Shown: one piece after another, positions 1 through 43,244 of the stretch
How positions within the stretch are numbered: position 1 is the first letter of the stretch
Layout of the letters: each line of letters starts with the position of its first letter
DNA from: Anaerolineales bacterium
Lineage (GTDB): Bacteria > Chloroflexota > Anaerolineae > Anaerolineales > UBA4823
Direction of reading: 5' to 3'
NCBI GenBank assembly: GCA_025057645.1
Contig: JANXBJ010000019.1
Location: 1-43,244, forward strand
DNA length: 43,244 nucleotides
The notes under the pieces: generated by a model
Database searches by the model: none
What the model was told of the DNA's origin: nothing
The model's input: the letters and a program-made list of their open reading frames with translations, nothing else
Program-made: the position numbers and the translations under genes

Positions 1-87
1 CCAACCCAAGAATGTTTGCAACGCCTGAACATCACTTGGGCAGCAGAACATTTGCCGTCCACGAAGCACGGTCCTTAACATCTTACT

Positions 88-163
88 CCCCTCGCCCAAA
101 GGGCGAGGGGTCGGGGGTGAGGGCACTCCCTCGCCCTTTGGGAGAGGGGTCAGGGGTGAGGGG
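88..163. repeat. Two tandem hairpin repeats with G-rich tail
   Basis: Two adjacent related units. Unit one has a perfect 10-bp stem (CCCCTCGCCC at 88-97, GGGCGAGGGG at 101-110) with a 3-base loop, followed by a tail TCGGGGGTGAGGG. Unit two (about 127-163) has an imperfect version of the stem with a TTT loop and the tail TCAGGGGTGAGGGG. A related unit occurs at 30230-30262. Such hairpins plus G-rich tails are commonly dispersed in Chloroflexota intergenic regions. The open frame across 12-218 only reads through these repeats and is not a gene. The rest of 1-299 shows only a strong AAGGAGG ribosome site before base 300. Confidence 0.7.
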
Positions 164-299
164 CCCCTCCGCCAAGTTCGCAGGCGGACTGGCCTGCAAG
201 CCCAACAAGATTTCTTAGGCGTCCACAGGTGCAGAAGCGAAGCTCCAACCCGCACCTGTCTAAAATGTAACCCGAGTTGGTTCCAGTAAGGAGGATGAC

Positions 300-1784
300 A
301 TGAAGAAAAAGCTTTCCCGCCGTGAGTTCTTGAAGATCGGTGCCTTAGGAAGCGCTGCCTTGATCGTCTCACATTGCGCCCCGCCCCCCACGCCCACGCA
401 AGTCCCCCAGCCGCCTACTCCGACCACAGCATCGGTTCAAACCGAAGCGCCGCCCGCTCCGGAAACCGCAGCCCCGCCGCCAGCCGCCAGCGATGCTACC
501 TACGAGGAGTGGATTAACACTGTTGCCAGCACTGACCCAATCGAAATTCGCATTGTTCACTGGTTCGACCCGAACAATCCCGCCGAGCACAATCAAGAAT
601 TGATGGACTGGGCGACCGGCGAGTGGAAAAAACGCTATCCCAACGGCAAAATCAACTGGGAGCTAGTCGGTTGGGGTGAGATCGACCAAAAGACGGCTGG
701 TTTCGTGATGGCAAACGAGCCGGTGGACATCACCTACAACTGGGGCGGCGCCACCGAGAACTGGTGCAGCGGCGACTTCGTCCTACCCCTCGATGGACAG
801 ATGCCCAAGTGGTGGGTTGATTCGCGTATCCCTGCCACCCTACAGCCCCCATCAAATGGGCTATGCAGCGATGGACGCTTGGTGATGGCTGCCATGGGCA
901 TGGAAAACCAAGCTGTGATCGTGCGCGCTGATCTATTGGAGGCCGCAGGAGTATCCCAAGACAGCTTAGCCTCCCAAGAGGGATTTGTGGCTGCCATGCA
1001 AGCCTTGAGCAAACAGCCCGGCTTCGAGAAGCCCTACGCCTTCAAGATGGGTGCAGACTGGTCGATGATGGACTCGCTGCTCTTTGCCTGGCGGGGCAAT
1101 GGTCTGACCTTTGGCGATTTCCGCGAAGACGGGTCGGAGAAGGACGCCTGGCTGCAATCGGCTGAGTTCGTCAAGAAGTTGATGGAGCTGACCCCCGAAG
1201 CAGCCCTGAACTGGACCTGGGCAGAGGTCGAACAGGCTTTTGCCACCGGCCAAATCGCTGCTATGGATCACGGCAATTGGTTCTACAGTGTGGGCAAGAC
1301 TCTCGATACTGAAGGTAAGATCGTCAACGAAAAGGTCACTGGGCTTGTGCCTTACCCTTATGGCCCCTCCAGCCCCGAAAAGAAGCCCTTTATTACCTTT
1401 AGCCTGACCGGCTTCTACCTGCTCAAGACCTCGCCGGAGAAGAATCGGCGCGCTGCGATCGACTTGATGGCAATTCTCTCGCAGACCAAAGCGGCATGGA
1501 AGCATCAAGACGGCACCGTGCCCCCGACTACGGGCTGGACAATTGAAGACCGGCTCAAGGAAGCCTACGACCCTTCGATTGCATGGTGGTGGAAGCGCTG
1601 GGAGGAACTAAATAAAACCAGCCGCATCGTGCCCTTAACCGGCTTTCTAGCACGGGATGAGATCACCGGGGCAGCCTATCCGTTGCTAGTTTCGATGTAT
1701 CGCGGCGAGATCACCCCTGAGCAGCTCTACACGCAGATGCGCGAGATCGCTCTGCCGCTGATCGAAGCTGCGAAGAAACCATAA
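300..1784 (+). CDS. Sugar ABC transporter substrate-binding lipoprotein
   Basis: Extracellular solute-binding protein, family 1 type, 494 residues. It captures a sugar or oligosaccharide outside the membrane and delivers it to the two permeases encoded next. The N-terminus has a twin-arginine signal (SRREFLK, residues 6-12), a hydrophobic stretch and Cys26 as probable lipid anchor. The lipobox is atypical, with His at -1 (VSHC). A Pro/Thr/Ala-rich linker (about 27-65) precedes the binding domain, which is rich in Trp and acidic residues. The ATG is preceded by a full AAGGAGG ribosome site. It is the first gene of a seven-gene operon whose later genes (SIS protein, ROK kinase) suggest an amino sugar or similar aldose as substrate; the exact sugar cannot be read from sequence. 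Confidence 0.9.
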   Translation: MKKKLSRREFLKIGALGSAALIVSHCAPPPTPTQVPQPPTPTTASVQTEAPPAPETAAPPPAASDATYEEWINTVASTDPIEIRIVHWFDPNNPAEHNQELMDWATGEWKKRYPNGKINWELVGWGEIDQKTAGFVMANEPVDITYNWGGATENWCSGDFVLPLDGQMPKWWVDSRIPATLQPPSNGLCSDGRLVMAAMGMENQAVIVRADLLEAAGVSQDSLASQEGFVAAMQALSKQPGFEKPYAFKMGADWSMMDSLLFAWRGNGLTFGDFREDGSEKDAWLQSAEFVKKLMELTPEAALNWTWAEVEQAFATGQIAAMDHGNWFYSVGKTLDTEGKIVNEKVTGLVPYPYGPSSPEKKPFITFSLTGFYLLKTSPEKNRRAAIDLMAILSQTKAAWKHQDGTVPPTTGWTIEDRLKEAYDPSIAWWWKRWEELNKTSRIVPLTGFLARDEITGAAYPLLVSMYRGEITPEQLYTQMREIALPLIEAAKKP

Positions 1785-1791
1785 GGCCGTT

Positions 1792-2757
1792 TTGAATCAA
1801 GCCGTACCAATGATCAAGCTGCAAGCGGTCACCCAAGCTGCCGAACACCTCAAAAAGCGAGGCATCTTTTCCAGTCGACTCAAACGAGATGAAATCTTGT
1901 TGGGGTATGCCCTGCTATTACCAAGTTTCCTTTTCATCGGCTTGGTGATCGGCTATCCGTTGGTTCGTTCCGTGCAACTCAGTCTGAACCGCTTTAAGTT
2001 GACTGCCGGGGTTGATTCGGAGCAATTTTGCGGTTTATGTAACTTTCAAAGTCTGCTCCGCGACCCCTTTTTGGACGTCTACTTGCGCAATCAGGCAATT
2101 TGGGTTCTAGGGGCAACTTTTTTGCCGATCCTCTTTGCTCTAGTGCTCGCCCTGCTGATGGACCGCGAGCTGCGCGGGCGGTGGTTTTGGCGGTCGGTGG
2201 TGCTCATCCCGTGGATGATGCCGATTGCCACCACCGCCCTCACCTGGCGTTGGATCTACGACCGCCAGTGGGGGCTGCTCAACTATTACCTCCGTCAATT
2301 GGGAATCATCTCTGAGAATGTAGGTTTTTTGACCGACAAACTTTGGCTTTGGCCCTCCATCTTACTCATGGCAATGTGGATGTGGTTTCCTTATAACTAT
2401 GTGGCCATTCTAGCCGCGTTACAGGCAATCCCTAAAGAGATGCGCGAGGCTGCCCGGGTCGATGGATGCACACCTCTCAAGGAAATTTGGTATATCACCT
2501 TGCCCAGCATCCGTCCGGTGCTTAGCCTCTTAATTGTGCTCGGGTTGATTTGGTCGATGAACGACTTCACGGCAATTTTCCTGCTCACTGAGGGCGGTCC
2601 GGGCATCGACTCGACCACCCTAGCCCCCCTAGTCTATAAAGTCTCTTTTCGCTACTATGACCTAGGCAAAGGCGCAGCGATTGGGATGGTTTTGATGCTC
2701 ATCAGCCTGATTTTCGGGGCAATCTATTTGCAAATGGTCAAGGCGGAGGAAAAATGA
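1792..2757 (+). CDS. Sugar ABC transporter permease (MalF/UgpA type)
   Basis: Integral membrane permease of a carbohydrate ABC importer, about six transmembrane helices. The cytoplasmic EAA loop that docks the ATPase is visible late in the protein (EAARVDGCTPLKEIW then LPSIRP). The longest reading starts with TTG at 1792; an in-frame ATG at 1810 is an alternative, and neither has a convincing ribosome site, so translational coupling to the binding-protein gene (7-base gap) is likely. It ends in an ATGA overlap with the second permease. No ATP-binding subunit is encoded nearby, as is common for this family, where a shared MsmX-like ATPase acts from another locus. Confidence 0.92.
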   Translation: MNQAVPMIKLQAVTQAAEHLKKRGIFSSRLKRDEILLGYALLLPSFLFIGLVIGYPLVRSVQLSLNRFKLTAGVDSEQFCGLCNFQSLLRDPFLDVYLRNQAIWVLGATFLPILFALVLALLMDRELRGRWFWRSVVLIPWMMPIATTALTWRWIYDRQWGLLNYYLRQLGIISENVGFLTDKLWLWPSILLMAMWMWFPYNYVAILAALQAIPKEMREAARVDGCTPLKEIWYITLPSIRPVLSLLIVLGLIWSMNDFTAIFLLTEGGPGIDSTTLAPLVYKVSFRYYDLGKGAAIGMVLMLISLIFGAIYLQMVKAEEK

Positions 2758-3611
2758 GCAACGCGCAGCGATTCCTACGAACGCTTCGGGAACAAATTCC
2801 GGTTTATGCGACCTTGATCGCCTTAACCTTGTTCATTGTCGTTCCTTTCCTGTGGCTCCTAACCTCAACAGTGCGCCCGGTCGCAGAGCTCTATGTTTAC
2901 CCGCCACGCTGGATTCCGCAGACCTTTACACTGGTTGCCTATCAAAAGGCCTTTCAAACTTTTGCGAGGCCATTGGTCAATTCTGCTGGTTACGGCCTGG
3001 TGACCGCCTTATTAACTCTCATAGTCGCTTGTCCGGCCGCCTACAGCCTGACCCGCCTGAACTATCCCGGAAAGCGCAGCGTGACCGGAGTTTTCCTGCT
3101 CACCCAGATGCTCCCCTTTGTCCTTTTGCTTCTCCCGCTGTATATCATCTACCTAAAGCTGGGTCTTTACAACACTCGTTTAGGATTGATCATCGGCTTC
3201 ACTGCGCTGACTGTCCCCTATTCGGTGCTGTTGTTGCGCAGTTTCTTTTCTGGATTACCGATCGAACTCGAGGAACAGGCCATGATCGATGGCTGCACGC
3301 GGCTGGGGGCTTTGTGGCGCATTGTGCTCCCGCTTTCCACACCCGTTTTGGTTGCAGTTGTGCTCAGCAGTATTGTCTTAGTTTGGAATGATGTCTTATT
3401 TACCATTTTCCTCAGCAAAGATTTGGAAGTCCAAACCGCCTCCGTGGCTCTCTATCGCTTCTTCACCGTGCGCTCGGCCTCGGGCGGCGTTGCCCAAAAA
3501 GAGGTGATGCTGGCTGGTGGAGTTATCCTAACCTTACCGGTCATTGTCCTGTTTACCTTCTTGCAGAAATATATTGCCGCGGGGATCACCGCTGGGGCAT
3601 TGAAAGGTTGA
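2754..3611 (+). CDS. Sugar ABC transporter permease (MalG/UgpE type)
   Basis: Second membrane subunit of the same importer, 285 residues with about six membrane helices. The EAA-type motif is EEQAMIDGCTRLGALW followed by IVLPLSTP. The ATG overlaps the stop of the upstream permease by four bases, so the two are translationally coupled and should be made in equal amounts. Together with the binding protein they make a CUT1-type carbohydrate importer lacking only its ATPase. Confidence 0.92.
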   Translation: MSNAQRFLRTLREQIPVYATLIALTLFIVVPFLWLLTSTVRPVAELYVYPPRWIPQTFTLVAYQKAFQTFARPLVNSAGYGLVTALLTLIVACPAAYSLTRLNYPGKRSVTGVFLLTQMLPFVLLLLPLYIIYLKLGLYNTRLGLIIGFTALTVPYSVLLLRSFFSGLPIELEEQAMIDGCTRLGALWRIVLPLSTPVLVAVVLSSIVLVWNDVLFTIFLSKDLEVQTASVALYRFFTVRSASGGVAQKEVMLAGGVILTLPVIVLFTFLQKYIAAGITAGALKG

Positions 3612-3674
3612 AATTTGCTATTTTGCACCGTTGTCGCCTCGAAAACCTAAAAAATAACGCGAAGGAGCTTCAGC

Positions 3675-4508
3675 ATGTACCGAGAATGGTTTGTCACCGA
3701 ATATTTCTCCCAATACGATGAGTTTGAAGATTGGGCAAAAGGGGGCAAAACGCGCAGCATCAACGTCTACGACAAGTGGATGCTGATTGTCAACCTCAAC
3801 CCAAGCCAAGAGGCTGAAGTAACACTCACGTTTTATTACATGGATGAACCGTCCAAGGACTTCACCTTTCGCCTCGCAGCCGGAAGACAAGGGCGATTGC
3901 ACTTCTCAGATGAGCCCGACAATCTTGGCACCATCAACCTGCCACCCGGGTGCGACCCGCGCAAGCGCTTTGGCGTGCGCGTGCGCAGCACCCAACCAGT
4001 GGTCGTCCAGGCTACGGCAGGCGACCGCATCGGTGAAGAGCGCATCACCAATAGCATGGCGACTTATCTATACCACCCCGGACCCTTGGGGGAAGCAGAG
4101 AAAACTTGGATGTATGTGGATTGTGTCTACCTGACTTCCGATCGCTTCCCCTTAGAGGAGCGAGAATGGCTCTCGGTGCTCAATCCCAACCCACAAACTG
4201 CGCATTGCACGGTGACTTTCATCCCCGGCGGAGATGTGGATGTCGGCACACAGGCTTCCAAGCCCATCGAAGCCTCTATTGCGAAGGTACAGCACACCTT
4301 TGAAGTTCCGGCCGAACGCCTGTTTTCGACCCTAATCTCAGATTGGCAAGATGTGCTCCCCAATCAGCCCTATGCCGTGCGCGTGGATAGCGACCAGCCC
4401 ATCACTCTGCAAGGCATCCGTCACATCTTCGAGCGCGGCAAGTATGAGTTTTCACGTTGTTGGGCGGTCCTCGATGCCATTCCCATTCCACCAGAAGTGC
4501 GGGGGTAG
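3675..4508 (+). CDS. Double ASRT-type (sensory rhodopsin transducer-like) domain protein
   Basis: Soluble protein of 277 residues with no signal peptide. Residues about 20-130 resemble the Anabaena sensory rhodopsin transducer family (PF07100): a strand ending in ILVNLN-type residues, TLTFYYMDEP, a basic turn before HFSDEPD, then a VVVQAT-type strand. Residues about 140-270 look like a second, diverged copy (WLSVLNPNPQTAHCTVTF, later QPITLQGIRHIFERGKY). Family work predicted these beta-sandwich domains to bind small molecules such as sugars. No rhodopsin gene is near. Position between the importer and the SIS/ROK genes suggests intracellular sugar binding or an epimerase/isomerase-like role, which is inference. 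AAGGAG lies 7 bases before the ATG. Confidence 0.65.
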   Translation: MYREWFVTEYFSQYDEFEDWAKGGKTRSINVYDKWMLIVNLNPSQEAEVTLTFYYMDEPSKDFTFRLAAGRQGRLHFSDEPDNLGTINLPPGCDPRKRFGVRVRSTQPVVVQATAGDRIGEERITNSMATYLYHPGPLGEAEKTWMYVDCVYLTSDRFPLEEREWLSVLNPNPQTAHCTVTFIPGGDVDVGTQASKPIEASIAKVQHTFEVPAERLFSTLISDWQDVLPNQPYAVRVDSDQPITLQGIRHIFERGKYEFSRCWAVLDAIPIPPEVRG

Positions 4509-4519
4509 AAAGGAGAGCT

Positions 4520-5260
4520 ATGGAGAAATCGATCATCGCCCAATATTTTGCGAGGGTTTACGAATCGCTCCAACAAGCTGAACAGAGTCAGTCCGAAAAC
4601 GTGTACAAGGCAGCCCAACTGACGGCGCAGCGTCTGATTGCGGGGAATATTCTGCACGTCTTTGGCACCGGACACAGCCATATCCTCGCCGAGGAGATTT
4701 TCTTCCGCGCCGGCGGCTTGGTGCAAGTGAACGCCATTCTAGACCCCGCCCTGATGCTGCACCTCAGCGCTTCGAAAAGCACCGACCTCGAACGCCTGCA
4801 AAACTACGCCCGCATTGTGCTGGAGCGCTATGATCTCCAGGAAGGAGATGTTTTGCTTGTCGTTTCTAATTCGGGTCGCAATGCAGTACCTATCGAGGCT
4901 GCCCTCTACGGCAAAGAGCACGGCTTGCACGTCATCGCCATGACCTCGGCTGCCGCCTACGCAGCCTTGCCCTCCCGCCACCCTTCGGGAAAGAAGCTCG
5001 CCGATGTAGCTGACATCGTCATCGACACCTGCGTTCCCGAAGGGGATGCTTCGCTGAGCTTGCCAGGCCTAGAGCAACGCTTTGGTCCGCTCTCCACCAT
5101 CCTCGGCGCAACGCTCATCCAAGCTTTGGTCTGTGCAACCATCGAAGAAATGCTCAGGCATCAAGTGCAGCCGAAGGTGCTGATCAGTGCCAATGTGGAC
5201 AGCGGTCAAGATCATGCTGCCCTATTCCAAGAGTACAGGCGACGCATTCGCCATTTTTAG
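4520..5260 (+). CDS. SIS-domain phosphosugar-binding protein (UPF0309-like)
   Basis: About 246 residues, single SIS (sugar isomerase) domain. Visible hallmarks are HVFGTGHSHILAEE (about residues 46-59), a motif also seen in UPF0309 proteins, and VVSNSGRNAVPIE, the phosphosugar-binding Ser loop. The family binds or isomerises sugar phosphates, often in amino-sugar or N-acetyl-sugar operons. The start is placed at 4520 because AGGAGAG sits just upstream and the family begins at this point; a longer frame opens at 4457 but would overlap the preceding gene. The following ROK kinase begins 9 bases after its stop. Confidence 0.85.
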   Translation: MEKSIIAQYFARVYESLQQAEQSQSENVYKAAQLTAQRLIAGNILHVFGTGHSHILAEEIFFRAGGLVQVNAILDPALMLHLSASKSTDLERLQNYARIVLERYDLQEGDVLLVVSNSGRNAVPIEAALYGKEHGLHVIAMTSAAAYAALPSRHPSGKKLADVADIVIDTCVPEGDASLSLPGLEQRFGPLSTILGATLIQALVCATIEEMLRHQVQPKVLISANVDSGQDHAALFQEYRRRIRHF

Positions 5261-5269
5261 CGAGAGTGC

Positions 5270-6259
5270 ATGAGAGACGAGAGGATCGCTCTCTGCGCAA
5301 TTGGTTTGGATTTGGGGGGCTCAGGGTTAAAGGGAGGCATTGTTGATGGGGCGGGGAAACTGCTCAAGGTAAAGCAGGTTCCTAGCCCGGTGCATTCCCA
5401 CCCTGAGCAAATTGCCGATGCGCTCGTCACTCTCCTGCAAGCCCTAGCCGAAGAGGCGAACCGGGAGGGTTGGCAAGTGGTCGGCGCCGGAGTCTCCTCG
5501 ACGTTGGACGTCGATCCTCAGACAGGTTGCTTTCTGCCGCCCCACTTTGATCATTTACAGCGCTGGCAAGGCTACCCGATCGCCCAATACCTTGAAAGTG
5601 CGCTTAGCTTGCCCGTTTTGGTCGAAAACGACGGCCCGATGTGCGCGTGGGGCGAATATCTGGTCGGGGCGGGCAAGGGGTATGACAGCTTGGTGATGGT
5701 CACGCTGGGCAGCGGGGTTGGAGGAGGCGTCGTCTTGGAAGGCAAACGCCTACCCAACACACTTGGACGGGCAGCCTATTTTGGACATCTGTGCATCGAT
5801 CTAGATGGCTTGATATGTCCCTGCGGGCGCCGGGGTTGTTGGGAGATGTACGTTTCGGCGACGGCTTTAGAGCGACGCGCGGCGGAAGTGGTGGAGTCGG
5901 AGGCGCGTCCGACCCATTTGGGCAAGCAGCCCACAGCCCAGCAAGTCGTTGCGGCAGCCCAAGATGGTGATGCACTAGCGACTGAGCTTCTTAACGAGCT
6001 TGCTGGCTACCTCGCCGTTGGTCTAATAGACTTAGCCAATCTCTTTGCTCCGCCGCTCCTCGTCATCGGCGGCGGGCTATCCCGAGCTGGGGAACTGCTT
6101 TTAGCGCCCGCCAGGCAGCAGATGAACGCCCTTCGTCTCCCCATCTGTTCGGAAATCGCTTTGGTTGCTTCTCAATTGCCTTTTGAAGCTGGCTTAATGG
6201 GCGCAGCTTTGTTAGCTTTGGAACGCTTTGGAGGTGTCTATGTGCGCAACCCCAACTGA
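5270..6259 (+). CDS. ROK-family sugar kinase
   Basis: 329-residue ROK kinase, phosphorylating a hexose or N-acyl hexosamine with ATP. Seen: phosphate-1 motif IGLDLGGSGLKGG near the N-terminus, the catalytic Asp in VENDGP, the glycine-rich GSGVGGGV, and the zinc-binding CPCGRRGCWE that defines the family, preceded by GHLCIDLDG. Together with the importer and SIS protein it gives an uptake, phosphorylation and isomerisation route. Specificity (glucose, N-acetylglucosamine or N-acetylmannosamine) is not decided by sequence. It overlaps the next gene by 20 bases. Confidence 0.9.
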   Translation: MRDERIALCAIGLDLGGSGLKGGIVDGAGKLLKVKQVPSPVHSHPEQIADALVTLLQALAEEANREGWQVVGAGVSSTLDVDPQTGCFLPPHFDHLQRWQGYPIAQYLESALSLPVLVENDGPMCAWGEYLVGAGKGYDSLVMVTLGSGVGGGVVLEGKRLPNTLGRAAYFGHLCIDLDGLICPCGRRGCWEMYVSATALERRAAEVVESEARPTHLGKQPTAQQVVAAAQDGDALATELLNELAGYLAVGLIDLANLFAPPLLVIGGGLSRAGELLLAPARQQMNALRLPICSEIALVASQLPFEAGLMGAALLALERFGGVYVRNPN

Positions 6260-6734
6260 GAGTCAGCCTTGTCTACCCATCAAGGGCCCGTTTACGCCCG
6301 AAAAACTGCGCAACTTCCTTGCACAGCCGCTGATCGCTCGCTTTGCCACGGTCACCCCGCAGGGCAAACCGCACGTTGTGCCGGTATGGTACGATTGGGA
6401 TGGTCGGTACTTATGGGTGACCATCGACCGTCGCTCGCAGAAGTATCGCAACATGGTTGCCAACCCCTACTGCGCAGTGACCATCGATGAGACTTGGGGC
6501 GGTTTGCGCTTCATCGGGGCGATCTTCGAGGGCTCTGTCGAATTGATCGACCAGCCCGAAGATTGGGCGCGAGAGTTTGTGCGCAAGGTGTATACCCGGT
6601 ATATGGGCGAGGAGGGTCTGTGCGCGCCGACCATCCAGCGCATGATCAATGAAGGGCAACACGTTGTGGTTAAGATCTCCCCCGAGAAGATCCTCACCTG
6701 GGACGACACGTCCGGACCGGCGCCGGTAGGCTAG
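6240..6734 (+). CDS. Pyridoxamine 5'-phosphate oxidase-like FMN/F420 protein
   Basis: About 164 residues, split-barrel flavin-binding fold of the PPOX class. The N-terminal part has IARFATVTPQGKPHVVPVW, the usual first strands of the family, then YLWVTIDRRSQKYRNMVANP, where phosphate/flavin contacts normally fall. The start at 6240 is chosen because GGAGGT lies 4 bases upstream; a frame opening at 6228 lacks this. Its place at the end of the sugar operon, overlapping the ROK gene by 20 bases, suggests co-transcription, but a role in sugar use is not obvious. It could be F420- or FMN-dependent. Confidence 0.85.
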   Translation: MCATPTESQPCLPIKGPFTPEKLRNFLAQPLIARFATVTPQGKPHVVPVWYDWDGRYLWVTIDRRSQKYRNMVANPYCAVTIDETWGGLRFIGAIFEGSVELIDQPEDWAREFVRKVYTRYMGEEGLCAPTIQRMINEGQHVVVKISPEKILTWDDTSGPAPVG

Positions 6735-6766
6735 AACAAAACCTGCAGCTTCAGAGCCCGCAGGGT

Positions 6767-7319
6767 TCATGCTTGGGCATACTTTCCGAAATAGGCATCC
6801 AACCCGGAGCGCAGCTCGATCCCTGCTTGCTCAAGGGCGTCTAACAATTGAGGGTAAGCTCCCTCCCCGCCCAAAAACTCCCAAAAACCCTTCTCCGCAA
6901 ACCGGTCTTCTTGCAAGTCGAGCATTCGGCGCAGGGTCCACCGTTCATAGGGTTTCGGCTCATAGGGATTATACGGGATCGCCAAACAAAGTGCGAACCT
7001 CCTGCTCGAGAAAGCGATCCACTTGGCTCGCACTCATTCAAGCGATGCCCTCTTGTCGATCTAAAATCCCCAATGCCTAAGCTTGACCGTCTTGATCTCA
7101 ATCAAATCAGCGATTCCCCCATAAGTTTGAAGATATAAATCTGCCCGAGCCGTGCGTATCGGATTCGCTTTCCCGATCTGGCACACCTTACGAGCACGGC
7201 TAATTGCGCTTTCCGAAAGCAGGATCGATTGGGCTTGGCCCGTGAGAATTTACGAGGAAGGGCTTGCGCAGAATCCCAAGCTGCAACTCGCTTTTGCGAT
7301 TCAGCAAGAGGCCTTCTAA
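6767..7319 (-). pseudogene. Degraded TdeIII-like type II restriction endonuclease
   Basis: The minus strand carries pieces of one protein in several frames. From 7319 to 7239 one frame reads LNRKSELQLGILRKPFLVNS. From about 7231 to 7082 another reads SESAISRARKVCQIGKANP, then RADLYLQTYGGIADL, then IEIKTVK, a PD-(D/E)xK nuclease core with Asp and E-x-K; a stop follows at 7061-7063. From 7037 a third reads DRFLEQEVRTLFGDP and ends in a stop. The remainder (about 6985-6767) is in a fourth register with IPYNPYEPKPYERWTL and FWEFLGGEGAYPQLL. These resemble, from memory, TdeIII-family endonucleases. At least three frame breaks make it non-functional. No partner methyltransferase is present. The N-terminal limit is uncertain and may extend to about 7400. 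Confidence 0.6.
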
Positions 7320-7514
7320 GAAGACCCTTATGACGCATTAAGCCACTCTCAGGACTCACGCGCTCTTCGACTCTCTTATTCGATTCACAGCCGCAACCAC
7401 AGCTATTCAAAAACAAATCCCCGCTAATCAAGTATAATGAAGTATAACTTTTATTTGGAATGGCTATGTGCATCCATTTCACGTAGGGTCTCCGTCACTT
7501 CCTCGAGGTCGCTT

Positions 7515-8240
7515 ATGCTCCCGATTCGTGATACTATTCGCTCCCGTTCCTTCCCCATCGTCAATTACACTCTCATCGGCATCAATACGGCGATCTTCCT
7601 GTTCGAAATCACCATGCCCGATCGCTTGCTCGAGCGTCTAATTTACACCTTCGGGATGGTGCCAGCACGCTTGCCTCTGTTCGAACCGTGGCGATTTCTC
7701 ACTTCCCCTATAGCTGTGATTTCGCTATTCACGCATATGTTTTTACATGGAGGTTGGGTGCATTTCCTGAGCAACATGTGGACGCTGTTTATCTTCGGTG
7801 ACAATGTCGAAGACCGGATGGGCTCTCTCCGTTTTTTGCTTTTCTATCTTCTCGGAGGACTAGCTGCTGCGTTCACGCAAGCTTTTATCGATCCTTCTAG
7901 CCGCGTGCCGGCAATTGGCGCTAGCGGGGCAATCGCCGCCGTGATGGGAGCTTACTTCCTGCTCTTTCCCAACGCGAAAGTCATCACACTGGTGCCGCTT
8001 TTCTTCATGCCCTATTTTGTCGAGATCAGCGCGTTCTTCTTTTTGGGGGTCTGGTTTGTCACCCAGTTTTTTTCCGGTGTAGCCAGCCTGCTCTCGCCTG
8101 CCCAAATAAGTATGGGAGGCATCGCTTGGTTCGCCCATATCGGTGGCTTCGCTTTCGGATTCTTGACGGTCAAACTTTTCACCCCTCGCCGTCCTCTGCC
8201 GTACGTTCGCGTTTACCCTGACGAGTACTTTCCTTGGTAA
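7515..8240 (+). CDS. Rhomboid-family intramembrane serine protease
   Basis: 241-residue polytopic membrane protein, six or more helices. It cleaves transmembrane substrates within the bilayer. Catalytic Ser137 is in GASG, catalytic His208 in WFAHIGGF, and the oxyanion Asn87 in HGGWVHFLSNMW. The start at 7515 is preferred since GAGGTC precedes it and the N-terminus then fits the family; a frame opening at 7437 adds 26 residues of unlikely composition. It is followed 21 bases later by another membrane-associated protease gene, so the two are probably co-transcribed. A TATAAT box at 7433-7438 could be its promoter, but no good -35 was seen. Confidence 0.92.
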   Translation: MLPIRDTIRSRSFPIVNYTLIGINTAIFLFEITMPDRLLERLIYTFGMVPARLPLFEPWRFLTSPIAVISLFTHMFLHGGWVHFLSNMWTLFIFGDNVEDRMGSLRFLLFYLLGGLAAAFTQAFIDPSSRVPAIGASGAIAAVMGAYFLLFPNAKVITLVPLFFMPYFVEISAFFFLGVWFVTQFFSGVASLLSPAQISMGGIAWFAHIGGFAFGFLTVKLFTPRRPLPYVRVYPDEYFPW

Positions 8241-8261
8241 TCCCATCCTCCGAGGTGTCGT

Positions 8262-9101
8262 ATGGATTTCACCATCCTGTTCTTCTTGTTTTTGGTCATC
8301 TCCTCTTTGCAGCCGGTGATCCGCCAACGCATGCTCGAAGCCAGCCGAGCGCGCATGTTGCGCCAATTGGAACTCAAGCGCAACTCGCGCGCCATCGCCC
8401 TGATCCACCGCCAAGAGCGACTTTCTTTCCTGGGCTTTCCCATCGCTCGCTACATCGATATTAACGACTCCGAAGAAGTTTTGCGGGCAATCAAGCTGAC
8501 CGATCCCAACGTCCCGATTGACATAATCCTGCACACCCCGGGCGGACTGGTCCTAGCCGCCGAGCAGATCGCCAAAGCTTTGTGCCGCCACCCTGCCAAA
8601 GTAACCGTCTTCGTCCCCCATTACGCCATGTCGGGCGGCACGATGATCGCCCTCGCTGCCGATGAGATCGTAATGGATGAAAATGCTGTGCTCGGACCCG
8701 TCGACCCTCAGATCGGGCAACAGCCAGCGGCTTCAATCCTAGCCGTTTTGGAGCAGAAACCGATCGATAAGATCAGCGACGAAACCCTGATCCTTGCCGA
8801 TGTCGCCCGCAAAGCGATCCGTCAGGTCAAGGATACTCTGCGCGAAATCCTGATGAGCCATACTACGCCCGAACAGGCCGAAACTTTAGCCGAAGTTCTC
8901 TCTAGTGGGCGTTGGACACACGACTACCCCATCACCGTGGAAGAGGCTCGCGGTTTAGGCTTGCCTATTTCTACCCAGATGCCTCAAGAAGTTTATCAAC
9001 TGATGAACATGTATCCCCAAGCAGGTCTGGGCCGTCCCACGGTGGAATACATCCCCGTGCCGTATCCATTGCCCCGCCCACGGGCAAAGGACCGCGGGTA
9101 G
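8262..9101 (+). CDS. SDH-type Clp-fold membrane serine protease
   Basis: 279 residues of the serine dehydrogenase proteinase family (SDH_sah, PF01972), related to SppA and NfeD proteases. An N-terminal hydrophobic segment (about 3-20) anchors it. The Clp/crotonase fold shows the oxyanion region IILHTPGGLVLAAEQIA and the nucleophile Ser in HYAMSGGTMIALAADEI, followed by VLGPVDPQIG. Such enzymes are predicted to degrade membrane or lipoprotein substrates at the cytoplasmic face. The ATG has GAGGTG just upstream. It lies between the rhomboid gene and a membrane coiled-coil gene. Confidence 0.88.
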   Translation: MDFTILFFLFLVISSLQPVIRQRMLEASRARMLRQLELKRNSRAIALIHRQERLSFLGFPIARYIDINDSEEVLRAIKLTDPNVPIDIILHTPGGLVLAAEQIAKALCRHPAKVTVFVPHYAMSGGTMIALAADEIVMDENAVLGPVDPQIGQQPAASILAVLEQKPIDKISDETLILADVARKAIRQVKDTLREILMSHTTPEQAETLAEVLSSGRWTHDYPITVEEARGLGLPISTQMPQEVYQLMNMYPQAGLGRPTVEYIPVPYPLPRPRAKDRG

Positions 9102-9124
9102 TGAAATAGAGTAGGAGAGTGAGC

Positions 9125-9793
9125 ATGAACGCTAACAATCTAGAAGGTGAAGAAGAGCGCTCAGCGAAGGAGGCCGAGTCGATCGAGCCAAGCTCAGGGG
9201 GTGCGGAAGCCCTTGCTCCTGCTACCCCCACTGCGGAGTTCGCCAGAGAGGAAAGCCGTCTCGGCCGCTTTCTGCGCCAATTGGTGCGGTGGACGTTGGG
9301 CGTCCTAATCCTGATTGGGGTTGGCTTCGTGGCTGCTTTGCTGCTCTTCTACATTCCAATGCGCCGCGAGGCAGCCACACGGGCAACCGAGTTGAGCGCC
9401 GCCCAGACGCGCATTGAGGAACTCGAAGGCGAGCTAGCCGCCAAAGCCCAGATGGAAAAACTCTATCAAGAGGCCCTGGAGCGACTCAAGCGCGCCGACT
9501 TCCAGAACAATCTGCTTCGCTTACAGTTGGAAGTTGCCTCAGCGCGCATCTACCTCTATCAGGATCAAAAAGAGCTGGCAGGCACGGCGATGCGCAACGC
9601 CCAATCTATCTTCAAAGCCCTGCAAACGGGGGCAACGCCTGCTCAACGCACTGCTTTGAGCGAGATGGAAGCTAGACTCGACTTGGCCCTCAGCGGTTTG
9701 GAGAAAGACCTCTATGCAGCCCAATCCGATTTGGACGTGCTGGCGCGCAGACTCAGCGATTTTTCAGCTTCTCTGACGGCCAGCTCGCCCTGA
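9125..9793 (+). CDS. Membrane-anchored coiled-coil protein, function unknown
   Basis: About 222 residues. A charged, low-complexity N-terminus (about 1-50, Glu/Ala/Pro-rich) is followed by one transmembrane helix (about 58-80, [19 protein letters not shown]) and then long alpha-helical segments rich in Ala, Glu and Leu, predicted coiled coil. The later part, with repeated Gln/Leu/Arg heptads, resembles helical-hairpin segments. I do not recognise a named family. The ATG at 9125 is favoured over GTG at 9119 by spacing to GGAG at 9113-9116. As the third gene of the protease cluster it may be a scaffold or adaptor. Its last 30 bases overlap the convergent photolyase gene. Confidence 0.75.
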
Positions 9794-11155
9794 AGCATAG
9801 GCCGCTAGTGTCCGAGCTTTATCGGGCAGAATAATCGGCCGGACGGGATAACCAGAAACCTTGATCTCCTTGAGCCACGGGGCATGGATTGCCTCAGCAT
9901 CTAAGTGACGTAGCTCCGGCACCCAGCGGCGGATATACTCTCCCTGCGGATCAAACTTACGGCTTTGCAGCACGGGGTTAAAGATGCGAAAATAGGGTGC
10001 GGCATCGGTCCCGGTGCCAGCGGTCCACTGCCAACCGCCGTTGTTGGCAGCAGGGTCGCCGTCCACTAAATTTTCCATGAACCATGCCTCGCCCCAGCGC
10101 CAATCAATCAGCATGTCCTTAACCAGATAGGAGGCCACGATCATGCGAGCGCGGTTGTGCATCCAACCGGTCTCTCGCAATTGGCGCATAGCCGCATCGA
10201 CAATGGGCATCCCCGTGCTTCCCTCCTTCCAGTGCTGGAAAGCGGCTTCGTCGTTGACCCAAGGGATATTAGCCAGAGCACGGTTAAAAGCTCCTTTGCT
10301 CACATAGGGGAAGTGATAGAGAATTTGGATGTAGAACTCGCGCCAGATCAGCTCGTTCAACCACATTTCCGCCGATTTACCCATCCCCGGCGGTGCAGTG
10401 TAAAGAGCCTGCAGGGCAGCCGCAGCGGCTTGGCGCAGGCTCACCATGCCGAAGCGTAAATAGGGTGAAAGCTGAGACGTGCCCTCCAAGTCCATACGGT
10501 TGCGCAATTCAGCATAAGCGTAGATGCCACTGGGTGAGTTCGTCCTCGAGAAGGCAAGGGGTCGGGTAAAGTTCTCCAAACGCAGCAGAGCTTCTTCCTC
10601 ACCTGCCGGAAAGTGCGGATCGCGCTGAAAGGAAGGCAGGGGTTCACTGGGAATTTCAGGGGGCGAAGGGATGCGTTCAGGAGCGAGGAGAAGCTTCAGT
10701 TCGCCTAGCTTCGCCTTCCAGGCCTTAGAGAACGGGGTGTAGACCGTATAGGGACTGCCATCGGGCTTGAGTATTGCGGTCGGATGGTGAACTGTTTGAC
10801 CTCCGACCAACTCCAAGGGAAGCTTGCGAGCGATCCGTCCATCTCGGCGGCGGGCATAGGGGGTGTAATCCTCTTCGGCACAGATGATCTCGGCGCCGCT
10901 TTCTGCCAGCACTTGCTGCAGGACGAGCAAGGGCTCGCCGCAGCGCACAACCAAGTACGAACTCCGCTGACGCAAGCTCTTATCCAACGCATGCAAGCCG
11001 GCAAAAAGGAAATTCTGCCGCCTAGGGGCCGGACGAGAAAGCAAACGTGGGTCGAGAATAAACAGAGGAATTACTTCCCCCTTCTGTAAAGCAGCGTCAA
11101 GGGCGGCGTTGTCGGTCAACCTGAGGTCGCGACGAATCCACCAAATGGCTTTCAT
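9764..11155 (-). CDS. phrB: Deoxyribodipyrimidine photolyase
   Basis: 463 residues; uses blue light and FADH- to split cyclobutane pyrimidine dimers in DNA. The N-terminal photolyase/cofactor domain starts [19 protein letters not shown]. The C-terminal FAD-binding domain has [50 protein letters not shown] and the [18 protein letters not shown] signature, which carries Trp residues used in flavin photoreduction. The start at 11155 matches the family N-terminus; upstream in-frame sequence to 11209 is not conserved. GGGGAG lies about 10 bases before the ATG. Its 3' end overlaps the convergent gene ending at 9793. Confidence 0.95.
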
Positions 11156-11236
11156 ACGACTCTTGCTCCCCGAGTGAGAACCGATGCATTCAATTGGATA
11201 GGCCGGCAATCAATTCGCCTTCGCACCCACAAACCT

Positions 11237-12178
11237 TCATCGAACAGTGGTAGAGATCACCCTCACCGCCCCGGCTTCTTCGAGGGATCGAGCGACGGCA
11301 GCGGCATTGGCCTCGGACACAAGGGCGATAATATTTCCGCCACGCCCCCCGCCGCTCAACTTAGCACCCAGTGCACCTCCCCGGAGAGCTGCCTCGATCA
11401 GGCGGTCCAACTCAGGCGAGGAGACGCCCAATTCCCGCAAGAGACTTTGATTCCGGGTCATCAGTGCCCCAAGACGATCGGGTTCTCCCCTCTCAATTAG
11501 AGTGCGCGCCTCTACTACGATTGCAGCGATTTGATCGAAAATCGCTTCGTATTTCTCGGGGTTTTGGCCCCAAGCTGCGCGCACATCGGCAACGGTTATA
11601 GCAGTTGGGCTAGAAATACCGCTATCGGCAATCAGCAGCGTGAAGGGACGTCCGATGTGCAAGGGCTGAATCGGCTTTCCACGCGCGAAAAAGATTGCCT
11701 TCTGGAAGGCGATCACCGTGTTATCCACCCCCGAGGGGGTGCCGTGATAGATTTTTTCCACTTCGTATGCAATCGCAGAGACAACCTCATCGGGAAGATG
11801 CTTTCCCAAATAGGCAGCCAAGGCGCGAACAACCGCCACGGAAACGGCTGCTCCCGACCCCAGACCGGAGGCCGGCGGAATCGTTGAGTGAATCGCAATC
11901 TGGCATGAGGGCAGGTAGGCCGCGCCAAGCTCCCGGGCGGTTAGCTCGACCACCCGCCTCAGCGGATGTTCAACGGAGAGTTCATCCAACGGCGCATCGA
12001 GCTGAACCGCAGGGGCTATGAGGCGCACTTGTCCGTGTGGAGCGTGTAATTCGGCGCGCACAATTGCGCGGGCATGCAAGGCCGTAACCGGAACCGCAAT
12101 CGCCGGGCGGCCGTAAACAACGGCATGCTCACCGAAGAGGATAATCTTTGCTGGGGCTTGAGCAGTGAAGGCCGGCAT
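11237..12178 (-). CDS. mvk: Mevalonate kinase
   Basis: 313-residue GHMP kinase that phosphorylates mevalonate with ATP in the mevalonate route to isoprenoids. Motif 1 is APAKIILFGEHAVVYG (residues 8-23), typical of mevalonate kinases. Motif 2 is IPPASGLGSGAAVSVA (ATP-binding loop, about residue 100). HGTPSGVDNT carries the catalytic Asp, and motif 3 is GAKLSGGGRGGNIIAL near the C-terminus. It starts three bases downstream of the UbiA-family gene stop, so the two form an operon for polyprenyl metabolism. Most bacteria use the MEP route; mevalonate genes are known in several Chloroflexota. Confidence 0.95.
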   Translation of the reverse strand: MPAFTAQAPAKIILFGEHAVVYGRPAIAVPVTALHARAIVRAELHAPHGQVRLIAPAVQLDAPLDELSVEHPLRRVVELTARELGAAYLPSCQIAIHSTIPPASGLGSGAAVSVAVVRALAAYLGKHLPDEVVSAIAYEVEKIYHGTPSGVDNTVIAFQKAIFFARGKPIQPLHIGRPFTLLIADSGISSPTAITVADVRAAWGQNPEKYEAIFDQIAAIVVEARTLIERGEPDRLGALMTRNQSLLRELGVSSPELDRLIEAALRGGALGAKLSGGGRGGNIIALVSEANAAAVARSLEEAGAVRVISTTVR

Positions 12179-12181
12179 AAA

Positions 12182-13069
12182 CTAGTATACATAGAAGATT
12201 AGAACTACCGCCAACCCCCACAAAAGGATAGCCAGTTGCAAAGGCCGATCCGAAAGCAGGAGGTCTTCAGGTGCACCTCCGCCTAGTTTAGTTTGGATCA
12301 GGTAGAGGTAGCGGAAGATGCCATAGATGACGAAGGGGATCGTCAACATCATCACATGATTATCGGGCAAATTCGGCGCCGAGAAAGTATACAGGCTATA
12401 GGCAATAATCGTTGCTCCTGAAACGATCGTAATCAACTGGTCCAGCAAGGGAATGGTATAGCCGTCCAGCACTCGCCGATGGTCATAAGCGCCTTCAGCC
12501 AGCAGAGCCAATTCAGCGCGACGCTTGCCGAAGCCAAGATACAACGATCCTAGGGTGGTGACTACGTAGAGCCACGGGGAGAAACGAGCCACTTGAATGA
12601 GAACCACTCCTGCCGCCACGCGCAGGACAAACCCAGCAGCGATAGCAAAAACATCGATCAGAGGGATATGCTTTAGCCATTTGGAGTACGCCAAGTTGAG
12701 GACAAAGTAACCCAAGCCGACCAAGGCAAAAGCCGGGGAGAGCCAGTAGGAAAAGGGGAAAATCAAAAACGGCAACAAAATTGCTGCTGCCAGAGCTATG
12801 GATGGAGGAAGCTTACCTGAGGCAATTGGGCGATTGCGTTTTTGGGGATGCTTGCGGTCAGCTTCTATATCGATAAGATCGTTGATCAAATAAACCAGCC
12901 CAGAGATCAGACAAAAGACAAGAAAGCCCAATGCAGTCCGAACGATCTCGGGAATGTGAGCCAAATTGAACTGACGGTCGAAGACAATCGCCGCAAACAG
13001 GACACCATTTTTGATCCATTGGCGCGGGCGCATGCTCAAAAACAGATACTTAACGTAGCTAAAGCGCAT
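12182..13069 (-). CDS. UbiA-family polyprenyltransferase, DPPR-synthase-like
   Basis: 295 residues, about eight or nine membrane helices. It resembles decaprenyl-phosphate 5-phosphoribosyltransferase, which moves phosphoribose from PRPP onto a polyprenyl phosphate at the membrane. Seen: SMRPRQWIKN near the N-terminus, the first Asp-rich motif NDLIDIEADRKHP with KRNRPIASG directly after, and YLGFGKRRAEL for the second conserved loop. These fit the DPPR-synthase branch better than the quinone or heme prenyltransferases. The next gene is mevalonate kinase, which would supply isoprenoid precursor. AGGAAA precedes the ATG. Confidence 0.82.
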   Translation of the reverse strand: MRFSYVKYLFLSMRPRQWIKNGVLFAAIVFDRQFNLAHIPEIVRTALGFLVFCLISGLVYLINDLIDIEADRKHPQKRNRPIASGKLPPSIALAAAILLPFLIFPFSYWLSPAFALVGLGYFVLNLAYSKWLKHIPLIDVFAIAAGFVLRVAAGVVLIQVARFSPWLYVVTTLGSLYLGFGKRRAELALLAEGAYDHRRVLDGYTIPLLDQLITIVSGATIIAYSLYTFSAPNLPDNHVMMLTIPFVIYGIFRYLYLIQTKLGGGAPEDLLLSDRPLQLAILLWGLAVVLIFYVY

Positions 13070-13243
13070 GAATGGTTTCCTGCCGAGGTTTGCTTAATTT
13101 TAACCGATGCAAGGAGAATGAACTAAGGTGACCCAGAGGGCCCCCAAGAGGCCGAGGGGACAGACAAGACGGAGTTCAGCCTTGTTGGACCCGCCTTATC
13201 CTGTTGGGAAGAAACTCGGAAGAGGAAGGCTTCCCATCCATTC

Positions 13244-13840
13244 TCATCCCTCAGCGCGGAGGATCGCCAGGGTAGCCAAAAGAGCAACAAGCTGGAGAAG
13301 GTCTAAGTCTTCCTGTTTGAAGGGCTCACCGGTAATCGTGTTGACCACCTCGATGGCTCCGAGCGTCCGATCTCCGTAAACGAGCGGAACACAGATGAGA
13401 GAAAGCGTCATAAAGCCGGTCATCTTGTCAACGAGGGGAGAGAAAAGAGGCTCTGAACGCACGTCCAGCACCAACTTAGGAGTGCGGCTGGCAACAACCC
13501 AGCTCGCAATTCCCTCGCCCGGTGGCAAACGGTAATTGGTAAGGGTTTTCTGTGCCGCTCCTAGGACCAACACAAAGACCAATTCATTGGTCGCTTCATC
13601 CAGTAGCATCAAAGAGCCATCTTTGGAGTTGACCGCTTCCAGAGCAGCGCTGAGAATTAAGTGAATGACGTCGTAAGGATTAGATTGGGGGGTAATGGTT
13701 TCGATTTTGCTTTGTAAGCGTACTAACGAACGCAAAGCCTGACGCAAACGGGCAATTTCCCCCCTAAGTTCTTGATTCTCCTGCTTCAGGCGCGTATATT
13801 GGCTCACCAATTCGCGAAGTACGTCATTGGGGAGTGTCAT
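13244..13840 (-). CDS. GAF-domain sensor protein
   Basis: 198 residues. An N-terminal coiled coil (about 10-45, heptads around LVSQYTRLKQENQELRGE) is followed by one GAF domain (about 50-195; SLMLLDEATNELVFV, then GEGIASWVVASRTPKLVLD, then GDRTLGAIEVVNT). There is no output domain, so it probably works by protein-protein contact or by sensing a small ligand. Same strand as the UbiA-family gene but 174 bases upstream of it; the gap (13070-13243) shows no gene. Confidence 0.85.
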   Translation of the reverse strand: MTLPNDVLRELVSQYTRLKQENQELRGEIARLRQALRSLVRLQSKIETITPQSNPYDVIHLILSAALEAVNSKDGSLMLLDEATNELVFVLVLGAAQKTLTNYRLPPGEGIASWVVASRTPKLVLDVRSEPLFSPLVDKMTGFMTLSLICVPLVYGDRTLGAIEVVNTITGEPFKQEDLDLLQLVALLATLAILRAEG

Positions 13841-14197
13841 CGACCTTTCCCTTCTATGGTCATCCTCAATCTCGGGCAGACGACCTTACGGCAACTCACC
13901 GCTAGACCCTCCTCACTTGAGGCACAGCTAACCCCTCTTACCGAGATATCGGCCAAGGGGCAGGGATGAAGCGTTTCGGCGGAGACTTGGTGAGGAATTG
14001 ACCGTATTCTCGATATTTTATCAAAAAGTTAAGCTACACATACTAAAATCCTTTCCTACGTGGAAAGCACGACATCCAGTTGTCCGTTTCGCCGCTCAGC
14101 ATTAGAACGGCAAGCCCCTCGACGGCCGATATAAGAAAGCTTCGCTGGCGCTTTGATTTTCTAAGTCTGCCCTACCTTGGTTGGAGAAAACATTTTA
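13841..14197. other. Intergenic spacer without recognised content
   Basis: Lies between the GAF gene start (minus strand) and the downstream side of rplI. It must hold the GAF promoter, but no convincing -35/-10 pair was found. Short open frames here have neither ribosome sites nor family resemblance. Confidence 0.5.
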
Positions 14198-14225
14198 GCG
14201 GTATAGCTTCTGCAACCTATACCGC
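14198..14225 (-). terminator. Probable rplI terminator hairpin
   Basis: Perfect 9-bp inverted repeat (GCGGTATAG and CTATACCGC) with a 10-base loop, starting 26 bases after the rplI stop on the minus strand. On that strand the stem is followed by TAAAATGTTTT, a weak U-tract. It could also be a protein-binding site. Confidence 0.5.
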
Positions 14226-14251
14226 CAAGATACCCGAAAAGCACTCTCAAG

Positions 14252-14779
14252 TCACTCGGTTTCTTCGAGACCGGTTTCCGTCACCTCGGCCGGCTCGGGT
14301 GTAGCCTCTTGCTGTTCCTCGATCGGGGGCTGCTCGCCTTCGCGATGGACGATAACCTGTACGACAGGGGATAAGTCCACGGTAAGGCGCACTGGCACCT
14401 CGTACTTCCCTAGGTTGCGAATTGGTTGGATATCAATGGCGCGTCGGTCCACTTCGTGACCACTCTTGGTTTTGATCGCCTCAGCAATCATAGCCGGCGT
14501 GATCGAGCCGTAGAGCTTGCCCGTCTCCCCGGCCCTGACGGCAAAGGTCAGTGTCATTCCGTTCAGCTTTTCTGCAGTAGCACTCAGCTTTTGATTCAAG
14601 GATTGTCGGGCAAGAGCAGCCTTCTCCCGAATCCGCTCTACCTGCTTAACCGCTCCGGGCGTAGCGAGAATGGCAAGTCCTTGGGGGATCAAGTAGTTAC
14701 GCCCATACCCATCCGCTACTTTTTTGATGTCTCCAGCTCGACCTAGTTTATGGACATCCTTGAGCAATATGACCTTCAT
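14252..14779 (-). CDS. rplI: 50S ribosomal protein L9
   Basis: 175 residues. The N-terminal RNA-binding domain begins [17 protein letters not shown] and contains [13 protein letters not shown], the L9 signature. A long connecting helix follows (about 45-80), then the C-terminal domain ([25 protein letters not shown]). The last 30 or so residues form an acidic Glu/Pro-rich tail beyond the usual family length of about 150. It stands alone here; rpsF, ssb and rpsR, frequent partners, are not in the window. It diverges from the archease gene across a 115-base gap. Confidence 0.97.
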
Positions 14780-14894
14780 TTTTCAAGCCCTTTCTACCTG
14801 CAGAGATCTGCCAGAGGCAGGCTGCAGCGAAGGGTACGACGCCACAGCGGCGGGGATTTTACCATAAAAATCCGAAGGTGGTATACTTATCTCC

Positions 14895-15308
14895 ATGCAA
14901 ACCTCGCTGGCCGGATTCCGAGAAATTGACCATGCTGCCGATTGGGCATTGCACGTTTGGGCCCCCACGCTACCCGGCTTGTTGGAGCAAGCCGCGCGCG
15001 GTATGCTTAAGCTAGCCGGTATTCGGGTGGCTGACTCCCCAGTTAGAGAGTGCGAGTTTGAGTTTACCTTTATTGACTATGAACAGCTCTTGGTCAAGTT
15101 CCTCAACGAAATCTTGTATTGGATTGATCAAGAGAATCTAGCCTTTACCGAATACCGGCTTTCCATGGGCACCGATCGGCTTATAGCGCACCTGCGCGGT
15201 TACCCCATCTGCTCGATCGACAAAGCCATCAAAGCGGTTACGTATCACAATCTGGAAGTTCGCCAAACCGAACAAGGCTACGAAGCTCACCTCGTCTTTG
15301 ATGTATAA
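14895..15308 (+). CDS. Archease
   Basis: 137 residues, full-length archease. In characterised systems archease activates the RNA ligase RtcB by promoting its guanylylation during tRNA splicing or RNA repair. Seen: FREIDHAADWALHVW at the N-terminus (the conserved DHxAD), NEILYWIDQENLAF in the middle and a C-terminal HLVFDV, the usual family end where the metal-binding Asp lies. No rtcB is present in this window. A TATACT box lies just before the ATG, so the leader may be very short. It ends 3 bases before the convergent oxidoreductase gene. Confidence 0.88.
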   Translation: MQTSLAGFREIDHAADWALHVWAPTLPGLLEQAARGMLKLAGIRVADSPVRECEFEFTFIDYEQLLVKFLNEILYWIDQENLAFTEYRLSMGTDRLIAHLRGYPICSIDKAIKAVTYHNLEVRQTEQGYEAHLVFDV

Positions 15309-15311
15309 CAG

Positions 15312-16484
15312 CTAACCTTCAGCCACCTCTACCCAGCATTTCTCTCTGGCGCTGCGCTCGATGGCCTCACAGAGTATTACTTCGTAATGGCCATCTGCAA
15401 AAGTGGGAAAATCTGGCGAGGCAGAGAAGTCCCCAGCTAAAAGATAACGATAAAACTTGGCACAAAACTGCTTAAAAGTGTCCGGGAAGCCCTCATTGTG
15501 CCCACCGGGATACGAAGCTACTGCGCGGGCCTCGGGAGAGAGCAACGCCGGATCTTTCATCAGAATCTGGTTCGGTTGCGTGCGATGCCCAATCCACAGC
15601 TCATCAGGTCGCTCCGAGTTCCAAGCGATAGAAGATCGGGAGGCGTTGATCTCGAAAAACAAGCGATTTTTGCGACCGGAGCACACCTGAGCGACCGTCA
15701 GCACACCGGGCACACCGTTCTCGAAGTGCAGGAGAATGCTGGCGTAATCCTCGGTTGTGATCTTTTGGTCAACATAATCGCCGGGCTGAAGAAGCTTCCC
15801 GCTGTAGGTTTCTACCGGCCGAGCGGGCTTCTTACGCACCGGGTGCACGGTCTTGAAGTCGGCCAACACCTCCTTGACTCTTAAACCGGTGATAAACGTG
15901 ACCATGTCCAGCCAATGCGAGCCGATATCTCCCACGGCACGCAAGCTCCCGCCCAACTCCGGCTCTAGGCGCCAATTCCAATCGGTTGGGAAGAGCAACC
16001 AATCCTGTAAATAGGAGCCATGGATAATGAAGACTTCACCCAACTCACCGCTTTGTACCAATTGGCGCGCTTGTTGTACCAGCGGATACATCCGTAAATT
16101 AAAGTTCACCGCATTGGCGCGTTTCATCTCGGCTGCCAACCGAACCAACTCCGCCGACTCGGTTGAGGAAGTCGCCAAGGGCTTCTCACAAACCACATGT
16201 TTGCCGGCAAGCAAAGCAGCTTTAGCATGCGGATAATGAAGATGGTTTGGGGTAGCGAGATGCACCACATGGATCTCCGGGTCGGCGAGCATTTCCTCAA
16301 AGGAGGTATAAGCCCGAGGAATGCCCAATTCGCTGGCTTTCCGGCGGGCCAGCTCCGGATTGGCTTCGGCCAACCCTAAAACACGCAAGCCATTGCGCCG
16401 CAATCCTTCCACATGGGCTGGCCCGATAAAGCCGGTGCCTGCAACACCGATTCCGAGGTTTTCTTTGGTTAGCGGTTGGTTCAT
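15312..16484 (-). CDS. Gfo/Idh/MocA-family NAD(P)-dependent sugar oxidoreductase
   Basis: 390 residues. The N-terminal Rossmann domain shows [18 protein letters not shown], and the substrate/cofactor loop is [12 protein letters not shown] with the conserved EKP. The C-terminal domain has [16 protein letters not shown], giving the usual Asp and His near the active site. The family oxidises or reduces cyclic sugars, inositols or related compounds. It is transcribed alone. A perfect 12-base palindrome at 16612-16623 lies upstream. Confidence 0.92.
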
Positions 16485-16611
16485 CCTCCTAACTCCTAGA
16501 AGTGGGATGCAGAGCAGAATAGTGAGTCTTGCGGCAAATACTCTTGTGATAAGACCAGACAGCCCTCCCCTGAACGCGTATTCAGGCCTCCTTAAAGGGA
16601 TTATAGCAGAG

Positions 16612-16623
16612 CTTCTGCAGAAG
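16612..16623 (-). promoter_or_regulatory. Perfect palindrome upstream of oxidoreductase gene
   Basis: CTTCTGCAGAAG is a perfect 12-base palindrome, about 130 bases upstream of the oxidoreductase start. On the minus strand a TATAAT box (plus-strand ATTATA at 16600-16605) lies 6 bases downstream of it, so the palindrome would sit in the spacer of a promoter. No good -35 was seen. It could be an operator, or chance. Confidence 0.35.
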
Positions 16624-16651
16624 TAGAGATGCTCTCACACAACAGCGGAGC

Positions 16652-17398
16652 TTATGTCCGCTCTAGCACCCAGAAATGGGAGAGACCGAAAAGGCGCAGA
16701 GGAGTCCTTTCTAGGTTCTGTAAGAAGCAACGCAAGGCTCTCCCTAAAACAGGGAAACGAGCGATGATATTATCGTAAGCGCCGAAGATCACCGTGGAAG
16801 AAACCAAGCGTATAGGCAACCCCTCGATCAATTTCTCCAAATCGCGTCGTTCATAGACGCGCACGTGCGGTGCCAAACGATTGCGCCAACGCCGTGGCAA
16901 ATAATTGACTAAGGGAATGTTTCCGAAGTGATAACGTCCCCTCCAGTATATCCCGTGTGTTTCGAAAGGATAACCGCGGTTTGGGACAAATAAGACCAAT
17001 CGCCCGCCTTCTCGAAGCACGCGCGTCATCTCCTCCATGGCTTGACGGTCATTGCGCACGTGCTCCAATACCTCATGACTGAGGATAAGATCAAAAGCCT
17101 GATCAGAAAAAGGCAGATGTTCGGCTGCAGCACAAAGCACTTCAAGGCCGCGTCGGCGGGCGGCATAAGCTCGTTCCCAATCGATTTCGAGTCCAATCGC
17201 CCTTTGAGCATAAGGGACAAACTTTTCTAAATACAGACCGATGCCGCAGCCATTTTCTAGGACTTTGCCTCCGACTCGTCCTCCTGCGGCTTTGAGGATC
17301 ATTTGCCATCGCCTCTCCTGCCCAGCTCTCCACACGTAAGAGGGCTCACCGCACCGAGCCGCTTTCTCGTCAGAGGGAGGGCCTAAGGAAGATTCCAT
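16652..17398 (-). CDS. Class I SAM-dependent methyltransferase
   Basis: 248 residues of the Methyltransf_11 type. The SAM-binding loop is VLENGCGIGLYLEKF (about residues 41-55), the acidic end of strand 2 is GLEIDWERA, and the following part has HLPFSDQAFDLILSHEVLEHV and EMTRVLREGGRLVLFVPNRG. The substrate is unknown; lipid or quinone-like molecules are possible given its operon neighbours. Its start overlaps the end of the PPOX gene by 16 bases. It is the last gene of the minus-strand operon that begins at 21103. Confidence 0.88.
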   Translation of the reverse strand: MESSLGPPSDEKAARCGEPSYVWRAGQERRWQMILKAAGGRVGGKVLENGCGIGLYLEKFVPYAQRAIGLEIDWERAYAARRRGLEVLCAAAEHLPFSDQAFDLILSHEVLEHVRNDRQAMEEMTRVLREGGRLVLFVPNRGYPFETHGIYWRGRYHFGNIPLVNYLPRRWRNRLAPHVRVYERRDLEKLIEGLPIRLVSSTVIFGAYDNIIARFPVLGRALRCFLQNLERTPLRLFGLSHFWVLERT

Positions 17399-17832
17399 TC
17401 TTGCTTATGCCCCAATCCATATCGGTTATCGATCCAGCGCAGCCAGGTGGGCTGAAACCGATAAAGCCGGGCGCGAGCAACAACGGCTTCAAGATGGCGC
17501 ACGAAGGGAAACTTACGCTGGTAAGCTTGCCAAGCCCGTTGCCATTCTTCCCCCGGCGAGACTATATTTACCCTGCCCCGCATTTGCAACCCGCGAATGG
17601 CTTGCCACTCCCATACCTCCGGGTAAATTGCGACCGCTGCTGAAGGATTTGTGCACAAGTCCAGGCTGTGCTGACTGCTAGCCTCAGAGAAAAAATACAG
17701 CTCCAGCGTCGCCTCGTCGGCCACAAAATATACCGGCGCGGCATGCGGCTCTCCACTCGCACCGCAGGTCGCCAAAGTCATTGTCGAAAGGCCGAGCAGC
17801 ACCCGGATCTCTTCTCGCATTACGCTATCCAT
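17383..17832 (-). CDS. Pyridoxamine 5'-phosphate oxidase-family protein
   Basis: About 149 residues, split-barrel flavin-binding fold. Seen: MTLATCGASGEPHAAPVYFV for the first strands and LYFFSEASSQHSLDLCTNP for the region contacting flavin phosphate. The start at 17832 is set by GGAGGAG 7 bases upstream; a frame open to 17883 would run deep into ubiX. It overlaps ubiX by 8 bases and the methyltransferase by 16, so it is co-translated with both. It is a distant paralogue of the protein at 6240-6734. Confidence 0.87.
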   Translation of the reverse strand: MDSVMREEIRVLLGLSTMTLATCGASGEPHAAPVYFVADEATLELYFFSEASSQHSLDLCTNPSAAVAIYPEVWEWQAIRGLQMRGRVNIVSPGEEWQRAWQAYQRKFPFVRHLEAVVARARLYRFQPTWLRWIDNRYGLGHKQEWNLP

Positions 17833-18406
17833 CGCTGCTCTCCTCCCCCCAATGAGGATAATAGGGGTTCTCGATCCCGACACGGGCCAGCATCCTTCCC
17901 ACTAAATGATCGACCACCTCGTCGAGGCTCTTGGGACGAGCATAAAAAGCTGGTACGGGCGGAAACAGGATTGCGCCGCTTTGCGCAGCCAAATCCATGA
18001 GACGCAAATGACCACGATGTAGCGGGGCTTCGCGAACGGCAAGCAGCAGCGGTCGCCCCTCCTTAAGGGTGACATCCGCTGCGCGACTGATCAAATCATC
18101 GGCATAAGAATGGGCAATGGCCGAGAGGGTCTTGATCGAACAGGGGACAACCATCATCCCGCGGGTAGGAAACGAACCCGAAGCAATTGCGGCACCGATA
18201 TCGCGATGGGAATAGCAAACATGCGCCAGTTTTACTACTTCTTCAACCTGCCACTCAGTTTCAGCTCGAATGGTTAACTTAGCGGCCGGCGAAAGGATTA
18301 GGTGGGTTTCAAAGGTCAAAGCTCTTAGCATTTGCAACAGGCGGATGCCCAAAATTACCCCAGAGGCGCCGCTGATTGCCACGATCAAACGCTGGTCAGC
18401 CTTCAT
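17825..18406 (-). CDS. ubiX: UbiX-family flavin prenyltransferase
   Basis: About 193 residues. It attaches a dimethylallyl group to FMN, making the prenylated cofactor used by UbiD-type decarboxylases. Seen: LIVAISGASGVILGIRLL at the N-terminus (FMN phosphate loop), GSFPTRGMMVVPCSIKTL, the conserved Ser/Thr-Cys region, and RPLLLAVREAPLHRGHLRLM in the C-terminal half with the conserved Arg and Glu. The start at 18406 forms an ATGA overlap with the upstream menG/ubiE gene. No ubiD is in the window. The context suggests quinone synthesis. Confidence 0.93.
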   Translation of the reverse strand: MKADQRLIVAISGASGVILGIRLLQMLRALTFETHLILSPAAKLTIRAETEWQVEEVVKLAHVCYSHRDIGAAIASGSFPTRGMMVVPCSIKTLSAIAHSYADDLISRAADVTLKEGRPLLLAVREAPLHRGHLRLMDLAAQSGAILFPPVPAFYARPKSLDEVVDHLVGRMLARVGIENPYYPHWGEESSDG

Positions 18407-19104
18407 CCTTTTCTCCCCCAATGGATGGCAACCGTGCCAAACATGCGGCGGCAGAAACCGACCTGACAAAATCCCACTTTCCGCAGCAGTTCGGCCAACT
18501 CCTCAGCACTTAGGAAGGACTGAGTCGTTTGAGGCAGATAATGATACGCCGCCCCATCTCCGGCGATCCATCGCCCCAAAGCCGGAATGACGAAATTCAA
18601 ATGAAACATAATGAATGGCAAAAGCAAGTTTGGTCGGGGCGGGGTAGTGTCCAGGGACACCCACTTGCCTCCTGTTCTTAACACCCGATACTGCTCACTC
18701 AGGCTTCGTTCCAAGTCCGCAACGTTGCGCAGCAAAAACCCGGAAACGACCGCATCAAAACTTTCACTCGGGAAGGGTAAGCTGAGGGCATCGGCAGCGC
18801 ACCAACGAATTATTGCCGGCTTCCCTCTACGTCCCACTTGCATCATCGGCAGAGCGAAATCGGCAGCCACTACCTGCACAGCCGGCGTATAACGCACCAC
18901 CTCCAGCGCCAGATCGCCGGTGCCGGTTCCCAAATCCAAGACCCGGCCAGACGAAGGAATAGCTGCGCGCTGCACCACCTCCTTGCGCCAGCGCAGGTCT
19001 TGCCCTAGGGTCATCATCCGGTTCAGGCGATCGTAGCGCAAGGCGATCCGACCGAACATCGCCCGCACCAGCAGAGGATTTTTCTCGATCTCAATTCTAC
19101 CCAT
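18403..19104 (-). CDS. menG: Demethylmenaquinone/UbiE-type methyltransferase
   Basis: 233 residues, ubiE/COQ5 family, which C-methylates the quinone ring with SAM in the last step of menaquinone synthesis. Seen: an N-terminal segment IALRYDRLNRMMTLGQDLRW typical of the family, SAM loop VLDLGTGTGDLALEV, then SFDAVVSGFLLRNVADLERS with the conserved FLLRNV. The start at 19104 is taken as the first Met fitting the family; it overlaps the transporter stop by 8 bases and has a weak ribosome site, implying coupling. The frame is open to 19188 but the extra residues are not family-like. UbiE versus MenG cannot be separated by sequence alone. Confidence 0.9.
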   Translation of the reverse strand: MGRIEIEKNPLLVRAMFGRIALRYDRLNRMMTLGQDLRWRKEVVQRAAIPSSGRVLDLGTGTGDLALEVVRYTPAVQVVAADFALPMMQVGRRGKPAIIRWCAADALSLPFPSESFDAVVSGFLLRNVADLERSLSEQYRVLRTGGKWVSLDTTPPRPNLLLPFIMFHLNFVIPALGRWIAGDGAAYHYLPQTTQSFLSAEELAELLRKVGFCQVGFCRRMFGTVAIHWGRKG

Positions 19105-21103
19105 CGAGAGCCCGTAAAAAGGCAGCATCCTCTGCCTCTGCCACTTTCCGTCCTTCCTCCACGTTGACCGCAGCCAGGAGCAAACCACCTATGATAAAAA
19201 AGGCGATGATCGAAAGAATGGCCGGGCGACTGCTGCCGAAAATCGCACCCGCTGCGGCGAAGAACAGCGGTCCGATCATCGCCGAGAACTTCTCCATCAC
19301 TCCGAACAAGCCAAAGAATTCTCCACTCTTGGAAGCGGGGGAGAGATAGGCATACAAACTGCGGCTGAGCGCTTGGCTGCCTCCCTGAACAATAGACACC
19401 ATCCATGCTAGGAACCAGAACTCAATTGTCGAATTCAAGAAAAACCCCCAAATGGCAATCACGGAATAAACCAAGAGCGAGAGAAGGATGCTCCGCTTGG
19501 TGTCAAGGTGTCGAACTAAATCCCCAAACAGGCGATTGCCCAGTAAAGCAGCTAAGCCCAAACCCACCAACTCGATTGCCAAAATAATCCCCAAGATCAT
19601 CAAGAGATTATTCTCCCGGGCCGGAGGCAGCACCTCAATCGAGACCAACGCAATCGTCATCGCATGCGGGGCAGGATATTTCTTGCTGTCGTTGACAAGC
19701 TCGAGCAAGTGTTCTCCCGGAGAGTCGGCAACAATGATGCGGCTGACATCGTAGCGAACCGAAGGGCTGTATCCATCAATTTCCAGCGGCTTCCCTGTAT
19801 CTGGGTCGAGATAGGGCTCTCCATTTAGGAGAACCCTCCAAGTGCCATGGTCAGGTCCGGTGCTGTGAAGAATACGCGCTTTCTGCCCGTTGAAGCGCAA
19901 CTGCACTCGCGCTGTACTATCCTTCGCTTTGGCATAGACCAAGTCTCGATCCAGCCCCGCCTGGCGTGCCGGGACGGTCTCAATCGTCCAATCACCGATC
20001 AGCTTGATTGCTTCGCTCCGGGGGGTGTAAACGCCCTCCCCTACAGCAGTGGCCGTGCTTTGAAAGGGCGGTGGTGGAGCTCCGACCAGATTAGCAGGCA
20101 AAAGCCTCGCCCCACTTATCCCAAGCGCAGGCAAGGCAATCAAATTGAAGAGAATGAAGGCCAAAAAGAACGGTCGGCGACCATCGCCGGCCGTGGGCAA
20201 CCGACCGAAGATCAGGCTGTAGGGAATGCCCACAAACTGAACTAGGAGTAGCGCTAAAATCAACTCTACACTCCCGAAGCCCAACTCCGCCCCGTAGATG
20301 GCAGCCACACCGATAATTGTGCCGATGCCGTCGTTGTAAATCAAGAACGCCAATAAATACATAAACAATTGGCGATACTGGCGAATATCGCGCAGTGTGC
20401 TGGCGAGACGGGCAAAGCTTTCGGAAATCAAATTTTTGAGACGCTCCACCTTCAGAGCAGCTGCAGGGGGTTCGGGCACCCAACGCAAGAGAGGCAAAGA
20501 AAAGACCAACCACCAGGCCGCCACACTGAGGAAAGAAAGCCGTGCCCCCCATGTGCCGGGCAGGAGCTGAATCATCACTACATTGATCGCCAGTAACAGT
20601 CCGCCTCCTAGATACCCCATGGCGTAGCCCCGCGCCGAGACCCGATCCTGATCCTCAGGTCTAGCCACGTGGGCCAAGAGAGCATCGTAGAACACGTTGG
20701 CGCCACTGAATCCAATCCGCCCGATGATCGCCAAGATCGATGCTAGCATCCAATCGCCACTTTCAACGAACACCAAGAGCGCTGTGCCCAGAATTCCCAG
20801 CCCGGCAAAAAAGGCAAGCATCTTCTTTTTGCCGCGCATAATGTCAGAGATGGTGCCGAGGATGGGGGATAGAATCCCGATAATCAAAAGAGAAATGCTT
20901 AGCCCAAGGCTCCAAATCGAAGTCGCTCGCGCTGCAGTGGGCAGGGTTGATCCGGCTACTTGGCTAAAGTAAATGGGCAGAACGGCAGCGAGAATGGTGG
21001 TCGCAAACGCCGAGTTCGCCCAGTCGTACATCGTCCACGCCCAAATGCGGCGGTTGTATTCTTTGACATCCGCAGGATAGTGAGCAACCGTTATTGCAGC
21101 CAT
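19097..21103 (-). CDS. UMF1/Atg22-type MFS transporter with inserted extracellular domain
   Basis: 668 residues, far longer than the usual 400-450 for UMF1 transporters. The core is clear: WTMYDWANSAFATTIL at the N-terminus, YLLAFLIYNDGIGTII after the central loop, SIVQGGSQALSRSLYAYL, and EFFGLFGVMEKFSAMIGPL. After the eighth helix an insert of about 220 residues (about 302-522) contains a hydrophobic helix, a beta-rich soluble region (about 360-495, with RILHSTGPDHGTWRVLLNGE and GEHLLELVND) and a second helix, after which the normal core resumes at LVRHLDTKRSI. The paired helices would put the soluble part outside the cell. The substrate is unknown. First gene of the quinone-linked operon. 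Confidence 0.85.
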   Translation of the reverse strand: MAAITVAHYPADVKEYNRRIWAWTMYDWANSAFATTILAAVLPIYFSQVAGSTLPTAARATSIWSLGLSISLLIIGILSPILGTISDIMRGKKKMLAFFAGLGILGTALLVFVESGDWMLASILAIIGRIGFSGANVFYDALLAHVARPEDQDRVSARGYAMGYLGGGLLLAINVVMIQLLPGTWGARLSFLSVAAWWLVFSLPLLRWVPEPPAAALKVERLKNLISESFARLASTLRDIRQYRQLFMYLLAFLIYNDGIGTIIGVAAIYGAELGFGSVELILALLLVQFVGIPYSLIFGRLPTAGDGRRPFFLAFILFNLIALPALGISGARLLPANLVGAPPPPFQSTATAVGEGVYTPRSEAIKLIGDWTIETVPARQAGLDRDLVYAKAKDSTARVQLRFNGQKARILHSTGPDHGTWRVLLNGEPYLDPDTGKPLEIDGYSPSVRYDVSRIIVADSPGEHLLELVNDSKKYPAPHAMTIALVSIEVLPPARENNLLMILGIILAIELVGLGLAALLGNRLFGDLVRHLDTKRSILLSLLVYSVIAIWGFFLNSTIEFWFLAWMVSIVQGGSQALSRSLYAYLSPASKSGEFFGLFGVMEKFSAMIGPLFFAAAGAIFGSSRPAILSIIAFFIIGGLLLAAVNVEEGRKVAEAEDAAFLRALDG

Positions 21104-21242
21104 GTCTCCACCTTATCTCTATGAGGATTGGAACGAAGTCCGCATTGCGCCTAAGTATAACCGATGAAATCCGCCTTTCCCTCCGATTTGCATTCCCAAC
21201 CGCCGCAATATCTTTTGCACATAGGCTAGGCATTCGCTTCTG

Positions 21243-21251
21243 TGGTATAAT
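21243..21251 (+). promoter_or_regulatory. Extended -10 element upstream of yacL-like gene
   Basis: TGG followed by TATAAT at 21246-21251 fits an extended -10 promoter; no -35 at standard spacing was found. The predicted leader to the gene at 21475 would be over 200 bases. The rest of 21104-21474, a divergent spacer, holds no recognised gene or known riboswitch. Confidence 0.4.
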
Positions 21252-21474
21252 TCCACCGGCACTTATCCTTAGGTTATAGGAGAGTCGGCCTCGGGAGCGT
21301 CCGCGCTTTCTCGCCTGCGCCGTCATCATACCTTTAGCACTTGCACTTATTCCTTCATTCTCCTTCATCGCCTTGCCTTATAGGGGACATCGAGAGAGAA
21401 GGGCAGCTTTGGGATGAACGCAGCGTATGGCTTGAGGCGGACAAACTCGATTTGTTCGTGTCAAGGAGTTACAT

Positions 21475-22551
21475 ATGAGTGTAGAATTTTTCTTCCGCAT
21501 TATCGGAATGATTTTATTTGGCATTTTAGGAGTTTATCTCGGCGAGAGAGTCGCCGATCTGAATGATCCCAGCAATTTACTCTACTATCAGCTTTTGATG
21601 GGTTTGGTCGGAGCGCTAGCCGGCCTGATCCTTACCCCCTTCTTAACGACTCGACCGGTCAAGGCGCTGCGCCTCGTTTTGAGCCGGGTTTCGGTGCAGA
21701 CCTTGCTCGGAGGGCTGATGGGCCTGATGGCCGGGTTGATCATCGCCGCCCTGCTGGCTTTCCCGATTTCACTGCTTCCCGAACCCTTCGGGAACATTTT
21801 GCCTTTCATTGGCGCCCTATTGTTTAGTTACCTGGGGATTATGGTCTTTATCATGCGCCAGAATGAAATCTTTGCCTTGCTCCGCAGTCTCTTGGCTAAA
21901 ACCCCAACTGAACCCTCCCCCTCCGAAGCCCCGCGCACTATTCTCCTGGATACCAGCGTGCTTATTGACGGGCGCATCGCCGATATTGCCCGCACCGGGT
22001 TCCTGATGGGCACCCTCCTTATTCCCAGGTTCGTGCTCAATGAGTTGCAGTTCATCGCCGACTCGCCCGACAGTTTGCGCCGCCAACGCGGCCGACGCGG
22101 TATGGAAGTGCTAGCCCAGCTGCAGAAGAATGCTACTCTTCCGGTGCGCATCAGCGACATCGACGTCGAAGGGGTGCGTGAGGTTGATGATAAGCTGGTC
22201 ATCCTAGCCCGCCAATTACGGGCCCCGATCTTGACCAACGATTACAACCTCAACCGCATTGCAGAACTGCAAGGAGTAGCTGTGCTCAACGTTAATGAAT
22301 TGGCAAATGCAGTCAAGTCGGTGCTCTTGCCTGGCGAAGCCCTGAATGTCAACATCATTCAGGAGGGCAAGGAACCAGGCCAGGGTGTAGGCTATTTGGA
22401 CGACGGAACCATGGTCGTTGTTGAAGATGGACGCGACTTTCTCAACCGGAATGTGTTCGTGATTGTCACCAAAGTGCTCCAAACCGCTGCAGGGCGGATG
22501 ATCTTCGCTCGCTTGGCCGAGAAACACGAAGTCGAAGAATTTCACCGCTAA
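21475..22551 (+). CDS. YacL-like membrane PIN/TRAM-domain protein
   Basis: 358 residues. Four or so membrane helices (about 1-135) precede a PIN nuclease domain (about 155-285; ILLDTSVLIDGRIADI with the first Asp residues, then EVDDKLVILARQL and ILTNDYNLNRIAEL with the later acidic residues). A C-terminal TRAM RNA-binding domain follows (about 285-350; GQGVGYLDDGTMVVVE). This is the layout of B. subtilis YacL. The PIN acidic residues are intact, so RNase activity is plausible though substrates are unknown. AGGAG lies 8 bases before the ATG. The stop overlaps the rlmB start (TAATG). Confidence 0.92.
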   Translation: MSVEFFFRIIGMILFGILGVYLGERVADLNDPSNLLYYQLLMGLVGALAGLILTPFLTTRPVKALRLVLSRVSVQTLLGGLMGLMAGLIIAALLAFPISLLPEPFGNILPFIGALLFSYLGIMVFIMRQNEIFALLRSLLAKTPTEPSPSEAPRTILLDTSVLIDGRIADIARTGFLMGTLLIPRFVLNELQFIADSPDSLRRQRGRRGMEVLAQLQKNATLPVRISDIDVEGVREVDDKLVILARQLRAPILTNDYNLNRIAELQGVAVLNVNELANAVKSVLLPGEALNVNIIQEGKEPGQGVGYLDDGTMVVVEDGRDFLNRNVFVIVTKVLQTAAGRMIFARLAEKHEVEEFHR

Positions 22552-23303
22552 TGACCCCTCGTGAATGGCTCTACGGGCGAAATGCGGTGTGCGAGGCCTT
22601 ACTCGCCCAAAAGCGCACCGCCTACCGCCTGCTGATCGCCGAAACCGCCCAACCGAAAGGCCGCCTAGGCACAATTCTTCACCTCGCCAGCCAGCGAGAG
22701 ATTCCCACCGAGAAAGTCCCAAAATCTGTTCTGGCCCAAGTTCACCCCTCCCATCAAGGGGTCGCTCTCCAGGTGGACCCCTACCCTTACACGGATTTGG
22801 AGGAAATCCTGATCTATACTGCCAGAACAGCATCTCCCCCTTTTCTGCTTATCCTAGACACTTTACAAGACCCCCAAAATTTGGGGGCTGTGATCCGCAC
22901 TGCAGAGGGGGTGGGTGTTCACGGGGTGATTTTGCCTCTCCGCGAGGCCGTCGGCGTTACCCCAGCGGTAGTTAACGCCTCTGCTGGTGCTACTGAGCAC
23001 CTGCGGATCGCCCGAAGCAACCTCGCTCAAGCTATCGAGAGTCTCAAACGACGCAACATTTGGGTCATTGGGCTTGAAGATACGCCCGAAGCACAACCGC
23101 TGGGTCGAATTCCCCTTGAAGGAGCGCTCGCCTTGGTTGTCGGTGGCGAGGGGAGCGGCATCCGCCCTCTCGTACGCCGCGCTTGTGATGTGCTCGCTCG
23201 CTTGCCCATGAAAGGCAAGATTCACTCCTACAACGCCGCTGTGGCCGGATCGATTGCTCTCTACTTAGCAGCCCTAGCCCGAGGCGAGTTTTCCTTTTCT
23301 TGA
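22551..23303 (+). CDS. rlmB: SpoU/RlmB-type RNA 2'-O-ribose methyltransferase
   Basis: 250 residues. The N-terminal substrate-binding domain starts REWLYGRNAVCEALL. The SPOUT catalytic domain has motif 1 ILDTLQDPQNLGAVIRTAE (conserved Asn and Arg), motif 2 LVVGGEGSGIRPLVRR and motif 3 RLPMKGKIHSYNAAVAGSIA. It methylates a ribose 2'-OH in rRNA (G2251 of 23S in RlmB) or tRNA using SAM, forming the SPOUT knot. The exact target is assigned by similarity only. It shares one base with the upstream yacL-like stop and ends 3 bases before a convergent gene. Confidence 0.92.
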   Translation: MTPREWLYGRNAVCEALLAQKRTAYRLLIAETAQPKGRLGTILHLASQREIPTEKVPKSVLAQVHPSHQGVALQVDPYPYTDLEEILIYTARTASPPFLLILDTLQDPQNLGAVIRTAEGVGVHGVILPLREAVGVTPAVVNASAGATEHLRIARSNLAQAIESLKRRNIWVIGLEDTPEAQPLGRIPLEGALALVVGGEGSGIRPLVRRACDVLARLPMKGKIHSYNAAVAGSIALYLAALARGEFSFS

Positions 23304-23306
23304 GGA

Positions 23307-24920
23307 TTAGGGCCTCTCTCCACCTAATCCGATCTCGTGAGGGTGTAAAGCTCTCGACAAAGCGTAGAACACATGGTATTCCCCAATCCAGGCCTCCTTC
23401 CACCTCACCCCTGCGGAGCGAAATTTCGCGGTGAGGTATTCATCCAGCTTCGGATTTCTGGTGGTGATATAGGCAACCCGCTTGCTTTGCGCCACCTTAA
23501 TTGTGTAAGGCAGGTAGCGATCGTCGCGGGGGGTGTAACGTAGGTCGGGATGATAAGGCAAGCGAGGTGAGAAAAGAATTTCCTCTTCGGAGAGGAAAGC
23601 CAAGGGGTAGGCAACCCAATAATTGGTGTATCCTCGAGTCTCCCCATGCTCTCGCAAAAAGCGGATCAACCTCGGCAAGGAACAATGGTCGACCGCTGCA
23701 ACCGGGTCAAACTGGGTGGTCAGACCGGGCGGATAGCGCAAAGCACATTCGATCACGCCCCAGAGATTGAAGAGCGCTACCAGCGCCACCAGACCGACCT
23801 GGAAGCGAACATCTGAAACAAATCTCACGACCATCTCGCCTGCAACAAGCGTAAGAACGATCCAAAGCGGAAGAAAATACCTGCCGGATGGGTCGGCGCC
23901 GAAGGGCGTGCTCACAAAGGCAAGAACAAAGGTTATCGCCACTCCACTGAGCATCCAATGTGCGAGACCGGCCCCTCCGCGCATTAGGAAGCGCACCCAT
24001 AAGCCCAGCACGGCGAACCAAAAGGCCAAAGCCAAGGGTGCCAGCGGTAAAGCTAGCCAGCGGATTTCCCAAGGCGGACGCAGCCCGATAACTACGCTCC
24101 CGCCAAAGAGTACTAGATTGAATCCATTCTCGAACATCCGTTGCAGCCAAGTGGCCTGCGAGATGGCAACCGCAGAGCCGAACAATTCGTTGATCAGTGC
24201 GCCAAATCCCCGCTCAAGCCCATAAAGCCACCACGGCAAGGACGCTCCTAGCGCAGCGAGCACAAAAACCAGCACGGCAAACCCAATTGCCCGGCGATGA
24301 AGCGTTGGACGATGTTGAAAGATGCTCCAAACCAAGCCAAAGAGCACCGGCAGAGTATAAATTCCCGTCAGACCGTGCACCCATAACCCCAAACCCACGC
24401 AGGCACCCAATCCCCCAAACCACTGTAGGGGAGGAAAGAGGCGGTCTTCCAAGCAGCGAAGGATTTTCAGGCCGCAATACAAAATCCCATTGCCGATAAG
24501 CAGTGCTTCTCCATACCCTCCGAGACTGACCGTGGTATAAAGCACAACGTTCACGGTCGGCAGTGCCAGCAACGCTGCGGTATACCACCTGCCGCCAGAG
24601 GACGTAAAGATCAAGGGGATCAACTTGAGAGTAGAGAGCATGACCAGCAGATAAAGAACTGTCTGAACTGCACGAATGACCCAAACCTGAAAGCCGAAGA
24701 GGGCGAACCCGGCTGCGACCAAGAATGCATCCAGGCTCCCCATGTAGGCTTGGCCGTAGAAGAAGAGCGGGCGCTCTCCGTTCAGCAGAATATGGCGCGC
24801 CATTAGTGCTACAATTGCCTCATCGGCGTTAAAGGGAAAACGGTCAAAAAGCAGGAGCATCGCTCTCAATCCTGCGGCGACTCCGAGAAAGATGATCCAA
24901 AGAATCCCCGAAGCTCTCAT
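23307..24920 (-). CDS. GT39-like membrane glycosyltransferase
   Basis: 537 residues, about 11-12 membrane helices. The first outside loop has FPFNADEAIVALMARHILLNGE and FFYGQAYMGSLDAF, with the acidic DE of GT-C glycosyltransferases that use polyprenyl-phosphate sugars. The C-terminal 110 residues or so are soluble and probably outside the membrane. It is related to the dolichyl-phosphate-mannose mannosyltransferase (PMT/ArnT) superfamily; donor and acceptor are not known. It diverges from a second GT-C gene with only 41 bases between them. Confidence 0.8.
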   Translation of the reverse strand: MRASGILWIIFLGVAAGLRAMLLLFDRFPFNADEAIVALMARHILLNGERPLFFYGQAYMGSLDAFLVAAGFALFGFQVWVIRAVQTVLYLLVMLSTLKLIPLIFTSSGGRWYTAALLALPTVNVVLYTTVSLGGYGEALLIGNGILYCGLKILRCLEDRLFPPLQWFGGLGACVGLGLWVHGLTGIYTLPVLFGLVWSIFQHRPTLHRRAIGFAVLVFVLAALGASLPWWLYGLERGFGALINELFGSAVAISQATWLQRMFENGFNLVLFGGSVVIGLRPPWEIRWLALPLAPLALAFWFAVLGLWVRFLMRGGAGLAHWMLSGVAITFVLAFVSTPFGADPSGRYFLPLWIVLTLVAGEMVVRFVSDVRFQVGLVALVALFNLWGVIECALRYPPGLTTQFDPVAAVDHCSLPRLIRFLREHGETRGYTNYWVAYPLAFLSEEEILFSPRLPYHPDLRYTPRDDRYLPYTIKVAQSKRVAYITTRNPKLDEYLTAKFRSAGVRWKEAWIGEYHVFYALSRALHPHEIGLGGERP

Positions 24921-24961
24921 GTCAGGAAGAGATTCTCTCCTAAATTGTATTCCACGAAGCT

Positions 24962-26245
24962 ATGAAGCGTCCTTGCGATCCTCATAGAATAGCTTTAGGA
25001 TTGTTCATCCTGCTTGCTTCTTTTAGCTACTTTGCAGGCTTGCTCAGCGTCCCTTTTCACCCTGATGAACAGACTTACCTTTTCATGAGCGGCGACTTTG
25101 AACGTTTCTTTGCCAATCCAAGTCTACTTTATTGGAATCCAAACCGACTTACCGATCTGCGCCAGAAATACCGCTTGCGCGATGCACCCCTAGCGCGATG
25201 GTTGATCGGAGTCGGCCGCCAATTCGCTCGTGCGCCCGCTCCCGAAGTTGATTGGGATTGGAGTGAGAGCTGGGAGAACAACCGGTCTAACGGAGCCCTT
25301 CCTTCCTTGTCTCTCCTCCTAGTCGGCCGTTGGAGTGTAGCGTTTCTGTTTCCTTTTAGCTTATGGCTAATGTTCCAAGTCGGCAAGTCCATTGGCGGCA
25401 GCCTAAGCGGATGGGTAGCAATGATCTTGCTGTCTGGCCATGCTCTCGTCTTGCTTCACACCCGCCGCGCCATGGCGGAGAGCGGCTTGATCTTTAGCAT
25501 TTTGCTGACCCTATGGGCAATCCAACGATTTGTCGATCACCCCCATTGGCTGGCCATTCCAGCTGCGCTGGCGTTCAACGCTAAACAGTCGGCCGCTCCT
25601 CTGGCTGCCCTATGCTTGGGCATTACACTTATCGCTCCCAAAGAAAACAGTCTCCAAAAACGTCTCTTGCAGGCAACCGTTTACGGGATGCTCTTCGCTC
25701 TTGTGACTCTGGCACTCAACCCCGTTTTGTGGGGTCATCCTATGCGCGCTGCAGTAGCTGCCTGGCGGGAAAGAACAGCTTTGGTCGAGGAGCAAGTCGC
25801 AGCAATCCGAGCAGTCAATCCCGAGTTGGTGTGGGAAAGCTATCCCCGGCGAGCTCTTGGACTGCTTGCCCATTTATACTTCACCAAGCCGGCGATCGCG
25901 GATTTAGAGAACTATCTGGCCGCAACCCAAACCGCCGAAGAGGCCTACTTTGCGAACCCTTTTCATTCCCTATTCCGGAACTTATGGGGCGGGACGATCT
26001 GGTTGTTCTTGAGTATGTTTGGTTTCGTCCTTGCCCTCTTCCAAGAACGCCGGTTCTCGGCGCTGCAACGCCGCCTTGTTTGGCTTCTTATGACAGCAAC
26101 GGTAACTCAAGTGCTTGGGCTGGTGTTTTTCGTCCCTCTCCCTTTTCAACGCTATGTCTTGCCGCTAGTTCCCTTCCAATGCCTATGGGCATCTAAAGGG
26201 GTAGAAGGTTTAGTGCAGTTCTCAAGGGAGTTTCTCAAGAGATAA
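24962..26245 (+). CDS. GT-C membrane glycosyltransferase, PMT-like
   Basis: 427 residues with about ten helices. Near the N-terminus VPFHPDEQTYLF gives the acidic DE of the GT-C active site after the first helix, followed by a long outside loop (about 40-115) with RDAPLARWLIGVGRQF. The middle has TRRAMAESGLIFSILLTLWA, the small-residue helix typical of the family. It would move a sugar from a lipid-linked donor to an extracellular acceptor. Its pairing with the divergent gene at 23307-24920 suggests a cell-surface glycosylation locus, though it may act independently. Confidence 0.8.
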   Translation: MKRPCDPHRIALGLFILLASFSYFAGLLSVPFHPDEQTYLFMSGDFERFFANPSLLYWNPNRLTDLRQKYRLRDAPLARWLIGVGRQFARAPAPEVDWDWSESWENNRSNGALPSLSLLLVGRWSVAFLFPFSLWLMFQVGKSIGGSLSGWVAMILLSGHALVLLHTRRAMAESGLIFSILLTLWAIQRFVDHPHWLAIPAALAFNAKQSAAPLAALCLGITLIAPKENSLQKRLLQATVYGMLFALVTLALNPVLWGHPMRAAVAAWRERTALVEEQVAAIRAVNPELVWESYPRRALGLLAHLYFTKPAIADLENYLAATQTAEEAYFANPFHSLFRNLWGGTIWLFLSMFGFVLALFQERRFSALQRRLVWLLMTATVTQVLGLVFFVPLPFQRYVLPLVPFQCLWASKGVEGLVQFSREFLKR

Positions 26246-26821
26246 CCGCCACAGTCTGGTGAGCGCAGATGTGCCCGTTTGCCCCTGTTCGTAAGTATCC
26301 CAGCTTGTGATGCCACCCCCGCTACGTGCTCCTGCAAAACGCCTGCCCAGTTACTCCGAGTAAACGGGAGAAGCCTTTTCTAAAGAAGTGTCACGTCCAT
26401 CCGGCATGAGAAAAAGTACTGTTCGACAGGACATCCGTTTATTCGTTCCCTATTCGCTAAGACCGTGTCCGCAGCGGCCGATGCCCTCGACCGCCTCACA
26501 CATTCGTTGGCCAGTACTGCGTTGAAGCTGACCAAGAGGTCGAAAAGTGGGTTGGGTGGATTTCACCCGGTGACCATTTTGGAGCAATTTTTAGGATTGA
26601 GCAGCAAAACGCCCCTCTCTTCGCTGCTCTTTCCTGCAATAAGTCACGCAAAAAGAAAATCGGGACTCTTTGAACGATCTCCTTCCCAGCACCCTCTATT
26701 CCCCCTTCCCAAGAATCTGTCCGCCACTAAGCTGAGCTCGGGAAGGGATTGGGGGTGGATTCTCTTATAACCCATAGCTCTTTTGAACAAACCCAACAGC
26801 CATCACAGATTCCACCTCTCA
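26246..26821. other. Intergenic spacer, no recognised gene
   Basis: About 576 bases between the GT-C gene and the secreted propeller gene, both of which end here. Short open frames exist on both strands but none shows a ribosome site or clear family motif. On the minus strand around 26470-26560 a fragment reads NPPNPLFDLLVSFNAVLANE, faintly like part of Cas1, but it is interrupted and isolated. Confidence 0.5.
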
Positions 26822-29749
26822 TTACGGCGAACGCAGGATCAAGGGCAAGAACAAGTTGTTCTGACCCGCCCCCAACCGTTCAATCGTGTAGCTCTCTCCA
26901 GCGGTGTAAGGCAAGCCGGATAACGGGTTGTTTTCGGAGTCTGTGATGGTCGCTGTGGCGGGGATATCCAAGCGCAGTTCGCCGCTGCCGCTGCCGGTGT
27001 TGACTACAACGTTGTAGATTCGTCCTGCACCGCTTACGCTCACTACGCTCACCCCGCTCAGCCCCCCGCTGGTAAACAAGCTAAAGTCATTTACATCCAC
27101 CCCGCTCACGGCAGTGGTAAACAACACGGTGAAGCTAACGCCGCTCTCATCGGTGGGGCTGGCTCCGTCTCGGCGGATGGACTCTACCATGCCGACCTCC
27201 ACTTCATAAGCTCCGCGGTCGCATGCTGCGCCTTGCGGCCGCTCTACGCCGCGCCCATCGTATTGGGGACAAGTTGAGCCGCCGCTGTTGATAGCTGGGC
27301 TGCCATTTTGCAAACCGATGGTCTTCACAAACCCACCGTTATCGGCTAGGGTCTTCAGCAAGGGGTTTTGCGCCAGATTGTTGCCCTGATCCGTGCCACA
27401 GGAGCTGACCCATAGAGAACCCGAACTTCCACAACCGCCGATGATGCTGTAAGAGATATTGGGTGTTGCCGATTGATTGGACAGATCCGTGGGGGTGTTG
27501 CCCCAAAGGATTGAGCCAATCACGGTCGGATTGCTGTTTTCATTCATCAGTCCTCCACCGCTTGTTGTCGCTGTGTTGCCGTTCAGGGTGACAAAGCGCA
27601 GAACAGTGTTATTAGCGCCAATGCCATTGTACATACCGCCGCCCTTGGTATTGGCGATATTGCCGCTGAAGGTAACGTTGAATAATTCCACGGTGCCGTT
27701 TCCGGAGTTTGCTATCCCGCCGCCGGCAGCGGATAGGGCACGATTACCTTCAAAGGTCACTTGATATAAGGTCACGGTTTGACTCACATTGCTGGTATTC
27801 AAATATAGACCTCCACCATCGCCGTTTTGGGTGGCATTGCCCACAAAGCTCACCCGCAGAAAAAGCGGCGAGCCTTCCGAAACGTATGCTCCCCCACCGA
27901 CATTTTGGGCATAGTTGCCACTGAAAACCACATTGCGGATGACCGGCGAACTCTGAGTAGATAGCAGACCTCCGCCATTGATGTCAAACAGGAAGTTCGG
28001 TCTTCCAGCGGTGATGATAAAGCCATCCAAGACCGCTGTGACATTGGGTGGGCTGGTGACGACGTGATAGGAATTGTTGCCTTGAAGGTGGGTGTGCATC
28101 TCGGCGATAGAATTTCCATCGGTGTTGGTATCGTTGTTGTCAATATCGCCGCTGAGGATGGTGAGGTTGACTTTGGGATTGCGCTCGCTCAGGCTGCTTT
28201 CTGTGCCGGCAAAACCGCCAAGGATAGTGACGCCGTTCTTGAGCGTGAAGGTGGCGGTGCGTTCTGATGTGTTGGTTGTCGGTTTATGCACGCCCTGTTT
28301 CACCCAAATTTGTTGCCCGCTGTTGGCGGCCCCTAAGGCAGTTTGCAGGGTACAGGCGTTTGCCCAGTTGGAGCAGTTTCCAGCGCCCACAGCGCTTGGG
28401 GCAGCGTAGAGGATGCTCAGGGTTTCGAGGGTAAAAGTTGTCTCGTGGACAAAGACATCATATCGATCGTTGGTATCGTTATTCACTAAATTGGTGGCTG
28501 TTGAGTCAAATCCCACTACTTTGCCATCGCCAGAGATGGAGCTGGCTAATGAAGTAAAATTTGCCTGCACACCATCACTGCGCACCGAGACACGATGTGT
28601 TTTGTGAGTTTGGCGATCATGCACAAAGATGTCTCGATTGAAGTTGGTGTCATTGGCAACCAAATTGCTCGCATCAGATGCAAAAGTCACAAAGCGTCCA
28701 TCGTTGGAAAGTGAAGCGTCTAAAGATTCCCCGAAAGCTTGTCCACCGAAGCTATCTACCGAGACCCGCTCGGTTGTCCCTGTTTGTAGGTCACGGATGA
28801 AAATATCTGAGTGCCCGTTCGTATCATTGTTCACCAAGTTTGTCGCATAGGATGGAAAAGCCACAAAATGCCCATTTCCAGATATTTTAGGCTGGAGAGA
28901 ACTCCCATTCCCTTGCGTTCCGTTGGAGGAGACAGAAACTCGTTGGGTCTGACCGTTGGTCAGGTCATGAACAAAGACGTCGAATTCCCCATTCGAATCG
29001 CCACTAACTAGATTAGATGCAATAGAATTATAAGCTACATAGCGTCCGTCTGCTGAGATTGATGGAAAATATGAGACCATATTGGCTTGCACCCCTGTGG
29101 ACGAGACCGAGACGCGACGGGTCTCACCCGTTTGCCGATCGTGCACAAAGATATCGGAAACACCATTGGTGTCGTTTGGCACCAAGTTCGAAGCGTCAGA
29201 CCAAAAGGCGACATAGCGACCATCGGCGGAGATGGCTGGATTGTATGAATGGTCGTTTGCCTGACTTCCGCCGGTGGAGACCGAAACGCGCCCGGTGGTA
29301 TTCGTCTGGAGATCGCGCACAAAGATATCCCTTTTGTTGTTGGTATCCCCCGGGACAAGATTGCTGGCGATACTCTCAAAGGCTACATAACGGCCGTCAG
29401 CCGAGATTGCAGAATTGAACGAATTTCCATTCGCTGGGCCTAGCAAACCGAAACCCGTTGAAACGAGCTTGGTCGTTCCGGTCTGGCGGTCGCGCACAAA
29501 AATATCCCACTTTCCATTGGTATCACCGAGAACCAAGTCTGGGGCACTGGATTCAAAGGCAACATACCGCCCGTCTGCTGAGAGCGACGGGTTGATTGAG
29601 CCCCCGTTCCCGACGCTGCCACTGGTTGAAACCGAGACCAGCGTTGTGTCGCCTGGCGCTGCCTGCACGACGCGAAAATTGACCGGGTAGACCATCAAGG
29701 CGATCCATAGGCCTATTACCACCAAGATACCGATCCTTTTCTTTTTCAT
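26822..29749 (-). CDS. Secreted seven-repeat propeller plus beta-helix protein
   Basis: About 975 residues. A signal peptide (basic start, then a hydrophobic stretch, cut after about VVQAAP) leads to seven copies of a 58-residue PD40/TolB-like repeat (about 28421-29638). Each copy has a DGRYVAF-type core and a D-(T/S)-N-x-x-x-D loop before (I/V)FV; seven blades fit a closed beta-propeller, and the loop looks like a calcium site. A parallel beta-helix follows (about residues 455-850), of the choice-of-anchor Q type with Asn/Gly ladders. Next is an Ig-like region (about 865-960) and the tail NNLFLPLILRSP. It is probably a cell-surface or secreted binding protein. The start at 29749 is set by AGGAAA 8 bases upstream. 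Confidence 0.85.
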   Translation of the reverse strand: MKKKRIGILVVIGLWIALMVYPVNFRVVQAAPGDTTLVSVSTSGSVGNGGSINPSLSADGRYVAFESSAPDLVLGDTNGKWDIFVRDRQTGTTKLVSTGFGLLGPANGNSFNSAISADGRYVAFESIASNLVPGDTNNKRDIFVRDLQTNTTGRVSVSTGGSQANDHSYNPAISADGRYVAFWSDASNLVPNDTNGVSDIFVHDRQTGETRRVSVSSTGVQANMVSYFPSISADGRYVAYNSIASNLVSGDSNGEFDVFVHDLTNGQTQRVSVSSNGTQGNGSSLQPKISGNGHFVAFPSYATNLVNNDTNGHSDIFIRDLQTGTTERVSVDSFGGQAFGESLDASLSNDGRFVTFASDASNLVANDTNFNRDIFVHDRQTHKTHRVSVRSDGVQANFTSLASSISGDGKVVGFDSTATNLVNNDTNDRYDVFVHETTFTLETLSILYAAPSAVGAGNCSNWANACTLQTALGAANSGQQIWVKQGVHKPTTNTSERTATFTLKNGVTILGGFAGTESSLSERNPKVNLTILSGDIDNNDTNTDGNSIAEMHTHLQGNNSYHVVTSPPNVTAVLDGFIITAGRPNFLFDINGGGLLSTQSSPVIRNVVFSGNYAQNVGGGAYVSEGSPLFLRVSFVGNATQNGDGGGLYLNTSNVSQTVTLYQVTFEGNRALSAAGGGIANSGNGTVELFNVTFSGNIANTKGGGMYNGIGANNTVLRFVTLNGNTATTSGGGLMNENSNPTVIGSILWGNTPTDLSNQSATPNISYSIIGGCGSSGSLWVSSCGTDQGNNLAQNPLLKTLADNGGFVKTIGLQNGSPAINSGGSTCPQYDGRGVERPQGAACDRGAYEVEVGMVESIRRDGASPTDESGVSFTVLFTTAVSGVDVNDFSLFTSGGLSGVSVVSVSGAGRIYNVVVNTGSGSGELRLDIPATATITDSENNPLSGLPYTAGESYTIERLGAGQNNLFLPLILRSP

Positions 29750-29790
29750 TGTCATTTCCTTTCTAAAACTAGAATTACCTAACCGTTTCC

Positions 29791-30018
29791 TTAATCTTCT
29801 TTTGGCAATGAATCCCGTTTCTCATTGAGTTGGGCATGGAGGAAGGCAAGCATTGCTTCCAAATTGCGAAAATACTTGACTTCACCGCTGGGCACATGCT
29901 GTAGGCGGGCACGCCATTGTGCGCCTTCTTCTCCGTCTCTGACCTCCCACAGACGTAGCGTGTAGAAATGGCTTTCGGAGAAAGGGAGAACGAAAGGAGA
30001 GAGATGGTCTTCGTTCAT
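29791..30018 (-). CDS. Small conserved hypothetical protein
   Basis: 75 residues, soluble, no membrane segment. It contains FYTLRLWEVRDGEEGAQWRA, QHVPSGEVKYFRNLEAML and AFLHAQLNEK, a pattern I associate with short unnamed proteins in Chloroflexota, often near BTAD/TPR regulators. It sits between the BTAD regulator (upstream on the same strand) and the secreted propeller gene, so it may belong to the same regulated unit. Function unknown. Confidence 0.6.
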   Translation of the reverse strand: MNEDHLSPFVLPFSESHFYTLRLWEVRDGEEGAQWRARLQHVPSGEVKYFRNLEAMLAFLHAQLNEKRDSLPKED

Positions 30019-30229
30019 CAGGTTGCCTTTATGACATCTAATGCGGTCTTATCAGTCATAATAGCAAATCGAGCGTTGCAAAAGCGTTCCTTCGGCGGGT
30101 TTTTGAGCCTGATTTGTCGGTTTCTGGATTAGGAGAAGATTAGAATTTTTGCAAATGGCATACTAAGGATGAATTTGAGGGCGCAGTGCACTTTCGCCTC
30201 GAGCGCAGGCTGCCCTCACCAGCAAAATT

Positions 30230-30262
30230 CCCCTCCCCGAAGTCGGGGAGGGGCTAGGAGTA
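30230..30262. repeat. Hairpin repeat with G-rich tail
   Basis: Arms CCCCTCCCCGA (30230-30240) and TCGGGGAGGGG (30243-30253) are perfect complements with a 2-base gap, then CTAGGAGTAGG. It resembles the pair at 88-163. It lies 116 bases after the BTAD gene stop, so it might also act as a terminator, though no T-run follows on either strand. The remainder of 30019-30368 has no recognised content. Confidence 0.6.
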
Positions 30263-30368
30263 GGGTTGCGATTCCTCTTCAATAAGCATCTAGGTTAGGA
30301 ATACGGTTTGCAGCAATTTGGGCTCATGCCTTCTCAACCTAGTACGACTTCGAAGCATTTTGATGAAC

Positions 30369-33300
30369 CTATGGATATGAGCTTTGCGGTACTGCCCAAA
30401 CTTGATACTGGGGGAAGCCCCGAAGGAAGCTCTGTCGGTAGGCTGGGTTTTGGATGTTCTGCAGCGTAGCCTGATAAAGCTCCCGTCCTTTTCGATCGAC
30501 TTCCTCGACTTGATCTGCGCGATCTAGAGCCTGCAGTAAACCGCGCAATTGCCACAACCAGCGCAGCGTTCCTCCTTCGCTGGGGCACCCTTGGCGAAAG
30601 GCTTGCATCACTTCATCTGCAAGGTGGAAAGCTGTTTCGGATGCCCCTGCTTCCCATGCCACTCGGCCGAGAAGCGTTTGATCGTACAAAATGCCCAACT
30701 GATCCCCATTCTCTTGATTGATCGCCAAGGCAGCCTCTAAATGGGGTTTTGCCTCTGCCCAGCATCCCTTCAGTACATACAAACTGGCCAAGTCTTGATG
30801 ATGCATGGCGGCGAAAATCGCTGTTCCGTGCTCTCCGGCTATAGCCAAAGCCTCCCTGAATAATGCTTCCGCTTCATCCAAGTTTCCTTCTGCCATGGCG
30901 ACCAAACCCAAGTTGCCGCTATGCAAGCCATAGCCATCTTCTATCCCGATGGCGCGAAATTCCTGGCGCACCTCTTCTAAATTTGCTCTTGCCTGGGCAA
31001 AATCGCCAAGATCAAAAGCTGCCATCGCCTGCGAAGAGCGAGCGGTTGCTGCGCCGCGCCGATAGCGCAAAGTCTGATTTTTATGAAACGCCTCCTCACC
31101 AATCTGGATGGCTTGCTCCGATTTCCCCGCAGTCTGTAGAAGGGAAGCTAAATTGGTCAGTGCACGCGCTTCTCCGAGCCGATCTCCCATCATGCGATAG
31201 AGCCTTGCCGATTCCTCCATGTATTGCTGGGCAAGGGCAAACGAGCCGCCCACGGCGGGCAGGACAAACCCCATGCCCATCGCAGCTTCGGCAGCCAAAC
31301 CATAGAAGTTGTGTCGCTGGGCGGCCTCCAGTCCTTCTTGGTAACGACGCCTTGCCTCATTACCGTCACCGGCGTAATATTCTAAGTCCCCCAATTGGAT
31401 CAGCAACTGCACAAAGTGGGTTTGATCGGAAAGAAGTTGGGCGATCTTAGTCGCCATCTCGAACCACAAGCGCCCATCAGCAAGATTGCCTTGTTGCATG
31501 GCGAGGTTCGCCGCAGCGGCTAGCGCCTTGACGCGCAGCACCGCATTGTCGATTGCGGCTGTCAACTGCAAGGCTTGTTGGATCGCGGCTTCAGCTTCGT
31601 TTGGTTCACCGAGGATGTCACTGAGCCGGGCAATAGCGATCAGAATTTCTACTTTTCGCTCGACCGCCGCCTCCGAAGAAAGGCATAAGGCCTGTTGAAA
31701 GCCATACAGCGCACTGGAGTATGCCGCTTGGGCATTTTCTCTCTGTGCTGCAGCAAAAAATGCTTGCGCGGCTCGGTCGGGATATCCCCCTTTTTCAAGG
31801 TGAAGCGCAATTCCCAAACTGTCGGCAGGGTTAAGCTCTTCCAGGGCAGCAGCAACACGACGATGAAAGGCTTGCCTGCGGTGAGGGGGGAGTTGAGCGT
31901 AAATAAACTGACGCAGTTGGGCATGAGTGAAGTCATAGGTGACTTGATCAACTTGGCGGAAAATGTGCCGCTGCCACAGTTCATCGATAGCAAGCAGCAT
32001 TTCATTTTCCGATAAGTCGCTGCATTTGGATAGGAGCTCAATCGAGAAATCGCATCCGATGACCGCGGCAACTTGGGTAATCTGTTTCCCCTGGGGAGAG
32101 AGCGACTCGAATCGCTCGTGAAGCGCGTTTTGAATTCTTTGGGGAACAGGGTGATCGGTCGGCGACTCAAAACTTGAATCTGCTTGAGCAAGTTCTACGA
32201 TAAATAGTGGTAGACCTTCCGATTGTTCGTAGAGGTGTTGAACAGCAGACTCACTCAGCGGGGTTTGGGCGATCTGTTCTGCCAATTGTCGAGTTTCCGA
32301 CACTCCGAAACGCTGGAGAGGGATTTCGATGAGATCGCCGGAAGAGCGCAGAGCCTGAAGTAAGTCCCCTAGAGGAGAGGAAGATTCCAAATTTCCTTGA
32401 CGCGCTGTGGCTAAAACGAGCGTGCGCATGGCAGATTGGAAACGGAAGAAGAAGCGCAGCCATTCTATGGTCTTTCGATCCGCCCAGTGAATATCATCAC
32501 AAACCAAGAGCAAAGGCTGAAAACTCAAGAAGGCTTGAGCAATCCCTTCGTGGAAGCGGTGCTGTTGCCAAACCTCGGTAAGCGGCGGCGGAGGAGGAGA
32601 ATGTTCTCTCAGGAGGTCAGGCCGCAGGCGGCTGACCTCAATTCTCCACAGATCGGGCAAAGGGATTTCTGGAAAAGAACGCAACCATTGGGTCACAGCC
32701 CCATAGGCTAACTCCCCTTCGGCGGCATAGCAGCGCCCCACAGCAACCGAAAACCCTTGGCGTTCAACCCAGGTGGCAAAGTCTTGAGCTAGAAATGTGG
32801 TCCCAGTGCCCGATTCCCCTTTCAAAAGGAGAAAACAAGACTTGCCTCTGAGAGCTGAAAACCAGGCGTTTTTCAGTTCCTGCCATTCCCTACGTCGACC
32901 GACGCGTTTCACTGGAGGGGAAAGCGCTGCTTCTGCTTTCCGTTCGGTGAACTTCAGGATTCGGCTATACAGCGCTTGCGTCTCTGCCGTCGGTTCGATG
33001 CCCAGCTCGCGTTTCAGGATCGAGGCGCATTCATGATAAGCGCTCAATGCCCTGCTGCGGTCTTCTTTCAAGAGATGCAGATGGATCAACCGTTGATAAA
33101 GCGCTTCATCCAGCGGATTGTGACGCAACAACCGTTGGGCATGTTCAATGGCAGTTTCATAATCCGCTTTTTCCTCGTAGGAATCGCTGAGTTTTTTCAC
33201 CGCCGCAAGATAGAACTGCTGGAGTTCTTCACGAAGAGCTAGAACCCACTCATCATAGAAGCCTGGCAGGAATTCGCCGTGATAAAGATGCACTGCCTTC

Positions 33301-33683
33301 TGCAATTCGGTGATGATTTCATTTTCCGAAAGCGAAGGCGAGATGCGCTGAAGAACAGCGCGAAATTCTCCCACGTCCGAGCGGAGATGAACGCCCTTTT
33401 TCAGCCGAATGGTTTGCTGATCGAGTTCGAAGAACTCCTCGAGCGGCGGAAAAGCCTTGCGCAGCAGATGTAACAGCTTTCGTAAATTCGTGCGGGCTTG
33501 CTCTTCGCTAGTCCCCGGCCAGAAGGCCTGAGCGAGTTGGCTGCGCCGGATGGGGAGACCTTCACTGAGTAACAAGCGCGCCATCAGAAGGATAAGCCGT
33601 TCAGATTGCAGCGCTTTGACTTCTTCTCCGTTCAACATCAAGCGAAAGGTGCCCAAGAGTTGTGCTTCGAGGCGATTTTCCAT
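30369..33683 (-). CDS. BTAD-family transcriptional regulator with ATPase and TPR domains
   Basis: 1104 residues. Residues 1-100 are a winged-helix DNA-binding domain (QLLGTFRLMLNGEEV, then ARTNLRKLLHLLRKAF). About 105-245 form the bacterial transcriptional activator domain (GEFLPGFYDEWV, ELGIEPTAETQALY). About 260-520 is an AAA/NB-ARC-like ATPase with P-loop GESGTGTT (289-296), where the normal lysine is Thr, and an intact Walker B LLLVCDDIHWAD (391-402). About 590-1085 are TPR-like helical repeats. This is the layout of SARP/MalT-like activators that respond to a ligand or partner protein. Its target may include the secreted propeller gene downstream. A strong promoter lies at 33894-33923. 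Confidence 0.9.
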   Translation of the reverse strand: MENRLEAQLLGTFRLMLNGEEVKALQSERLILLMARLLLSEGLPIRRSQLAQAFWPGTSEEQARTNLRKLLHLLRKAFPPLEEFFELDQQTIRLKKGVHLRSDVGEFRAVLQRISPSLSENEIITELQKAVHLYHGEFLPGFYDEWVLALREELQQFYLAAVKKLSDSYEEKADYETAIEHAQRLLRHNPLDEALYQRLIHLHLLKEDRSRALSAYHECASILKRELGIEPTAETQALYSRILKFTERKAEAALSPPVKRVGRRREWQELKNAWFSALRGKSCFLLLKGESGTGTTFLAQDFATWVERQGFSVAVGRCYAAEGELAYGAVTQWLRSFPEIPLPDLWRIEVSRLRPDLLREHSPPPPPLTEVWQQHRFHEGIAQAFLSFQPLLLVCDDIHWADRKTIEWLRFFFRFQSAMRTLVLATARQGNLESSSPLGDLLQALRSSGDLIEIPLQRFGVSETRQLAEQIAQTPLSESAVQHLYEQSEGLPLFIVELAQADSSFESPTDHPVPQRIQNALHERFESLSPQGKQITQVAAVIGCDFSIELLSKCSDLSENEMLLAIDELWQRHIFRQVDQVTYDFTHAQLRQFIYAQLPPHRRQAFHRRVAAALEELNPADSLGIALHLEKGGYPDRAAQAFFAAAQRENAQAAYSSALYGFQQALCLSSEAAVERKVEILIAIARLSDILGEPNEAEAAIQQALQLTAAIDNAVLRVKALAAAANLAMQQGNLADGRLWFEMATKIAQLLSDQTHFVQLLIQLGDLEYYAGDGNEARRRYQEGLEAAQRHNFYGLAAEAAMGMGFVLPAVGGSFALAQQYMEESARLYRMMGDRLGEARALTNLASLLQTAGKSEQAIQIGEEAFHKNQTLRYRRGAATARSSQAMAAFDLGDFAQARANLEEVRQEFRAIGIEDGYGLHSGNLGLVAMAEGNLDEAEALFREALAIAGEHGTAIFAAMHHQDLASLYVLKGCWAEAKPHLEAALAINQENGDQLGILYDQTLLGRVAWEAGASETAFHLADEVMQAFRQGCPSEGGTLRWLWQLRGLLQALDRADQVEEVDRKGRELYQATLQNIQNPAYRQSFLRGFPQYQVWAVPQSSYP

Positions 33684-33863
33684 TCCGAGTCCTCACAATG
33701 ACAACGTTCTTACCTAAGGTGTGGCGTTCGATCTCTACTTTGAATTTCTTCAACGGAGAAGAAGAGATGGAAAGCCCACTTTGGCAAGGCAAATGGAAGC
33801 CATCAAAATTGACAACCCCTCCGCTGGTGGTTAGACAGGGGAATGGTTGCGGAAGGAAGATTC

Positions 33864-33923
33864 GCTTCATTAGCCATTAATGAAGCTAAATTGATTATAG
33901 AGATACAAAGCCCGAATTGTCAA
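33864..33923 (-). promoter_or_regulatory. Sigma70-type promoter with inverted repeat at start site
   Basis: On the minus strand TTGACA (33923-33918) and TATAAT (33899-33894) are both consensus and separated by 18 bases. The start site should fall near 33887. Immediately downstream, GCTTCATTA (33864-33872) and TAATGAAGC (33878-33886) form a perfect 9-base inverted repeat with a 5-base spacer, the expected place for a repressor operator. It would drive the BTAD regulator, leaving a leader of about 200 bases. Confidence 0.7.
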
Positions 33924-34497
33924 GATGCAAGTCGATCATTCCTAAGACCCGGCAAATGGGCCCCCTGCCTCCCGCAGCCTTCAACCCCAGCTCCCAGCCT
34001 TCGTAAAGTTTATGGGTATCCGTAAAACGAAGCCGGTGGCAAACCGGCGTGGAAACCGAAAGGGAAAAGAGGTGCTTGGAAGTCAAGCAGTTGGGCGGTC
34101 AAGCCATTACGCTATCTCAACTTGGGAGCTCAGCGTCTGTATAGGCGTTTGAGCCTCATACAGCGAAGACCACCTAGAAGTTGAGGGCAAGTTTGCCTGA
34201 AATGCTGGGAGATTGGGCAAGGATCAAAGCAGTCCGTCGTCTGCCTGCTTTACGAGAGGGGAAAACGAAAGAGAGCCGCGAAGCGCATGTGTTTGTGGGC
34301 TGCGGCCATGGGCAGGAAGCCAAGGCAAAGAAATCGCCCATTTCCAGAGCTGCTTAGAACCGCTTGAGGGAATCTTCGGTTTCGCTGACCGTCTCTCCCT
34401 TGCCACATGGAGGCGTCTTGATCTCCGCTCTGCGTTGTCAATCACAAGGTAAAAAGGAAAGCTGCTTTGCGGGTGTCCTTCCTCGCACGCAATCTAT
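33924..34497. other. Long intergenic spacer with foldable segments
   Basis: Spacer between the divergent BTAD and GntR genes. It has a small hairpin at 34032-34048 (GCCGGT and ACCGGC) and the nested fold at 34116-34185, described separately. Frames on both strands of 34190-34450 are open for 60-80 codons but show no family resemblance or ribosome site. Confidence 0.5.
34116..34185. ncRNA. Candidate structured RNA element
   Basis: Nested complementary arms: CTCAACTT (34116-34123) with AAGTTGAG (34178-34185) encloses CTGTATAGGC (34137-34146) with GCCT (34153-34156) and ATACAG (34158-34163), leaving a 6-base loop and one bulged C. Internal loops of 13 and 14 bases separate the two helices. It matches no riboswitch or housekeeping RNA that I recognise, and its strand is not determined. 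It could be a small RNA, a leader element or a protein-binding DNA structure. Confidence 0.35.
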
Positions 34498-34513
34498 GTT
34501 ATAATGATATAAC
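34498..34513 (+). promoter_or_regulatory. Palindrome overlapping -10 box of GntR gene
   Basis: GTTATAATGATATAAC has 6-base arms (GTTATA and TATAAC) around ATGA and contains TATAAT at 34500-34505. A GntR regulator bound here would block its own promoter, so this is a likely auto-operator, also controlling the S1P-lyase-like gene behind it. No clear -35 was seen. Confidence 0.55.
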
Positions 34514-34546
34514 AAAAACTGCTTCAATCACTCTACTCCGGATGAA

Positions 34547-35293
34547 ATGGTGATCAACTTTCGGGTTCAACCTCACTCCCCAATCCCCTATTACCGCCAG
34601 ATCGAGGACTGGATTTGCGAACAGATCCGCACCGGTGACCTGCGGCCCGGGGATGCCATCGAAAATGAGATCGCCCTTGCCCGGGCTCTCGGAGTGAGCC
34701 GCATTACCGTACGCCAGGCGCTGGACCACCTTGCTGCACGAGGCCTGCTGGTGCGAAAGCGTGGCCTTGGGACTTTTGTCGCCGAGCCGCGCCGCTCCTT
34801 TGTCCTCACCCGCCCTCATTTGCGCAGCCTCACCGAGGAGATGGCCGCCGGAGGTCTAAGAGTAACCGCAAGAACTTTACACCAAGAAGTGGAAGTCCCC
34901 CCCGCCGAAGTCCAAAGTCAACTCCACCTGCCCCCGGAGGCCAAAGTAGTCATGATTCGCCGCTTGCGCTTTGCAGAGGGAAAGCCCTTATGCATCGAGA
35001 CCTGCTACCACCCTTTTGAGCTTTTTCCAGCTCTAGCATGGGCAGACCTAACCGACTGCTCTATCTACGAATTTCTGGAACAGCAATATCACCGGCGGCC
35101 AGTTTCAGCCCGAGATACTTTAGTTGCCGATACTGCGGCTCCAGAAACAGCGCGCTGGTTGCAAATCGAGCCCGGAGCACCGGTAATGCGCATTCAACGT
35201 GTCGCCTACGATGGGCAACAGATCCCAATCGAATATTCGCATACTGTATTTCGAGCTGATCAGCATCAAATCGTCATCGAATACCAGAGCTGA
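34547..35293 (+). CDS. GntR-family regulator, HutC/UTRA type
   Basis: 248 residues. The N-terminal winged helix (about 10-75) has PIPYYRQIEDWICEQI, LRPGDAIENEIALARAL and VSRITVRQALDHLAARGLL, the standard GntR pattern. The UTRA ligand-binding domain (about 95-245) shows VMIRRLRFAEGKPLCIETCY and the closing IPIEYSHTVFRADQHQIVIE. Such proteins sense a sugar, amino acid or related metabolite and usually repress a neighbouring catabolic gene. The lyase-like gene follows after 33 bases in the same direction, so it is the probable target, and its substrate or product the probable signal. Confidence 0.93.
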   Translation: MVINFRVQPHSPIPYYRQIEDWICEQIRTGDLRPGDAIENEIALARALGVSRITVRQALDHLAARGLLVRKRGLGTFVAEPRRSFVLTRPHLRSLTEEMAAGGLRVTARTLHQEVEVPPAEVQSQLHLPPEAKVVMIRRLRFAEGKPLCIETCYHPFELFPALAWADLTDCSIYEFLEQQYHRRPVSARDTLVADTAAPETARWLQIEPGAPVMRIQRVAYDGQQIPIEYSHTVFRADQHQIVIEYQS

Positions 35294-35326
35294 GTGTGAA
35301 GAGGTGAAGAAAGGAAGGTAGTCCAC

Positions 35327-36724
35327 ATGGATATAGCAAAATTTCAACAAGAACTCCAAGCCACCCTCAAGCCCTATAAAGACGAGTTGCCAAGCTTTCG
35401 GAGCTTGCCCAAGGAAGGGCTGAGTCGAGCCGAGGTGGTTGACATAGTTGCCAAACTCGCTCAACGCGAAGCTCCTCGCTGGCAGAGCGGCAAAGTCTCC
35501 GGCGCCGTATATCACGGCGACCCGGCTCACATCGAATTTCAGAACACAATCTACAACTTACAATCGCAAGCTAACCCCTTACACATGGATCTCTGGCCAA
35601 GTATCACCAAATTCGAGGCAGAGATCATCGCCATGACAGCCCATATGCTCGGTGCAGATTACACGGAGGATGAGATTGTTGGGAGCGTTTCCTCGGGTGG
35701 AACCGAAAGCATTCTTCTCGCTATGAAGGCCTACCGCGACTGGGCACGCGCAACCAAAAATATCACCGAGCCGGAGATTATTGCTCCTTCCACAGCCCAT
35801 GTCGCCTTTGAAAAAGCAGCTCAGTACTTTGGCATGAAGCTGATCCGCGTCCCGATAGGGGAAGACTTCCGCGCCGATGTCAGGGCCATGGAAGAGGCCA
35901 TTACACCCAATACGGTTGTGATGGTTGGCTCGGCACCGCCCTTCCCTCACGGCATTGTCGACCCCATCGAGGAACTCTCTGAGATCGCCCGCCAGCGGGG
36001 TATTGGATTCCATACAGATGCTTGCCTCGGTGGCTTTGTGCTACCTTGGGCCGAAAGACTTGGCTATCCTGTGCCGAAATTCGATTTCCGTTTGCCGGGC
36101 GTCACCTCGATGTCCTGCGACACCCACAAGTATGGCTATGCTGCCAAGGGCACTTCGGTCGTATTGTATCGTGGACGCGAATTACGTCATCACCAGTACT
36201 TCGTCAGCACCGACTGGTGCGGCGGAATCTACATTTCACCCACGCTTACTGGCAGTCGTCCGGGCGGACTTTCCGCCGCTGCTTGGGCAGCGATGGTCTC
36301 AATGGGAGAAAGCGGCTATCTCGAAGCCGCACGGCGCATCCTGAAGAGCGCAGAAACCATCAAAAAAGGGATTGCTTGCATCCCCGAGCTGCAGATAATC
36401 GGTGATCCTCTCTTTGTCATTGCTTTCACATCTAAGCAACTAGATATTTATGCAGTCCTTGATGTAATGAGCCAAATGGGCTGGAATCTCAATGGCCTGC
36501 AAAACCCGCCCGCCATTCACATCGCCGTGACCATTCGTCACACCCAAGAAGGGGTACCCGAACGCTTCTTAGAAGACCTGCGCCGAGCTGTGGAGATCGT
36601 CAAGAGCCGCCCCGAAATGCAAGGGAGCATGACTCCTGTATATGGGATGACCTCCAACGTCTTTCTGCGCGGCGCAGTAGACCAGTTCTTGCGCAATCTC
36701 CTAGATACCATATTTGAGGCTTAG
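35327..36724 (+). CDS. Sphingosine-1-phosphate lyase-like PLP enzyme
   Basis: 465 residues, group II PLP-dependent decarboxylase fold, closest in pattern to sphingosine-1-phosphate lyase (DPL1/SPL), which cleaves phosphorylated long-chain bases to a fatty aldehyde and phosphoethanolamine. Seen: [13 protein letters not shown] near the N-terminus, [32 protein letters not shown] with a ring-stacking His158, [10 protein letters not shown] with Asp231, and [17 protein letters not shown] with Lys268 as the PLP Schiff base. It lacks the N-terminal membrane helix of eukaryotic lyases, as do known bacterial ones. A glutamate or tyrosine decarboxylase is less likely given the HKYGYAAKG motif. AAGGAAGG precedes the ATG. 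Confidence 0.85.
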
Positions 36725-36767
36725 GGAAAAAGCTACCCAGCCAACTCGCCGCAAAGCTTATGTGGCG

Positions 36768-36796
36768 TTGACGATTTTGCGTTTCTTTGGTATGAT
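36768..36796 (+). promoter_or_regulatory. Sigma70-type promoter of infC operon
   Basis: TTGACG (36768-36773) and TATGAT (36791-36796) with an exact 17-base spacer. Placed about 65 bases upstream of the IF-3 start, after the lyase-like gene, it would start the infC-rpmI-rplT transcript with a leader of about 60 bases. Confidence 0.7.
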
Positions 36797-36861
36797 GCGC
36801 GCTATCCTCCTAACCATAGGAAGTAAAAATCGGATTCCAAGTAGATAGAAAGGAGTAGCTT

Positions 36862-37422
36862 ATCAGCGCAAGCACCTATAGAGTAAACGAAGCCATTAGA
36901 GTCCCTCAAGTCCGCGTCATTGGCCCCCAGGGTGAAAATATCGGGATTGTCCCGATCGAAGAAGCCCTTCGCATTGCTCACGAAGCGGATCTAGATTTGG
37001 TCGAGGTTGCGCCAAACGCCGACCCGCCGGTCTGCCGGGTGATGGACTTCGGGAAGTTCATCTACGAACGAACGAAAAAAGAACGCGAAGCTCGGAAAGC
37101 TCAGACCAAAATTGAAGTCAAAGAAATTCGTCTGCGCCCCAAGACCAACGAACACCACCGCGCTCTGAAACTCCGCGATGCACGGCGGTGGCTCGAGGAA
37201 GGGATGAAGGTGAAGGTGCGCATCCGCTTTCGAGGTCGGGAGATCACCTACCCGGAGCTCGCCTTAGAGGACCTCAAAGCAGTCGCAGAAGACCTCTCGG
37301 ATATTGCAGTGGTCGAACAAGCACCTGCGCTAGAGGGACGCACGATGTTGATGGTGTTAGCACCGGGCAAGCACACAAAGAAGAAAGAAAAAGAAAAGGA
37401 AAAAGAAACGGTTACGCGCTGA
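36862..37422 (+). CDS. infC: Translation initiation factor IF-3 (AUC start)
   Basis: 186 residues when started at ATC 36862. An in-frame TAG at 36856-36858 closes the frame upstream, and the first in-frame ATG (36997) lies inside the N-terminal domain, so neither can be the true beginning. AGGAG at 36851-36855 is spaced 6 bases from the ATC, and the following STYRVNEAIRVPQVRVIG is the normal IF-3 N-terminus. The N-domain (to about residue 75) is followed by a Lys/Arg-rich linker and the C-domain with EIRLRPKTNEHH and KVKVRIRFRGREITYPEL. A Lys/Glu tail ends the protein. Non-AUG starts let IF-3 limit its own synthesis in E. coli (AUU) and others. First gene of infC-rpmI-rplT. Confidence 0.9.
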   Translation: MSASTYRVNEAIRVPQVRVIGPQGENIGIVPIEEALRIAHEADLDLVEVAPNADPPVCRVMDFGKFIYERTKKEREARKAQTKIEVKEIRLRPKTNEHHRALKLRDARRWLEEGMKVKVRIRFRGREITYPELALEDLKAVAEDLSDIAVVEQAPALEGRTMLMVLAPGKHTKKKEKEKEKETVTR

Positions 37423-37509
37423 GAGCTAACTCAGAATGGAGTTCTCTCTTCAGAAAAACCGCCTGTGTCCTTCACAGAGCGTAAGGCTTTGCACGAAAGG
37501 AGAAGAGCT

Positions 37510-37737
37510 GTGCCGCGAAAGATACGAGAAGGTAAATTCAAGCTGAAGACCCATAAAGCGACTGCCAAGCGTTTTCGCCTAACCGGAGCAGGGATGCTGG
37601 TACGCACCAAGGGCGGCAAGAGCCACCTGCGTCGCCGAACGTCTAAGCGCACCAAGCGTTTGTTCCAAGAGATGCTCCCAGTGCGGGGCAGAGGTATCAT
37701 CAAGCGTATCCACCGTCTGGCACCTTACTTGGAGTAG
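37510..37737 (+). CDS. rpmI: 50S ribosomal protein L35 (GTG start)
   Basis: 75 residues. The family core starts KLKTHKATAKRFRLTGAG and continues with HLRRRTSKRTKRLF. A GTG at 37510 is chosen since AAGGAGA lies 7 bases upstream; this gives about 8 residues more than usual ahead of KLKTHKA. The longer open frame from 37465 has no ribosome site. It follows infC by 87 bases and precedes rplT by 96. Confidence 0.93.
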   Translation: MPRKIREGKFKLKTHKATAKRFRLTGAGMLVRTKGGKSHLRRRTSKRTKRLFQEMLPVRGRGIIKRIHRLAPYLE

Positions 37738-37771
37738 GCTCAAGTTTGTATAACCATTACAGCGCCGACCG

Positions 37772-37813
37772 CCGGGTGCAAGCAACGGGTGAGTCAGGTT
37801 CACCGGCACCTGG
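37772..37813 (+). promoter_or_regulatory. Two-helix RNA element between rpmI and rplT
   Basis: CCGGGTGC (37772-37779) pairs with GCACCTGG (37806-37813), with one G-U, and encloses GGTGAG (37788-37793) paired with TTCACC (37799-37804) around a 5-base loop; unpaired AAGCAACG lies on one side only. It ends 7 bases before the AGGAG ribosome site of rplT. L20 is known to repress its own operon by binding leader folds that mimic 23S rRNA, so an autoregulatory role is plausible but unproven here. Confidence 0.45.
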
Positions 37814-37833
37814 GGAAGGCAGGAGAGTGAACA

Positions 37834-38181
37834 ATGAGAGTAAAGACCGGACCCTATCGCAGGCAGCATCACAAAAAGGTGCTCAAGATGACCAAAGGTC
37901 AGTTTGGCACCCGTTCGCGCCTTTTTCGCCGTGCCAACGAAGCCATGCTGAAAAGCCTTTGGTACGCCTATCGCGATCGTCGTACACGCAAACGCGATTT
38001 GCGAAAGCTCTGGATCGCGCGCATCAATGCCGCAGCTCGGGCAAACGGCATGACTTATAGCCGCTTGATCGACTCCCTGAAAAAAGCCAAGATTGCCCTA
38101 AATCGTAAGATGCTTGCCGAGCTTGCAGTGCGCCAGCCCGAAGCTTTTGCAGCAGTTGTTGCAGCGGCCAAGTCCGGATAG
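37834..38181 (+). CDS. rplT: 50S ribosomal protein L20
   Basis: 115 residues, full length. Seen: [19 protein letters not shown], then [20 protein letters not shown] and [19 protein letters not shown], the characteristic basic helical segment and globular core that bind 23S rRNA domain II. AGGAG is spaced 8 bases from the ATG. It closes the infC-rpmI-rplT operon and is followed by a strong terminator. Confidence 0.97.
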
Positions 38182-38199
38182 TTAGGCCCATTCTTGGCA

Positions 38200-38231
38200 C
38201 AAAGCGGGGCGACTAAAGTCGCCCCGCTTTG
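38200..38231 (+). terminator. Rho-independent terminator of infC-rpmI-rplT operon
   Basis: Perfect 14-bp stem (CAAAGCGGGGCGAC and GTCGCCCCGCTTTG) with a 4-base loop, followed by TTATTT. It begins 18 bases after the rplT stop. Confidence 0.85.
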
Positions 38232-38287
38232 TTATTTCCATAAGGTATAAAGGTATAATGGAGACTGTTCAAAATCGGAGGCAGAAA

Positions 38288-38662
38288 ATGAGCGGAAACC
38301 CGAACCGAGAAATCCAGCGTACACCCAACAGCGGTTTCTTTTGGGAGCTCTCGGCGCGAATCAAGCTGGTCTTGCGCCTACTAGCCGATCGTCGTGTGCA
38401 CCCCTTACTTAAACTGCTGCCCATTGCTTCCCTGGCCTATTTGCTCATACCTGATCTGGCCCCAGGCCCGGTAGATGACGCCCTGCTCATTTGGCTGAGC
38501 ACCACTTTATTTGTCGAACTTTGCCCTCCCGAAGTGGTTGAAGAACACCTCAAAAAAATCCGCAGTTCGGTGACAAGCCAACTGCATGAGGAGCAGAGCC
38601 GGAGAGAATTCCGGCCGGAAGACATTGAAGATGCGGAGTTCTGGGAAGAACCCAAACAATGA
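38288..38662 (+). CDS. DUF1232-like small membrane protein
   Basis: About 124 residues. A basic N-terminal region (about 1-30) is followed by LLADRRVHPLLKLLPIASL and AYLLIPDLAPGPVDDALLIW, the pattern of DUF1232 (YkvA-like) proteins: one or two membrane segments around an IPD/DD signature. The acidic C-terminus ends EFWEEPKQ. The start at 38288 follows GGAGG by several bases; a frame opening at 38258 is less likely. A TATAAT box at 38254-38259 may be its promoter. Function unknown. The dehydrogenase gene starts 7 bases after its stop. Confidence 0.65.
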   Translation: MSGNPNREIQRTPNSGFFWELSARIKLVLRLLADRRVHPLLKLLPIASLAYLLIPDLAPGPVDDALLIWLSTTLFVELCPPEVVEEHLKKIRSSVTSQLHEEQSRREFRPEDIEDAEFWEEPKQ

Positions 38663-38669
38663 GGTGATC

Positions 38670-40061
38670 ATGAGATCTGCCTATCGGTATGCTTTTGTCC
38701 TAGTCTGGGCTTTAGTTGCCTGCCAACCTGATGCGATTCCCCATCCAACCCCTTCACCTACCGATTCCCTCTCACTTCCGACTGCCACTCGGGCTCAAAA
38801 CGATCAGCCCCTTCCCCCCGATGGACCTTTACCTACCAATTTCCCCCCACTTTCGATTGCCACCGCCGTAGCCAGGTCGGCTTCAACACTAGATGAAACC
38901 ACAACCCCCACAGCCACAGCTTCGGGAGAGGAGAGTTTAGCTCCCTCCGAACCCTCCTTAACTCCTGAAAGTGCGCTCCTCTCTTCGGCCTTCCCCAATC
39001 CTGCGCATTATCAGTGGACTCCAATAGTTCGCAGGTTGAAAGCACCGGTTGGTTTAGGCTATCCCCCCGATGGGACAGGGCGCTTGATGATCTTGGAACA
39101 AGCGGGGGTGATTCGCCTTTGGCAGAGCGGCACCCTTGCCTCCACACCCTTCCTTGACCTTCGAGACCGCGTTGGTAGCCGCGGCAGCGAGCAAGGTCTA
39201 CTAGGAATCGCCTTTCATCCTAGGTATGCCGAGAACGGCTATTTTTATGTCAATTACACCGACCGGAATGGGGACACGGTGATCGCTCGCTTTCGAGCAG
39301 ATCCTCCCTCGGCAAACTCAGCAGATGCGACTACTGAGAAAATCCTATTGCGCGTTGCCCAACCCTATGCCAACCATAACGGAGGAGCTGTGGTATTTGG
39401 TCCCGATGGCTATCTCTACCTCGGATTAGGAGATGGCGGTGCAGCCGGCGATCCCGAGAATCGAGCTCAAGCTTTAGATACACTGCTCGGAAAAATCCTG
39501 CGTATTGATGTAGACCACGGGGACCCTTACGCCATTCCTGCTTCCAATCCTCTGGCGAGTGGTGTTGGCCTGCCGGAGATTTGGGCTTACGGTCTGCGCA
39601 ACCCTTGGCGAATAAGCTTTGACCGCCAGACCGGAGACTTATATATCGGCGATGTCGGCCAGAACCTCTGGGAAGAGATCAACTACCTCCCTCATGGATC
39701 GAGCGGAGACCTAAACTTTGGCTGGAAATATTTCGAAGGCACGCATCCTTATGAAGGGGTCCCACCAGCCGGTCAAAAATTTATTTCGCCCATCTACGAA
39801 TACGGGCATGATCAAGGGTGTTCGGTCACTGGCGGCATAGTTTACCGTGGCAAGAGTCTCCCCGAATGGAATGGGGTATACCTGTTCGGCGATTACTGCG
39901 CCGGTTGGGTAGATGGTCTGCGCCGCCTCCCGGATGGGACTTGGCAAGCACAACGCTTGTTCCGAGATTTAGGACGCATCTCTTCCTTTGGAGAGGATGA
40001 GCAGGGCGAGGTGTACGTAATCAACCACGCCGGAGAGGTCTACCGTCTAGAGCGCCGATGA
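38670..40061 (+). CDS. PQQ-dependent sugar dehydrogenase-like lipoprotein
   Basis: 463 residues. A lipoprotein signal (hydrophobic stretch and LVACQP) and a long Pro/Thr/Ser linker (about 20-105) precede a six-bladed GSDH-type propeller like the soluble aldose sugar dehydrogenases (Asd/YliI). Seen: LILEQAGVIRLW-type start, EQGLLGIAFHPRYAENGYFY, NHNGGAVVFGPDGYLYLGLG with catalytic His, GDGGAAGDPENRAQ, IWAYGLRNPWRISFD, and VTGGIVYRGKSLPEWNG. It would oxidise aldoses outside the membrane using PQQ, passing electrons on. No PQQ-synthesis genes are in the window. Its stop overlaps the next gene by four bases. Confidence 0.88.
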   Translation: MRSAYRYAFVLVWALVACQPDAIPHPTPSPTDSLSLPTATRAQNDQPLPPDGPLPTNFPPLSIATAVARSASTLDETTTPTATASGEESLAPSEPSLTPESALLSSAFPNPAHYQWTPIVRRLKAPVGLGYPPDGTGRLMILEQAGVIRLWQSGTLASTPFLDLRDRVGSRGSEQGLLGIAFHPRYAENGYFYVNYTDRNGDTVIARFRADPPSANSADATTEKILLRVAQPYANHNGGAVVFGPDGYLYLGLGDGGAAGDPENRAQALDTLLGKILRIDVDHGDPYAIPASNPLASGVGLPEIWAYGLRNPWRISFDRQTGDLYIGDVGQNLWEEINYLPHGSSGDLNFGWKYFEGTHPYEGVPPAGQKFISPIYEYGHDQGCSVTGGIVYRGKSLPEWNGVYLFGDYCAGWVDGLRRLPDGTWQAQRLFRDLGRISSFGEDEQGEVYVINHAGEVYRLERR

Positions 40062-41074
40062 AAAAGCTCTTCTCCTACCCTGCCTCATTAAGCGGTGCTT
40101 CCGTAGCCGTAGTTTTGCTAGCGTGCTCGTGGTTACGCACAACCCTGCCCACACCAGATGCGGCCCCACCTGTCCACCAAGAAGTAATAGGGCCAACGGC
40201 CACACTCTCACTATCTCCCATTCCCCAGAGCGCTTCTCCCCCAACCGAGACACTTCAACCCAGCCCCACTTTTACTCCGGGGGGTGCAGTGCGCTTTGCG
40301 GTAATCGGGGACTACGGCTCAGGAAACGAAGATGCGCGCCAAGTGGCTGAGTTGGTCAAGTCTTGGAAGCCGGATTTTATCCTCACCACCGGTGATAACA
40401 ACTACCCTGATGGCGCGCGCGAAACCATTGATCACCGCATCGGACAGTTTTATCATGAGTATATCTACCCCTACCGCGGGCGCTACGGTAAGGGAGCAGA
40501 TCGCAACCGCTTTTTCCCCACACTGGGAAACCATGATTGGATGAGCGAGAATGCTCAACCCTACCTCGATTACTTCGAACTTCCGAATAACGAACGTTAC
40601 TATGATTTCAGCTGGGGAGCGGGGCATTTCTTCGCTCTGGACAGCGACTCCAATGAACCTGATGGTGTCGGACGCAGCTCTCGTCAAGCGCAATGGCTGC
40701 AAGAACGCCTGGCGGCTTCTACACAACCTTGGCAGATTGTCTTTATGCACCATCCACCCTACACCTCTGGGAAAAGAGGCGCAGTAGAGTGGATGCGCTG
40801 GCCCTTCAAGGAATGGGGAGTAGAGGCAGTGCTATGCGGGCACGACCACTTTTACGAACGCCTGCTGGTCGACGGTCTGGTGTACTTTATCAACGGTGCA
40901 GGCGGAGGTGGCCTATATGACTTCGGCCCAATAGCAGAGGGCAGTCAGAAACGCTTCAACGGCGCATACGGTGCTATGCTAGTCACTATGGATCATCAAC
41001 AGGTAGTCTTTGAATTCTTTGCCGTAGGGGGTGTCTTGATCGATCAGCATGTGCTGACCCAACCTGTTCCCTAA
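40058..41074 (+). CDS. Secreted metallophosphoesterase lipoprotein
   Basis: 338 residues. A signal with lipobox LLAC is followed by a Pro/Ser/Thr linker and a calcineurin-like phosphoesterase domain. Metal ligands are visible: FAVIGDYGSG (first Asp), ILTTGDNNYPDG, TLGNHDWM, FMHHPPYTS and LCGHDHFYERL. The pattern is close to purple acid phosphatase-type enzymes. It is coupled by an ATGA overlap to the sugar dehydrogenase-like gene, and both products are membrane-anchored outside the cell, suggesting a joint role in phosphate or sugar scavenging. Confidence 0.9.
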   Translation: MKKLFSYPASLSGASVAVVLLACSWLRTTLPTPDAAPPVHQEVIGPTATLSLSPIPQSASPPTETLQPSPTFTPGGAVRFAVIGDYGSGNEDARQVAELVKSWKPDFILTTGDNNYPDGARETIDHRIGQFYHEYIYPYRGRYGKGADRNRFFPTLGNHDWMSENAQPYLDYFELPNNERYYDFSWGAGHFFALDSDSNEPDGVGRSSRQAQWLQERLAASTQPWQIVFMHHPPYTSGKRGAVEWMRWPFKEWGVEAVLCGHDHFYERLLVDGLVYFINGAGGGGLYDFGPIAEGSQKRFNGAYGAMLVTMDHQQVVFEFFAVGGVLIDQHVLTQPVP

Positions 41075-41262
41075 GAACTTCTCACCTCGAAAGGGGTTAG
41101 AGTTCAAGGCCTGAGCTGACGACCGCCGCTCAGAGAGCCCTTGTCTCTGACCAGGCTAGGAACCATGGGCATCCACGATGGCTAAATTCAAAGCAGTCTA
41201 TTTAGTTAGAGCTCGCACCCGTTATAGTGGGAAGTTAGAGTAGCTTAGCTTGTTGCGCTCTC

Positions 41263-41991
41263 TTACCTGTCGAGTTTTTCAGCGATGAGAATCACGCTTG
41301 GTGAAAAACTCGTTAGCGGCCTTTTGTCAAAATGACCAAACGAAGCGCGAATGCAAAAACCGCCCTCCTCGATCTCTTTCAAGAACAGACTCACTTCTTC
41401 CAGAGCGTAAGCCTGCCGGTAAGTATAGCGCTCAACTTTGCCACTAGGGAAGAGTTGATCATATGCCCACTGAATTTCGAACCACTCTCCTCTGCGCTGC
41501 CAAGCTGTGGACACCTGGATTGGATTCCCGGTCTGAGGGTGAAAGACCACTTCTTCTAACTCGGACTCTCCTTTCGGCGATAGAGCGTTTAGGAGCGCAG
41601 GATTTGGGAAACTGGTCACAAAAGCGCCCCCATACTGAAGACAACGTCTTACATTCCGCAAAAGCACCGACCGTTGCGCAGAGTTAAAAGTCGAGTAAGT
41701 GTTACAAGGCAACAGGGCAAGACGGAAAGCAGATGCTAAGCCAAAAGCAGTCATGTCGGCACAAAAGACCTGTGCTGTCGCCCGATTCCGCAAATAACGC
41801 AACATAGCAAGGTCGATATCGAAGCCGATCACCGTATAACCGCAATTCCGCAGTGCATGGAGCACCCGCCCTGTGCCACAGCCCAGTTCCAAGATCGGCT
41901 CGCCATATTGTCGCACCAGTTCGAGGTAGAAAGGTATATCTTCGTTGTAGTCAGCGTGGTGAGCATCGTATAAGGCAGGAAACGGATTCAC
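41263..41991 (-). CDS. Class I SAM-dependent methyltransferase (GTG start)
   Basis: About 242 residues. SAM loop ILELGCGTGRVLHALRN, acidic strand-2 end VIGFDIDLAMLRYL, later CADMTAFGL and LALLPCNTYSTF, then LRNVRRCLQYGGAFVTSFPN. The open frame runs back to 42108 but would cover the tRNA gene on the other strand and that segment is not family-like. GTG at 41991, with AAGGA about 11 bases upstream, gives VNPFPALYDAHHADY, the usual start. Substrate unknown. It diverges from tRNA-Pro. Confidence 0.82.
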   Translation of the reverse strand: MNPFPALYDAHHADYNEDIPFYLELVRQYGEPILELGCGTGRVLHALRNCGYTVIGFDIDLAMLRYLRNRATAQVFCADMTAFGLASAFRLALLPCNTYSTFNSAQRSVLLRNVRRCLQYGGAFVTSFPNPALLNALSPKGESELEEVVFHPQTGNPIQVSTAWQRRGEWFEIQWAYDQLFPSGKVERYTYRQAYALEEVSLFLKEIEEGGFCIRASFGHFDKRPLTSFSPSVILIAEKLDR

Positions 41992-42005
41992 AGTTGCGAA
42001 AATCC

Positions 42006-42035
42006 TTGACGATTGGGTAGCACCCGCATTATACT
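42006..42035 (+). promoter_or_regulatory. Promoter of tRNA-Pro
   Basis: TTGACG (42006-42011) and TATACT (42030-42035) with an 18-base spacer, 14 bases before the tRNA 5' end. Confidence 0.6.
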
Positions 42036-42049
42036 CAAACAAGCCAAAC

Positions 42050-42123
42050 CGGGGTGTGGCGCAGTACGGTAGCGCACCGCGTTTGGGACGCGGGGGTCGG
42101 CGGTTCAAGTCCGCCCGCCCCGA
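42050..42123 (+). tRNA. tRNA-Pro (anticodon UGG)
   Basis: 74 bases. Acceptor CGGGGTG (42050-42056) pairs with CGCCCCG (42116-42122), discriminator A. The anticodon stem CCGCG/CGCGG surrounds loop TTTGGGA, giving anticodon UGG. The T arm is GGCGG with loop TTCAAGT and CCGCC. CCA is not encoded. Confidence 0.95.
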
Positions 42124-42158
42124 CTCGGAAGACTCTAGGCTAAGATAGCTTCAGGCGA

Positions 42159-42554
42159 ATGGTTAGCCCGGTCTTTGTAGTCTTATGTGACTATGGACTT
42201 TTTGACAGTTGGCGGAGACGGGTATCTGCCATCGGGATCTTTGACTATTTCTCCGCTGCAGTCTTCCCAACCCGGCTACGCTTCGACGTGGTGAGCAAGT
42301 GGATGGCTGACGAGGGCGGAAGTGAAGGGGATTTTATGATCCGCATCGTTTCTCCGGATCGAGGAGGAGGGCAACGGAGCGTCCTGTGGTCCACCCCGCC
42401 CGAGCGCATGGTCTTCGACCTGTTCACGCGCACTGCAACCAACACAGCCCACTTTGATCTTCAAGCTCCCATTGCAGGAGATTACCAGATCGAGTTTTAT
42501 TTCAACGGTGAGCTAATCCACACCAAGGCCTTACCTGTCATCCCCGAGGATTGA
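42159..42554 (+). CDS. DUF6941-like hypothetical protein
   Basis: 131 residues, soluble. It shows VVLCDYGLFDSWRRRVSAIG, then IFDYFSAAVFPTRLRFDVV and IAGDYQIEFYFNGELI at the end. This layout (short start, IFD-x-aromatic, beta-sandwich ending in GxYxIEF-NG) resembles DUF6941 proteins, from memory. Function unknown. It follows tRNA-Pro by 35 bases on the same strand and may share its transcript. The ribosome site is weak (AGGCGA). Confidence 0.65.
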   Translation: MVSPVFVVLCDYGLFDSWRRRVSAIGIFDYFSAAVFPTRLRFDVVSKWMADEGGSEGDFMIRIVSPDRGGGQRSVLWSTPPERMVFDLFTRTATNTAHFDLQAPIAGDYQIEFYFNGELIHTKALPVIPED

Positions 42555-42911
42555 AAGCATAGAAGCTTACTGCGATACCCTGTCCTTTGGTAAGAGCTCG
42601 TAGGCAGATTTGCTCGGGATGTCACCACCGGCGAACGAAGGCCAGACTCAAAAGCATTCGCATCAACCAGTTTTGCCGATAAGATAATCCCTGAATAGTA
42701 CCACTACCGCCTCTTTCCGCTTGGCTTTCTTTAGGGGAGTGCACCACTCTCTCTGCATCCTCATCTATGATTTCAAATTTACACAGAACACATTCCTCTG
42801 TTGTGCTGGCAAGCCCTACGGCGATAAGAGTTCATCTGGAATTAGAAATGCCATACTTGCGAAGAGTGCTCCCCAAAACTGTATATAACAGCGTATAATG
42901 GAAACATAACT
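42555..42911. other. Intergenic spacer with promoter-like boxes
   Basis: No gene recognised. Near its right end TATAAT (42894-42899) and an overlapping TATATA (42882-42887) lie close to the next ATG; TTGCGA at 42857-42862 is 19 bases before the latter. If TATAAT is used, the leader of the following gene would be only about 6 bases. Confidence 0.4.
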
Positions 42912-43244
42912 ATGGGCACGATGATTGAGGACTCTGAATTCCACCGATGGATTGAAGCACTCCACCGTCACCCGGAGTGGCGGGAAGAATTGCGCCGCTT
43001 GGTCCTAACCACAGAAGTGCTGGAGCTGCCCGCACTCCTCCGCGAGACGGCAGCGATTGTGCGCGACTTAGCCGAAGCGCAAAAGCGCAACGAGGCACGC
43101 ATCGAGGAACTGGCCGAGTTGCACAAGCGCAACGAGGCACGCATCGAGGAACTGGCCGAGTTGCACAAGCGCAGTGAAGCGCGCATCGACCGTTTAGAAG
43201 CGGCCATTGCGGAGCTCGCCGAAGCGCAACGCCGTACTGAGGAG
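42912..43244 (+). CDS. Coiled-coil protein with 14-residue repeats (partial, runs off the window)
   Basis: The first 111 codons are present with no stop. The start MGTMIEDSEFHRWIEALHRH is followed by a helical segment (ALLRETAAIVRDLAEAQKRN) and 14-residue coiled-coil repeats of the type NEARIEELAELHKR. Proteins with this N-terminus often carry a C-terminal DUF3782/PD-(D/E)xK-like nuclease domain, but the C-terminus is beyond the window, so this is only a guess. Confidence 0.7.
   Translation, partial: MGTMIEDSEFHRWIEALHRHPEWREELRRLVLTTEVLELPALLRETAAIVRDLAEAQKRNEARIEELAELHKRNEARIEELAELHKRSEARIDRLEAAIAELAEAQRRTEE
43083..43166 (+). repeat. 42-base tandem repeat inside coiled-coil gene
   Basis: Two identical 42-base copies (43083-43124 and 43125-43166), then a diverged third from 43167. 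Each encodes 14 residues (two heptads), so copy-number change keeps the frame. Identity at the DNA level points to recent duplication. Confidence 0.9.

Follow-up and report, generated by a model that had tools for sequence, protein, structure and literature searches.

Results

A double-ASRT gene within a sugar-import operon

The stretch of DNA analysed here (the window, 43,244 nucleotides) is an entire contig (C10) of G000, a 3.1-Mb Anaerolineales assembly of 63 contigs. Near its start lies a run of closely spaced plus-strand genes (Table 1), one of which encodes a 277-amino acid protein consisting of two ASRT-type domains, referred to below as the dyad. Its open reading frame begins with ATG and has no internal stop; the matching minus-strand frame is interrupted by stops. 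From the solute-binding gene to the PPOX gene, successive genes are separated by 7 bases, a 4-base overlap, 63, 11 and 9 bases and a further overlap. The SIS start was taken at the ATG at 4520, 11 bases past the dyad stop; the table of open reading frames opens this gene at a TTG at 4457. No importer ATPase gene is present in the run. Pfam and NCBIfam searches of the neighbouring genes confirm that the dyad gene is situated between a CUT1 importer upstream and SIS and ROK genes downstream, as an initial sequence-only reading of the window had placed it.

The window opens inside the operon, its first 75 bases being the end of a gene for an aldehyde ferredoxin oxidoreductase (AFOR), which the three importer genes separate from the dyad. 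Most of the remainder of this gene is located at one end of another contig of the same assembly (G000:C7:8-1783, minus strand), with 93% identity over residues 1-592 of 635. Because the window begins within the operon, both the AFOR and a further gene of the MR_MLE family, described below for related genomes, were missing from the sequence-only reading. Promoter and terminator scans were uninformative as to the limits of the operon, since the counts were below the shuffled mean (3 versus 3.3 and 6 versus 8.4, respectively). Between the AFOR end and the solute-binding gene, positions 88-162 contain two 35-base direct repeat units that also form a 22-base inverted repeat (95% complementary) and look like a REP-type palindromic element.

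Table 1. Features of the operon and of the dyad protein, with window coordinates
Feature	Position	Strand	Evidence
Aldehyde ferredoxin oxidoreductase (AFOR): last 25 codons (1-75), stop codon (76-78)	1..78	+	Frame 1 reads like the AFOR C-terminus of sibling genomes
CUT1-type extracellular solute-binding protein	300..1784	+	PF01547 E 6.7e-15; Tat-signal match below its cut-off
ABC permease 1	1792..2757	+	PF00528 E 1.6e-21
ABC permease 2	2754..3611	+	PF00528 E 3e-17
Double-ASRT protein (dyad), 277 aa	3675..4508	+	PF07100 42.5 bits, two stretches
ASRT domain 1, ~residues 1-136, diverged	3675..4082	+	hhalign E 1.6e-9; 1NC7 Z 10.1
ASRT domain 2, ~residues 137-277	4083..4505	+	hhalign E 3.1e-10; 1NC7 E 4.0e-4
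SIS-domain sugar isomerase-like protein	4520..5260	+	PF13580 E 1.3e-47; NF002805 298 bits over 135
ROK-family sugar kinase	5270..6259	+	PF00480 E 1.3e-54
F420-type PPOX oxidoreductase, overlaps ROK gene	6240..6734	+	PF01243; TIGR03618 80.2 bits over 79.05

Both halves of the protein resemble ASRT

PF07100 (ASRT) is the sole Pfam family detected in the dyad at E<=1 (E 7.6e-11, gathering score 25), and no NCBIfam model matches at E<=0.1. Comparison with PDB sequences by phmmer returned 1NC7 alone at a non-significant E of 1.7, and therefore profile and fold methods were used. Each domain, aligned over six relatives, was compared by hhalign with a profile of solo ASRTs (17 rows, 16 distinct) and matched it with the E-values given in Table 1; the two domains also match each other (E 4.3e-7). 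The solo reference set is sound, because its profile recovers both Anabaena ASRT (2II7, E 6.5e-57) and Thermotoga TM1070 (1NC7, E 2.2e-29).

An AlphaFold2 model of the whole dyad, built from six relatives, is of low confidence (mean pLDDT 56.7, pTM 0.62), as is a model of domain 2 alone (pLDDT 61.4). Foldseek nevertheless placed 1NC7 at the top for the whole low-confidence model (E 2.3e-4, prob 1.00, TMt 0.73), and VIA located this match to domain 1 (model residues 2-137), with a best unrelated row of Z 6.0. For the domain 2 model searched alone, 1NC7 was again the top match (prob 1.00, TMt 0.64). A 1NC7-like beta-sandwich is therefore found in both halves, as judged on low-confidence models and from fold-search ranking rather than strand count, and the suggestion of a tandem ASRT-type protein stands: the outcome that would have spoken against it, absence of the fold, did not occur. 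Arrestins also appeared in the Foldseek list (prob 0.14-0.60, TM <0.2) and were put down to general beta-sandwich resemblance. By hydropathy, the dyad has no hydrophobic segment suggestive of a signal peptide or membrane span (highest 19-residue value 0.45), and the 277-residue chain carries no amidase domain, PF07100 being the only Pfam match.

The two halves retain different residues

The conserved tryptophan of strand 1 and asparagine at the end of strand 2 of ASRT are present in both domains (W5 and N40 in domain 1, W145 and N170 in domain 2). Alignment of nine dyads from four genera, seven of them from outside the genus of the window, revealed invariant positions that include N40, D149, E164, N170, R215 and R249. 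Domain 2 keeps a set of one glutamate, one asparagine and two arginines in all nine (in the window, E164, N170, R215 and R249, along with W145), whereas domain 1 keeps only the turn asparagine of this set, again in 9/9, and lacks the glutamate of the SHE motif. The dyad is unequal in this sense, and it looks like one half resembles the ancestral site while the other has drifted.

The retained residues have counterparts in the solo proteins: E164 aligns with the glutamate of SHE, R215 with the arginine of the ARRT stretch and R249 with the arginine that follows Q-x-x. Glutamate or aspartate occupies the SHE position in 15/15 solo rows of the residue alignment (the 17 rows less a duplicate of L038 and one row from L036), and both arginines are invariant in all 17. 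These glutamate and arginine residues would line the cleft of domain 2. The SHE histidine is variable even among solo ASRTs, being R, Y, R and N in four of 15 rows. The complete SHEshChhN signature is absent from the dyad, the corresponding stretches reading YDKWMLIVN in domain 1 and EREWLSVLN in domain 2. In 1NC7 the dimer partner supplies part of the cleft wall, and 1,2-ethanediol sits in the cleft near H25 and C29 (PMC2739507). At the pocket histidine the dyad has D33 or R163, and at the pocket cysteine L37 or S167; given these replacements, its ligand should differ from that of solo ASRTs.

The DNA-contact residues of Anabaena ASRT (R109, Q110 and N113, or RQxxN) were placed by alignment in the RQAEN stretch of solo ASRTs, and this stretch is absent from both dyad halves.

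Relation to known ASRT proteins

The ASRT-like solo family comprises Anabaena ASRT (2II7), Thermotoga TM1070 (1NC7) and PF07100, formerly DUF1362. The dyad shares with it the fold, the conserved tryptophan, the turn asparagine, the SHE glutamate (in domain 2), sugar-gene surroundings and a cytoplasmic location. It differs in having two fused and unequal domains and in missing the signature histidine and cysteine as well as the DNA-contact residues. Because the SHEshChhN signature fails, we file the dyad, on residue evidence, as a variant of the ASRAH superfamily outside the His/Cys ASRT-like family. Secreted ASRAH dyads of actinobacteria and amidase-fused tetrads of Chloroflexota have been described (PMC2739507); they too have more than one ASRAH domain per chain, but the dyad of the window has no signal peptide, lipobox or amidase and sits in a metabolic operon. 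Neither AFOR nor cytoplasmic dyads are mentioned in the main text of that paper, and our literature search returned one paper naming DUF1362 and none naming PF07100.

Dyads are rare and patchily distributed

PF07100 has a single match in G000. Among 400 genomes drawn from the phylum, 13 have a match, which exceeds the cut-off in 12. The dyad occurs in all six genomes of the genus and in 0/95 other relatives searched. A search of the phylum with a dyad profile gave matches in 68/400 genomes: four over both halves (G000, G300, G328 and G330), eight to solo ASRTs, and 56 to part of the profile only, in frames of at least 462 amino acids except for one of 249. These last 56 putatively correspond to the repeat-type secreted proteins of PMC2739507. 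Searches around G509, G300 and G330 (E<=1e-12) yielded no new dyad genome, the matches (1/3, 2/29 and 1/26) all being already known. No plasmid match was obtained by tblastn with the dyad, and the 38 pattern matches in viral contigs included no relative of it.

Dyad loci in sibling and distant genomes

Three siblings (G401, G403 and G404) show the gene order beyond the contig end, as established by Pfam searches of the G403 genes and blastp of all ten genes in the three genomes: a GntR-UTRA regulator in divergent orientation, followed by the genes for MR_MLE, AFOR, the solute-binding protein, both permeases, the dyad, SIS, ROK and PPOX. The MR_MLE protein exceeds the NCBIfam cut-off for galactonate dehydratase (324.4 versus 311 bits). 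The sibling AFOR (L027:2617-4524) carries both AFOR Pfam domains (PF02730 E 1.9e-74, PF01314 E 2.8e-123), and its best solved relative by sequence is 1AOR (E 2.2e-126). The dyad is 91-98% identical in four siblings and its position is kept; the G400 contig carries only permeases, dyad and SIS. PPOX stays beside ROK in three siblings (82-85% identity), and ASRT genes of unrelated genomes repeatedly have proteins of the PPOX or pyridoxamine-phosphate-oxidase type encoded nearby (window 6240-6734, L033:9902-10360, L063, L067). The first permease of G403 (L027:6110-7069) is split into two frames, perhaps through assembly error or a real lesion.

More diverged loci have different surroundings. G402, with a dyad 67% identical, has a partial solute-binding gene, two permeases and the dyad. 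Facing them in convergent orientation are a BadF-type kinase (NagK-like, but far under the cut-off of that model) and an AFOR truncated by the contig edge; this AFOR is on the opposite strand from the dyad. G509, from another family of the class, contains three dyads. Upstream of dyad a (64% identical) are genes for a permease, a ROK kinase and a GH38-type glycosidase, and a gene of the phosphotriesterase family lies downstream; the permease is 29.5% identical to the second permease of the window, and the genes grouped with it putatively include a solute-binding protein, identified by eye. Dyad b (32%) ends 7 or 16 bases, depending on start choice, before an AFOR with 62.5% identity to its G403 counterpart; a GH4 gene lies further on, and the contig has no relative of the importer of the window, as judged also from Pfam searches of five of its genes. 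The neighbours of dyad c (28%) are of the GH4, URO-D and DegT types. Two proteins encoded near the G509 dyads (L054:4596-6245, 549 amino acids; L055:9626-11371, 581 amino acids) have no Pfam match at E 0.01.

G330 encodes a longer chain of ASRT repeats with CUT1 importer genes, two MR_MLE genes within 4 kb (44.5% and 32% identical to that of the sibling), a PPOX relative (49.6%) and an SDR gene. G300 has two adjacent dyads with AraC-type, GNAT and TPR neighbours, and G328 two dyads with AraC-type and histidine-kinase neighbours. Overall, the other outcome that would have spoken against the sequence-only reading, neighbourhoods elsewhere unrelated to sugars, did not occur, but no sugar gene is among the few neighbours scanned in G300 and G328.

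The sequence-only reading had stressed the position of the dyad beside SIS and ROK enzymes. The case for these two as meaningful partners is weak: relatives of both are missing from the G402 (5.6 kb) and G509b (9.7 kb) contigs, which do carry AFOR, and the G509a contig has ROK but no SIS. AFOR is not universal either, there being no relative in G330 (17 kb), on the G509a contig (9 kb) or among the scanned neighbours of dyads in G509c, G300 and G328.

The pairing with AFOR recurs in two lineages

AFOR homologues (E<=1e-150) are found in 221/396 genomes of the class. A lone AFOR-dyad adjacency would mean little given this abundance, and the pairing therefore rests on its occurrence in two lineages. 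Among these genomes, the AFOR beside G509 dyad b is closer to that of the siblings than any other from outside the genus (63%, with 58-59% for the next matches). A tree of 49 AFOR rows unites it with the six AFORs of the genus in one clade (support 100/98). We examined 29 AFOR loci outside the genus (L113-L141, those listed with DNA from matches in 220 other genomes) up to 1.5 kb on each side, some being cut by contig ends. A dyad was present at one, the locus with the AFOR nearest to that of the window; an MR_MLE relative was present at one of the 29, and none had a relative of SIS, ROK, the second permease or the solute-binding protein.

Within G509, the nearer dyad a is without AFOR and the distant dyad b lies beside it, so that the pairing was not simply carried along with one dyad lineage. 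That a distant paralogue, rather than the nearest dyad, is adjacent to AFOR speaks for a functional pairing that has been kept; a shared AFOR and dyad ancestor followed by unequal drift is a possible alternative account. Like the tungsten AFOR family, the neighbouring enzyme has both AFOR domains, but its clade is distinguished by ties to a sugar importer, a sugar-acid dehydratase and an ASRT dyad. Seven AFOR matches occur in G000 (3.1 Mb; for example on G000:C22, C11, C61 and C63) and 8-10 in each sibling, a sizeable group of probable tungsten enzymes. According to a 2026 survey of tungsten oxidoreductases, only 5/92 clades hold a member of defined physiological role (PMC13328260), and a term search of its text found neither 'sugar' nor 'rhodopsin'. 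A literature search found no paper that pairs AFOR with 'sensory rhodopsin transducer'.

Solo ASRT genes lie near sugar-oxidation genes

Eight plasmid loci with solo ASRT genes were selected, one per genus, from 79 records of 10 genera (Caballeronia and Nitrobacter were left out). Six have MR_MLE, lactone-oxidase (ALO) or GMC/gluconate-dehydrogenase genes within five genes (Deinococcus, Natrononativus, Klebsiella, Sinorhizobium, Croceicoccus and Natrialba), and the Methylomagnum and Sphingobium loci have none of these within that distance. Annotation alone gives 5/8, the Sinorhizobium ALO, annotated as an FAD-binding protein, having been found by Pfam. In control stretches of 40 kb, one from each of four of the eight records, such a gene (one MR_MLE, by annotation only) lies no more than five genes away from 11/153 gene positions; a gluconolactonase-type gene there falls outside the set. 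The contrast is indicative only, because the loci had already been inspected when the gene classes were set.

Eleven Chloroflexota solo loci were examined, with one to four neighbours scanned at each: three have MR_MLE or ALO neighbours, three have sugar-type ABC or binding-protein genes, two are next to other genes of oxidoreductase or isomerase-like type (an SDR at one; a xylose-isomerase-like barrel and an FAD oxidoreductase at the other), and the scanned neighbours at the other three include none of these types. An ASRT-ALO-ASRT arrangement is found both in the archaeon Natrononativus (L061:7004-9035) and in the alphaproteobacterium Sinorhizobium (L065:6971-9116). An ALO between two ASRT genes is a possible unfused counterpart of the dyad.

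Discussion

A role in sugar handling or sensing had been suggested for the dyad from the absence of a rhodopsin and from its gene context. The gene context supports such a role. The idea itself is not new: De Souza, Iyer and Aravind predicted sugar binding for the ASRAH superfamily in 2009, and described sugar operons with solo ASRT genes, some of them alongside dehydratase or pyruvate-oxidase genes (PMC2739507). As to rhodopsin, a PF01036 search matched 0/6 genomes of the genus, but control genomes were equally silent and the argument is not strong. ASRT relatives occur in many genomes without rhodopsin (PMC2739507, PMC3198991), and the pairing with rhodopsin has been argued to be special to Anabaena (PMC3198991). 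The literature that we found shows no molecular function for ASRT relatives without rhodopsin. New here are the dyad itself, cytoplasmic and with unequal halves, and the repeated occurrence of AFOR and sugar-acid dehydratase genes near it.

Tentatively, and with somewhat less than even confidence, we favour the dyad being a cytoplasmic accessory that binds a sugar or sugar acid in a pathway of sugar import and ferredoxin-linked oxidation. A sugar would be imported by the CUT1 importer; AFOR would oxidise its aldehyde carbon to give an aldonic acid, which the MR_MLE enzyme would dehydrate, and SIS and ROK may serve a phosphorylated side route. The dyad would hold the free sugar or its acid in the domain 2 cleft (E164, R215, R249), with domain 1 as the facing wall, and once loaded would hand the ligand to AFOR or tune that enzyme.

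The nearest competitor is a sugar sensor acting on its own, as envisaged by De Souza and colleagues, which would bind the imported sugar and modulate importer or kinase by contact, AFOR being incidental. Such a role was proposed for the solo forms (PMC2739507), and importer genes are common to most dyad settings (the genus operon, G402, G509a with one permease, and G330). We nonetheless consider it unlikely, as the G509b contig has AFOR without any importer relative and a GntR-UTRA regulator is already stationed at the operon in three siblings.

Alternatively, the dyad could itself be an enzyme, for example a ring-opening mutarotase or a lactonase, that feeds AFOR its aldehyde or clears its product. 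Solo ASRTs do lie beside sugar oxidases and dehydrogenases in archaea, proteobacteria and Chloroflexota, as at the ASRT-ALO-ASRT loci; no mutarotase family is among the Pfam matches of the scanned neighbour proteins, and the conserved glutamate and two arginines could perform acid-base work. Three points make this rather improbable: the dyad lacks the His/Cys pair found in the solo pocket, we know of no enzyme with the ASRT fold, and G509a has a separate neighbour of the phosphotriesterase family, a family that contains lactonases.

A DNA-binding regulator has a precedent in Anabaena ASRT, which binds and loops DNA through R109, Q110 and N113 and alters reporter expression (PMC8660804), but with RQAEN kept in neither dyad half and a conventional GntR regulator present, it is very unlikely. 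A passenger gene without direct link to the pathway, for which the patchy distribution (6/6 genus genomes, 0/95 other relatives) could be cited, is scarcely credible in view of the 91-98% identity and kept position in four siblings, the 67% identity in G402 and the residues invariant across nine dyads of four genera.

The accessory reading can be extended into a broader and more speculative proposal, to which we give a low probability. ASRT-family proteins may be partners of sugar oxidation at C1, with separate paralogues flanking ALO and a fused, unequal dyad serving AFOR. The dyad would then serve specifically to assist a new clade of sugar-oxidising AFORs, by presenting the open-chain aldose or removing the lactone or acid, and the light-signalling role in Anabaena would have been recruited late from an accessory of sugar oxidation.

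ASRT is best known from Anabaena, where it presumably carries the signal of sensory rhodopsin. The pairing with one AFOR clade, together with the one-sided retention of residues, turns the notion that these proteins bind sugars somehow into a concrete question about two proteins. It also provides a candidate sugar-acid role for this clade, in an enzyme family in which few clades have a defined role (PMC13328260).
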